47,861 nucleotides of DNA, taken from contig NZ_JAKLWS010000034.1 of the NCBI RefSeq assembly GCF_022012475.1, forward strand, positions 1-47,861, written 5' to 3'. Position 1 is the stretch's first letter. Every line of letters starts with the position of its first letter. This DNA is from Rhodohalobacter sulfatireducens (GTDB lineage: Bacteria; Bacteroidota; Rhodothermia; Balneolales; Balneolaceae). The notes beneath the pieces were generated by a model. The model saw only the letters and a list, made by a program, of their open reading frames with translations, was not told where the DNA came from and made no database searches. Positions 1 through 47,861 of this stretch are shown piece after piece. Made by a program: the position numbers and the translations under genes.

Positions 1-323
1 TTCGCTAGAGCTGTAAAGAAATACGGTTGTCGTGGAATAAATAAGGCACTCCCAATATTTCGGAACGCGTCAGGTAATCAGGTCTTGGGTACGGCACAAG
101 CGGGGGCCCGTATTGAGAAATTTGGACATACTTACATATTTATTTCATTCCGAAACTCTTGTTTCTGAAGGGCAGATTGAAGACCCAGTTCTTATGAATC
201 TTTCATTAAACTGCCTTTTTCAAGATTGGCTGGATATCGGCTCAGGCGAGCCGATCTACATTCATGCATCGGATGAGCTTTGAAGGACGAAATGCACTTC
301 TAAAAAAGAAACAGAGGCTTAAT
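1..323. other. Left-edge region without a recognisable gene
   Basis: No gene is recognised in this stretch. Frame 1 is open from the window edge to a TGA at 166-168 (55 codons), but its composition matches no family I know, so it may be chance or the tail of a gene cut by the edge. Two stem-loops are visible: a GAAAC/GTTTC stem extended by TTC/GAA at 148-169, and a perfect 8-bp stem with a 4-nt loop at 236-255. Neither is followed by a T-run on either strand, so neither is a clear terminator. Confidence 0.4.
236..255. repeat. Perfect 8-bp stem, 4-nt loop
   Basis: ATCGGCTC pairs perfectly with GAGCCGAT around an AGGC loop. It lies about 70 bp past the stop of the minus-strand TPR gene. No U-tract follows in either orientation, so a role in transcript 3'-end stability is only a guess. 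Confidence 0.5.
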
Positions 324-956
324 TCACTCTTCAGCTGTTTCTTCTTCAAGTTTTTCTTTTAGTCGAGAGATCTGATCATCAAAATAACCTGCTTTAGAGT
401 CATTGATATTTTTTAACCGTTCATAGGTAGAAATAGCGGCTGGGTAGTTTTTTTGTTTCTCGTGAATTACGGCAAGAGTTTCCGTAACGATATCATCCAC
501 ATCCGCGCTTTTTTCACTTAAATCGCGTTTGTCATCTTCGGCTTCTGTGTCCGGCTTGATTCGTTTCGATTCAACCGACGAAAGTTTAGAAATCAGGCCA
601 TCCAGATCATGGATAGGATGAGACTGATCGTAGGAGTGATGATCTCGCTTGAACGGTTTCCGATTTTTTTTCGGTTCCCAGGCCTTAAACGACTGTGGAT
701 GCGAGATATAGTAATGAAGCCGGCTCATCAGTTCGCTGCCCGGGGCCATAATTTTTGCCTGGATGGAGGCATCCAGCGCGTTTTCTTTATCGCCATTTTT
801 TAGATACAGCCAAGCCAGGAAGAAGTATCCCACAGCCCCGGCATTTCGTTTTTCAACGCGGTTTTTTAATCGTTTGATTGCAGTTTCCGGATCGTCGTCA
901 AAAGTCTCCAGGTAGCTTTGGTACGATTTTGGTATTTGAAAAGGCTGTAACTCCAT
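324..956 (-). CDS. Tetratricopeptide-like protein
   Basis: A 210-aa soluble, strongly charged protein without a signal peptide. Residues about 38-75 read as a TPR-like helical hairpin (AVGYFFLAWLYLKNGDKENALDAS), and residues about 158-200 contain a second one (TLAVIHEKQKNYPAAISTYERL), separated by a hydrophilic Lys/Asp/Ser-rich linker. TPR domains mediate protein-protein contacts, so a scaffold or assembly role is inferred; no enzymatic motif is visible. It is the last gene of a probable minus-strand operon after the sigma-54 activator and the LptE-like lipoprotein, 27 bp downstream of the latter. The start is an ATG at 956. The exact role is unknown. Confidence 0.75.
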   Translation of the reverse strand: MELQPFQIPKSYQSYLETFDDDPETAIKRLKNRVEKRNAGAVGYFFLAWLYLKNGDKENALDASIQAKIMAPGSELMSRLHYYISHPQSFKAWEPKKNRKPFKRDHHSYDQSHPIHDLDGLISKLSSVESKRIKPDTEAEDDKRDLSEKSADVDDIVTETLAVIHEKQKNYPAAISTYERLKNINDSKAGYFDDQISRLKEKLEEETAEE

Positions 957-983
957 GAAACATTTTAAAGAAGTGATACCAAT

Positions 984-1505
984 TTACCAACTGCTCACGG
1001 CATCATTAAACATATTATCGGAAATTTGTTGCAACGCGGTTTCAGCGGCTTCTAACTCTCCCTCCACGGGATTATCAATAACATCGTAAGTTGCTGTGCC
1101 GGAAAATGTCTTTGTGTAAATGGGATCCTCATCAGATGCAAACTGGAAGGTTGCCCGAACGGATATCTGAACTTCATTTCGATTCGCCTGTTCATTCCCG
1201 CCAATGCTAAACGGACGATTCACATACGTTTGGATAGCTCCTTCCATCCAGGCATCAGATGTTTCCTGGTCGTTTGCCAGTGATAATCTGCTTTGGTTGA
1301 TGAACCGGTTGATTAATGCACGGTTCAGGCGATCACTTAAATTTCCAAGACCACTTTGCGATTGATCCGGGAAAAATGGGATGTAAACATTTTCTACATC
1401 CGCCGGTATAGAAGTACCTGTAAAACTATACGTGATGCATCCACTGAAGCAAATAAAAAAAGAAACAACCAGAAAAAGAAAACCGAGTGACCTATTGAAG
1501 TCCAT
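984..1505 (-). CDS. lptE: LptE-like lipoprotein (LPS assembly)
   Basis: Outer-membrane lipoprotein of the LptE type, which plugs the LptD barrel during LPS delivery to the cell surface. From the ATG at 1505 it is 173 aa: a hydrophobic signal segment (LGFLFLVVSFFICFSGC) ends in a lipobox Cys, followed by a domain opening with ITYSFTGTSIP and containing VYIPFFPDQS and DRLNRALINRFI, the arrangement seen in Bacteroidota LptE-family proteins. A longer reading frame reaches 1580, but its extra 25 residues precede the signal peptide and run inside the upstream gene, so I reject that start. The ATG overlaps the end of the sigma-54 activator gene by 14 bp, suggesting translational coupling. Family assignment is from overall pattern and neighbourhood. 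Confidence 0.75.
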   Translation of the reverse strand: MDFNRSLGFLFLVVSFFICFSGCITYSFTGTSIPADVENVYIPFFPDQSQSGLGNLSDRLNRALINRFINQSRLSLANDQETSDAWMEGAIQTYVNRPFSIGGNEQANRNEVQISVRATFQFASDEDPIYTKTFSGTATYDVIDNPVEGELEAAETALQQISDNMFNDAVSSW

Positions 1506-2778
1506 ACTGATCCAGTTTCCTGTAAAGTGTTCGTTCGCTGACCCCCAAAGCTTCGGAAGCTTTTCGACGATTTCCGTCAAATCGTTTCAGGGCCTGTTCA
1601 ATAAGGAATTTTTCAGCCTCTTCAATCGAGGGAATCTCCTTGTCTGCAAAAAATTGTTCAATTTCATCGATCTCTTCTTCATTCTCTTCCTCAACTGTAG
1701 TATCCACAGAGCGGATACCGAGCGAAGAATCGTCCATTTGATCCCGAATGTGTCCGGATATATCGTTGGGATCAATATTTCGGGAGACTGCGCTGGGCAG
1801 GGCCTTAATCTCTTTTTCACTAAAGGTTGAATAGAGAAATTTAGCGAGCATTTTTTTGACATCAGATATATCAGTTCTCATTTCAACCAAAGCGCGGTAT
1901 ATAATTCCCGTATCTGTGGACGACTGCTGACCACTTGGTTCATCTTCCGGATCCTTTCGAGAGAGGACGGGTAGGTTATCAGTAGAACCGAGATGCTGCC
2001 GGCCTTTCAAATATTTTTGGAGGCGGTCTTTATCAATAAACTGTGATTTTTCCAGAACAACCAACTGTTCGGCTACATTGCGCAACTCGCGTACATTACC
2101 GGGCCATCTGTAAGAGATTAAAAGTTCTTTAGCTTCATCAGAAAAACCCTGGAAAACCGAATCGTACTTGGAGGAAAATTCGGTAACAAATTTTCTAAAA
2201 ATGGGAATGATATCTTCTTTGCGGTCTCTAAGCGGTGGCAGTTTGATTTTTACCGTGTCTAAGCGGTAGTAGAGATCTTCACGGAACGATCCCTCTTTCA
2301 CGAGTTCCCATAAATCCTTGTTGGTTGCCGCAATGACCCGTACATCCGCAGTATACATTTTACTGGATCCAACGCGGAAAAACTCACCGCTTTCGAGGAC
2401 TCGCAATAATTTTACCTGAATGTTCTTAGGGGTGTCTCCAATCTCATCAAGAAAAATGGTTCCGCCATCAGCTTTCTCAAAATATCCTTTGCGTGCTTCG
2501 TGAGCGCCGGTAAACGAGCCTTTCTCGTGGCCGAATAGTTCACTTTCAATGATGCCCTCGGGAATAGCGCCGCAGTTAACAATCACAATGTTTTTACGAT
2601 CTCTTTTACTCAAAGAGTGGATAGCGCGTGCGGTAATATCTTTCCCAACACCGCTTTCTCCCTGGAGCAATACAGTGATATCTGTTCCGGATACCTGCAT
2701 AATTTTATCGACAACCTGCTTTATTGCTTCAGATTCGCCGATAATTCCATAACGTTCCTGTAATGCTTGCCTGTCCAT
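1492..2778 (-). CDS. Sigma-54-dependent transcriptional activator
   Basis: A 428-aa bacterial enhancer-binding protein that remodels RNA polymerase carrying sigma-54. There is no receiver or sensory domain: the AAA+ module starts almost at the N-terminus (RYGIIGES). Walker A is GESGVGKD at about 40-47, the sigma-54 contact loop is GSFTGA at 87-92 (Ser in place of the usual Ala), and Walker B is TIFLDEIG at about 107-114. An acidic linker (about 350-385) precedes a Fis-type helix-turn-helix at about 400-428 (NRRKASEALGVSERTLYRK). With no input domain, activity must be set by abundance or a partner. It heads a minus-strand operon with lptE and is divergent from the GH13 gene. Confidence 0.92.
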   Translation of the reverse strand: MDRQALQERYGIIGESEAIKQVVDKIMQVSGTDITVLLQGESGVGKDITARAIHSLSKRDRKNIVIVNCGAIPEGIIESELFGHEKGSFTGAHEARKGYFEKADGGTIFLDEIGDTPKNIQVKLLRVLESGEFFRVGSSKMYTADVRVIAATNKDLWELVKEGSFREDLYYRLDTVKIKLPPLRDRKEDIIPIFRKFVTEFSSKYDSVFQGFSDEAKELLISYRWPGNVRELRNVAEQLVVLEKSQFIDKDRLQKYLKGRQHLGSTDNLPVLSRKDPEDEPSGQQSSTDTGIIYRALVEMRTDISDVKKMLAKFLYSTFSEKEIKALPSAVSRNIDPNDISGHIRDQMDDSSLGIRSVDTTVEEENEEEIDEIEQFFADKEIPSIEEAEKFLIEQALKRFDGNRRKASEALGVSERTLYRKLDQYGLQ

Positions 2779-2800
2779 AGTTCTATTTTTTGTTGAACCC

Positions 2801-2833
2801 TAAATGTAAGAAAGATCTGATTCTTGCCATAAA
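2801..2833 (-). promoter_or_regulatory. Predicted promoter of the sigma-54 activator operon
   Basis: On the minus strand, TACATTTA (2801-2808, 7 of 8 to TAnnTTTG) lies 21 nt downstream of TTTA (2830-2833, 3 of 4 to TTTG). It sits 23 bp before the ATG, giving a very short leader. Confidence 0.4.
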
Positions 2834-2948
2834 CTGCATTTGGAATTTTTATTGAATAGAACCGATCTTTTTGAACCTTTACTTTTTAGAAAAAACATCG
2901 TTTGTTGTTCTTTACTCTAATTTGCAGAAGCCAAATTCCTGATAGTAG

Positions 2949-4697
2949 ATGACAGACGACATTTTTTGCGAGAATACGCTCGATCGATTAATCCATCATT
3001 TCACTGTAATTTATGGAAAAGAGAGCGTTGATGAATGTATTGATCGAACAAAACAGCTAATCAGAAAATATAACCTTCAACCCTCTAAAAAGGTTTCATT
3101 TCATGATGTCTGGACCCATAAAGATCATATTCTAATAACCTATGGGGATATGGTTCAGCCAAGCCAGGGCGAGCCTGTATCAAAGCTTAGAAAGCAACAT
3201 CAATTTTTGAAGGAGAAGTTGAATGATGTGATCAGTTCAGTACATATTTTACCATTTTTTCCGAGCTCTTCTGATGATGGTTTTTCTGTTGTGGAGTATC
3301 GCCGGGTTGATGAACGGCTTGGCGGTTGGGATGATATTGAAGAGATGAGTAAAGACTTTCGTTTGATGGGAGATTTGGTAATGAACCATGCATCCCGATA
3401 CAGTGAATGGTTTAAAAAATATTTGAGAAAAGAGGAGGAGTACAAAGAATATTTTATTGAAATAGATCCTTCCACAGATCTTTCAGATGTTACCCGTCCA
3501 CGAAGTTCTCCACTTTTAACACCGGTTCATACAAAAAACGGTGAGAAATTTGTTTGGTCAACCTTTAGCGATGATCAGATTGATGTCAATTTCCGAAACA
3601 TAGATGTTCTTTTTGAGTACCTCGATATCTTTTTCTTTTACCTGAGTAAAGGCCTGTCGGTCGTTCGCCTTGATGCGGTTGCATTCATTTGGAAAAAGAT
3701 TGGTACCTCCTGCATTCACCTGGAAGAAACTCACGAAATTGTAAAATTGATGCGAACATTGGTGAATTGCTTTGCGCCTAAATCCACCGTTATCACCGAA
3801 ACAAATGTGCCTCATAAAGAAAATATCAGCTACTTTGGTGAAGGAGATGAAACTCATATGGTGTACCAGTTCAGCCTTCCGCCACTACTTCTGCATGCAA
3901 TTTTAACGGAGAACGCATCATACCTGACCGAATGGGTGAAAACTTTGAAAGGCCTGCCTGAAAATTGCACCTATTTTAATTTCACCTCATCGCATGATGG
4001 TATTGGTGTTCGCCCGCTGGAGGGATTGGTACCCGATGATGAGTTTACCAAGCTGGTGGAAGATATCAAGACGAAAGGTGGATTTGTTTCAGAGAAGAAA
4101 AATCCGGACGGTTCACTCTCTCCCTACGAACTTAACATCACCTATTTCGATGCATTTAGCGGGATGAATGGGTCACAATCTTTGCAAGAACGCAGGTATA
4201 TGTGTTCACAAATTATCTCACTGAGCCTGAAAGGGGTGCCGGGAATCTATTTTCATAACCTGACGGCAACACGAAATAACTTACAAGGTGTTTCCATTAC
4301 AGGGCGGTACCGAACTATCAACCGGAAAAAATGGTACTACGATGAACTGACAAGTGAATTGAGCGATCCTGATACAAGTACTTATCGTATTTTCAGCAGT
4401 ATGAAAGAGGTTATCTCGGTTCGCAAAAAGCATCCGGCTTTTCATCCCTTTGGTGGGCAGGAAGCCTATAATATTGATGACAAAATCTTCTGCCTTGTTC
4501 GTTGGGACCCGGACGAAACTGAAAAAGTTTTGGTTTTGGCGAATGTATCTGATGAGACAAAAACAGTTGATCTTTCAGGTCATTCTTTACCGATTCAATT
4601 GGATGCGAACTACAACGATATTATCTCAGGAAAAAAATGTATTTCAGACGGTATGGCCAAGCTTTTGCCATTCAAAGTAGTCTGGATTAAAGTTTAA
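2949..4697 (+). CDS. GH13_18 sugar phosphorylase (probable glucosylglycerate phosphorylase)
   Basis: A 582-aa alpha-amylase-superfamily enzyme of the sucrose phosphorylase type, which splits alpha-glucosides with phosphate to give glucose 1-phosphate. Visible motifs: DLVMNHAS at 142-149, the nucleophile Asp242 in VRLDAVAFIWK, the acid/base Glu284 in VITETN, and the transition-state stabiliser Asp350 in TSSHDGIG. There is no signal peptide, so it is cytoplasmic. Sucrose, glucosylglycerol and glucosylglycerate phosphorylases share this subfamily; the convergent gpgS gene makes glucosylglycerate the best substrate guess, with sucrose as the alternative. Its stop overlaps the end of the convergent HAD gene by 11 bp. 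The start is ATG 2949, without a clear ribosome binding site. Confidence 0.85.
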   Translation: MTDDIFCENTLDRLIHHFTVIYGKESVDECIDRTKQLIRKYNLQPSKKVSFHDVWTHKDHILITYGDMVQPSQGEPVSKLRKQHQFLKEKLNDVISSVHILPFFPSSSDDGFSVVEYRRVDERLGGWDDIEEMSKDFRLMGDLVMNHASRYSEWFKKYLRKEEEYKEYFIEIDPSTDLSDVTRPRSSPLLTPVHTKNGEKFVWSTFSDDQIDVNFRNIDVLFEYLDIFFFYLSKGLSVVRLDAVAFIWKKIGTSCIHLEETHEIVKLMRTLVNCFAPKSTVITETNVPHKENISYFGEGDETHMVYQFSLPPLLLHAILTENASYLTEWVKTLKGLPENCTYFNFTSSHDGIGVRPLEGLVPDDEFTKLVEDIKTKGGFVSEKKNPDGSLSPYELNITYFDAFSGMNGSQSLQERRYMCSQIISLSLKGVPGIYFHNLTATRNNLQGVSITGRYRTINRKKWYYDELTSELSDPDTSTYRIFSSMKEVISVRKKHPAFHPFGGQEAYNIDDKIFCLVRWDPDETEKVLVLANVSDETKTVDLSGHSLPIQLDANYNDIISGKKCISDGMAKLLPFKVVWIKV

Positions 4698-5589
4698 CAC
4701 ATTTTTTTAATTCAGAAAGAGAGGTGATGATCAGGTCGGGAAGTAAATTTTTGCAGCGATCATCATCTTCGCGCCATTTTAGGGAGCGTTTGTCGCCGGC
4801 AAAAAGAGCGGTTTTCATGCCGAAATGATGAGCGGGATAGACATCCTTCAGCATATCATTCCCAACATAAAGAACATTTGAAGGGGAGAGGTTCGGATCG
4901 AAATCATCCAGCTTTTCAATAAAATCCCGATAAAATTTAAGGCCCGGTTTTTTAAGATTCTCCTCGAAAGACCAATGAAGAAGTTTTTTCTCGAATCCGA
5001 GTTCAGAAAGTGTATGACCGGTTAAAGCCTCGAGGACGATCGGGGTATAGAATTGTGAATTAGAGATAATGCCTTGCGTCAATCCTCGATCCTTAAAAAA
5101 TGTGAGAGTATCGACCGCGTCTTCCATCGGCCAAACGGGATTCATCCGGGCTTCAAATTCTACAGATACAATATCAGGCAGGGAGTCTCTGTTTGAATAG
5201 TTAATGAGCCCTTCAGATTCCATCTCATCCAGTACATCTTTCCAAACGGTTCGAATATCCGGTTCAGGATACTCAATTCCATCTTTTTTTAGAGACTGAA
5301 TATGTTTATCGACAACCTGATTATAGACTTTAAAACCGGCTGTACCCGCTGATTTATCCAGGATTTCAATTCCTGAGTTTTCAAGAGTTTCAGTCAGCAG
5401 ATCGGCATTGGCGTGGCCATCATCAATCCCTATATCACCCACACCGGAAATAAAAAGCGTGCCATAAAAATCATATGCAATGACACGAATGTCATTTAAT
5501 TCCCGGAGTGTTGAAATGGTTTTTGTGTCTATCGGTTCAAGCGGCTCAGACAGCTTTTTAAACCGTTCGTGGAGGTCTGTAGAAGTCAT
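4687..5589 (-). CDS. HAD-superfamily hydrolase (possible glucosyl-3-phosphoglycerate phosphatase)
   Basis: A 300-aa cytoplasmic HAD hydrolase. Motif I is AYDFYGTLF with nucleophile Asp40; motif II is ISNS near 175-178; the motif III Lys is in LKKPGLKFY (about 212-220); motif IV is GNDMLKD at 243-249. The residue two after the nucleophile is Tyr42, where classical HAD phosphatases have the acid/base Asp; Tyr there is typical of L-2-haloacid dehalogenase-like members. A helical cap domain fills about 50-165. It lies 18 bp downstream of gpgS in the same operon, which suggests dephosphorylation of glucosyl-3-phosphoglycerate, but the altered motif I makes that uncertain. Confidence 0.8.
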   Translation of the reverse strand: MTSTDLHERFKKLSEPLEPIDTKTISTLRELNDIRVIAYDFYGTLFISGVGDIGIDDGHANADLLTETLENSGIEILDKSAGTAGFKVYNQVVDKHIQSLKKDGIEYPEPDIRTVWKDVLDEMESEGLINYSNRDSLPDIVSVEFEARMNPVWPMEDAVDTLTFFKDRGLTQGIISNSQFYTPIVLEALTGHTLSELGFEKKLLHWSFEENLKKPGLKFYRDFIEKLDDFDPNLSPSNVLYVGNDMLKDVYPAHHFGMKTALFAGDKRSLKWREDDDRCKNLLPDLIITSLSELKKCVKL

Positions 5590-5607
5590 GTAAGAGATGC
5601 TGAAGAG

Positions 5608-6582
5608 TTATTTCTTGAACTTCTTTCGATACTCTTCAATTTCAATCATCGGTGGCCGCTCCTCTTCAATGATCTCCATAAGATTCTGCTCGTAGTGATT
5701 TTCCTTTACCTGGAATTGGCGAAGGATCGTCTCGTGCTCGGCCTTTTCAAACACGCCGAGAGCTTTGGCACGTTTAATGAATGTTTGCAGAATTCCGAAA
5801 GCCATCTTTCCAAGTGCCTGGGTTGGTTTGTTTTCGTGTACACGCTTGTCCAGATCGGTTTGTGCAAAAGCCTCCAGTCCATACTTGTGATATACATCTA
5901 TCAGGTGGGAGGTCTCAACGCCGTACCCAATCGGGAAAGCGATCTGTTCGAGAACGTCGCGGCGAACTGCATATTCACCTGAAAGCGGTTGAATGATGCC
6001 TGTTAGTTCAGGAAAGAAAAGTGAAAAGAGCGGACGCACTAAAATTTCGGTCACTCGCCCACCGCCGGAAGCCCGTACATTTCCTGAAAAGGCCAGGGGA
6101 CGGTCGTAAAAAGCTTTCACATAGTGAACCTTGTCTCTGTGGATAAGCGGAGCAACCAATCCGTAAACAAACCTCGGATGAATATTACTGATATCCGCAT
6201 CTACATACACGATGATATCACCTTCGAGCTGGTAAATTGCTTTCCAGAGATTTTCTCCCTTTCCTTTTTTCTGTTCAAGATTTGGAAGAATATCGGATGC
6301 GAGATAGGTATCAGCTCCGTAATTTTTGGCAACTTCGAGGGTGTTATCATCGGAACCGGAATCGATCACTGCTATTTCGTCAATCAACGGATAGCGCTCA
6401 ACAAGTTCGGATTTAAAGATGATGATCTCTTTTCCAATCGTTTTCTCCTCATTCAGCGTAGGAAGACAAAGAGATATTTTAAGGTTCTTCTTTTCTTTGG
6501 CCTCCACTAACTTCTTGAGGTCCCAAAATTCGGAATGATGATAGGTATTCTTATCAATCCATTTTTGCAACTTATTACTCAC
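5608..6582 (-). CDS. gpgS: Glucosyl-3-phosphoglycerate synthase (GT81)
   Basis: Transfers glucose from an NDP-glucose to 3-phosphoglycerate, the first step to the compatible solute glucosylglycerate. The GT-A fold shows LPTLNEEKTIG near the N-terminus, AVIDSGSDDNT, the metal-binding DxD in YVDADISNIHPRFVYG (Asp128-Asp130), and the GT81 signatures VKAFYDRPL, GGGRVTEILVRPL and QPLSGEYA. I choose the GTG at 6582 (324 aa) because GGAGG (6588-6592) sits 5 nt upstream of it; a TTG at 6597 in the same frame adds five residues. The start overlaps the end of the M20 gene by 8 bp, so the two are probably translationally coupled. The HAD gene follows 18 bp later. Confidence 0.93.
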   Translation of the reverse strand: MSNKLQKWIDKNTYHHSEFWDLKKLVEAKEKKNLKISLCLPTLNEEKTIGKEIIIFKSELVERYPLIDEIAVIDSGSDDNTLEVAKNYGADTYLASDILPNLEQKKGKGENLWKAIYQLEGDIIVYVDADISNIHPRFVYGLVAPLIHRDKVHYVKAFYDRPLAFSGNVRASGGGRVTEILVRPLFSLFFPELTGIIQPLSGEYAVRRDVLEQIAFPIGYGVETSHLIDVYHKYGLEAFAQTDLDKRVHENKPTQALGKMAFGILQTFIKRAKALGVFEKAEHETILRQFQVKENHYEQNLMEIIEEERPPMIEIEEYRKKFKK

Positions 6583-7735
6583 AATATCCTCCGTCAACAG
6601 CTAAAATTATACCAATCAGTTGAGCCAAACCTTTAAAGATCGGATCAATCTGGATGGTTTCATTTGTTTTAAAAGTTCGTTCTCCAACCGTAATTCCAAG
6701 TGTAAGAGCCGGAATATCTTCATCGATCAAAGCGGAAAGTTCCGATGTACTTGGTGCCAATCGTGGCTCAATATCCAGCGATTCCATCACAGATCTCGCG
6801 CATTCATTCAACGGATGTGCGTAGGGAATGCCACCCGGGCTCCGTCTGGCAAAAATATCCAACTCAACCTGGTCGCCGGTTTTTGATGAAACTTCATGAA
6901 CAATATCCCCAATCGTTGATCCGGTGTCCTCAACTACTTCCTGTGATTCAGATCGCACCTCAAATCCAAGGGTGGCATCACGGGCGATGGTATTAAAAGA
7001 TGTTCCACCGACAATTGATCCCATTACAATACTTGTCCTCGGGCGTTTTGGTAGTCGAATATCGTTAATTTTGTTGATGACTTCGTTGAGAGTCAGAATG
7101 GCGCTCGCATCGCCAAAACGGGACCAGTCGTAGCTTTCGGGCACGGTACAGGTAATTTCTCCTCGCAGCATCCCGATGGATGAGTAACTCAAACGGCCAA
7201 GCTGAATTCCTTCAATACAAATTGCATCGCTGATTTTAAAAGGGTTGTTTTCCAGGAAAAAACGGATGCCTTCAAGGTTTCCGCGGCCAAGACTTTTTAC
7301 ACCGGCGAAGAGTACAAGATCTTTTTTAAGCTCGATATCCAGATCTTCCAGTATATATGGCAGTGTTGCCAATACAGCGAGCCCAAGGCTGTTATCTGCG
7401 ACGCCGGCTCCGGTAATTGAGTCACTGGAAACCTGCATGGTGTGATCAGTCTTTTGGGAAAAAATGGTATCGGCATGTGCGTTCAGCAGAATGGAATCTT
7501 TCCCTTCTTTGCCAGAAAGTACACCAATACCATTTCCATGATCATCTATCGATGAGTCGGTTAAACCGGCTTCATCGAACCGGTTCAGAATAAATTGAAC
7601 TCGTTTATCTTCATTAAAAGTCGGAGCCGGGATTTCACCGACCATCACCAAATTGGCTAAAAGTAATTCCCGGTATTTTTTAAGTTTATTTTCTAACCCG
7701 GTTAACTTTTTTTCGAGTGGTTTAAAGTCCGTCAT
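6575..7735 (-). CDS. M20-family metallopeptidase/deacylase
   Basis: A 386-aa cytoplasmic M20-type metallohydrolase. The metal-binding LLNAHADTIF (His and Asp, about 84-93) and GAGVADNSLG (about 109-118) are visible, as is the Glu in CIEGIQLG; a small dimerisation/lid domain follows (about 185-310). An N-terminal helical segment (EKKLTGLENKLKKYRELLLANL) precedes the catalytic part. M20 enzymes cleave peptides or deacylate N-acyl amino acids; the substrate cannot be read from the sequence. It is the first gene of an operon with gpgS and the HAD hydrolase, overlapping gpgS by 8 bp, which is unexpected for a sugar-solute pathway. ATG start at 7735. Confidence 0.85.
   Translation of the reverse strand: MTDFKPLEKKLTGLENKLKKYRELLLANLVMVGEIPAPTFNEDKRVQFILNRFDEAGLTDSSIDDHGNGIGVLSGKEGKDSILLNAHADTIFSQKTDHTMQVSSDSITGAGVADNSLGLAVLATLPYILEDLDIELKKDLVLFAGVKSLGRGNLEGIRFFLENNPFKISDAICIEGIQLGRLSYSSIGMLRGEITCTVPESYDWSRFGDASAILTLNEVINKINDIRLPKRPRTSIVMGSIVGGTSFNTIARDATLGFEVRSESQEVVEDTGSTIGDIVHEVSSKTGDQVELDIFARRSPGGIPYAHPLNECARSVMESLDIEPRLAPSTSELSALIDEDIPALTLGITVGERTFKTNETIQIDPIFKGLAQLIGIILAVDGGYCE
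6588..6592 (-). promoter_or_regulatory. Shine-Dalgarno site deciding the gpgS start
   Basis: GGAGG on the minus strand, 5 nt before the GTG at 6582. Strong Shine-Dalgarno sites are uncommon in this window, so this one supports GTG over the upstream TTG. Confidence 0.6.
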
Positions 7736-7998
7736 GGTTAATTAGTGAGAATGATATTCTTGCTTTCACTTAAGATGCCAAAATTTACGAAACTTATCAC
7801 CTAATTCCCTGATAAACCTTATCGGGTGAAGAAGTTTAACAGCTTCTTTACAAGATAATGTTTGTTGATGGTGAGTAGTTGTTCGTTGATTTGAAAATTG
7901 ATCCGAAGAATAGATTAAGTAAGCTTGTGGTTTATGGAACAGAGTTGTCGGATGATTTCAAGTGGTAAACAGAATCACATCAGACTTACTCACCATGA

Positions 7999-8051
7999 AT
8001 TCGGCAGACAGAGTGGATTTGTCAGCCGATTGGGCTCTTCGCCTGCCGAAT
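7999..8051. repeat. 9-bp inverted repeat
   Basis: ATTCGGCAG at 7999-8007 and CTGCCGAAT at 8043-8051 form a perfect 9-bp stem around 35 nt. The interior contains a smaller AGCC/GGCT stem. There is no U-tract. Confidence 0.55.
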
Positions 8052-8062
8052 CTCTGTGTTTC

Positions 8063-8076
8063 AATTCATGAATTGG
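8063..8076. repeat. Perfect 14-bp palindrome
   Basis: CAATTCATGAATTG reads identically on both strands. It lies 50 bp past the miaB stop. It could be an operator or part of a decayed repeat; no partner gene is indicated. Confidence 0.55.
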
Positions 8077-8126
8077 ATAACTGAAGTGGATTCAGCAGCT
8101 GATAAAAGAACTTTTCAAAAATTTAC

Positions 8127-9485
8127 TTAAACTAAAGCAGGCTCAGCATAGAACTCCTGGATGGAGCTCTTCTTGACGGGCTTGGCCATAAGAGTTGCGG
8201 AAGTGCAATCGGTAATTTCAACTTCCACATAATCTCCCTTTTGGAAATCTTTTCGATCGAAAACCACCATCTTGTTTGTATCGGTTCGGCCGGAGAGTTG
8301 CTCGCTGGATCGTTTGCTTTCACCCTCAACGAGTACAAGATGCCGTTTACCGATCTCTTGCTTATTATTCTCTTCCTGGATGTTCATCTGCTGCTCGATG
8401 ATCTCAGACAACCGCCTTTTTTTCACGTCCTCGGGGACGTTATCATCATATTTCCGGTGAGCAAGGGTTCGTTCGCGTTCTGAGTAGGCGAACATATAGG
8501 CCAAATCAAACCGAACTTTTTTCATGAGAGACAGGGTATCGGCGTGTTCCTCTTCGGTTTCATCACAGAAGCCTGTTATGATATCTGTTGAGAGTGATAC
8601 ATCCGGAATTATCTCCCGCATCTTGTCGGTCAGGTTGAGATATTGTTCTCTTGTATAAGGTCGTCTCATCCGTTCAAGGGTCGTATCCGATCCGGCTTGA
8701 GCAGGAATATGTATGTAACTGCACAAGTTCGGCCGCTTGGCTATCAGGTGTAGAAGTGGTTCCGGAAAATCTTTTGGATGGGGAGATGAGAAACGGAATC
8801 GCATTTCCGGGTCCACCTTACTGGCTTGATCCATCAATTGTGTGAAATCGACATCCTCATATTGATAGGAGTTCACATTTTGACCTAAGAGTGTGACCTC
8901 TTTATACCCCTGATCACTAAGTTGTTGAATTTCATTTAATATACTTTTCAGCGGCCGGCTTCGCTCACGTCCCCGTGTAAATGGTACAACACAAAACGCA
9001 CACATGTTATCGCAGCCGCGCATGATCGACACAAACGCACTTACGCCGTTATCGCTGGTTCGAACCGGGCTGATGTCGGCATAGGTTTCTTCAAGCGATA
9101 AAAGCACGTTCACTGCTTTTCTTCCGTCATCTACTTCGGCAAGCAGGTTCGGGAGATCGCGGTAGGCATCGGGCCCAACTACAATATCAACGAGTTGCTC
9201 CCGGTCAATAATCTGATCGCGGATTCTCTCGGCCATACAGCCAAGAACGCCAACGGTGAGATCGTCTTTCTCTTTTTTGAGTGATCGAAATTCCTTTAAA
9301 CGGTTCCAAACCCGAGTTTCCGCATTCTCACGGATAGAGCATGTGTTCACAAAGATGACATCTGCTTCCTCTGCGGTTTGTACCGGTTGCATTCCATCTT
9401 TCATCAGGATGGAATTTACGATTTCAGAATCAGAAAAATTCATCTGGCAACCGTAGGTTTCTATGTAGAATCGTTTATCACTCAT
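8127..9485 (-). CDS. miaB: tRNA-2-methylthio-N6-dimethylallyladenosine synthase
   Basis: Radical-SAM methylthiotransferase that adds the 2-methylthio group to i6A37 in tRNAs reading UNN codons. At 452 aa it has the full architecture: an N-terminal UPF0004 domain with [13 protein letters not shown] and cluster cysteines Cys13, Cys49 and Cys83; the radical-SAM CxxxCxxC at Cys158, Cys162, Cys165 in [10 protein letters not shown]; and a C-terminal TRAM domain (about 375-440). ATG start at 9485 with AAGGAG 9 nt upstream. It lies downstream of two FKBP lipoprotein genes on the same strand, with its own candidate promoter in the 91-bp gap. Confidence 0.97.
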
Positions 9486-9494
9486 TGAATTAGA

Positions 9495-9524
9495 CTCCTT
9501 TTTTCATTTGAGCCATCAAAAATA
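9495..9524 (-). promoter_or_regulatory. miaB ribosome binding site and candidate -7 box
   Basis: On the minus strand, AAGGAG (9495-9500) sits 9 nt before the miaB ATG, and TATTTTTG (9517-9524) matches the TAnnTTTG -7 consensus. I see no good -33 box at the usual distance, so the promoter half is tentative. Confidence 0.4.
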
Positions 9525-9576
9525 ACCAATGTTGAGGAATGTTAACAGCGTGAATCGGACTCAGAAAAGCCCCTGG

Positions 9577-10377
9577 TCATAGGATTTCATCGAGTTCCAC
9601 TTCAAAAACTATGACATTATTGTATTGAGGATATTGATTACCATATCCAAGCGCTGGCGGAACAAATAATTGATACTTGCCGCCTTCTTTCATCAGTTGT
9701 AATCCTTCACTGAACCCCTGGATAACACCCGTTACGTTGAATTCGACACTTTCTCCCTCAGGTGATTGATCGAATGAGTAACCGTTTGTAAAGGTACCTT
9801 TATATTTAACTCGAACCGAACTTTCTAAAGTTGGTGTTTCTCCGTCCCCCTCTTCGAGAATGCGATATTGAAGGCCGCTTTCAGTTTCTTCAACATCTTC
9901 AAGTGCTGCATTATCGATTAAAAACTGTTCTTGGTCTTGCCGCAAGAACGAGAGTAATCTCATATCAAAGACATAAACCCGTCCGTTTCCTTCTGCTAAG
10001 TTTGAGGGAATTACGAATTCGTATCTGGCACCCTCCTTCATGAGCTGTACACCTTCCCCAATGCCGGGAAAGACATTCAATTCATCGGGAGTGAAAATTT
10101 CAAATTGCTGAGGGTCCTGCGGGCCAAATCGTCTGTCTTGTCGAACAGATTCTCCCTCATAATCAACAATAACTTTCTGGTCACCTTCAGGGATTTCACC
10201 TTCTCCCTCTTCGATCACTCGATACATCAATCCGCTGTTTGTGGTTGTTACACCATCCCGTTGAGCATAATCTTCGAGAAAGGCTTGATCTTGCGAGTCA
10301 TCGTAGCTTGTGGATGTGTCTAAACATCCTGCGAAAAAAAGAGTAAGTAGAAGTGGTAATAGTTTTAATATTTTCAT
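9577..10377 (-). CDS. Lipoprotein with two FKBP-type domains
   Basis: Predicted envelope lipoprotein of 266 aa: signal MKILKLLPLLLTLFFAGC with lipobox Cys18, then two tandem FKBP-type peptidyl-prolyl isomerase domains (about 45-145 and 158-266). The second keeps most active-site positions of the family: VRVKYKG, FDQS, GVIQGFSEG, ALGYG and IVFEVEL. The first is degenerate: FG replaces FD, PGIGEG replaces the VIxGW segment and LAEGNG replaces the ALGYG loop, so it is probably not catalytic and may bind clients. It is 20 bp downstream of a paralogous single-domain gene in the same operon, consistent with tandem duplication. Confidence 0.88.
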   Translation of the reverse strand: MKILKLLPLLLTLFFAGCLDTSTSYDDSQDQAFLEDYAQRDGVTTTNSGLMYRVIEEGEGEIPEGDQKVIVDYEGESVRQDRRFGPQDPQQFEIFTPDELNVFPGIGEGVQLMKEGARYEFVIPSNLAEGNGRVYVFDMRLLSFLRQDQEQFLIDNAALEDVEETESGLQYRILEEGDGETPTLESSVRVKYKGTFTNGYSFDQSPEGESVEFNVTGVIQGFSEGLQLMKEGGKYQLFVPPALGYGNQYPQYNNVIVFEVELDEIL

Positions 10378-10397
10378 ACAGATTTAATACGTATTAA

Positions 10398-10874
10398 TTA
10401 TTCAACAATTTCAACAAGTGTAACTTCAAAAATAACAGTCGTTCCGGGGCAAAATTCTCCGGCCGCAGTTTCACCGAATGCCAGGTGGGAGGGCAGAACA
10501 AATTCATAAGTTGCCCCCTGTTTCATCAATTGCAATCCTTCTTCCAATCCCTCAAGAAGTCCCTCTACGGTGGTTTCCTGTGGTCCAATATTATCGGTTG
10601 TATCAAATATGGAGCCATTAATTCGCTTCCCTTCATATTCTATACGAACAGTGGATTCTAGCGATGGACTGGCACCTTCACCCTCTTCAATTACGCGATA
10701 TTGCAATCCACTTTCGGTTTGAATTACGCCTTCTTTATCCCGGTTTTGTTCCCAGTACTCTGCTTGCTCTTCTCGGCTGAAATCCTCGCACGATTCATTC
10801 GGCCCGGTAGATCCCAGGCATCCCGATAATATAATTGACAGGAAAATTACAGAAAGAATAACAGGTCGATTCAT
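10398..10874 (-). CDS. Single-domain FKBP-type peptidyl-prolyl isomerase lipoprotein
   Basis: A 158-aa envelope lipoprotein: signal peptide ending in IILSGC, a short linker with NRDKEGVIQTESGLQYRV, and one FKBP domain (about 55-158). VRIEYEGKRINGSIFDTT keeps the FD pair, EGLLEGLEEGLQLM covers the active-site helix, and LAFGE replaces the ALGYG loop, so the aromatic is Phe rather than Tyr. It should accelerate proline isomerisation in envelope client proteins. It shares the GLQYRVIEEGEG opening with the two-domain protein encoded 20 bp downstream, indicating a common origin. ATG at 10874. Confidence 0.88.
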   Translation of the reverse strand: MNRPVILSVIFLSIILSGCLGSTGPNESCEDFSREEQAEYWEQNRDKEGVIQTESGLQYRVIEEGEGASPSLESTVRIEYEGKRINGSIFDTTDNIGPQETTVEGLLEGLEEGLQLMKQGATYEFVLPSHLAFGETAAGEFCPGTTVIFEVTLVEIVE

Positions 10875-10909
10875 ATAACGTAAATGATATTTTTCAGTTA
10901 TTTTGGTAG

Positions 10910-11383
10910 TTATACACGTGCAAACGAGGGAAGACCTATTAGATTTTTTTCAATTGTGTAAAGTGCTTCGGGAACCGAGTGATCTAATTCCCTGAGAAGT
11001 TTAGCATCGTAAAATTCCGGTTCTGAAAAATCTTCCCAATACTTCCTCTGTTGATCGATAATCGGAATGATCTCTACAATTAAGTCAGCATCATAAAAGA
11101 GAATTTTCCTGTGAATATCTTCAAGCAGATCATTTATGCATCCTGCAACAGAGACAAAGAAAGGTGCTTCCTCGGGTTCGTCTTTATTCATCAGATTTTC
11201 GAGAGTGAACGCAAGTTTTCGAACGTTGCGAACTTTTTTTATGAGCTCTTTGCGGGTTACACTATCCTCACAAATATTATTGTAATATCTATAGTTTCGA
11301 ATCAGTCTCAGGCTTTCAGTGAGGATGAGTGCAGAGGTTGCTGCGGTAAAATTTGCGAGCGCTTTACTGCTTAATTCGGCCAT
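10910..11383 (-). CDS. Small helical protein of unknown function
   Basis: I do not recognise this 157-aa protein. It has no signal peptide and reads as mostly alpha-helical (SALILTESLRLIRNYRYY; ELIKKVRNVRKLAFTLENLM; DADLIVEIIPIIDQQRKYW). Its ATG at 11383 lies inside the end of pyrE (13-bp overlap), so it is probably translationally coupled to pyrE. The 35-bp gap to the FKBP gene suggests the operon may continue. No metal-binding or catalytic motif is evident. Confidence 0.7.
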   Translation of the reverse strand: MAELSSKALANFTAATSALILTESLRLIRNYRYYNNICEDSVTRKELIKKVRNVRKLAFTLENLMNKDEPEEAPFFVSVAGCINDLLEDIHRKILFYDADLIVEIIPIIDQQRKYWEDFSEPEFYDAKLLRELDHSVPEALYTIEKNLIGLPSFARV

Positions 11384-12012
11384 GTGTCCGGACTACGTCT
11401 CCAGGCGTTTAACAATTTGAGATCTTCATTTTTGATGTATCCAGTTTCAAGTGCAACGTCAATTAATGTAGAGTAGTCTGTTAAACTGTAAAATGGTACC
11501 TCTTTCTCTTCGAATTTTTTGATCGACTTGTCGAAGCCATAGGTAAAAATGCTCAGCAGAGCCCGTACATCGGCTCCAATAAATTGGAGTGCTTCAATCA
11601 CTGATATTGCCGATCCACCTGTAGATACGAGATCTTCTATCACGACAGTAGATTGTCCCTTATCAACACCACCCTCAATCTGGTTTCCAAGGCCATATGC
11701 TTTTGCTTTCGCGCGAACATAAGCGAGAGGTTTATCAAGATTTTGTGCAATCCAGGCTGCGTGGGGTATACCGGCTGTGGCAGTTCCGGTAATTACTTCA
11801 ACATCCGGAAACTTTTCTTCTATAAAAGCCACAAAGCCCTGGGCAATTCCTTTTCGAATCTCAGGGTAACGGAGAGTGAGCCTGTTATCGCAATATATGG
11901 GGGAGTTCCAACCTGAAGACCATGTAAATGGATTTTTCGGCCTGAGAACTACCGCATTAATATCGAGTAAAGATTTTGCAAGCTCTCTGGAGTATGTCTC
12001 ATCAATAATCAT
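11371..12012 (-). CDS. pyrE: Orotate phosphoribosyltransferase
   Basis: Joins orotate and PRPP to make orotidine 5'-phosphate in de novo pyrimidine synthesis. The 213-aa protein shows the PRPP-binding signature TVVIEDLVSTGGSA in the middle, the N-terminal SPIYCDNRLTLRYPEIR region, and the dimerisation loop YVRAKAKAYGLGNQIEGG that reaches the neighbouring active site. Length is normal for a monofunctional PyrE. The start is ATG 12012. The next gene overlaps its end by 13 bp; pgpA lies 101 bp upstream on the same strand. Confidence 0.96.
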   Translation of the reverse strand: MIIDETYSRELAKSLLDINAVVLRPKNPFTWSSGWNSPIYCDNRLTLRYPEIRKGIAQGFVAFIEEKFPDVEVITGTATAGIPHAAWIAQNLDKPLAYVRAKAKAYGLGNQIEGGVDKGQSTVVIEDLVSTGGSAISVIEALQFIGADVRALLSIFTYGFDKSIKKFEEKEVPFYSLTDYSTLIDVALETGYIKNEDLKLLNAWRRSPDTWPN

Positions 12013-12113
12013 GCTTCAAAAATATTCAATCAAATTAGATATAACGTATCGTAAACAGAATTAATATGTGTTCAATACAAGTTTCCTGTTTGTTGTTTTT
12101 CAGCCGGTCACTG

Positions 12114-12587
12114 TCAAAGTAATGTTTGGTATAAATAGATGGATCCTTCCAGGCAAATAAATGCATATACACCGGCCAACAAATCATCTGCTAATATACC
12201 AATTTCTCCGGGTAAATTTTGCAACTTATCTACACCCAACGGTTTAAGGATGTCAAAAAAACGGAATAGAAGGAAACCGAAAACCAGCAGAAGTACATCA
12301 CCGGTAAAGGTGAATGAAAATCCACCAAGAATAAAAACAAGGCTTTGTCCAGCACATTCATCCATCACAAATTGAGCTGGATCTTGTCCATATTGCTTCA
12401 TCGCAGCTGATGCAGAATAAAGAGAAAGCACAAAACAGGCAGCAAATAACAGGGGAATTCCCAGGTTCGGAATGAAATATTCCGCTGCATAAATCATTGG
12501 AAGGGTAAATAAGCTTCCCCATGTTCCCGGTGCAATTGGAAGGTTGCCGGTTCCAAAAAGTGTACCTATGGCAAGTCGTATGTTCAT
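12114..12587 (-). CDS. pgpA: Phosphatidylglycerophosphatase A
   Basis: Removes the phosphate from phosphatidylglycerol phosphate to make phosphatidylglycerol in the inner membrane. The 157-aa integral protein has the family marks APGTWGS (about 20-26), the acidic pair in VMDECAGQ (Asp76, Glu77), FRFFDILKP (about 108-116) and ILADDLLAG (131-139). Its ATG overlaps the stop of pgsA in an ATGA arrangement, so the enzyme is made together with the synthase that supplies its substrate. Confidence 0.95.
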   Translation of the reverse strand: MNIRLAIGTLFGTGNLPIAPGTWGSLFTLPMIYAAEYFIPNLGIPLLFAACFVLSLYSASAAMKQYGQDPAQFVMDECAGQSLVFILGGFSFTFTGDVLLLVFGFLLFRFFDILKPLGVDKLQNLPGEIGILADDLLAGVYAFICLEGSIYLYQTLL

Positions 12588-13201
12588 GATTTTTTAAATT
12601 GGCTCGAAAAGAGTGCACGATTTACAACTATATATTCAATACCGGAGTAGAGAGTAATGATCATAACGAGCATTAATCCTGTATAGAATACATTCGAATC
12701 GAGAATAATCTGGATCATTTCACCAAAACGCCCCCTGAACAACATCAGAAGCCCAAAAATGAGTGCTATATAGAGATACATCATTTGAATGGCGGTTTTT
12801 ACCTTTGCCATATACCGGGTTTGCATGATGACCCCTTTGCGATTTGCAAAAATTCGAAGGGCTGTGATAGCCACATCGCGCACTACAATAAGCAGTATTG
12901 CCCACAGAGGGAATTGACTCGGATCGAGAAAGGGAAGACAGATAAAGCCGGCAAATGTGAGAAACTTGTCGGCCAGCGGATCGAGAAAAACACCGAAGTC
13001 ACTCTCTGCGTTGAAACGGCGGGCGATGTACCCGTCAATAAAATCGGTAGCTGCGGCAATAAAAAAGATTACAAGACTGATAGCCCGCCAGAAAATTTGA
13101 TCCTGGATGAACAGATATAGGAATATGGGGGCCAGCAGTAACCGGAAGCCGCTAAGTATGTTTGGAATTTTTTGCACACTTAAAGGTATAATTCTTGTCA
13201 A
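12584..13201 (-). CDS. pgsA: CDP-diacylglycerol-glycerol-3-phosphate 3-phosphatidyltransferase
   Basis: Makes phosphatidylglycerol phosphate from CDP-diacylglycerol and glycerol 3-phosphate. The full CDP-alcohol phosphotransferase motif DGx2ARx8Gx3Dx3D is present: Asp56, Gly57, Ala60, Arg61, Gly70, Asp74 and Asp78 in DGYIARRFN...GVFLDPLAD. About five membrane helices are visible. The reading frame opens with TTG at 13201; a GTG at 13177 would give MQKIPNILSGFRLL, a more typical family N-terminus, and is a good alternative. Four-base overlap with pgpA. PgsA-type specificity rests on that pairing, because inositol-lipid synthases share the motif. Confidence 0.93.
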   Translation of the reverse strand: MTRIIPLSVQKIPNILSGFRLLLAPIFLYLFIQDQIFWRAISLVIFFIAAATDFIDGYIARRFNAESDFGVFLDPLADKFLTFAGFICLPFLDPSQFPLWAILLIVVRDVAITALRIFANRKGVIMQTRYMAKVKTAIQMMYLYIALIFGLLMLFRGRFGEMIQIILDSNVFYTGLMLVMIITLYSGIEYIVVNRALFSSQFKKS

Positions 13202-13282
13202 TTAATTGTTATTCGTGTACTCAAAATTTCACAAGAGCCGCAATATTGTCAACTGGATGAAGACTCCCAACCTTATTCCTAT

Positions 13283-13290
13283 TAAATTTG
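13283..13290 (+). promoter_or_regulatory. Candidate -7 box for cinA
   Basis: TAAATTTG fits TAnnTTTG exactly and lies 75 bp before the cinA ATG. No convincing -33 box is seen at 17-23 nt, so this is tentative. Confidence 0.3.
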
Positions 13291-13365
13291 AGGTAAATAT
13301 CTGTACAAAAAAAGGAATTATATCCGCATTTCATACATGTTCAGCAAAATCCTATTTTCAACACT

Positions 13366-14634
13366 ATGAAAAAGGCACATATCATCACAATTGGAAACGA
13401 GTTATTAATCGGCGATACCGTTAACACAAATGCATCATGGATTGGAAGTAAATTGACAGAATCGGGCTTTTCGGTAGATAAGATGATTTCGATACCGGAC
13501 GATTATACCCCGATCATTGAAGAAATTTCAGATTCACTTCAAAAAGCTGATCTTACCATTGTAACCGGAGGTCTTGGGCCAACGCACGATGATATCACTA
13601 AAAAAGCAGTCGCTGATATTTTTGATTCAGAATTGGTTGAGAACGAAGCTGTACTCAATCACGTAAAAGAGATTTTTGAGACACGTGGATTTATTTTTTC
13701 ACGATCCAACAGGGAGCAGGCATTGGTTCCGGAGTGTTGTGAGGTGCTCTTCAACTCGCAAGGAACCGCCCCCGGAATGTGGTTTGAGAGGAATGGCCAT
13801 TATCTTGCTGTATTGCCGGGTGTTCCGTACGAAATGAAGCACCTAATGGATAAACAGGTTTCTAAAAAGGTTGAGGAGTATATTCAAGATCTTGATACGA
13901 ATATTATAGAATATTTCAGAACCGCAGGAATTCCGGAGAGTACGCTTAGTGATAAAGTGGGGGATTTAGATCAATTTACATCCAATGGTGTCAGGGTTGC
14001 ATTCCTGCCGAATCCAAGTGGGGTGACGATTCGGATCAGTGCAAACTCAGAAGATAAATTGGTCCAACTTCGTGAAATGCTGCAAGACCGGGCCGGGAAA
14101 TATATTTATGGTAAAGGTAAAAACTTGAGATTGGCTGAAGTATTAGGTGAACTTCTTATTGAAAAAAACATGACCATTGCAACAGCTGAGAGCTGTACAG
14201 GCGGTTTATTGTCAAATGAAATAACTGATATTCCCGGGAGTTCTCGATACATGCTGGGCGGGGTTGTAGCTTACTCGAATGATGTGAAAAAGAATTTGTT
14301 GAGTGTGTCTCAGAATTCACTGGAGCAATATGGAGCAGTTAGCAAAAAGGTGGCGCTTGAGATGGCCAAAGGAGTTGCAGAGTACGTAGGAGCTGATATC
14401 GGCGTTTCTTCAACAGGAATTGCAGGACCCAGCGGCGGCACGGAGGAGAAGCCGGTTGGCATGGTATGGATGGGATTTTGGATCAACGGAGAACATTTTG
14501 CCCTGCGGTCTGTTTTTACGAATGATCGCTTAATCAACAAGGAACGAACGGTGATGGTAATACTGGAATCTGTACGGAGGAGATTGCTGGGAGTCGACAG
14601 TCTGCCGTATGAACTCAAACCTCAACAAACCTGA
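13366..14634 (+). CDS. cinA: CinA-family protein (ADP-ribose pyrophosphatase/NMN amidohydrolase)
   Basis: A 422-aa two-domain protein. The N-terminal MoCF-like domain (about 1-170) has HIITIGNELLIGDTVNTNA and VTGGLGPTHDDITK; the C-terminal domain (about 255-415) has TIATAESCTGGLLSN and GIAGPSGGTEEKPVG, the signature of NMN deamidase PncC. In studied members the two halves act in pyridine-nucleotide recycling; the old name competence/damage-inducible protein reflects its genetic context in other bacteria. It overlaps the next gene by one base (TGATG), so it is co-transcribed with the outer-membrane protein and ftsX. Confidence 0.95.
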   Translation: MKKAHIITIGNELLIGDTVNTNASWIGSKLTESGFSVDKMISIPDDYTPIIEEISDSLQKADLTIVTGGLGPTHDDITKKAVADIFDSELVENEAVLNHVKEIFETRGFIFSRSNREQALVPECCEVLFNSQGTAPGMWFERNGHYLAVLPGVPYEMKHLMDKQVSKKVEEYIQDLDTNIIEYFRTAGIPESTLSDKVGDLDQFTSNGVRVAFLPNPSGVTIRISANSEDKLVQLREMLQDRAGKYIYGKGKNLRLAEVLGELLIEKNMTIATAESCTGGLLSNEITDIPGSSRYMLGGVVAYSNDVKKNLLSVSQNSLEQYGAVSKKVALEMAKGVAEYVGADIGVSSTGIAGPSGGTEEKPVGMVWMGFWINGEHFALRSVFTNDRLINKERTVMVILESVRRRLLGVDSLPYELKPQQT

Positions 14635-16718
14635 TGCTGTTATCCTCGATTATTGCTCTTGTATTTAGCTTGCTGCAGGTGGCACCGTCTCAATCTCAAC
14701 AAGATACGCTCTCTGCAGCACCGGTGGATACCATGACGACAGTACCTCAAGATACGCTCTCGTCAGCACCCCAGGACACATCGTTGACAGCACCGAGGGA
14801 CAGTTTATCAACAACTCCCCGGGATACTTTGTCATCAGGAATACAAGATACCCTATCAACGGCTCAACAGGATTCGCTCTCGCAATCTTTGCAAGAACAG
14901 GAGGCTGAAGAACAAATTCCCGATACAGTGTATGTTTGGGATCAGAAGTTCCCGGAATCGTTTGATATGAGCGAAACGGACAGCACACTTCGATGGGTCA
15001 ACCTGCTGAACCTGTTCGATAAGTTTCACAAAGAAAAAGGAGCTGTCACATCTCGTATGGGTACAGTCGGACGGATGGATGGAATATTACTGCATGCATA
15101 TTCTACGCGGCACATGAATCTTGAAATGGAGGGGCTCAATTACAACGATCCGCTCACCGGAAATGTGAACTGGAATCGCCTGCCGATCCATAAAATTGCA
15201 GGATTTTACGAGGCAGATTACGGAGCCTCCTATCGATCGAGAATCAGGTTGCGAGAGCACTACCTGATCCAACCAAGAACCTATCTGAATTTTGATGAGA
15301 GTGACTTTGATTATCGGAGTCTCGAATTTTCATACACCCAGAATTTTTTAAAAACTACAAACCTAGAACTCTCTTTTTGGGATCGAAGGGATGGCGGGGG
15401 ATACCGTTCTCAAGCTGTTCGGGGCCAGCAGGTTACAGCAAGGGTATATCATCAACTGAATCATCGCTGGCTGCTAAAAGCAGGATTTATTAATAATGGA
15501 TTGGATCTCGGGGAATCGTTTGGTTACCAGTTGAACGATCCGGCGCTATTCTCTTTCAATACATTTGTAGCTTCTCCGGTTGAACCGAACGCTAGCTCAG
15601 AGTATGGTGCCAAGGACCTTTATGTTCAAATACATCACCGAGCTGATACTGTAAGTTCCGTTTCAACTAAAATGGGTATACATTACCAGGTGGATAAACG
15701 CTCATTGAAATATAGTGCTGACACGCTGTCTACGAATTTTCGAAGGCTTGAGATGTTCGCTCGTCACAGGGTCTCAATTTCTTCTGCGGAGGTAATTGGT
15801 ACAGGACGTCTTTCTTTAATGTCGGAACAGGAGAAATCAAATCTTACAGAAAGCAGTTGGTTGGGTGGAGAAATGAACGTGGATGCGTCTCAAAAAATTG
15901 GAACTCTTTTTGAGTTGAATGGCCATGGATCTTTTAAAACCTGGAACGACGGGAGGTCAACGTCAGAACTTTCCGGCCGTTTGATATTCAGGCCAATTCA
16001 AGGATTTCGATTGTCAGGGTTCGGGGGAGCAATTTCCAGGGCACCGGATATCCAGGCGGCATACTGGGAGTCGGATGAATTTTTTGGCTCGTCCGATTTG
16101 AGCAATGAAGATTCTCAGTTTATAGGGCTCCAGGCCGAGATCGATTTTTGGCGGGACCTTACATTTGGAGTTCGGGGAGATATCCGGAATACAACGAATG
16201 CCGTATTTTTGCAGGAGGGGCAATTTCAAAATATAGATCCATACACACTGACAAGCGGTACGGCTTGGTTTTCACTCGATTCAAGGATCTTTGAGGGGCA
16301 AATATCCGGGACACTGAAAACATATTCATCAGACAGTTTCAACCCGGTGAATTCTACATTGGCAAATTCCGGCGAAAGAATATGGTTGAAGAGTCATTTT
16401 TACTGGAAGAATTACCTTTTTGACAGGGCAACTTTTGTAAAAGCCGGTTTTTCAGGAGTTTTTTCACCAAATCCATTTCGTACTGCTGAATTTATTGCAC
16501 CCCTGAATCGATGGCAGCACGGAACAAATGAGTTTATCAACCCGTCATACTACCGGGTTGATGTAGATCTATCTGCCAGGGTACGTTGGTTTATGATACT
16601 CTTGAAATGGGAAAACGTACTTGATCAGGTTCAACAACTGGGCTACTTTGAATCAGTCGGATACCCCATGCCCGGAAGGCGGTTTCGATTTGGCGTACGA
16701 GTACTTTTTACCAATTAG
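14634..16718 (+). CDS. TonB-receptor/porin-like outer membrane protein with octapeptide repeats
   Basis: A 694-aa predicted outer-membrane beta-barrel protein. A signal peptide (about 1-21) is followed by about eight tandem octapeptides at residues 22-85 of pattern x-x-D-[TS]-[LM]-S-x-[AT] (for example PQDTLSSA, PRDTLSSG). A plug-like region follows (GTVGRMDGILLHAYSTRH; MNLEMEGLNYNDPL), then alternating aromatic strands to the end (RRFRFGVRVLFTN). It resembles the plug and barrel arrangement of TonB-dependent receptors but lacks a clear TonB box, so putative porin is equally possible. The ligand is unknown. It overlaps cinA by 1 bp and is 13 bp before ftsX. Confidence 0.75.
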   Translation: MLLSSIIALVFSLLQVAPSQSQQDTLSAAPVDTMTTVPQDTLSSAPQDTSLTAPRDSLSTTPRDTLSSGIQDTLSTAQQDSLSQSLQEQEAEEQIPDTVYVWDQKFPESFDMSETDSTLRWVNLLNLFDKFHKEKGAVTSRMGTVGRMDGILLHAYSTRHMNLEMEGLNYNDPLTGNVNWNRLPIHKIAGFYEADYGASYRSRIRLREHYLIQPRTYLNFDESDFDYRSLEFSYTQNFLKTTNLELSFWDRRDGGGYRSQAVRGQQVTARVYHQLNHRWLLKAGFINNGLDLGESFGYQLNDPALFSFNTFVASPVEPNASSEYGAKDLYVQIHHRADTVSSVSTKMGIHYQVDKRSLKYSADTLSTNFRRLEMFARHRVSISSAEVIGTGRLSLMSEQEKSNLTESSWLGGEMNVDASQKIGTLFELNGHGSFKTWNDGRSTSELSGRLIFRPIQGFRLSGFGGAISRAPDIQAAYWESDEFFGSSDLSNEDSQFIGLQAEIDFWRDLTFGVRGDIRNTTNAVFLQEGQFQNIDPYTLTSGTAWFSLDSRIFEGQISGTLKTYSSDSFNPVNSTLANSGERIWLKSHFYWKNYLFDRATFVKAGFSGVFSPNPFRTAEFIAPLNRWQHGTNEFINPSYYRVDVDLSARVRWFMILLKWENVLDQVQQLGYFESVGYPMPGRRFRFGVRVLFTN
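14697..14888 (+). repeat. In-frame 24-bp tandem repeats encoding octapeptides
   Basis: About eight degenerate 24-bp units encode a Pro/Gln-Asp-Thr-Leu-Ser-rich linker directly after the signal peptide of the outer-membrane protein. Copies such as CAAGATACGCTCTC recur at DNA level, which suggests expansion by slippage. Confidence 0.75.
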
Positions 16719-16731
16719 ACGGATAGCACAG

Positions 16732-17616
16732 ATGAGTGTAGGTTATGTTTTAAAAGAAGGATTTGCAGGGTTGGGACGAGCTCGTCTCGCTGCACTCACC
16801 TCAATGTTTTCACTTTTTATTGCCGTCCTTTTGATTGGTGTTCTGTTTCGGTTGGGATACAATGCTTATGAAGTTACACAGATGCTCAATCAACAGGTAG
16901 AGGTAGAAGTTTTCCTGGATGATATGAACAGTACCGATACCCAGCTGATGGAAGAACGCCTGATGGAGAATTCGGGCATTACCGGGTTGACCTACATTTC
17001 AAAAGACAGCGCAGCCCAGGTATTCCAGCAGGAGTTTGGAACGGGGGGTGAAGCTATAGCCGAACTCGATTTCTTGCCGGCTTCTTTCCGGTTAAGTATC
17101 TCTGAGGAGTACTCCGTTGCACAAGTAGATTCACTCGTTCAGGAAATCAACACATATGAGGGAGTCAATGAAGTAAGATTTAATATGGCATTGCTTCAGA
17201 TGATCGAGTCGCGAACGGAGACACTTTTCATAGTCGGGGGTGCTATCGGTATCTTTATTCTTTTGGTAGCCATGATTCTCGTGTTCAATACCATTCGCCT
17301 TACTATCTATGCGAAACGAGACCTCATTAAAGCGATGAAACTTGTAGGAGCTACAAACGCATTTATTCGCCGGCCATTCCTGGTTGAGGGTGTTTTGCAG
17401 GGAATCATTGCAGGAGGAGTTGCCGCCGGGGTTATCTACTCACTCTTCCATTGGGCCATTCCATACTTTATGCCTCAAATTGGTGTGCTTTCCTGGCCGT
17501 TTGGACGATGGTACTATTTAATTTCGGGAGTCGTTGTTCTCGCCATCTTTCTGGGATGGTGGGGGAGCCGCTGGGCTGCTCGCAAGTTTATTAAGGATAT
17601 GGGTGTTTCTTCGTAG
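16732..17616 (+). CDS. ftsX: Cell division protein FtsX
   Basis: Membrane partner of the ATPase FtsE; in other bacteria it controls peptidoglycan hydrolases at the septum. From ATG 16732 the protein has 294 aa: an N-terminal cytoplasmic segment, a first membrane helix (SMFSLFIAVLLIGVLF), the periplasmic domain (VEVEVFLDD to about residue 165), then three helices with the FtsX-domain sequence LVGATNAFIRRPFLVEG between them. The frame is open upstream to 16621, but those residues lie inside the previous gene and precede the normal FtsX N-terminus. The start is 13 bp after the outer-membrane gene. ftsE is not in the window. Confidence 0.9.
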   Translation: MSVGYVLKEGFAGLGRARLAALTSMFSLFIAVLLIGVLFRLGYNAYEVTQMLNQQVEVEVFLDDMNSTDTQLMEERLMENSGITGLTYISKDSAAQVFQQEFGTGGEAIAELDFLPASFRLSISEEYSVAQVDSLVQEINTYEGVNEVRFNMALLQMIESRTETLFIVGGAIGIFILLVAMILVFNTIRLTIYAKRDLIKAMKLVGATNAFIRRPFLVEGVLQGIIAGGVAAGVIYSLFHWAIPYFMPQIGVLSWPFGRWYYLISGVVVLAIFLGWWGSRWAARKFIKDMGVSS

Positions 17617-17641
17617 GAAATAATCTATACCTGAAAAATTC

Positions 17642-17703
17642 TGTCATTCGGAAGGAGAGGTAGCGATCGTAGAATCTCGTGACTGTAAAGGGGAGAGATT
17701 TCT
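17642..17703. repeat. Fragment of a dispersed palindromic intergenic repeat
   Basis: TGTCATTCGGA at the left and the pair AGAATCTC (17671-17678) / GAGATTTCT (17695-17703), an 8-bp stem with one bulged base, have the form of a widespread intergenic repeat in Bacteroidota genomes. The right terminal arm that would mirror TGTCATTC is missing, so the copy is truncated. Family identity is from memory of its general form. Confidence 0.45.
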
Positions 17704-17726
17704 TATGATGTTCTTTTTAGCTACTT

Positions 17727-17734
17727 TATTTTTG
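17727..17734 (+). promoter_or_regulatory. Candidate -7 box for the antitoxin operon
   Basis: TATTTTTG fits TAnnTTTG exactly, 28 bp before the antitoxin ATG. A TTTC (17699-17702) lies 24 nt upstream, slightly beyond the usual spacing. Confidence 0.4.
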
Positions 17735-17762
17735 TATTAAGTTGTAAACCATTAAGCAAGTC

Positions 17763-17969
17763 ATGAAAGAAATAACTCTTAAAATACCGGATCAAAAATT
17801 TGATTTCTTTATGAACCTCGTTAAAGAGTTGGGTTTGGAGATTTCTGAAAAAACAGAGATACCTGAAGAACAAAAAGAAATTGTTAGAGAGCGTATCGAA
17901 TCAGAAAATCAATATGAAATGATTTCGTGGGAAAAGGCACGACAAAAGTTTGAGTTTAAAGATAAATAG
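17763..17969 (+). CDS. Antitoxin of a RelE/ParE-type toxin-antitoxin pair
   Basis: A 68-aa acidic protein: an N-terminal strand-helix segment (KEITLKIPDQKFDFFMNLVKELG) and a charged C-terminal tail ending in ISWEKARQKFEF, a form common in small Bacteroidota antitoxins that precede RelE/ParE toxins. The N-terminal part would bind DNA or dimerise and the tail would wrap the toxin; this is inferred from the type. The next ATG follows immediately after the stop (TAG-ATG), the expected operon arrangement, but that toxin gene is broken. Confidence 0.72.
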   Translation: MKEITLKIPDQKFDFFMNLVKELGLEISEKTEIPEEQKEIVRERIESENQYEMISWEKARQKFEFKDK

Positions 17970-18276
17970 ATGTCATTTTCTATTTTCTTAGATCCATGAG
18001 CTGTAGAAGATATCCAGGAGAGTATTGATTATTATGAAGAGCAAAAAATCGGATTAGGTAAACGATTTGAAGAACATCTGGACAAGCACTTATCGATTTT
18101 AAAAAGAGAATCCCTTCTTCCAGGTGCGATACGACGAAGTACACTGCCTGCCTTTGAGTAAATTTTCTCACATGATTCATTACACAATTGACGAGAAAAA
18201 CGAGATGGTTGTCGTAAGAGCTGTATTTCATACAGCATTAGATCCTGAGAAGTGGAAGCGAAGAAAAGATCAATAA
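17970..18276 (+). pseudogene. Broken RelE/ParE-family toxin gene
   Basis: Two reading frames joined together give a complete RelE/ParE-type toxin of about 102 residues. The first frame starts MSFSIFLDP, stops at TGA 17997-17999 (codon 10), then continues AVEDIQESIDYYEEQKIGLG to about 18110. From about 18115 the protein continues one base out of phase as FQVRYDEVHCLPLSKF and ends VVVRAVFHTALDPEKWKRR at TAA 18274-18276. The total of 307 bases fits one inserted base near AAAGAGAATCCC. A C-to-T change of an Arg CGA codon would explain the TGA. The antitoxin upstream is intact, so the system is a relic. A sequencing error could explain one lesion but hardly both. Confidence 0.82.
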
Positions 18277-18351
18277 CGGCCTTGTTATTTCAATTTTTTG
18301 AGTTTGCTTATTTTACAAACCCATTTTTTGAATAATTAAATTTTTGATGAT

Positions 18352-18378
18352 GGGGTGACAAATAGATGTCACTCCCCC
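18352..18378. promoter_or_regulatory. Hairpin with GTGACA/TGTCAC arms
   Basis: GTGACA (18355-18360) and TGTCAC (18367-18372) flank a 6-nt loop, extended by GGG/CCC across one bulged T. It lies upstream of the 107-aa gene and just before a second inverted repeat. It resembles an operator or 5'-leader stem; no T-run follows, so it is not a terminator. Confidence 0.5.
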
Positions 18379-18384
18379 TGTTTA

Positions 18385-18423
18385 CATTGTGATATAACAT
18401 CAAACAAACCAAATATCACAATG
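18385..18423 (+). promoter_or_regulatory. 11-bp inverted repeat covering a start codon
   Basis: CATTGTGATAT (18385-18395) is the exact reverse complement of ATATCACAATG (18413-18423), with a 17-nt A-rich loop between. The last three bases of the right arm are the ATG of the following gene, so the folded mRNA would hide the start codon. The same dyad could bind a dimeric repressor as DNA. Confidence 0.55.
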
Positions 18424-18744
18424 ACAAATGCAGCAAAAAAATTAAACAAAGCCCGCCAACAGGAACCCATTCTTCTGACCATTTTTCAAAAAGCAGAGAA
18501 GGAGTACAAAGAGCTCGAAGAGATGTTCCAGTTGATTGGTTGGGGAGATCTGCCTCAAGAATTGAAATTCGCAATAGAATCTGATGTTCGGGGTTATATC
18601 GATGAACTGAATGGCCGGTACTCTACCACATGCGCAGGCGTACAACGCAGGCGAGAAAGCGTTGATTTTTGGGTAAACAGCTACCTCGATGGAATTTGCT
18701 CACTCAAAACCGCTTTAGATGCTTTGAGAGTGACAAAACTCTGA
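18421..18744 (+). CDS. Unknown 107-aa protein
   Basis: I do not recognise this protein. It is soluble, starts basic (MTNAAKKLNKARQQEP), continues with a long helical stretch (LTIFQKAEKEYKELEEMFQLIGW) and a middle segment DLPQELKFAIESDVRGYIDEL, and ends in VDFWVNSYLDGICSLKTALDALRV. The frame is open upstream to a GTG at 18355, but that extension runs through the hairpins, so I prefer ATG 18421. It sits between the broken toxin and guaB, with two inverted repeats just upstream that suggest tight control. No enzymatic motif is visible. Confidence 0.6.
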   Translation: MTNAAKKLNKARQQEPILLTIFQKAEKEYKELEEMFQLIGWGDLPQELKFAIESDVRGYIDELNGRYSTTCAGVQRRRESVDFWVNSYLDGICSLKTALDALRVTKL

Positions 18745-18823
18745 ATATTTATTACGATTTGAGGTAAGGAAGTTCACATGGATTTTTTATCTTTACCAAA
18801 CTGAAAAAAAAGTAAATTTTTCC

Positions 18824-20299
18824 ATGACGAACTCCTCCCCCTTCGCAAGTATTACCCGCCAGGGACTTACGTATGATGATGTTTTGTTAGTCCCGTCTTA
18901 TTCGCAGGTTTTACCTCGCGATGTTGAAACAAAAGTTGATCTCACACCAAGCATAACACTCAATACGCCTATTTTCAGTGCGGCAATGGATACCGTTTCT
19001 GAGTATCGATTGGCTATCGCTCTCGCTCGCGAGGGTGGAATCGCCATGCTTCATAAAAATATGTCTATAGAAGACCAGGCCGAGCACGTGCGTTTGGTGA
19101 AACGCAGTGAAAGCGGAATGATCGTAGATCCCGTAACACTTCCGCCTGATGCCACCGTAAAAGATGCCCGTGCATTGATGAAGAAGCACAAAATTGGGGG
19201 TATTCCTATTGTTGAAAGTGGCAACCGGTTGATTGGAATTGTAACCAACCGCGACCTTCGGTTTGAGCACTACGTTGATAAAAGGCTGGATACCATCATG
19301 ACGAAGAAGGATCTTGTCACAGCCAAAGAGAAGACAAGCCTTGAAGAGGCTGAAGAAATTCTTCAACAGTACAAAGTTGAAAAGCTGCCTATTGTTAATA
19401 AAGATAATATCCTGGTTGGGTTGATTACGTTTAAGGATATTGAGAAGAAGATGAACTTCCCCAATGCCTGTAAGGACAGTATGGGGCGATTGCGTGTGGG
19501 GGCTGCGGTTGGTGTTACGCCCGACACGATGGACCGTGTGGATGCACTTGTTGAATCCGGTGTTGATATTGTAACGGTTGATACTGCACACGGCCACTCT
19601 AAAGGTGTGCTTGAAACCGTGAAAAATATTAAATCCGTTCACAAAGATTTGAATATTGTGGGTGGAAACATAGCCACCAGGGATGCCGCAGAAGCACTCG
19701 TGGAAGCCGGCGCTGATGTTGTAAAAGTTGGTGTGGGCCCGGGGTCCATCTGTACTACAAGAGTTGTAACCGGTGTGGGCGTTCCTCAGCTTTCAGCCAT
19801 CATGGAGATAGCGGAATATACAAAGGAGATGAATATCGGGTTGATAGCGGATGGCGGGATCAAACAAACCGGGGATATCCCAAAAGCAATTGCCGGCGGA
19901 GCCGATGCAGTGATGATGGGGTCTATGTTTGCCGGTGTGGATGAGAGCCCGGGCGAGACTATTATTTATGAGTCCAGGAAATATAAATCCTATCGAGGAA
20001 TGGGGAGTATTAGCGCTATGGCCAAAGGCTCAAAAGATCGTTACTTCCAGGATGTGGAAGATGATCTTAAACTTGTTCCCGAGGGTATTGAAGGACGCGT
20101 TCCCTATAAAGGATATCTTAGTGAGGTGGTTCACCAAATGAGTGGTGGATTACGAGCTGCAATGGGATATGTGGGAGCGACGACAATCAACGAATTACAG
20201 AAAGCTGAATTTGTTCAAATATCGGCAGCAAGTTATAAAGAAAGTCACCCTCACTCCGTACAAATTACCAAAGAAGCACCGAACTACTCTGTCTCTTGA
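18824..20299 (+). CDS. guaB: Inosine-5'-monophosphate dehydrogenase
   Basis: Oxidises IMP to XMP with NAD+, the committed step to guanine nucleotides. At 491 aa it has the usual layout: N-terminal barrel half with [13 protein letters not shown], a two-CBS-domain insert (about 95-210, [20 protein letters not shown] and [13 protein letters not shown]), then the catalytic loop [15 protein letters not shown] with the nucleophilic Cys and the flap [21 protein letters not shown] 18824. It is separated by about 80 bp from genes on both sides and looks like a single transcription unit; TATCTTTA at 18788-18795 is a weak -7 candidate. Confidence 0.98.
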
Positions 20300-20380
20300 T
20301 TTTTTATGCCAATAGTTTGATCTGGTTATAAGTAAAATCCGATCTCTGGTCGATAACTACTTTCTGGTACCATTATAAAT

Positions 20381-21229
20381 ATGTGGAAATTTTTACGAAA
20401 AATTTTTTCGGAGAAGGAAGGTGAAGTCACGGTTGTGGTTTTGGATGAGACGGATCCGAACTCATCCAGTACATTCAAACTCAAGTCGTTTGATGTTATA
20501 AAGATAGCTGCAATCGTTGCAGTTATTTCCATCGTACTATCGATAGGTATTTTTTTTGTCACACCTCTCAGTTCCATCTATCAGGATCAAGTTGATGAAC
20601 AGTTCCGTGACCAGGTAATTGCCATCAATCAAAGAGTAGAAGCTTTACAAGATTCGCTCTATGCCAGGGAGGTTCAGCTAAATGACCTGAAGCAGTTCAT
20701 TCGAACCGTTCCTGATACAAATTTTGCAGCAAACCGAAGTTTTACAGGTGAAGAAGAGGTAGGGCAGGGCAGTAGCTGGAGTGATCCGGTGATGGTCCCG
20801 ACCTTTGAAATGCTCAACCAAAATGAGATCATCTCATCGTCAAGGCTTGCGGGTGCGCCCGATTTTCCCAGTTTTTATCCTATAGAAGGTTCACTAACCC
20901 AAAATTTTTCATCCGAAGAGGAACACTATGGTATTGATCTGGCAGCAAATAGAAATACGGAGTTCAGATCAATCGCCGATGGAACTGTTGTGAATACGGG
21001 TTGGACAATTAACTATGGATACGTAATATACGTGCAACATTCGAACGGTATCATGAGTGTTTATAAACATGGTGCCAAACTTCTTAAAGAACAGGGTGAT
21101 GTAGTTTTAAAAGGTGACCTGCTTGGACTGATAGGAAACAGCGGAGTTTTGAGTTCGGGCTCGCACCTGCACCTTGAGATTTGGAAAAACGGAGTCCCAC
21201 AAAATCCACTCATGTATTTGATGGAGTAA
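20381..21229 (+). CDS. M23 (LytM-type) peptidoglycan metallopeptidase
   Basis: A 282-aa membrane-anchored protein with a cytoplasmic N-terminus, one membrane helix (about 46-66), a coiled-coil segment (DEQFRDQVIAINQRVEALQD) and a C-terminal M23 domain (about 170-282). The zinc ligands are present in HYGIDLAA (HxxxD) and HLHLEIWK (HxH), so it should be an active cross-link endopeptidase. The bactofilin gene follows 7 bp later; in other bacteria this pair works together, with the bactofilin scaffold positioning the M23 enzyme for cell shape. ATG at 20381. Confidence 0.92.
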   Translation: MWKFLRKIFSEKEGEVTVVVLDETDPNSSSTFKLKSFDVIKIAAIVAVISIVLSIGIFFVTPLSSIYQDQVDEQFRDQVIAINQRVEALQDSLYAREVQLNDLKQFIRTVPDTNFAANRSFTGEEEVGQGSSWSDPVMVPTFEMLNQNEIISSSRLAGAPDFPSFYPIEGSLTQNFSSEEEHYGIDLAANRNTEFRSIADGTVVNTGWTINYGYVIYVQHSNGIMSVYKHGAKLLKEQGDVVLKGDLLGLIGNSGVLSSGSHLHLEIWKNGVPQNPLMYLME

Positions 21230-21236
21230 TTTCAAT

Positions 21237-21671
21237 ATGTTTAAAAAAAAACCTGGAAATAAAGTGAACGGTACATCTCAAAAATCACCTTCTCTTAACA
21301 TGATAAGCGAAGGTACGACCATAAAAGGAACGATAAAATCTAACAACGATATTCGAATTGCAGGGCGGCTGGAAGGGGAAGCGATCTGCAAGGGTAAAGT
21401 TATTGTCAGTTCAACTGCTCATGTCGATGGCAACATTGCATCAACTGAGGCGGATATCGCTGGCAAAGTTGATGGAACCATTAAAGTATCAAACAAACTA
21501 TCTTTACGGCAAACCGCTAATGTGTACGGCGATATTTATACCAAAGTTTTTGTTGTTGAAGAAGGTGCTCAGCTCAATGGAAATTGCAAAATGGGTGAGC
21601 AGGAAAAATCCACCGTTAGCAGAACTAATGCAGAGTATGCAGAATCGACAGCTGTGAAAGAAAAAAGCTAA
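21237..21671 (+). CDS. Bactofilin
   Basis: A 144-aa polymer-forming cytoskeletal protein. The central beta-helix domain (about 20-115) shows the regular spacing of bactofilins: MISEGTTIKGTIKSNNDIRI, AGRLEGEAICKGKVIV, ADIAGKVDGTIKV and ANVYGDIYTKVFVVEEGAQL. The N-terminus is basic (MFKKKPGNKVNG) and may touch the membrane; the C-terminus is disordered and charged. It is the second gene of a pair with the M23 peptidase. Downstream, the ATP synthase cluster starts only 8 bp later, so read-through between the two units is likely. Confidence 0.93.
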   Translation: MFKKKPGNKVNGTSQKSPSLNMISEGTTIKGTIKSNNDIRIAGRLEGEAICKGKVIVSSTAHVDGNIASTEADIAGKVDGTIKVSNKLSLRQTANVYGDIYTKVFVVEEGAQLNGNCKMGEQEKSTVSRTNAEYAESTAVKEKS

Positions 21672-21679
21672 TTATTTTT

Positions 21680-21895
21680 TTGATCAAGGATTCCAAAAAT
21701 AGAAAATATCTGGAGTATGCGGGGCTTGGTTTTGAAATCGCTGCCTCGTTCAGCGTGCCGATTTTATTTGGATACTGGCTTGACGAAAAGTATCAAACCT
21801 CACCATGGTGGCTTTTGGCTGGAATTTTTACGGGAATTCTCTTGATGCTCTCAATTTTTATCAAAATTGCAAGAGATACTAACAGCCGTGATTGA
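21680..21895 (+). CDS. AtpI/AtpZ-like F0F1-associated membrane protein
   Basis: A 71-aa protein with two membrane helices (FEIAASFSVPILFGYWLDE and WWLLAGIFTGILLMLSIFI) and the family form YAGLGFEIAASF...GYWLDEKY. AtpZ/AtpI proteins lead many ATP synthase operons and assist c-ring assembly or Mg2+ transport. The start is TTG at 21680. The end meets the next small membrane gene. Confidence 0.75.
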   Translation: MIKDSKNRKYLEYAGLGFEIAASFSVPILFGYWLDEKYQTSPWWLLAGIFTGILLMLSIFIKIARDTNSRD

Positions 21896-21903
21896 CAATA
21901 ACT

Positions 21904-22269
21904 ATGCTGAAAGAAGTTCCGAAATATTTAAAACTCAGCATTTTTGTTTTTGCAATACTTTCGTTGATTTTAATTGCGCTCTTGCCAATGTATGAGAAGA
22001 TCGGGTGGTTTTCCGGTTATTTTTTAGGTCTGTTTGCTGTTATTATTCACCTTATCTCAGCGACGATTAATAAGAGTGCTGACCAAAATTTTTTAAAGTT
22101 ATATTTCATCTCAATGTTTGTCCGGTTTCTAATCGTTTGTCTGCTCTTCTTATTTATTCTAAAAACCACAAAAATTCATGAATTTAGTTTTACTGTTAGT
22201 TTTATAATTTCGTATATTTTCCATTCTGTAAATGAAGTGATTTTTCTGAATCATAAACTCACGAATTAA
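21904..22269 (+). CDS. Small membrane protein of the ATP synthase operon (AtpI-position)
   Basis: A 121-aa hydrophobic protein with four predicted membrane helices (KLSIFVFAILSLILIALLP; WFSGYFLGLFAVIIHLISA; FLKLYFISMFVRFLIVCLLF; FTVSFIISYIFHSVNEVIF). It occupies the place of subunit I between AtpZ and subunit a, and ends with the VNEVIFLNHK form seen in Bacteroidota homologues. The frame also opens at a TTG at 21892 overlapping the previous stop; I prefer the ATG at 21904. Its role in assembly is inferred from position. Confidence 0.65.
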   Translation: MLKEVPKYLKLSIFVFAILSLILIALLPMYEKIGWFSGYFLGLFAVIIHLISATINKSADQNFLKLYFISMFVRFLIVCLLFLFILKTTKIHEFSFTVSFIISYIFHSVNEVIFLNHKLTN

Positions 22270-22290
22270 CCGAGAATATTACTATAGAAA

Positions 22291-23603
<1,313 letters not shown>

Positions 23604-23621
23604 TTTTAAATCATCTCTATC

Positions 23622-24155
23622 ATGACGCTGATTTTTGCAGAAGCGGCAAGTGGCGGTGGCGGGGCAATCCTCAACTTTAACAGTGGATTTGCTGTTTGGG
23701 TGGCCATCACCCTTATTATATTTCTGGCGGTGATGGGCAAATATGCAGTACCGCTTATTATGGGAGCTCTTTCTGAGCGTGAGGAGCGTATCAAAGATTC
23801 ACTGGAATCTGCGGAAAAAGCACTCGCTAAAGCAGAGGAAATATCGAATGAAAACGAAAAGGCTTTGCGTGAAGCAGAGGTAAAAGCCCAGAAAATTCGA
23901 AAGGAAGCCCTGGATGATGCCGAGGTATTGCGTACTGAGAAAATTGAACAGGCAAAGAAAGACGCCTCAAAAATTATTGAAGATGCCCGCAATACTATAG
24001 AGCAAGAAAAAAAACAAGCTCTCATGGAGCTAAGGAGTGAAGTTGCAGAACTGGCAGTACAATCTGCATCTATGATTATCCATTCCGAACTTGATGAGAA
24101 GAAGAATAAAAAACTCGTTGATTCATTTATCAACGATTTACCAAAAATGAATTAA
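23622..24155 (+). CDS. atpF: ATP synthase subunit b
   Basis: Peripheral-stalk subunit that holds F1 against rotation. One N-terminal membrane helix (FAVWVAITLIIFLAVMGKY) is followed by a long charged coiled coil (about 50-150, rich in Glu/Lys/Ala). At 177 aa it has a normal length. The start ATG 23622 gives a short periplasmic Gly-rich N-terminus. Three bases separate it from atpH. Confidence 0.96.
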   Translation: MTLIFAEAASGGGGAILNFNSGFAVWVAITLIIFLAVMGKYAVPLIMGALSEREERIKDSLESAEKALAKAEEISNENEKALREAEVKAQKIRKEALDDAEVLRTEKIEQAKKDASKIIEDARNTIEQEKKQALMELRSEVAELAVQSASMIIHSELDEKKNKKLVDSFINDLPKMN

Positions 24156-24158
24156 TCA

Positions 24159-24704
24159 ATGAGTACGAAGGCTGCAAAGCGTTATGCAAATGCTTTTTTG
24201 GGTTTAGCTATCGAGGACGGTATTCTCGAAGTAATCCGGGAAGATATGCTCTTGATTAAAAATACAATCGATGCATCCTCCGATCTTAAATTATTCCTGA
24301 AAAATCCAATCATCAAAAAAGATCAAAAGAAAGCAGTGGTTCAACAGGTCTTTGGTGAAAAAATTCAGGAAATTACATTCAAGTTCTATGAACTTTTATC
24401 TAGAAAAGACAGGGAATCTCTGCTTGAGGATATATCAAATAAGTTTATTGAATTATACAACCAACATGAGGGTATCATAAAAGTAGGGGTTACTTCTGCC
24501 AAAAAGTTGGAAGATTCACAACTGAAAGCATTACGAAAAAACATTGAGCGTTCCACAGGTAAAAAAGTTGAATTTGAGGTAAACGTTCAGGAAGAATTGA
24601 TTGGTGGTCTTAAAATCCGAATTGATGATACCGTGGTAGATGGATCTGTTAAATTTAAATTAAGTCAGTTGAAGGACCTTCTTACTTCAACTGAAGTTGA
24701 ATAA
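24159..24704 (+). CDS. atpH: ATP synthase subunit delta
   Basis: Connects the peripheral stalk to the top of F1. The 181-aa protein has the N-terminal helical bundle (AAKRYANAFLGLAIEDG) and the C-terminal signature region ELIGGLKIRIDDTVVDGSVK typical of the OSCP/delta family. It lies between atpF and atpA in conserved order. Confidence 0.96.
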   Translation: MSTKAAKRYANAFLGLAIEDGILEVIREDMLLIKNTIDASSDLKLFLKNPIIKKDQKKAVVQQVFGEKIQEITFKFYELLSRKDRESLLEDISNKFIELYNQHEGIIKVGVTSAKKLEDSQLKALRKNIERSTGKKVEFEVNVQEELIGGLKIRIDDTVVDGSVKFKLSQLKDLLTSTEVE

Positions 24705-24721
24705 AAATATTAGGATAAGTA

Positions 24722-26341
24722 ATGAGTCAAGTCAGACCTGACGAAGTATCGGCTATTTTAAGAAAACAACTCACCGGTTTTGACGGTGAAGCGGATGTTT
24801 ATGATGTGGGTACCGTACTGGAAGTTGGTGATGGTATTGCACGTGTTTACGGCCTTTCCAAAGTACAAGCCGGGGAATTGGTAGAACTTCCTGATGCTGT
24901 TGACGGGGACGGAAACCCTATTCGCGGAATGGTACTGAATCTTGAAGAGGACAATGTTGGTATTGTACTTTTTGGTTCTTCCAAAGTTGTAGAGGAGGGA
25001 CATACAGTAAAGCGAACAAAGAGTATCGCATCTTTAAATGTTGGAGATGGTCTTCTTGGCCGAGTGATAGATCCACTTGGTAAACCGCTGGACGGGAAAG
25101 GAGCAATTTCCGGTGATACACTTCGGCTGCCATTGGAACGTAAAGCTCCGGGTGTAATCTATCGGGAGCCCGTTAGTGAGCCACTGCAGACCGGTTTAAA
25201 AGCTATTGACTCATTGATTCCGATTGGACGTGGACAGCGCGAGTTGATTATTGGTGACCGCCAAACAGGTAAAACAGCGGTTGCAATTGATACTATCATC
25301 AACCAGAAGAATACGCAGAAAACAAAAAAACCGGTTTACTGTATCTATGTAGCTGTAGGACAGAAAGGTTCAACAGTAGCAAATATTGTTAGCACTCTGA
25401 AGGAGCACGATGCACTAGATTATACAGTTGTCGTTTCTGCACCTGCAAGTGCATCAGCCCCATTGCGTTACATTGCACCGTTTGCCGGTGCCGCTATTGG
25501 TGAGTATTTCCGTGATACTGGCCGACATGCGCTTGTAATTTATGATGACTTATCTAAACAAGCGGTAGCTTATCGTGAACTTTCACTTCTGTTGAGACGA
25601 CCTCCCGGACGTGAAGCATACCCCGGGGATGTATTTTATCTACACAGTCGATTATTGGAGCGTGCAGCGAAAATCATCGAGAATGACGATGTTGCCAAGC
25701 AGATGAATAATGTCCCTGATGAACTCGCTCCTAAAGTGAAAGGTGGAGGATCACTCACCGCGCTGCCTGTTATTGAAACTCAGGCGGGTGATGTATCCGC
25801 TTATATCCCAACAAATGTAATTTCTATTACTGACGGCCAAATCTTCCTCGATACAGATCTGTTTAACTCCGGTATACGGCCTGCCATTGATGTAGGGATT
25901 TCAGTATCTCGGGTAGGTGGGTCTGCACAGGTTAAATCGATGAAGAAACTATCTGGTACGTTGAAGCTCGACCTTGCACAATACCGTGAGTTAGAAGCAT
26001 TCGCAAAGTTCGGTTCAGACCTTGATGCTGCCACACAACGACAGCTGAAACGTGGGGAGAGAACAGTAGAACTGATGAAACAGGGTGAATACAAACCACT
26101 TCCTGTTGAACAACAAATTGCGCTTCTGAAAATTAATAATGAAGGTTTGCTTGATAAACTTTCTATTGATCAGATTGGTGAGTTTGAAGAGATGTTTCTC
26201 GAAACAGTCCAGGCCAAATATTCAAAGAAAATGGATGCCTTGGGAGATACGGGCACATTGGATGATTCATTTGCCGATGAACTGATCAGCACTGCGGAAA
26301 GTACTATCGATCAACTGTTAGCAACAACTGAAGAGAAGTAA
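24722..26341 (+). CDS. atpA: ATP synthase subunit alpha
   Basis: Non-catalytic nucleotide-binding subunit of F1. The P-loop is GDRQTGKT at 178-185, and the family signature region [17 protein letters not shown] is intact. The 539-aa protein is slightly longer than the usual 500-515 because of a C-terminal extension (about 510-539, [19 protein letters not shown]). Five bases separate it from atpG. Confidence 0.98.
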
Positions 26342-26345
26342 CTGA

Positions 26346-27239
26346 ATGGCGAATCTCCGGGACATACGAAATCGGATATCATCGATAAAGAATACCCAGC
26401 AGATTACAAAAGCCATGAAAATGGTGGCTGCTGCCAAGTTGCGAAAGGCTCAGCAGCGTATGAATGCTACACGTCCGTATTCTAAAAAGATGGGACAAGT
26501 TGTGTCAAAACTTGTTTCAACACAAAAGGATCTACAGAATGATCTCTTGAGAAAACCGGAAGAGACAAAGCGTATTTTATTAATTGTTGTTGGATCTGAT
26601 CGCGGACTTTGTGGTGGGTTCAATAATAATCTTTTTAGAAAAGTTGAAGGCGTAATCTCTGATGAATACAGTACGTTTAATGATCAGGGTCATTTGGAAT
26701 TGATCACCATTGGTAAAAAAGCGTCCGGTTATTTTAAGAAAAGAGATTACAACGTTATTGAAGCATTTCCCGGTTTCTTTGATGATCTGAATTACGAAGA
26801 AACCTCGGAGATAATGACTTTTGCTTCAGAGAAATTTGTAGAAGAGTACTACGACAAAGTTTTGATCGCATTTAATGAGTTCAAAACGGTAATCACTCAA
26901 AATAGATTAATTGAGGAAGCACTTCCTCTGAAAACCGAATCGATAGGTGAGGAGGAAGAGGAATCATCAACTAATAAAGATTATATTTTTGAGCCTGATC
27001 CTGTATCTATTTTGGAGAAATTGTTACCCGTTCATTTGAATATGCAACTTTGGCGAGCTGTTCTTGAATCGAATGCATCTGAGCAAGGTGCCCGAATGGC
27101 AGCAATGGACAATGCAACTGAAAATGCAAAAGAACTGGAACAAGATCTTAAGCTTGAGTATAATCAGGCACGACAAAGTGCAATTACCACAGAAATTTCA
27201 GAAATTGTGTCTGGTGCGGCTGCACTTGAGGACAATTAA
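26346..27239 (+). CDS. atpG: ATP synthase subunit gamma
   Basis: Central rotor shaft of F1. The N-terminal coiled coil (NLRDIRNRISSIKNTQQITKAM) and the C-terminal helix (ENAKELEQDLKLEYNQARQS) are typical, as is the GSDRGLCGGFNNN core. At 297 aa it carries an acidic insert (about 197-210, GEEEEESSTNKD) not found in E. coli. It is the last ATP synthase gene here; beta and epsilon (atpD, atpC) are absent, so the operon is split. Confidence 0.97.
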   Translation: MANLRDIRNRISSIKNTQQITKAMKMVAAAKLRKAQQRMNATRPYSKKMGQVVSKLVSTQKDLQNDLLRKPEETKRILLIVVGSDRGLCGGFNNNLFRKVEGVISDEYSTFNDQGHLELITIGKKASGYFKKRDYNVIEAFPGFFDDLNYEETSEIMTFASEKFVEEYYDKVLIAFNEFKTVITQNRLIEEALPLKTESIGEEEEESSTNKDYIFEPDPVSILEKLLPVHLNMQLWRAVLESNASEQGARMAAMDNATENAKELEQDLKLEYNQARQSAITTEISEIVSGAAALEDN

Positions 27240-27248
27240 AATTTATGA

Positions 27249-27296
27249 TTGATGATTTTTGAATATTAATTTATTCATCATCAAGTTACATTTTTT
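27249..27296 (+). terminator. Possible AT-rich terminator after atpG
   Basis: TTGATGAT (27249-27256) pairs with ATCATCAA (27277-27284) around a 20-nt loop, and six T residues follow at 27291-27296. The loop is long and the U-tract distant, so it is a weak candidate; it would sit directly before the tRNA. Confidence 0.3.
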
Positions 27297-27383
27297 GGAG
27301 GGATGGCAGAGTGGTCGAATGCGGCGGTCTTGAAAACCGTTGAGGCCTCGCGGTCTCCGGGGGTTCGAATCCCTCTCCCTCCG
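27297..27383 (+). tRNA. tRNA-Ser(UGA)
   Basis: A complete 87-nt class II tRNA. The acceptor stem GGAGGGA pairs with TCCCTCC, with discriminator G27383 and no encoded CCA. The anticodon stem GCGGT/ACCGT encloses the loop CTTGAAA, giving anticodon UGA, which reads serine UCA codons. A long variable arm (about 27341-27357) and the T-loop TTCGAAT support Ser. A run of seven T follows at 27387-27393. The 3' portion from 27340 to 27384 is repeated at 27650-27717 beyond a small nuclease gene. Confidence 0.97.
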
Positions 27384-27384
27384 C
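27340..27384 (+). repeat. Direct repeat, proximal copy (tRNA-Ser 3' half)
   Basis: This is the variable-arm, T-arm and acceptor portion of the intact tRNA. Its first 21 bases match 27650-27670 exactly and its last 17 match 27701-27717 exactly; the middle differs. The two copies flank the GIY-YIG gene like attachment-site duplications. Confidence 0.85.
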
Positions 27385-27410
27385 TCTTTTTTTAGTTAAC
27401 CTCCAGAATT

Positions 27411-27653
27411 TTGTATTACACATACATTTTGTGTAGTAAAAAGAATGACTTTCATTATTACGGTCATTCGAAGGATTTAGAGGAAAGATTAAAGCAACAT
27501 AATCAAGGCCGTGTACGGAGCACAAAAGCTCACAGGCCATTTGAAATTATTCATAAGGAAACTTTTAAAACAAAATCCGAAGCATATAGAAGGGAAATGT
27601 TTTTCAAAAGTATTGAAGGATATCAATATTTAAAGAGGAAAGGGATTATTTGA
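27411..27653 (+). CDS. GIY-YIG nuclease embedded in a duplicated tRNA-Ser
   Basis: An 80-aa single-domain GIY-YIG endonuclease. The family core is present: YTYIL for the GIY element, HYYGHS for YIG, the catalytic Arg26 in LEERLKQHN, and Glu62 in EAYRREMFFKS. No DNA-binding domain is attached. The only usable start is TTG 27411; no in-frame ATG precedes the core, so expression may be weak or a former ATG may have mutated. The stop TGA (27651-27653) is part of the second copy of the tRNA 3' sequence, so the gene fills nearly all the space between the two repeats. This suggests a homing-type element that targets tRNA-Ser. Confidence 0.88.
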   Translation: MYYTYILCSKKNDFHYYGHSKDLEERLKQHNQGRVRSTKAHRPFEIIHKETFKTKSEAYRREMFFKSIEGYQYLKRKGII

Positions 27654-27717
27654 GGCCTCGCGGTCTCCGGTGGGTTCCCCCAAAGGGATCCCCTCGGGAG
27701 AATCCCTCTCCCTCCGC
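27650..27717 (+). repeat. Displaced tRNA-Ser 3' half with a T-loop insertion
   Basis: Bases 27650-27670 repeat the variable-arm region of the intact tRNA and 27701-27717 repeat its T-stem and acceptor end. Between TTC and GAA of the T-loop, 22 extra bases (27678-27699) are inserted, plus one extra T at 27671. The insert contains the palindrome GGGATCCC and short C/G stems. Without a 5' half it cannot make a tRNA. It is followed by the terminator that probably served the original tRNA. Confidence 0.88.
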
Positions 27718-27728
27718 ATTAATAGCAT

Positions 27729-27756
27729 AAGCCTCAACCATTGTGTTGGGGCTTTT
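27729..27756 (+). terminator. Rho-independent terminator
   Basis: AAGCCTCAAC (27729-27738) pairs with GTTGGGGCTT (27745-27754) over a 6-nt loop, ten pairs with one G-T, and ends in a short T-run. It lies directly after the displaced tRNA end, where the terminator of the undisturbed tRNA gene would have been. Confidence 0.8.
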
Positions 27757-27819
27757 CTATTAAATAATGATGATAGTTGTACGTTCATGGCTTAAACCTT
27801 TTCAATCTAACATGCCATA

Positions 27820-29217
27820 ATGCAAAACTGTAAAGAACTATATCGAACAGGGGTACTTCTACTGCTTCTTTTTGTACTCTTCAAACCATCTTTTGCACAG
27901 GATACACTTTCTATTACGTTACCCGAATTTATTGAAAGAGGATTAGAAAATTCTGGTCAGGTTGCTTACGAAAGTGGTAAGGTGGATTTGGCAGAAAATC
28001 GTGTTCGTACTGTTAAATCCCGCCGTATTTTTCCACGTTTTGAACTCAATACACAACATGGAGTTGTTCCCGGTGTTGAAAGTAACCGTGATGATTTGGG
28101 AGAAGGAGAGTATTACCTCGACCCGAACCTTGAAAATGACTGGAACAACTGGGCTGTATTTACCCGGGCTGAACTCTCTGCTACTCAACCAATATATACC
28201 TGGGGAGCGGTTTCAAGTGCGGTTAAAGCTGCAGAAGCGGGGGCTAAATCCGCACAATACGAATTTAGCGCAGTAAAAGCAGAGGCCGAAATTCAACTGT
28301 TTGAACTTTACTACAGTTACCTTTTGGCAATGGAAATTTCAAGAATCCTTGAAGATGCGAATGAAAAGTTAGATGACGCTGAAAAAGAACTTAATAAGAT
28401 GAGAGAAGAGGGAAATCCAGACCTGCAGGAATCAGATGTATTTAAATTTGAAATTTTTAAATCAGAGTTTGCAACAAGGCAGGTAGAAGTTCAGGAGAGC
28501 ATAAATTATATAAAACGAGTTTGGGATTATGCTCTCCAGGCAGAGCCCAATGTTACGTATATTCCGGATGAAAACTTCCTGGATCCCGTGCCTTATCAAC
28601 TTGAAGAATATAATTATTATCGCGACAAAGCGATTCAGGAACGCCCTGAGATGAGGGGAGTGGAGTTCGGAATTACTGCACTGGAAAAGAGGCTGGAGGC
28701 TGAAAAAGCTCAGCAATACCCCATGTTTTTTCTCGGTATTACAGGTAGCTTTGCGAATACTCCGAATAGACCCCGCCAGACCAATCCGTTTATCAGGAAT
28801 AATACAAATTATGGTTCGGTTGGTGTAGGTTTCGGTATCAGGCAGAACCTGAACTTCTTATCGATGCGTGCCACGGTTGACAGAGCACGGATTGAATACA
28901 GACGTGTCAACGATCTTGAAAAGGCTGTATCTGACCAAATCATATTAGACCTGAATGAACGTTATCGTGAGGCAACTGTTGCGGAAACCAGGATGAAGCA
29001 AACGGAAGAAGCTCTTGCCACCGCCCGTAAATGGGTACGGAATGAACAGTTAAATTATGATATCGGTTTTGGTGATGCTGAAAATCTCCTGGACGCACTT
29101 CAAAAAGAAGTAGAACTGCGCGTTAAATTGAAACAAAATATATTTGATTTGAATAAGAAGATAGCAGCCCTGTATAAAGCAGGCGGTTTGCCTATTTCTC
29201 AACTGAATTTAAATTAA
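27820..29217 (+). CDS. TolC-family outer membrane efflux protein
   Basis: A 465-aa outer-membrane channel protein for tripartite export systems. The signal peptide ends FKPSFAQ; two repeats of coiled-coil-rich sequence follow (about 30-230 and 260-455), with KAAEAGAKSAQYEFSAVKAE and NFLSMRATVDRARIEY as typical helix-turn elements. The C-terminal LNEKIGFGDAENLLDAL-like region (YDIGFGDAENLLDALQKE) is also family-typical. No inner-membrane pump gene is adjacent; an MlaC-like protein follows 6 bp later, so the two may serve lipid transport rather than drug efflux. Confidence 0.88.
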   Translation: MQNCKELYRTGVLLLLLFVLFKPSFAQDTLSITLPEFIERGLENSGQVAYESGKVDLAENRVRTVKSRRIFPRFELNTQHGVVPGVESNRDDLGEGEYYLDPNLENDWNNWAVFTRAELSATQPIYTWGAVSSAVKAAEAGAKSAQYEFSAVKAEAEIQLFELYYSYLLAMEISRILEDANEKLDDAEKELNKMREEGNPDLQESDVFKFEIFKSEFATRQVEVQESINYIKRVWDYALQAEPNVTYIPDENFLDPVPYQLEEYNYYRDKAIQERPEMRGVEFGITALEKRLEAEKAQQYPMFFLGITGSFANTPNRPRQTNPFIRNNTNYGSVGVGFGIRQNLNFLSMRATVDRARIEYRRVNDLEKAVSDQIILDLNERYREATVAETRMKQTEEALATARKWVRNEQLNYDIGFGDAENLLDALQKEVELRVKLKQNIFDLNKKIAALYKAGGLPISQLNLN

Positions 29218-29223
29218 CCTGAT

Positions 29224-29817
29224 ATGTTTAGAACCATTTACACATTTTTGATAATTGGTCTTTTAGTGATTCCATCTGCGTTTGCTCAAACAGAGGCTGA
29301 TGCGATCCAGGCAATGCTTGAAGAGCGTGATCAAGAAATTAAAGAATTATTGGGGCCAAAAGGAACGGATTACACTCAAGATCAGCGAGATCGATTAAAG
29401 GATATCATTAATGATGTAATTAATTACCAATCCATGGCTGAGCACGCTCTTGGTGATACTTATGATGAAATAAGCGAGGAAGAAAGAGAAGAATTTGTAT
29501 CTTTGTTTTCAACAATTATTCGTGATAATTCTTTGAACCGGTTAGATATTTATCGGGCGGAGGTTACATACAATTCGATCGAAGTAAATCAAGACTCGGC
29601 ATATGTGGCTACAACAGCACAGTTAGAAGATGTGCGAACGTCTGTAGATTATAATCTGCAAGATTTCAATGATACCTGGATGATCACAGATATGACGATT
29701 GATGAGGTATCAACGGCCGATTCGTATAATCGACAGTTTCAAAGTATTATAAGACAGCGGGGTTTTGATGCACTTATGGATAGCCTTAGACGCCGCGCTT
29801 CCCGATCATCAACTTAA
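29224..29817 (+). CDS. MlaC-like periplasmic phospholipid-binding protein
   Basis: A 197-aa secreted protein with a signal peptide (MFRTIYTFLIIGLLVIPSAFAQ) and the MlaC/Ttg2D layout: an N-terminal helical region with DRLKDIINDVINYQSMAEHALG, a middle segment EEREEFVSLFSTIIRDN, then beta strands VTYNSIEVNQDSAYVATTA and NDTWMITDMTIDEVS, closing with YNRQFQSIIRQRGFDALMD. MlaC ferries phospholipids between the outer and inner membranes. It follows tolC by 6 bp and precedes a glycosyltransferase-like gene by 9 bp. The MlaFEDB genes are not in the window. Confidence 0.85.
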   Translation: MFRTIYTFLIIGLLVIPSAFAQTEADAIQAMLEERDQEIKELLGPKGTDYTQDQRDRLKDIINDVINYQSMAEHALGDTYDEISEEEREEFVSLFSTIIRDNSLNRLDIYRAEVTYNSIEVNQDSAYVATTAQLEDVRTSVDYNLQDFNDTWMITDMTIDEVSTADSYNRQFQSIIRQRGFDALMDSLRRRASRSST

Positions 29818-29826
29818 TTAGAATAC

Positions 29827-30810
29827 ATGGAAACATCCTTATCCGGCAAGCCACTTGCAGATGAAGGCTATGTTTATTCCACGTATGGAGATCTCAAATA
29901 TCTCAAGCATGCCATTGCCAGTGTACAAACACTGCGAAGATATGATCAGGATCGGCCGGTGGTTCTCTATTGTTCAAACGAACACAAAGAGATACTATTA
30001 GATTCAAACATTCAAAATCTCTTTACACATATCCTTCACCTTCCGGAAGATTATCGTTCTATAACCGGTTTTAAACATAACGTAAACCGGTTTTTAGTAT
30101 TTAAAAAAAACCTCTTTCTCGACAGCGATATTCTGTGGTGCAAGAATCCAGACAACCTCTGGAAACAGTTTAGTGCATATAAATTTACGATTACAGGAAA
30201 TCAAACCTCCGATCTGTTTTTTGGAGCTCCAAAGGGGTTCAGGGTATTAAAAGATATAATATTCAGGCGGAGAAAACGTACACTAAGACGTTTTGATATC
30301 ACCTATTTGAGCCGGGTTCAGTCCGGTTTGATATTCGCTGGTGATTATGATTTAACGAAGCAAGTGTGCGAACTTGCTAAAGAGATGTTAAACAGGCGAG
30401 AAGAAACACACTTCAGGAGCCGAAAAGAGGAAAAAGGACGCAGTGAGGAATCTTGTGAATGGAGTTTTGCAATGGCGATGGCAAAATTGGAAGTTCAAGT
30501 CATTCCATGGTTAAATGGGTTTGAAAGCCCGCAATTAGATTTTATTGAAAGTTTTACTGAATATGATGAAGAATTTCATAACGTAAAATGCCTGCTATTT
30601 GGAAATCAATTTATCTATGATTTAAAGGGACTGAAGAAACGCTGGCTTCAAAAATTGTTAATTCGGATGCTTACATCCATCCCCGGGAAAGGTGATTATA
30701 TGTACGTTACTCCATATTGCCTGCATTTTGGATGGTATCATCAGAAAGGTCCCCTTAACGATTTTTCCGAAAGATGCTGGCAAAAACTCGTCAAATCTCA
30801 GCAAATGTAG
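29827..30810 (+). CDS. GT-A-fold glycosyltransferase-like protein
   Basis: A 327-aa soluble protein. A nucleotide-sugar transferase fold is suggested by the start (YVYSTYGDLKYLKHAIASVQTLRRY), the Asp-x-Asp motif in NLFLDSDILWCKNPDNLW (about 96-113), and FFGAPKGFRVL later. The middle (about 195-215) is a highly charged segment rich in Arg and Glu. It resembles GT8-like proteins but I cannot name donor or acceptor. It lies in a run of envelope genes, 9 bp after the MlaC-like gene. Confidence 0.6.
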   Translation: METSLSGKPLADEGYVYSTYGDLKYLKHAIASVQTLRRYDQDRPVVLYCSNEHKEILLDSNIQNLFTHILHLPEDYRSITGFKHNVNRFLVFKKNLFLDSDILWCKNPDNLWKQFSAYKFTITGNQTSDLFFGAPKGFRVLKDIIFRRRKRTLRRFDITYLSRVQSGLIFAGDYDLTKQVCELAKEMLNRREETHFRSRKEEKGRSEESCEWSFAMAMAKLEVQVIPWLNGFESPQLDFIESFTEYDEEFHNVKCLLFGNQFIYDLKGLKKRWLQKLLIRMLTSIPGKGDYMYVTPYCLHFGWYHQKGPLNDFSERCWQKLVKSQQM

Positions 30811-30877
30811 CCTCAACTTTTTTCTGTTGGTATGCCCATTCAGATTGAAATAAGGAATAAAAAATAATTTCCTATTG

Positions 30878-32158
30878 ATGAAAACGGTATTGATGATAGC
30901 GCCTTATTTTATTCCGAGAAGACGTGTAGGCGCTTTAAGGCCTTTTAAGTTTGCAATACATCTGCGTTCTCATGGCTATCAACCGGTTATACTAACCATT
31001 TCCAGTCCGGGAGACCGTTATACGGAGTTAGAGAATAAACTTCTTGAAGAGATTCCGGTGATTGAAATTCAACCACCGTTCGATCGAACTACCAATCCAA
31101 AAAGGGATTCTGATTCAGAGCAAAAAGCTACTCCTTTGTTAGATTGGCTGGATAAACAAACGCCAATCGATTCATGGATCTACCTTTTTCTATTGAGGTA
31201 TTTTAAGATCAGAAAAAAAGTGAAGGAGATTGATCCTGATCTCATTTGGGCAACCGGTGATCCATGGTCAGGTTTATGGTTGGGAGAAAAGCTCGCAAGA
31301 AGTTTATCAAAGCCATTCGTTGCTGATTTTCGAGATCCCTGGACGCTTGCTGAGGTAAACCTGAGAGATCGGTCGCCGTTTTCTATGAAATTAGACAGAG
31401 ATGTAGAATTTAAAATCTTACTGAATGCAGAGCGAGTAGTTTTTACATCCGGGCTGACTGAAAAAAGGTATGTGAATGAGTTTAATCTATCAACAGATAA
31501 AACCAAGACCATTTATAACTCTTACGATTCTCGTTTGATCAAAGAGTATGAGAATGAAACATGGGGAGAAAATTTAAATCCTGATTTCCTGAATATAATG
31601 TTTTTTGGTCGTTTCAGGCGCTTGAGTCCCGTAACACCCATTGCCGATGCGTTACGAATGTTGAAAAGGGTTCGCCCGGAAGACGCATCATACATCCATA
31701 TTCATAGTTTTGGAAAACCCGACGCAGAGAATAGTCAGATTATCCGGAAGTATGGATTGGAGAATAATTTTATTTGTCATGAGCCGGTTGTACCGGAAAA
31801 AATGCTGCCTGTTTTGAAGAGTGCGGATATTTTACTGCTAAGTACAAATATGAAACGAGAACAGGTGATCCCTGCAAAGTTATGGGATTACCTTGCGGTG
31901 CAAATTCCGATCTTCTCAATCACGGCCAACCCGGAAATAGGGGATATTATAATGCGTAGCAAAGCAGGTATCCAGGTCCATCCGGAGGAAAAGAAAGAGA
32001 TTGCCGAACTATTGCATTCGTTTGCCAGGGCAAAACAAAATGGTGAAACCTTTCTGCTGTCTGCAGAAAAAGAGATCCCCGACAGAAATATGTATGATGC
32101 AAAACACACATCAGGAGAACTGGCCTCTTTGTTTGACGAGCTCTTAAAAAATGAGTAA
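30878..32158 (+). CDS. Family 4-type glycosyltransferase
   Basis: A 426-aa GT-B glycosyltransferase. The N-terminal domain starts VLMIAPYFIPRRRVGALRPFKFA, followed by VADFRDPWTL (about 148-157), typical of a WcaI/PimB-like group; the C-terminal domain has IMFFGRFRRLSPVTPIADAL and the glycine/acid region KSADILLLSTNMKREQVIPAKLWDYLAV. The frame opens with TTG at 30875 directly before ATG 30878; I use ATG. Eight-base overlap with the downstream flippase gene suggests a joint role in surface-glycan assembly. Confidence 0.85.
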   Translation: MKTVLMIAPYFIPRRRVGALRPFKFAIHLRSHGYQPVILTISSPGDRYTELENKLLEEIPVIEIQPPFDRTTNPKRDSDSEQKATPLLDWLDKQTPIDSWIYLFLLRYFKIRKKVKEIDPDLIWATGDPWSGLWLGEKLARSLSKPFVADFRDPWTLAEVNLRDRSPFSMKLDRDVEFKILLNAERVVFTSGLTEKRYVNEFNLSTDKTKTIYNSYDSRLIKEYENETWGENLNPDFLNIMFFGRFRRLSPVTPIADALRMLKRVRPEDASYIHIHSFGKPDAENSQIIRKYGLENNFICHEPVVPEKMLPVLKSADILLLSTNMKREQVIPAKLWDYLAVQIPIFSITANPEIGDIIMRSKAGIQVHPEEKKEIAELLHSFARAKQNGETFLLSAEKEIPDRNMYDAKHTSGELASLFDELLKNE

Positions 32159-33671
32159 AAAATCTACCAATTTATCGGAGAAGGCCGGGGTAGTTGTTTT
32201 CGCAAGAATTGTAACTACTGTTATTGACCTGGCGATAGTTATTGCCACGATACAGATCTTATCAAAAACAGACTTTGCCATAATTGGTTACCTACTGATG
32301 ATTCACGAGGTAGCGAGAAACCTGGCTACTCTCGGATTCCCGGACAGTGTCTTTTACTTTTTCGAGAGAGTGAGCGGCAGTGCAAAGCGGGCTTTCGTAA
32401 ATCAAACTACACTGATACTGCTGGGAACAGCATTAATAGCCGGTATATTCATCCTATTGGTGGGTTATTTTGCCCCCTCGTTCCTCACAGAGTGGAGCCC
32501 GGACAGCATCGAGCAGGTTCAGCACTTGTTACCTTTTATGGCCCTTGTAGCTGTATTTGAAATACCCACATGGCCGGTTACAAACATTCTGCTTGCACTC
32601 GACAGACAGAAGGAGTCTGCATGGTACGAGATGATAACCAGCTTGTTAACCTTTTTGCTTTTGGTAGGGCCGCTTGCACTGGGTTATGCATTAGATATCG
32701 CAGTTTATGGCCTTGTAGCATATGGTTTGATTCGATTTATCGGATCATGGGTTTGGATGAGAGTAGTTCTACCCGAAGGCAAACTAAGTGATTCAGAAAT
32801 TTCAGTGCGAAGACAGGTTAATTTTTCATTGCCGCTCGGCCTGTCCGCCTTAGTAAATAAAATCAATCGATATGTAGATAAGTTTGTGGTCTCCATATTG
32901 CTTCCTGTAACGGCATATGCTGAGTATACAATTGGTGCCCAGGAGGTTCCGATTATTCGAGTGATTCCTTTTGCTGTCGGTTCGGTGTTAATCAGCCGCT
33001 ACGTTGAGTTCCAGCTGGAGTCAAAAAAAGAAGAGTTGTTAGAGCTTTGGTACAAGGGTGTTCAGAAAGTGAGTCTGTTGGTAGTTCCGCTTACAATACT
33101 TTCAATCATAATTGCATCAGATCTGATTGCCATTATTGCTGAGTCGGAAGGGACAAGTTACCGAAATGCTGTTCTGCCGTTTCAAATATACAACCTCATT
33201 GTTCTGGTCCGGGTTACTCACTACGGCAGCATTCTACAGGCTTTTGGTGATACAAGGGGTGTTTTTTATCTAAGTATAAACCTTGTGGTAGCAAACTTAA
33301 TATTAAGTATCCCGCTTACGATGCTTTACGGGATCAACGGGACGGCTTTAGGTACACTGATTGCGAACCTATACAATTGGTATATCACACTCAGAAGAAT
33401 TGGAACGCATATGGAACTGCCGGCCCGTAAGGTATTGCCGTTTCCGTACTATTTGAAGGTACTGGGCGTTTCTGTATTGACGGCGGTACCCATTTGGTAT
33501 GGACGATATATTTTAATCAGTGAAGCGAATTCTGTACTTGGTTTATTGATAAGTATAATAACTTATTTACTACTTTTTTCGATACTGGGCACTCTTCTGA
33601 AAGTCATAACATCAGACGATTGGAGTCAATTGAAAAATTGGTTACAGCTTAAATTTTTATCTCGAAACTGA
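32151..33671 (+). CDS. Polysaccharide flippase (MOP superfamily, Wzx-like)
   Basis: A 506-aa integral membrane protein with about 12-14 helices and the usual start of the polysaccharide-transport family (AGVVVFARIVTTVIDLAIVI; IQILSKTDFAIIGYLLM). Wzx-like flippases move lipid-linked glycan units from the cytoplasmic to the periplasmic side of the inner membrane. NKINRYVDKFVVSILL (about 238-253) matches the conserved mid-protein region. It overlaps the upstream glycosyltransferase gene by 8 bp. A second flippase is encoded at 37121. Confidence 0.9.
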   Translation: MSKKSTNLSEKAGVVVFARIVTTVIDLAIVIATIQILSKTDFAIIGYLLMIHEVARNLATLGFPDSVFYFFERVSGSAKRAFVNQTTLILLGTALIAGIFILLVGYFAPSFLTEWSPDSIEQVQHLLPFMALVAVFEIPTWPVTNILLALDRQKESAWYEMITSLLTFLLLVGPLALGYALDIAVYGLVAYGLIRFIGSWVWMRVVLPEGKLSDSEISVRRQVNFSLPLGLSALVNKINRYVDKFVVSILLPVTAYAEYTIGAQEVPIIRVIPFAVGSVLISRYVEFQLESKKEELLELWYKGVQKVSLLVVPLTILSIIIASDLIAIIAESEGTSYRNAVLPFQIYNLIVLVRVTHYGSILQAFGDTRGVFYLSINLVVANLILSIPLTMLYGINGTALGTLIANLYNWYITLRRIGTHMELPARKVLPFPYYLKVLGVSVLTAVPIWYGRYILISEANSVLGLLISIITYLLLFSILGTLLKVITSDDWSQLKNWLQLKFLSRN

Positions 33672-33693
33672 CATTGGTTTTTAAATTAAAATT

Positions 33694-34785
33694 ATGATAT
33701 CAAGAAGTACTAAGCTTTTTTCAGCCAACTCCAATCAATTGAAGAAGTTAGGAATATTCATTCTTTTCACGCTTGCCTTACTTCAATTTGAGCTTCGGGC
33801 GCAAAATAATATAGAATTTCCCGAGAAGAGGTTTCAGAATACTGATTCGGAAGATTTTCTTGCCAAAAATCTGCCATCAAAATATTATAACGAACTTTGG
33901 ACCTATCATGTGAAATTGGAAAATGGTGTACAAATCATCAACACATTTTCAATCAATGATTTTGGTGCCTTTAAAGATCGTGTAACCGGAGTTAAATTGA
34001 TGGTTAGCTGGACGGACGGTAACACCTATGTTGTTAATAAGCAGTACGATCCGGGTGACCTCATTAATATTGCTGATAGTACCTATCTCCGATTGAGACA
34101 TGACCGTCCCTACTGGGCAAAAGGAAATTTTGATGATGAGCATACTATCAACTTTCAAAATACGAATGATGGAGTACGGTACGATTTGAACCTGACATTC
34201 TTTGAGATCTCTCAGGGCAAGAAATTGGGAGACGGTGTTTATAAAATGGAGGATAATGAAATCGGGATGCAACTTTTGATACCCCATGCTAAGGTTAAAG
34301 GTTATGTGGCTATTAATGGAGATACGCTACAGGCGAAAGGGGTGGGATACATGGATCATATATATCAAAATAACTTGTCAACCGAGCTAATTGACCGCAG
34401 CTACCGAATTAAAAAAGGAGACGCGGAGAATGGTATGTATATGCATTTCATTACACTCAAGAATAATGAAACCGAACCTCCAATAGGTTATGGTATCCGT
34501 TACCAAAATGGAAGGCATTCAATGATAACTCCCTCATCAATTGAGAAGGTCAGCAGTGAAGATAATTTAGACTCAGAAGTGATGATTTATACCGATCAAG
34601 CCAGTACCCTTAAAGTTAATGTACAGGAACATTATAACACCTATTCTCTTTTGAGTGAACTCGGCCGGGTTCAACGATTTTTTGCCAAACGCGTGACGGG
34701 CGGGGAACTTCTTGAAATGAATGGTACGGTTGAAATTGATGGTGAGAAACCAGGCTACTTCTATTACATGGTAGCCAAAGATTAA
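33694..34785 (+). CDS. Secreted lipocalin-like (CrtC/AttH/Svf1-type) protein
   Basis: A 363-aa exported protein: an N-terminal signal segment (LGIFILFTLALLQFELRAQ) followed by a beta-rich domain of about 310 residues. Two lipocalin-type halves are suggested by WTYHVKLENGVQIINTFSI near the start and by KGVGYMDHIYQN (about 218-229), which resembles the GYxDH motif of the carotenoid hydratase CrtC / AttH / Svf1 superfamily. Members bind or modify lipids or other hydrophobic molecules; the ligand is unknown. It follows the flippase by 22 bp and stands next to the inositol genes on the opposite strand. Assignment is tentative. Confidence 0.55.
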   Translation: MISRSTKLFSANSNQLKKLGIFILFTLALLQFELRAQNNIEFPEKRFQNTDSEDFLAKNLPSKYYNELWTYHVKLENGVQIINTFSINDFGAFKDRVTGVKLMVSWTDGNTYVVNKQYDPGDLINIADSTYLRLRHDRPYWAKGNFDDEHTINFQNTNDGVRYDLNLTFFEISQGKKLGDGVYKMEDNEIGMQLLIPHAKVKGYVAINGDTLQAKGVGYMDHIYQNNLSTELIDRSYRIKKGDAENGMYMHFITLKNNETEPPIGYGIRYQNGRHSMITPSSIEKVSSEDNLDSEVMIYTDQASTLKVNVQEHYNTYSLLSELGRVQRFFAKRVTGGELLEMNGTVEIDGEKPGYFYYMVAKD

Positions 34786-34833
34786 ACCCTAATCACTTTA
34801 TATTGAAGGGTTGAAATTATTAATCTCTATCTC

Positions 34834-35571
34834 TTAAACTTCGGCGGGGATTTCTGTATTAAGTATCTTTTCGGCGTGTTCGAGCATTTCAGGTGTATCA
34901 ACATCCTGCCAGAATGCATTTCCAATATCGAGAGTGTGCATTTTGTTTTTATTTGCTAATGCCTGAATCCCATCCGATAGCGACGCATCACCTTGTTTTT
35001 TAAATACTTTTTTGATTTCATTTAGCAAACTCGGTGTACATACAAAAACACCGGTATCTACGCAGTTGAAATCGGTAATCTCTTTCCCGATTGAGTGGAT
35101 GCGGCCATTTTGGGAATCGACTTTGGTAGCGTCATCCATGTCAAAAATCTCATCCAATTTGAAATCTACAAGAAGGGTTGCACCATTTTCGGGCGGTACG
35201 TGTTCTTTTGCCAACAACATCATTTCATCCGAAAGGATATGATCTGCCATTGTGAGGATAAAATTCCCTTCAACAAATGGTTCTGCAGCCAAAACAGAAA
35301 TGCCATTACTCAAATCATACTGTTCATTGCGGGCAAATTCTATGGGCAGGTCACCGGTATAAGATTCCAGAATATCCTCTTTGATTTGTTCGAATCCGTA
35401 GCCGAGAACAATTACTACGCGACTGCATCCTGCAATCTTTAAACTGCGGATGGTGCGATAGATCAGAGGAATTCCATTTACGTTGGTGAGTGGTTTTAGA
35501 TCTGTATCATCATCAGTACCTGCCAGGCGTGACCCAAAGCCGGCTGCTAAAATTATACCTGTCTTCTTCAT
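34834..35571 (-). CDS. Nucleotidyltransferase, probable inositol-1-phosphate cytidylyltransferase
   Basis: A 245-aa sugar-nucleotidyltransferase-fold protein: LAAGFGSRLAG at about 8-18, LKPLTNVNGIPLIYRT with the catalytic-type Lys26, and TMADHILSDEMML (the acidic metal site) in the middle. It shares its form with the IPCT domain that makes CDP-inositol. Its neighbour is inositol-phosphate synthase, 27 bp upstream on the same strand, which supports this substrate. In Rhodothermus, CDP-inositol is the donor for inositol phospholipids; the transferase half found fused in other species is missing here. The frame also opens at TTG 35592; I prefer ATG 35571. Confidence 0.72.
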   Translation of the reverse strand: MKKTGIILAAGFGSRLAGTDDDTDLKPLTNVNGIPLIYRTIRSLKIAGCSRVVIVLGYGFEQIKEDILESYTGDLPIEFARNEQYDLSNGISVLAAEPFVEGNFILTMADHILSDEMMLLAKEHVPPENGATLLVDFKLDEIFDMDDATKVDSQNGRIHSIGKEITDFNCVDTGVFVCTPSLLNEIKKVFKKQGDASLSDGIQALANKNKMHTLDIGNAFWQDVDTPEMLEHAEKILNTEIPAEV

Positions 35572-35598
35572 ATAAGATGTTTGCCCGAACAACGGTTT

Positions 35599-36918
35599 TT
35601 ACGTGTAACTTTCAAAATTTTCTGAAAGGTGGGTAATCGGTTCTTCGCCCCCCATAACTCGAAGCGTATTCTTCAATCTAAAATGTTGTATGAAAATATC
35701 ATGTTCGGGGATATGCCCGTCTTCCACCTGCGGACTTTTAAAATAGAAACTTAACCACTCCTGAATTCCTTTTTTACCTTTTCGTTTCGCAAGGTCTAAG
35801 AACAGTGCCAAATCGAGTACAATCGGAGCGGCAAGAATGGAATCACGGCAGAGAAAATTAACTTTGATCTGCATAGGGTATCCCATCCAACCAAAAATGT
35901 CGATGTTATCCCATCCCTCTTTCTCATCTCCGGATGGTGGATAATAGTTGATGCGTACTTTGTGATAAAGATCCTCGTACAGATCGTTGTATATATCCGG
36001 TTGTAGAATTGTATCCAGAACGCCTGTTTTTGAAACCTCTTTAGTTCTGAAACTTTCAGGATCATCGAGAACTTCACCATCCCGGTTTCCTAAAATATTC
36101 GTTGAAAACCACCCCTTTATTCCAAGCATTCGTGTTTTAAAGCCGGGAGCCAGGATTGTTTTCATCAATGTTTGGCCGGTTTTAAAGTCCTTACCTGCAA
36201 TTGGAATCTCTTTCTGAATGGCAAGTTGTGTAAGCGCCGGGACATCAGCTGAAAGATTGGGAGCACCATTGGCATAGGGTACACCTTCCATGATAGCTGC
36301 ATATGCGTAGAGTTGAGAGGGAGAGATCGATTCATCATTATTTTTTAAACCCTCTTCAAATGCTTCGATCGACATATGACAGGACGATGGCGACATAAAA
36401 ACCTCGGTAGATCCGCACCAAACCATTACAGCTCGTTCGGCACCGGTCTCCTTAATTTTATTTTGGATATCCGTTCGAAGCTGATCGGTCAGGTCTTTCT
36501 TCGTTGTAAACTCTTTTACATTATCGCCAATAAGCTTTTTCACATATTTCTGCTCAAAAGCAGCAGGCATTGGTTCTATTCCTTTCAGGAAATCAGAAAT
36601 TGGTTCAATATCCTCCGATTTCAACACTTGAGCACGTTTACAAGCCTCATAAGCGTTATCAGGAATGACATCCCACCCGCCAAAAGTCAGATCATCCAAA
36701 TCAACCAGTGGAAGAAAATCTTTAATCAGTGGGCTCCGATTCTCAGATCGAGCTCCCAATCGAATCGTCTGCATCTGGGTGAGCGACCCGATTGGCTTGG
36801 AAAGTCCTTTTCTTATCGATTCAACGCCGGCAATAAAAGTGGTACCAACAGCACCCATGCCGGGTGTCAAAACTAAGAGCTTCCCATGTGATTGTGATTT
36901 TTGGTTGTTTTCTGACAT
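35599..36918 (-). CDS. Myo-inositol-1-phosphate synthase
   Basis: Converts glucose 6-phosphate to inositol 3-phosphate (1L-myo-inositol 1-phosphate) using NAD+. The 439-aa protein has the Rossmann loop LTPGMGAVGTT (about 17-27), GKDFKTGQT at 242-250 with the catalytic lysines of the family, and NILGNRDG at 274-281. The middle contains MVWCGSTEVF and YAYAAIMEGVPYANGAPN. Length is between the short archaeal/bacterial (about 370) and the long eukaryotic (about 510) forms. It is first in a two-gene operon with the cytidylyltransferase-like gene and has a good predicted promoter. The usual symbol in other bacteria is ino1. Confidence 0.93.
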   Translation of the reverse strand: MSENNQKSQSHGKLLVLTPGMGAVGTTFIAGVESIRKGLSKPIGSLTQMQTIRLGARSENRSPLIKDFLPLVDLDDLTFGGWDVIPDNAYEACKRAQVLKSEDIEPISDFLKGIEPMPAAFEQKYVKKLIGDNVKEFTTKKDLTDQLRTDIQNKIKETGAERAVMVWCGSTEVFMSPSSCHMSIEAFEEGLKNNDESISPSQLYAYAAIMEGVPYANGAPNLSADVPALTQLAIQKEIPIAGKDFKTGQTLMKTILAPGFKTRMLGIKGWFSTNILGNRDGEVLDDPESFRTKEVSKTGVLDTILQPDIYNDLYEDLYHKVRINYYPPSGDEKEGWDNIDIFGWMGYPMQIKVNFLCRDSILAAPIVLDLALFLDLAKRKGKKGIQEWLSFYFKSPQVEDGHIPEHDIFIQHFRLKNTLRVMGGEEPITHLSENFESYT

Positions 36919-36951
36919 CGTATTTATTTAAGTGAAGTTTTTTTCGCTGCG

Positions 36952-36983
36952 CAAAGATAAAGAATTTGAGCTTGTTATTTAAA
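36952..36983 (-). promoter_or_regulatory. Predicted promoter of the inositol operon
   Basis: On the minus strand TATCTTTG (36952-36959) fits TAnnTTTG exactly, with TTTA (36980-36983) 20 nt upstream as the -33 box. The start codon is 34 bp downstream of the -7 box. Confidence 0.55.
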
Positions 36984-37036
36984 TATATCAGCAGAAATTT
37001 TATCTGTACATTGAGTCGAAATTTGCTATCTCAGAA

Positions 37037-37068
37037 TTTCTATTCCTCTCAACTTCCCCCTATATTTG
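37037..37068 (+). promoter_or_regulatory. Predicted promoter of the second flippase gene
   Basis: TATATTTG (37061-37068) fits TAnnTTTG exactly, with TTTC (37037-37040) 20 nt upstream as the -33 box. It is divergent from the inositol promoter, and about 50 bp of leader precede ATG 37121. Confidence 0.55.
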
Positions 37069-37120
37069 CACACTTAAAAAATTCACGAAATAACATCTGA
37101 ATCGATGATTATAAACGAAA

Positions 37121-38557
37121 ATGAGTGATCGCCCCTTTGCCCGCAGAGTAGCGTCATCGGTGTTATACAGCGGTGTGGGTTCTGTTTCAGCCCGCCTGTT
37201 GAATGCAGTTGCTCTTTTCTATACGCTTAAAGTTATTTCTGAAGAACAGTTCGGAATTGCTGCACTCGCACTGGCCTTTTTTAGTACTACAAAAGCGCTA
37301 ACGGAACTGGGTCTTGGTACGGCAATAGTTCAAGAAAAAAGGATCGGACGAACTCAGATCGATTCACTGTTTTGGACCAGTTTTCTGCTATCCGTTGTCG
37401 TGTACTTTATCCTGTTCATTGCTTCCCCTTTTATCGCTTCATTTTATAATACTCCCGTGCTTTCCTCTATGATCAGGGTATACATGCTGGGTATTATAGC
37501 ATTCAGTTTTTATATGATATCGAGCAAACTCCTGATGCGGGATCTTGAGTTTAAGAAACTGGCCATTAGTGATAATGTGGCACTGGCTTCCTCGGCGGGA
37601 TTGATGATCTACCTGGCATATGCCGGTTTTGGTGCATGGGCCATTATTCTTGCTGAACTGGCAAATAAAGTGGGGCAGATGCTATTCTGTATGGTCTTCA
37701 AGCCGTATTGGCCGCGTCTGAGTTATAGTTACAACCAGGTGAAAGGACTCATAGAGTTTGGAATGTTTACTACCGGATCAAACTTTTTCCAAAAATTCTA
37801 TATGAATGCCGACTATCTGATTATCGGGAAGTTCTTTTCTATGGAATTGGTTGGAATCTATTCCTTTGCCTACCGACTTGTTTTTGATACGGTTAAGGAA
37901 TTGGCCAATGTGATCAACAGGGTGGCTTACCCGGCTTTTGCTAAACTTCAGTACGAGATTCCAAGACTTCGAAACTACTTCTTTACGATGTCCCGAGCCA
38001 GTATGCTGCTGGTAGGGACGGTGATGGTAATTATCGGGGTGTACATCGACTGGTTTCTGCCATTTGTAGGTTATGAAAAATGGTTACCGGCAGTTCCCTA
38101 CATGAGAATTTTTGTGGTTGTAGGTATCATTCAATGTCTTGTAACGCTTCTTCCGAAACTCATTAATGCCAAAGGTGAAGCAAGATTTATTTTCTATTAC
38201 ACTTCTGCCAATGCCATATTGCTGCCAGCCGGGTTTTTAATAACTGCACAATTCAGCATGATGGCCGTAGCCCTTGTCTGGCTTACGGTATATCCCCTCG
38301 CCTCCATCGTTTTGATCTACTTCGGTTCCAAACTTACGGAAACGAATGCCTTGACTTTCGGCCTGAAAAGCATTGCCGCTTTTGGAACTCTAATACCGTT
38401 AGCGGCTTTGGCTTATGCTGTTAGGTACGGAATAAACGCAATTTTTGGAGAGGCTAGCCTGCTGCTGATTGTACTTGCATCCCTGTTTGTATTTGCAGTG
38501 GCTGCAACCGTAATCTGGTTTCGTGAAAAAGATGCAATCCAGGCTATTCGAAGCTAA
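37121..38557 (+). CDS. Lipopolysaccharide/polysaccharide flippase (WzxC-like)
   Basis: A 478-aa integral membrane protein of the MOP superfamily with about 12-14 helices. The start (RRVASSVLYSGVGSVSARLLN) and YTLKVISEEQFGIAALALAF match the PST-type lipopolysaccharide-biosynthesis branch, as does GTAIVQEKRIGRTQIDSLFW (about 66-85). It differs from the flippase at 32151, so each may export its own lipid-linked glycan. It is alone on the plus strand under its own promoter, ending 4 bp into a convergent sulfotransferase gene. Confidence 0.9.
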   Translation: MSDRPFARRVASSVLYSGVGSVSARLLNAVALFYTLKVISEEQFGIAALALAFFSTTKALTELGLGTAIVQEKRIGRTQIDSLFWTSFLLSVVVYFILFIASPFIASFYNTPVLSSMIRVYMLGIIAFSFYMISSKLLMRDLEFKKLAISDNVALASSAGLMIYLAYAGFGAWAIILAELANKVGQMLFCMVFKPYWPRLSYSYNQVKGLIEFGMFTTGSNFFQKFYMNADYLIIGKFFSMELVGIYSFAYRLVFDTVKELANVINRVAYPAFAKLQYEIPRLRNYFFTMSRASMLLVGTVMVIIGVYIDWFLPFVGYEKWLPAVPYMRIFVVVGIIQCLVTLLPKLINAKGEARFIFYYTSANAILLPAGFLITAQFSMMAVALVWLTVYPLASIVLIYFGSKLTETNALTFGLKSIAAFGTLIPLAALAYAVRYGINAIFGEASLLLIVLASLFVFAVAATVIWFREKDAIQAIRS

Positions 38558-39450
38558 ACCGAAAAGTCATAATCTTTCAGAAACTCATATTTTTGACTTC
38601 TCTCGGCAACCTGGTCAACCATCTCTTTTGGCCATTCAATTTTATTTCGGCTGTTTGAAGGAGAGTTGAATACCTTATCAGCCGCAGCTTTGATGTAAAC
38701 GTCGTATGGCTCTACTTCAAGAAACTCAATCAGCGTTGTGAGGGATTGCTCCGGTTCTTCAATGAACTGCTCGTGGGTAAGCTCGCACCATTCCTCTTTC
38801 GCAACCTCGGATCTCAATTTCGCATTTGCTTCTACACGCTTGAAGTAATCATCAATCGCTTCCTGGAGAGTTGGTTTGACGGAATACTTTCGTTTATGAG
38901 TGGCGATATTATCTAGCGGATGACGAACAATATGTATTAGTTTGATAGGCAACTGCATTTTTTTTCGCAGCTTTTCTATAATATCCGGCTTAGCCTGCAA
39001 ATGCCGTGAAGAACCTCCTCCTTTTTTGTCACCTATGACTCGTAATCGACGATAGCGGCCCTGCCAAAGTCCTTCTACGGCATAATCGTATCCGGTCCAT
39101 TCGCGGCCTTTTCCCGTAAAGACCTTGTCCTTATGAAGAATCATCGAAAAGATCTGTTCGCGGCTAAAGCCGGCTCTCAGGTAGCGAAGTGCATCCAGTT
39201 CGTGAGAGATAACCACTTCGGGATGAGCATCCAGAAGCGATCCCACGAGTGTATGACCGCTGCGGGGATAGCCAATAAACATGCAGTAACGCTCAATTTC
39301 ATCATAATCCCATTTGAAATGAGAATTTAAAACCTTGCTTTTTACATAATGCCACGGCACACCGAGATCAGCTTGGAGGTCTCTTCGTTCAAACCCCATA
39401 GCATCGGATGCGGCTGTTATCTGTTCACCTATTTTTTGAAATACACCCAC
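38554..39450 (-). CDS. Sulfotransferase-family protein (PAPS-dependent)
   Basis: A 298-aa cytoplasmic protein with the P-loop-like 5'-phosphosulfate-binding motif FIGYPRSGHT (about 58-67) and the 3'-phosphate-binding region IHIVRHPLDNIATHKR (about 174-189). Such enzymes move sulfate from PAPS to a sugar, lipid or protein acceptor; the acceptor is unknown. Basic N-terminal residues precede the domain. The start is a GTG at 39450. It is convergent with the flippase and lies next to a second sulfotransferase gene on the same strand (35-bp gap), which indicates sulfation of the surface glycan. Confidence 0.85.
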   Translation of the reverse strand: MGVFQKIGEQITAASDAMGFERRDLQADLGVPWHYVKSKVLNSHFKWDYDEIERYCMFIGYPRSGHTLVGSLLDAHPEVVISHELDALRYLRAGFSREQIFSMILHKDKVFTGKGREWTGYDYAVEGLWQGRYRRLRVIGDKKGGGSSRHLQAKPDIIEKLRKKMQLPIKLIHIVRHPLDNIATHKRKYSVKPTLQEAIDDYFKRVEANAKLRSEVAKEEWCELTHEQFIEEPEQSLTTLIEFLEVEPYDVYIKAAADKVFNSPSNSRNKIEWPKEMVDQVAERSQKYEFLKDYDFSV

Positions 39451-39485
39451 GTCGTCAATTCTTTGTTCTTTTGAGTTCGTTATAA

Positions 39486-40490
39486 TTAAAATTTAAATGT
39501 ATGAGGATCTATATATCCTTCTTGTCTTGAACGGGTAATAGCTGCCCGGGCAGATCTGCTGTAATCAACAGCTTTCCATAACAGTTTTATGGGAAAAGGA
39601 AGAGACTTTACGTTCGATGTTTTAAAATTCATCTTTTTAAGATAATCACCAGCTGTGTTTTCAATCAACGCAATTTGCCAATTCGTTAAGGCAGATTTCC
39701 AATCCTCATTCCTGTTCTTTTGAATCGGTTTTAGTGTCCGCTTTTTCCAGGATGTTTCACCGTCGGCAAATCCTGTTTCATCCCGATCATAATAGTTTAG
39801 CATCTGTTTCTCAAAAGATACGCCTAAAAAATCACAAATTTTTTGAAGAACACCTTCGGCATCCGCAATTAAATCGCTGTAACGAATCATCAGGTACTGT
39901 TTTTTATCAAGTTCTTGCTGTAGTTGTTCGTGAACCCGGACATATTTTTTCCAGCGCTTCGTTGATACAAGTACAGAGGGGGAACCAAATTGAGCTTTAA
40001 TCTCTGAATATGCTTTGGCTCTTGGATCTCTAAACAGGGAAATGATTTTTGCACTTGGATAGGCATCCAATATATCAGGCACATGAAGCATGTGGCGCGG
40101 TGTTTTTTCGCCGATAATTAATTTATCACGCTCAACCCTGTACATGGTGAGCTGGAGCGTAAATAGCTCGAGAGGATTTGCGAGGTTCAAATTTTCGGCG
40201 AGTTTTAATACTTCCCCCTTTTGTAAATTCAAATCCCGAATTCGGGTTTTTTGATCGTACCAGAAATCTATAACTCTTTCTCTGAAGTCGGTTCTTCTGT
40301 TAGTGCTTTTAAATTCTTTTTGCAGGTGTTGATAGGAATTAAAGAAATGGGTTTCGGGCGGTACTATCACTTCGCTGTGGCTGCTGAGCATGCTTTGCAG
40401 AAGGGTTGACCCGGACCTGCTCGTACCCAGGACAAAGAATATCCGGTTCTTGGTATTATGTAAATCTTCTAATGTAATTGTGGGGGTCAA
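39486..40490 (-). CDS. Sulfotransferase-family protein
   Basis: A 334-aa protein of the same superfamily but only distantly similar to its neighbour. The 5'-phosphosulfate loop is VLGTSRSGSTLLQSML (about 20-35), followed by SEVIVPPETHFF, and the 3'-phosphate site is IISLFRDPRAKAYSEIK (about 144-160). LMIRYSDLIADAEGVLQKICDFLGV matches the C-terminal part of the family. The only plausible start is TTG 40490, 38 bp from the upstream CDP-glycerol-type gene. Possible acceptors are sugars of the polymer made by the cluster. Confidence 0.83.
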   Translation of the reverse strand: MTPTITLEDLHNTKNRIFFVLGTSRSGSTLLQSMLSSHSEVIVPPETHFFNSYQHLQKEFKSTNRRTDFRERVIDFWYDQKTRIRDLNLQKGEVLKLAENLNLANPLELFTLQLTMYRVERDKLIIGEKTPRHMLHVPDILDAYPSAKIISLFRDPRAKAYSEIKAQFGSPSVLVSTKRWKKYVRVHEQLQQELDKKQYLMIRYSDLIADAEGVLQKICDFLGVSFEKQMLNYYDRDETGFADGETSWKKRTLKPIQKNRNEDWKSALTNWQIALIENTAGDYLKKMNFKTSNVKSLPFPIKLLWKAVDYSRSARAAITRSRQEGYIDPHTFKF

Positions 40491-40528
40491 ACTTCAAATA
40501 ATCATTCAGTGTTCAGATAGGGTCTCTA

Positions 40529-41698
40529 TCAATTTTCGACAAGCTCTTTAACAGCATTCCAGGTGCGTTCGCAACTTTTTCCATCGGCTGATAGCATATG
40601 TTTATCAAGATATTCCTCTGCTGCCTGTTCACAGCAATGAGGATGTTCCAGTCCTTCAATGATCTGGTCCATCATCGTATCAAAATCATGGGCAAGCAAA
40701 CCGCCGTTATCCTCGGGAGAATATTTCCAGATGAACTTCACCGAATCTACTTTTTTCTTTCGGATTCCAAAGAGTGTTTTATTGAGCCACATGAACGATT
40801 CATCTTTACTTTTTACGGGATAAATATGAACCGTGGGACGTTTTGTGGCATAAAATAAATTTGCAATGCTGCTGAAATTAGTGACCAGAACATCGGCTAC
40901 CTGTAGATCCAAAAAATTGTCGGGATTATGGTCTTTATATTTCAGCATTACATTGCTGTAGCTGGTTTCAAGCTGTTGTAAAAACTCCAGGTAGTGATGT
41001 TCAAAACGAAAAGAATCGTGAAGACGAAGAATAACATTTACATTCCTTTCCTGTAAATCAGAGAGTAGTTTGTTAAAAAGCGTATCATCATCCCCCCAGT
41101 GAGAAAAAACCTCTCCATAATGCCATGTCGGGGCAATTAATACCGTTTTTCGGTTCACCACATCAAATGGATAGTAGGGTTGAAGATCTTCTTTTGGGAC
41201 ATCTTTTTGTAAATAATCATGACTGGCGGAACCAAGTGTTAGGCAGTTCTCAGGATGAAATCCACTGATATTACTGCGATGTTCAAAATCAATTGGGCCA
41301 AAGCACTGCCATTTAATGTTCGGGTTGGGTTCTTTCATGCTGCCCCAGGTAAGTCCGATATTTCGATGAATCCACTTCCATTCCACTTCATCATTAGGGC
41401 CTTTCCATCCATATCCGTGCCATAGAACCAACGCTTTAGGACTGATTTTACGCAACGGGATATTGTTATCCATGATCGTAATATCGGGTTCAAACCCCTT
41501 AATACCCCGGAGGGGACTCATTTTTGTTGAACTTTTTAAGTCAATATCAATATTCCAGAAATCAAAGATCCCTTCTTTTGTAAATTTTTCAGCATCGTTT
41601 AAAATAACTTTTACTTCAGACTGGGTGTTATCGGTGAGATATTTTGTGAAGCTCAGTAAGTCTGCCCCAAAGGTGGTAGCATAGATCAGTATCTTCAT
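40529..41698 (-). CDS. CDP-glycerol glycerophosphotransferase-like protein
   Basis: A 389-aa GT-B-type protein of the TagB/TagF family, which transfers glycerol phosphate from CDP-glycerol in teichoic-acid synthesis and in some Gram-negative surface polymers. Typical pieces are VLWHGYGWKGP (about 91-101), VLIAPTWHYGEVFSHWGDDD, VILRLHDSFRF and VLVTNFSSIANLFYATKRP, which holds the Asp/Ser donor-site region. It lacks an N-terminal membrane segment, so it is peripheral or cytoplasmic. It heads the minus-strand set with two sulfotransferases, suggesting a phosphate-bearing and sulfated polymer. Other polyol-phosphate donors are possible. Confidence 0.75.
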   Translation of the reverse strand: MKILIYATTFGADLLSFTKYLTDNTQSEVKVILNDAEKFTKEGIFDFWNIDIDLKSSTKMSPLRGIKGFEPDITIMDNNIPLRKISPKALVLWHGYGWKGPNDEVEWKWIHRNIGLTWGSMKEPNPNIKWQCFGPIDFEHRSNISGFHPENCLTLGSASHDYLQKDVPKEDLQPYYPFDVVNRKTVLIAPTWHYGEVFSHWGDDDTLFNKLLSDLQERNVNVILRLHDSFRFEHHYLEFLQQLETSYSNVMLKYKDHNPDNFLDLQVADVLVTNFSSIANLFYATKRPTVHIYPVKSKDESFMWLNKTLFGIRKKKVDSVKFIWKYSPEDNGGLLAHDFDTMMDQIIEGLEHPHCCEQAAEEYLDKHMLSADGKSCERTWNAVKELVEN

Positions 41699-41768
41699 TA
41701 AATCTATTTAGAATGACAATTGATGGCTTATAAAGCTAAGAAATTAAGCTATCACAAAACAGGTGGGG

Positions 41769-42884
41769 TCAGGCTGTTATGGAGTCGTAAATGTTTTCCA
41801 CTTCCTCAACCATCCGTGTAACACTGTATTGCTTTTCCACCAGTGCTAGGGCATTTCTTTGAATGTTATTTAGATCGTACTCTCCCTCTATAATTAATTT
41901 TAGAGTTTTCGTGAGGCCATCTACATCTTTTTCATCAAACAAAAAACCAGTTTCTTGATCTATAACTGCTTCCGGTATGGCTGCATGATTTGAGGCAACT
42001 ACCAAAGTTCCCTTTGCCATTGCTTCCAAAATGGTGTTAGGCAGGCCTTCCATATCACCATCAGACGCCGTGGTACTTGGAACCAGCATTATACTGTGTT
42101 GATTGTGAGCTTCCATAATCTTCTCAATGGGTTGATAACCATGAAAGTGTACAGAACGGCCGATGCCTAATTGTTCTGAATATTTTTTTAGGGATTGTTC
42201 GAGAGGCCCATATCCGTAGATGTTTAGCTGGGGATTCATACCAATCTTGCAAAGATTTGATACAGCCTCAATAGCATACTTGAATCCTTTTTTTTCAACC
42301 ATTCGCCCCACCATCATTATTTTTTGGGGTGCCGGCGAATTTTCATGGTACTGAAACTTCTTTAAATCCAAACCAAAACGAACGACGGATATATTATTGC
42401 GGGGAAAACCAAGGGCAGTCAGTTGGGATTTCATAAAATCTGTTGCTGCAATAAAGTGATCGCCACGGGCAGCAAGTTTCTTGTAGCGTCGTTTCCAGCC
42501 AAACTCTGAAGGAAGACGGGATACATCACTCCCGTAAAAGCTGGTAATCAAAGGTATTTCGTGCTTGTTTGCCAGGCCTGTGAGTTTGTAGGCATCATAC
42601 CCAAAGTGAGCGTGAATAAGGGCCGGTTGTAGATTTTTTAATGTTTTATCATAAAAGGGCAGGGGCATGTTGGTATGAAAAGCAGCCGTATTGATCCAGG
42701 ACTCAAGACCATTTTTCGGTACCGCACATAGTTCTAATTTTTCAGTGAATGCTCTCTCTCGGTAACAGAGTGCAACTGGTTTATATCTGACATGATTTTG
42801 CACCAGTCGGGCGATAAATGTTTCCGAAGGATTCAGAAAATTTGTTTTATAGTGTAGTACTTTTTGCAAAATAATTTCAGGCAA
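41769..42884 (-). CDS. Family 4-type glycosyltransferase
   Basis: A 371-aa GT-B glycosyltransferase resembling WcaL-type colanic-acid enzymes. The N-terminal part contains NFLNPSETFIARLVQNHVRY and LIHAHFGYDAYKLTGLANKH; the C-terminal part has IMMVGRMVEKKGFKYAIEAV, YGYGPLEQSLKKY, SIMLVPSTTASDGDMEGLPN and the conserved EAMAKGTLVVASNHAAIPE. The start is TTG 42884, since no ATG precedes the conserved N-terminus. It lies 70 bp upstream of the CDP-glycerol-type gene and probably belongs to the same operon. Confidence 0.9.
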   Translation of the reverse strand: MPEIILQKVLHYKTNFLNPSETFIARLVQNHVRYKPVALCYRERAFTEKLELCAVPKNGLESWINTAAFHTNMPLPFYDKTLKNLQPALIHAHFGYDAYKLTGLANKHEIPLITSFYGSDVSRLPSEFGWKRRYKKLAARGDHFIAATDFMKSQLTALGFPRNNISVVRFGLDLKKFQYHENSPAPQKIMMVGRMVEKKGFKYAIEAVSNLCKIGMNPQLNIYGYGPLEQSLKKYSEQLGIGRSVHFHGYQPIEKIMEAHNQHSIMLVPSTTASDGDMEGLPNTILEAMAKGTLVVASNHAAIPEAVIDQETGFLFDEKDVDGLTKTLKLIIEGEYDLNNIQRNALALVEKQYSVTRMVEEVENIYDSITA

Positions 42885-42971
42885 GAAGAATATTTGAGTA
42901 GTTTTCGAAAAATAGCCAATTAAACTTGGTTATAAAATCTCACTTAGGACCTGGAAACCGGGAGAAAACAG

Positions 42972-43454
42972 ATGCAGCCGAAAACCATTAAGCGCATTTT
43001 TCTTTTTTTTATCATATACCTGCCGATTCAGTACGCACTGGTGGGAGTTATTGGGTTGAATGGTAGTGAACCCTGGCCTGCTTTCGTTTTCCCGGGATTT
43101 AAGAGTGTTTTCGCAACGGAGGATAATGTTGAGATAGATGAAGCAAGATTTTTTGCTATTACAAATAACGATCAGCAGAAGAGAACAGAGATAGCCCCGT
43201 CACATCTTTTTGAGGGATTGCCGGCATCACAACTCCAGGGATTTTTGAGGAGCAATTTCAACAAACAAAAAGAGTTCAGCGATGAAGCTAAACAATGGTT
43301 TCGGGATCAGCTTGAACGGTTGTACCCTGGCCAATCCTTTTCATCACTCAGTGTAGAGTGGGGAGTTGTCACCTATCGACAAGAGGGCAGTTCCGTGAGT
43401 TTGATTGATCGGGAGACTACTGAAACATTCACGATCTCTTTGGATACGGAGTAA
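42972..43454 (+). CDS. Single-pass membrane partner of an HTTM-like protein, copy A
   Basis: I do not recognise a named family. The 160-aa protein has one N-terminal membrane helix (IFLFFIIYLPIQYALVGVIGL), followed directly by EPWPAFVFPGF (residues 33-43), then an extracytoplasmic domain of about 115 residues ending in strand-like sequence (SVSLIDRETTETFTISL). The motif ExWPxxxxPxF recurs with identical spacing in the protein encoded at 45511-46014, which also precedes an HTTM-like gene. ATG 42972 has GGGAG about 6 nt upstream. Its stop overlaps the next ATG by one base (TAATG), indicating translational coupling with a membrane partner. Confidence 0.75.
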   Translation: MQPKTIKRIFLFFIIYLPIQYALVGVIGLNGSEPWPAFVFPGFKSVFATEDNVEIDEARFFAITNNDQQKRTEIAPSHLFEGLPASQLQGFLRSNFNKQKEFSDEAKQWFRDQLERLYPGQSFSSLSVEWGVVTYRQEGSSVSLIDRETTETFTISLDTE

Positions 43455-44542
43455 TGGAATCGACCAAAAAGAACAGATTTTCGAACTGGATTTTCAATTC
43501 GTTTTCAGTGTCGGCAGAAGGGTTGGCACTTTACAGGATTTTTGCTGCCCTGTTTTTATTGCTTTTCCTCTTACCGGCCACTCAGATATATAGCTTTTTA
43601 GGGTCACTTCCTGCGGATTTCTTCAACCCACCTCCCGGCCCGATGGGGTTGTTTCAAGAATTTCCGTCCGAAATGGTTTTCTATGCAATGCATTATCTGC
43701 TGATTGCTTCGCTCATATCTCTCTTGGTTGGATTTAAAACTAAATTTTCATCAATCGTTGCAGGTGTCTTGTTCCTCTCTTTGAAAGGATTTTTCTACAG
43801 CGTTGGTAAAATCAATCACGATCTGTTAATCGCTGTTGTGCCGTTGGTTATGGCATTTAGCGGGTGGGGCAAATCACTCTCTGTAGATTCATTGATGAAA
43901 TCAAAATCCTATACTGATCATGAGGTCCAAAATTGGCCTCTGGTGTTATTAGCATTGATGCTTGGTTTTATGATGTTTACCGCTGGATTCCCGAAGATTT
44001 TAGGTGGATGGTTGGATGTCGGCACTCAGGCTACTTATGGGCACTACTTCAAGCAGTTTTTCCTGAACGGACGTCAAGATCTGCTGGCATCACACGCCTT
44101 GGCCATTGAAAATAAAATTGCATGGGAGTTGCTTGATTATGGGACGGTTGTGTTTGAAACTGGTTTCCTGCTGGCAATTATGCATCCCAAATCAACCAGG
44201 GTTTTTGTATGCTTAGCAGTGATCTTTCATTTTTCTACGATGGTTTTGCTGAACATCGCTTTCCTTCCAAACTTTTTAGCATATGCCGTCTTCCTGAACT
44301 GGACATTCATTCATCAAAAATCAAAAGAGTTCTTTTCATCTGCAAAGTCTGCTCCGGTAGTACTAATTTTTCTATTTTTTGGTGTAATTTTGGCAATAGT
44401 ATTTATAGCCAACCGCTTTGGAGTTCCGGACCTGAATTCTGATCTAAGAACTTCAGAATTTTACCTCTTACTCACTGCATTACCCATAGCGCTGTACTAC
44501 CTGGGTTCACAAATTTATCAGCCTAACACTTTTACGAGTTAG
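43454..44542 (+). CDS. HTTM-like multipass membrane protein, copy A
   Basis: A 362-aa integral membrane protein with about nine helices. It fits the HTTM form (a domain related to vitamin K-dependent gamma-carboxylase): GLALYRIFAALFLLLFLLP at the N-terminus, PPPGPMGLF, ISLLVGFKTKFSSIVAGVLF, KINHDLLIAVVPLVMAFSGW (about 122-141) and a late segment FLPNFLAYAVFLNWTF. Enzymatic activity in bacterial HTTM proteins is generally unproven. It is coupled by a 1-bp overlap to the small single-pass gene and is convergent with a second module of the same two-part type. Confidence 0.72.
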   Translation: MESTKKNRFSNWIFNSFSVSAEGLALYRIFAALFLLLFLLPATQIYSFLGSLPADFFNPPPGPMGLFQEFPSEMVFYAMHYLLIASLISLLVGFKTKFSSIVAGVLFLSLKGFFYSVGKINHDLLIAVVPLVMAFSGWGKSLSVDSLMKSKSYTDHEVQNWPLVLLALMLGFMMFTAGFPKILGGWLDVGTQATYGHYFKQFFLNGRQDLLASHALAIENKIAWELLDYGTVVFETGFLLAIMHPKSTRVFVCLAVIFHFSTMVLLNIAFLPNFLAYAVFLNWTFIHQKSKEFFSSAKSAPVVLIFLFFGVILAIVFIANRFGVPDLNSDLRTSEFYLLLTALPIALYYLGSQIYQPNTFTS

Positions 44543-44614
44543 GCCCCTTCAGGTGGCGGGGATAGAGCTATAACTGGTAAACGCTTTAAGTCTATAAAAA
44601 GGTTTGATTGAGGA

Positions 44615-45505
44615 TTAAACCATTTTTTGAATCCAGGCGGGTGTTGAACTTACAGACCGATCGATCATTTTGTACCAGGGAAATCCAATCAGAATTAATT
44701 CCAAGACAAATGCATCAAACCGGATATTCATACTTAACGTGATTCCGAAATGCATTAAAATGAGAAGAGAGATGGTATAGGGGCGCAATTTTTTCCACCA
44801 GGCTGTAAAACCAATCAACTCTGTAAGCCATCCAAAAAGAAGAATCATTGAGGATAACAGGGTACTGCTTAGTGCTAATTGTTGTAAGAAATTCAATTGA
44901 AAGCTTCCCTCACGTGAAAGAATGTCAACACTTTTTTCACTAATCCAAAGCCAAAGGTGTCTGCCGTCGAACCAGTTGAAACCAGTGCCAATCAGTTTCG
45001 AAAAAAATGCGGAGGTATAACCTAAGCCTACGAAGAAGATGATAGCCCCCAAAACAAAACGCGGCATTTTTTGCTTATCAGAGAAGAATATAGAACCAAC
45101 AGCCAGGCAAAAAACTGATAAACCAATCATGTTTTGGCTGTGGGGTATTTCACCCTGTGAATATCGAATAACATACTGTAAATGCAGCAGGAAAAAGACT
45201 ACTGCATAGAGCCATTTAGGCCCTTTTCTGAAAAATCCAAAAATTCCCAGGATTGAGGTCAGAAATGCTATAAAAAGTGGAATATTGTGATCAAATAGGT
45301 AGGAGACATCGAAATAGTTTGCAAGACCAAGCGACAGTACAACTTCTGAGTTATGAAGCTTTGTATAGAGTCCCCATGACCATGAATAGTAAATGGTATA
45401 GAGAAGGATAAAAAGCTCAAAAAACTTGAAAAAGATAAGTTCTCCGGGTGTAACCCTCCTGTTGGGTTCAAATAGTTGATTGCCAATTTTTTCGTACCAG
45501 CGCAT
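44615..45505 (-). CDS. HTTM-like multipass membrane protein, copy B
   Basis: A 296-aa integral membrane protein with about eight helices, distantly similar in layout to copy A but shorter. Recognisable parts: GELIFFKFFELFILLYTIYY, a segment SQNMIGLSVFCLAVGSIFFS, YTSAFFSKLIGTGFNWFDG followed by RHLWLWISEKSVD, and the late helix LILMHFGITLSMNIRFDAFV with LELILIGFPWYKM, which is an HTTM-type closing segment. It follows the small partner gene by 5 bp on the minus strand. Function unknown; membrane carboxylase-related or lipid/thiol-processing roles are speculative. Confidence 0.7.
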   Translation of the reverse strand: MRWYEKIGNQLFEPNRRVTPGELIFFKFFELFILLYTIYYSWSWGLYTKLHNSEVVLSLGLANYFDVSYLFDHNIPLFIAFLTSILGIFGFFRKGPKWLYAVVFFLLHLQYVIRYSQGEIPHSQNMIGLSVFCLAVGSIFFSDKQKMPRFVLGAIIFFVGLGYTSAFFSKLIGTGFNWFDGRHLWLWISEKSVDILSREGSFQLNFLQQLALSSTLLSSMILLFGWLTELIGFTAWWKKLRPYTISLLILMHFGITLSMNIRFDAFVLELILIGFPWYKMIDRSVSSTPAWIQKMV

Positions 45506-45510
45506 CGTAT

Positions 45511-46014
45511 CTATTCCTCTCCGTTGAAATATTCCGATTTGTCTAAAGTTGGATTCATGCGAACGGTATCGGCAGTGACTAACAGGAACGGTTTAATTTC
45601 CACGATAACGGAATCCTCTTGAACAAGCTGTCCACGAACTTTTGAAGCCATCCAGCGTTGTGAGCCGAGTCTATTCTGTCCAAACATGTAGCGCAAAGCT
45701 TCTCTTCGTTCCGGTGTCCAGTTTTCTGTTTTAGATATAAAGTTAGAAAAATCAATTTGGTCAATACCATGCTCTTTTAGCGGTACAGGTTCTGCAAATC
45801 GATTATATAAGGAGTGAGTTTCCCAAATTTGGTCGTCCGGCAGATCTGTTACATCCAAAACCATTGCGCGTGTCCATGGATTACCGGCCTGGGAGAACAT
45901 AGGATAGATACTAAAAGGCCAAAATTCCCCTTTGTGTGATGCAACAAGTACTGCATAGAGTACAAATATTACACCGATGATTTTAATCCCTTTTTTAGAG
46001 AATGAATTATCCAT
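45511..46014 (-). CDS. Single-pass membrane partner of an HTTM-like protein, copy B
   Basis: A 167-aa protein with an N-terminal membrane helix (IKIIGVIFVLYAVLVA) followed directly by EFWPFSIYPMF (residues 30-40), which has the same ExWPxxxxPxF spacing as copy A. The rest is an extracytoplasmic domain with an acidic first part and FISKTENWTPERREALRYMF, ending in strand-like VIVEIKPFLLVTADTVRM. The overall identity to copy A is low, so the shared motif and the shared HTTM-like neighbour are the main evidence for kinship. ATG 46014 with a predicted promoter about 90 bp upstream. Confidence 0.75.
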   Translation of the reverse strand: MDNSFSKKGIKIIGVIFVLYAVLVASHKGEFWPFSIYPMFSQAGNPWTRAMVLDVTDLPDDQIWETHSLYNRFAEPVPLKEHGIDQIDFSNFISKTENWTPERREALRYMFGQNRLGSQRWMASKVRGQLVQEDSVIVEIKPFLLVTADTVRMNPTLDKSEYFNGEE

Positions 46015-46101
46015 TTGATTTTTACACTTCGGTGGTTAATTCTTACCCTTGAACGAGTAGAACTTTACGGGCGTCGTTTCAGTTTAAAATCTTTACAAGT
46101 A

Positions 46102-46134
46102 CAAATATATTCTTTCGGTTGATTATCTCACAAT
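46102..46134 (-). promoter_or_regulatory. Predicted promoter of module B
   Basis: On the minus strand TATATTTG (46102-46109) fits TAnnTTTG exactly, with ATTG (46131-46134) 21 nt upstream as a 3-of-4 match to the -33 box. It would give a leader of about 80 nt before ATG 46014. Confidence 0.5.
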
Positions 46135-46295
46135 ATCAGGATGAATCAATTGGGATTTTTTACTTTATCTTATGCTTCGTTATGATGAATAGAATCATTT
46201 GCTAATTTTATTTGTCTCACTTATTGTAGTTCAGTTTATCTTTATGCTGCAAAATTGTTCGATGTAATTGAGTCGAAAGGTCAGTATTGTTGATT

Positions 46296-46310
46296 TATTT
46301 ATCATAAATA
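46296..46310. repeat. AT-rich 15-bp palindrome
   Basis: TATTTAT and ATAAATA are exact reverse complements around a single C. In AT-rich DNA this may arise by chance, but it lies centrally between divergent genes. Confidence 0.35.
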
Positions 46311-46399
46311 GCAGTTTATTTAATCATATTTGTCAACAGTTATCTTTCGTTTAAGCTTTTAAGTAAGCAAATTTATAATTTGAGTTTAAAAAGGGGGCA

Positions 46400-46483
46400 A
46401 TGAAAAAGCTCATATTCGCTACTCTTAAAAACGTGGCTCTACGTATTTACTATTCCAATACATATAAGGTTTTCTGTAGATGA
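46400..46483 (+). CDS. Possible 27-aa leader peptide coupled to a glycosyltransferase
   Basis: ATG 46400 opens 27 codons (MKKLIFATLKNVALRIYYSN and seven more residues) whose TGA overlaps the glycosyltransferase ATG as ATGA. A G-run (46393-46397) lies just upstream, but only 2 nt from the ATG, too close for a normal ribosome site. The peptide is basic with a hydrophobic patch. It may be a leader that couples translation or simply chance. Confidence 0.3.
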   Translation: MKKLIFATLKNVALRIYYSNTYKVFCR

Positions 46484-47652
46484 AAATAATCGATGTAGCT
46501 GAATTTTATACTGATCAGGGTGGCGGGGTAAAAACCTATATTAATCAAAAACTTAAAGCGGCTAATCGATTGGGTCATGAGATGGTTATTATTGCTCCCA
46601 ATACAGAACCAGGAGAGGAAGAACGGTTTGGAGGACGAGTTATCTGGGTTCAGGGACCACGATTACCATTAGATCCACGATATACGATCTTATGGCGGCA
46701 AAAGGAAGTTCACAAAATTATCGACCGCGAAAAACCGGATGTGGTAGAAGGATCCTCGGCTTGGACCGGTGGATGGTTTGCAGGACAGTGGAAGGGTGAT
46801 GCGGTTAAAACACTTATTTTTCACCAAGATCCCGTTGCAGTTTATCCACACACATTTCTCGGTAACTTCTTTTCTTTAGATCGGATCGATCGGCTTTTTA
46901 GCTTCTATTGGCGGTTCTTGAAGAAATTGAGCAATAAATATGATGCAACGATTGTTAGCGGAGACTGGCTTGAAAACAGGCTGAAGAAATACAATATCCA
47001 TAATCCTGTTTCAATTCCGTTTGGGATTGATAAAAACTTTTTTTCTCCGGAAAGAAGAGACTCAGAATTAAGATCTAAAATTTTAAAAGAGCTGGGATTA
47101 CCTGAAGAAGCTCACCTGTTGATTTCTGTCAGTCGTCATCACCCCGAAAAGAGACTCAGCACGATTATTGATGGTTTTAAAATCGCATCAGAAAATAAGC
47201 CGATGGGTTTGATTATTTTTGGAGGCGGACCGATTAAAAAATGGATTGAATTTAAAGTCAAAGATGTTGAAAACATTCAGTTAATGGGTTTTACGTCCAA
47301 TCGGTCCGAACTTGCTGATATTATGGCTAGCTGCGATTACTTTGTTCATGGATCTGCCGCGGAAACATTCGGGCTTGTAGTTGCAGAAGCTATCTGCAGC
47401 GGACTCCCGATTGTTGTACCCGACAGCGGTGGAGGTACAGACCTGGCGGATCCGGATTATGCAGAGATTTATGAAACCGGTAATAATACCAGCCTTGCTG
47501 AAGCTTTGTTGAGAGTTACCGGGCGCGATCGCAGTCATCTAACTAATTGTTGCGCGAACGCTGCAATAGAATCTATCCGAACAGTTGATGAACATTTCAA
47601 CCATCTTTTTTCGTTTTATAAAAAGCTGATTGATGAGAAAGAGGGTGTTTGA
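46480..47652 (+). CDS. Family 4-type glycosyltransferase (PimB/MgtA-like)
   Basis: A 390-aa GT-B glycosyltransferase. The N-terminal domain opens DVAEFYTDQGGGVKTYINQK, with the glycine-rich acceptor loop, and has VIWVQGPRLPLDPRYTILW; the C-terminal domain has LISVSRHHPEKRLSTIIDGF, LIIFGGGPIKKW, CDYFVHGSAAETFGLVVAEA and SGLPIVVPDSGGG with the donor-site Glu pair spacing of GT4 enzymes. It resembles mannosyl- or glucosyltransferases acting on lipids such as phosphatidylinositol mannosides; with inositol genes nearby that acceptor is possible but unproved. It is separated by 465 bp from the rest of the cluster. Confidence 0.88.
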   Translation: MKIIDVAEFYTDQGGGVKTYINQKLKAANRLGHEMVIIAPNTEPGEEERFGGRVIWVQGPRLPLDPRYTILWRQKEVHKIIDREKPDVVEGSSAWTGGWFAGQWKGDAVKTLIFHQDPVAVYPHTFLGNFFSLDRIDRLFSFYWRFLKKLSNKYDATIVSGDWLENRLKKYNIHNPVSIPFGIDKNFFSPERRDSELRSKILKELGLPEEAHLLISVSRHHPEKRLSTIIDGFKIASENKPMGLIIFGGGPIKKWIEFKVKDVENIQLMGFTSNRSELADIMASCDYFVHGSAAETFGLVVAEAICSGLPIVVPDSGGGTDLADPDYAEIYETGNNTSLAEALLRVTGRDRSHLTNCCANAAIESIRTVDEHFNHLFSFYKKLIDEKEGV

Positions 47653-47784
47653 TTTACGTAGACCCTCAGTGCGAATAACTTTATTGTAAATTATATGAAT
47701 GTGTATCCGAAGACGTTAAAGTTCGTAGAGAAGTTTAATAACAGCATGTTAAATGAACGCGTTTACCGGTTAGATTATGATTAA

Positions 47785-47826
47785 AAGGGTCCTTTCAGAG
47801 TGCGATAGCTCCTGAAAGAGTCCCTT
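47785..47826. repeat. Long imperfect hairpin near the right edge
   Basis: The segment 47785-47798 (AAGGGTCCTTTCAG) pairs with 47812-47826 over a 13-nt loop with one T-T mismatch and one bulged A. No U-tract follows. It stands between the last glycosyltransferase gene and whatever lies beyond the window, so it may be a leader structure, or a repeat arm. Confidence 0.45.
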
Positions 47827-47861
47827 GCCATGAAGTCGAACTCTGCGAGGACCTGTCGGAC

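Follow-up and report, generated by a model that had tools for sequence, protein, structure and literature searches.

A lone GIY-YIG nuclease gene between an intact and a hairpin-split tRNA-Ser copy in Rhodohalobacter sulfatireducens: a probable homing-type element of a tRNA-linked family

Why would a single small nuclease gene lie between an intact tRNA-Ser gene and a second, partial copy of the same tRNA? The question is raised by a stretch of 47,861 nucleotides of Rhodohalobacter sulfatireducens (RefSeq assembly GCF_022012475.1, contig NZ_JAKLWS010000034.1, positions 1 to 47,861, forward strand; hereafter the window). An original prediction made from the letters of this DNA had proposed a minimal homing-type element that leaves one tRNA intact and displaces the other end, and this is still the reading that the genomic comparisons below support best. 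The unit and its relatives are probably minimal homing-type selfish elements, each a free-standing GIY-YIG gene dedicated to one tRNA isotype, and it appears rather likely that such isotype-dedicated elements form a phylum-wide family of which the window unit is one copy. To the original prediction the analysis adds isotype-specific nuclease clades, tandem arrays, a mirror layout, and a structured hairpin insert.

Table 1. Features of the tRNA-Ser locus and its flanks, in window coordinates.
Feature	Position	Strand	Basis
Intact tRNA-Ser(UGA)	27297-27384	+	ARAGORN; Rfam RF00005, 59 bits
T-loop run GTTCGAATC of intact tRNA-Ser(UGA)	27363-27371	+	sequence
GIY-YIG nuclease gene, 80 aa, TTG start	27411-27653	+	ORF list; Pfam PF01541, E 1.7e-16
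Displaced tRNA-Ser 3' part (variable arm, T-arm, acceptor)	27650-27717	+	sequence, repeat comparison
22-nt twin mini-hairpin insert in T-loop of displaced copy	27678-27699	+	sequence
Two 11-nt hairpins of the insert	27678-27688, 27689-27699	+	7/8 pairs standard
Terminator-like hairpin and T run, native	27729-27756 (approx.)	+	by eye
atpG, left flank, outside the element, synteny anchor	26346-27239	+	
Outer-membrane efflux (TolC-type) gene, right flank, outside the element	27820-29217	+	

ARAGORN, Rfam, and Pfam agree on the predicted order of an intact tRNA-Ser(UGA) and a lone GIY-YIG gene (Table 1). The second copy of the tRNA 3' part was confirmed by direct repeats linking 27340 with 27650 (24 nt, 96%) and 27367 with 27700 (18 nt, 100%), but the prediction had missed that its T-loop is interrupted. 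The insert lies after GTTC (ending at 27677) and before GAATC (starting at 27700), and each of its two mini-hairpins has a 4-bp stem and a 3-nt loop. Because the displaced copy holds these 22 nt, the repeats are spaced by 310 at the left part and by 333 at the 3' part; the predicted unit of about 310 bp thus holds for the left part only. The displaced copy ends with the same bases as tRNA-Ser, including the last base of the tRNA, its start is overlapped by the nuclease stop codon (27651-27653), and the terminator expected behind it was recognised by eye. As predicted, no integrase was found among ORFs of at least 50 aa between the copies; GIY-YIG is the sole recognisable gene there, and a tyrosine-recombinase integrative element was rejected on that account. 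A group I intron in the tRNA gene was likewise rejected: ARAGORN reports the tRNA as uninterrupted, the nuclease gene lies outside any intron or intein, and no intron family was among the Rfam matches at E<=1 in 27200-27850 (of these, only the tRNA match was used, other weak matches below gathering scores being left aside).

Occupied and empty alleles of this site occur among species of the genus. Loci anchored on AtpG were recovered from 25 of 28 genomes searched; 15 are empty, 6 are occupied, 1 is a decayed remnant (G013), and 3 are undecidable, the sequence stopping before the site. The 15 empty loci carry a single intact tRNA-Ser with a terminator-like hairpin directly behind it, by eye homologous to that of the window, which is the junction that the original prediction expected of relatives lacking the gene, and they include the two closest relatives by AtpG (86% and 82%). 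In the window and in G019 the intact tRNA-Ser stands at the left and a broken 3' copy at the right, G019 having one broken 3' copy on either side of the nuclease. Four further genomes (G003, G011, G020, and G021) show a mirror layout, with a broken 5' tRNA copy left of the nuclease; the intact tRNA is visible at the right in three of these, and the G021 contig stops earlier. A second locus, anchored on the thiolase gene beside tRNA-Val(UAC), is occupied in 7 of 20 genomes, empty in 8, and undecidable in 5 (in one the sequence stops at the tRNA, and four are without tRNA-Val within the stretch examined). Here the nuclease is positioned behind the terminator of tRNA-Val, and the exact junction therefore differs among clades. 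Presence and absence alleles at one site are thus seen for Ser and Val, in comparisons between species rather than within one.

Linkage to tRNA genes recurs in the window genome and far beyond it. In that genome (5.1 Mb), 35 tRNA genes were detected (scoring covered 150 of 321 candidates, and some tRNAs may be missed), and four of nine GIY-YIG matches lie directly downstream of same-strand tRNA genes (Ser-UGA, Ser-GGA, Leu-GAG, and Asp-GUC). Since the 260-bp strips downstream of these 35 tRNAs make up about 0.09% of strand positions, this adjacency is far from chance. Two of the tRNA-linked copies (L002 and L004) are located at contig ends, which suggests that assemblies tend to break at such repeats and that their number is underestimated. 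With the window protein as query, matches were found in 26 of 40 relatives, the window genome included. Among 90 matches in the fetched loci, an intact tRNA lay upstream in 50 and downstream in 6, while 16 had only tRNA fragments, a class that depends on author-set score cut-offs, and 18 had neither. A conserved-peptide scan of named genomes, built on the Ser-type alignment, yielded 66 loci in Bacteroidota, Balneolota, Ignavibacteriota, Chlorobiota, Calditrichota, and other groups, and a profile that may also catch GIY-YIG genes without tRNA linkage matched 256 of 392 genomes of the phylum. The window protein as query found no relative in viral contigs and phages, and one distant match among plasmids, from Enterococcus.

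The three sets of loci (relatives, named genomes, and phylum), combined and deduplicated, gave 254 matches at E<1e-10; they are not random samples, the named set having been collected via Ser-type sequences and the phylum set consisting of top-scoring matches. The association of homologues with tRNAs, on which the original prediction hinged, was found in most: 168 of the 254 have an intact same-strand tRNA within 260 bp (upstream in 130, downstream in 38; 172 of 261 before deduplication), and a further 42 have one at 261-1000 bp; in 40 of these 42, a different nuclease copy lies closer to the tRNA. For 44 there was no intact tRNA within 1 kb, and 12 of these had less than 260 bp of upstream sequence. 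An opposite-strand tRNA was the nearest within 1 kb in none of the 254. Neighbouring isotypes were Ser, Leu, Asn, Asp, Gly, Met, Pro, Val, Cys, Arg, Glu, Gln, Ala, and Tyr. The duplicated flank also recurs: a copy of the adjacent tRNA, outscoring all other isotypes, was present beyond the nuclease in 136 of 163 testable cases, and was not found in 27. Tandem arrays exist as well; the largest (L230), with five full units and a partial one at tRNA-Leu(CAG) and a 450-bp period, is a natural amplification series. A separate branch is formed by L075 and four small GIY-YIG genes of the same genus near which no tRNA was found (L008, L080, L082, and L083), some of them in repeat-rich intergenic DNA.

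The insert of the displaced copy is a recurrent structure. Inserts were searched with 8-nt flanks taken from the T-loop or anticodon loop of the local tRNA itself, allowing a total of at most one mismatch and gaps of 1-90 nt; an earlier search with loose flanks was too noisy and was superseded by this strict one. Displaced copies are interrupted at the centre of the T-loop or of the anticodon loop, and the commonest insert length is 22 nt, seen in 27 of 64 flank pairs at the T-loop and in 26 of 46 at the anticodon loop. Many inserts of other lengths trace to flanks of neighbouring tRNAs or to chance. The same flanks recurred uninterrupted, other tRNAs included, 22 times for the T-loop and 11 times for the anticodon loop. 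Copies split in the T-loop mostly follow the nuclease and reach the tRNA 3' end, and copies preceding the nuclease are mostly split in the anticodon loop. In a set of 42 distinct 22-nt inserts, with one plainly unrelated sequence kept in, 306 of 336 cells of the two mini-hairpins are standard pairs, against a mean of 226.2 and a maximum of 242 after shuffling (0 of 1000 as high) and 26-45% of cells when the pairing was slid; 52 pair cells are doubly changed. Thus, the inserts covary as two hairpins. A single long palindrome was rejected as their structure: its outer pairs form in 225 of 336 cells, against 306 for the two mini-hairpins, and all 11 long pairs are present in none of the 42. The 22-nt inserts belong almost entirely to Ser and Glu tRNAs, and by eye the Met, Cys, Asp, and Asn clades seemingly have, in their loops, a single hairpin of a different length. 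At one further locus of the window genome (L006, 1782-1960) a degenerate tRNA-Asp copy stands 5' of tRNA-Asp with its D and anticodon loops replaced by single palindromes, and a short remnant also lies behind the nuclease (all by eye).

It is possible, although we would not bet on it, that the twin hairpins reflect a separate, tiny insertion process into hairpin loops, which survives only in redundant tRNA copies and has no role in a nuclease cycle. Similar sequences do exist elsewhere in the window genome, where the window copy and 14 other distinct twin-hairpin-like sites, 15 in all, were resolved; at 6 of the 15 (window copy included) at least five of the seven outer-stem pairs form, as they do at 436 of 4000 random positions. 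Doubled or nested inserts (L153, L213, and L256) would also suit such a process, as would the position of some twin hairpins inside loops of larger hairpins. What weighs against it is that, in 219 fetched loci, enrichment of perfect twin hairpins is confined to the neighbourhood of the nuclease: within 400 bp of it there are 79, against 4 in one block-shuffled set, and elsewhere 14 were found against 13 after shuffling. It should be noted that the 79 include a few A+T-rich sequences unlike tRNA and about 4 from duplicate loci. Away from tRNAs, twin-hairpin-like palindromes were seen within loops of larger C-rich or G-rich hairpins (L113, L114, L127, L134, and others) and perhaps represent a dispersed repeat family.

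The nuclease itself bears on a second alternative, which we consider unlikely, namely that tRNA and GIY-YIG units are passive cassettes that spread and duplicate by ordinary homologous recombination, the nuclease having some other, repair-like function or no part in mobility. In its favour, units in tandem are almost identical, with extensive shared homology, and the relatives of solved structure that the profile found are UPF0213 proteins and the structure-specific nuclease SLX1. The best matches with a solved structure, PDB 1zg2 and 1ywl (E 4.5e-15 and 7.9e-14), are small UPF0213-type GIY-YIG proteins, the likeness to the window nuclease being one of sequence profile. The window protein is little beyond a bare GIY-YIG domain of 80 aa and is without the DNA-binding part that I-TevI-type enzymes have. 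Six residues are invariant in 15 aligned sequences (Y5, Y16, G18, R26, H30, and E62), and we take these Y, Y, G, R, H, and E columns to be the catalytic residues. Against a passive passenger, however, nuclease clades follow tRNA isotype across genomes: on a tree of 71 domains the isotype labels, 'none' counted among them, require 20 changes, compared with a mean of 50.2 after shuffling (0 of 200 as low). This tree is based on about 74 alignment columns, with 26 of 67 inner branches unresolved and support mostly weak, and the Asn group is unclustered and the Leu group weakly clustered, each including one row labelled from a weak fragment match. Nor would a passive passenger need the purifying selection seen in five clades (median pN/pS 0.21-0.25, at near-saturated synonymous sites). 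Further, Ser-type proteins of the genus are interleaved, at weakly supported forks, with those from other orders and phyla, a pattern consistent with transfer between lineages.

Lower still in our estimate, and rather improbable, stands an RNA target: the nuclease would act on tRNA or tRNA-like RNA in toxicity, regulation, or defence, and the hairpin-bearing copy would be a decoy or a cleavage-resistant transcript. Two observations would suit this. The inserts sit at the centres of what in the RNA are loops, and in five Ser-type loci (L143, L146, L156, L175, and L179) the ATG lies 0-3 nt past the tRNA 3' end, so that the tRNA promoter probably drives the nuclease gene as well, on a transcript shared with the tRNA. 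At Val, and at many other loci in the genus, tRNA and nuclease are separated by what by eye is a terminator-like hairpin. GIY-YIG enzymes, on the other hand, are known as DNA nucleases, and the mismatches in the inserts show no strand bias (10 G-T and 12 A-C), which lends no support to selection on a plus-strand RNA; presence and absence alleles, too, suit insertion. Lastly, a chance tandem duplication that placed a tRNA fragment next to an unrelated gene, conceivable as long as the window is viewed alone, is refuted, and may be dismissed for practical purposes, by the recurrence of the linkage (210 of 254 matches, together with the far-side copies counted above) and by empty alleles at two loci.

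Under the homing reading, which is thus preferred, the nuclease would cut an unoccupied tRNA gene of the matching isotype, inside the gene, and repair from an occupied donor as template would copy in the nuclease gene together with part of the tRNA. One functional tRNA would be kept at one side and a truncated copy displaced to the other, and unequal exchange could afterwards generate tandem arrays. The hairpin insert that often splits a loop of the displaced copy, in the Ser-type clade mostly the 22-nt twin, may serve to spoil the nuclease site there. Weighing against this reading are the 44 matches without a nearby tRNA and the 27 cases without a far-side copy, the bare nuclease domain, the twin-hairpin-like sites away from tRNA copies, and the lack of matches to the window protein in viral contigs and phages. 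If the reading is true, essential tRNA genes in Bacteroidota and neighbouring groups harbour a large family of parasites, each a single gene, which have to leave unharmed the very tRNA gene that they target. The loci would then allow homing in bacterial chromosomes to be studied on naturally occurring empty, occupied, tandem, and decayed alleles, and would offer small nucleases that are apparently specialists for tRNA genes and, in the covarying hairpin insert, a further object of study; they would also link chromosomal GIY-YIG genes to phage SegB.

How does such an element compare with known systems? Integrative elements that use tRNA genes as attachment sites duplicate the 3' part of the tRNA on both sides and keep one functional tRNA. 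The window unit shares the 3' duplication and the kept tRNA with these elements, but is without a recombinase, measures about 310-330 bp, and carries a structured insert within its displaced tRNA copy; a further difference is the mirror layout of some relatives, in which it is the 5' part that is displaced. The insert in turn recalls the double-hairpin elements of fungal and other mitochondria, which excerpts of PMC2800124 describe as short, made of two adjacent hairpins, and thought to be mobile. Both have two adjacent hairpins with variable stems, as the covariation and doubly changed pairs show for the inserts; unlike the mitochondrial elements, the inserts occur in bacterial genomes, are linked to the nuclease and to tRNA loops, and are most often exactly 22 nt long. 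In searches of the openly licensed literature of PubMed Central, no description of tRNA-linked chromosomal GIY-YIG elements and no parallel for a hairpin-tagged tRNA remnant were found, and the remnant could be the part that is categorically new. More tentatively, the whole may amount to a new selfish class, in which an isotype-specific nuclease lineage hijacks tRNA genes and their transcripts and uses a twin mini-hairpin, conserved in structure but free in sequence, as an immunity or end mark, possibly placed by an unknown hairpin-into-loop process.

The closest comparison, which lends the homing reading independent support, is with SegB, a free-standing GIY-YIG homing endonuclease of T-even phages (PMC13096335, PMC2988022). 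According to the text excerpted from PMC13096335, purified SegB cuts within tRNA genes, the motif RAWTSGAAC is preferred without being strictly required (23 of 83 sites), catalytic activity is required for tandem amplification of the tRNA-segB unit, and amplification of the tRNA locus lets the phage escape a tRNA-cutting defence; in the corresponding excerpt of an older review, the target is the tRNA intergenic region (PMC2988022). RAWTSGAAC is the reverse complement of GTTCSAWTY and may well correspond to the T-loop run of tRNAs that the insert splits. Of 190 same-strand tRNA genes in the loci, 113 have this run exactly, and it is precisely this run that 30 of 38 T-loop inserts interrupt, at a position that is fixed by the design of the search. 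Among anticodon-split copies, 11 of 39 still have the run within 75 nt. In the window the displaced copy is interrupted, yet the intact tRNA-Ser beside the nuclease retains the run, and self-cutting must therefore be avoided somehow: either the nuclease site extends past the tRNA, or the donor is protected from cutting in some other way, as excerpts on free-standing GIY-YIG enzymes indicate (PMC13096335). Taken together, the anatomy, the allele pattern, and the conserved residues fit an element that, judged from its sequence, more probably than otherwise works like a free-standing homing endonuclease. A hairpin-split displaced tRNA copy, present here, is not described for SegB in the excerpts of either source (PMC13096335, PMC2988022). 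Like SegB, the nuclease studied here is of the GIY-YIG type, is encoded among tRNA genes, and occurs in tandem tRNA-nuclease repeats; unlike the phage-borne SegB, it is chromosomal, consists of a bare domain of 80 aa, and belongs to lineages that are each specific for a tRNA isotype.
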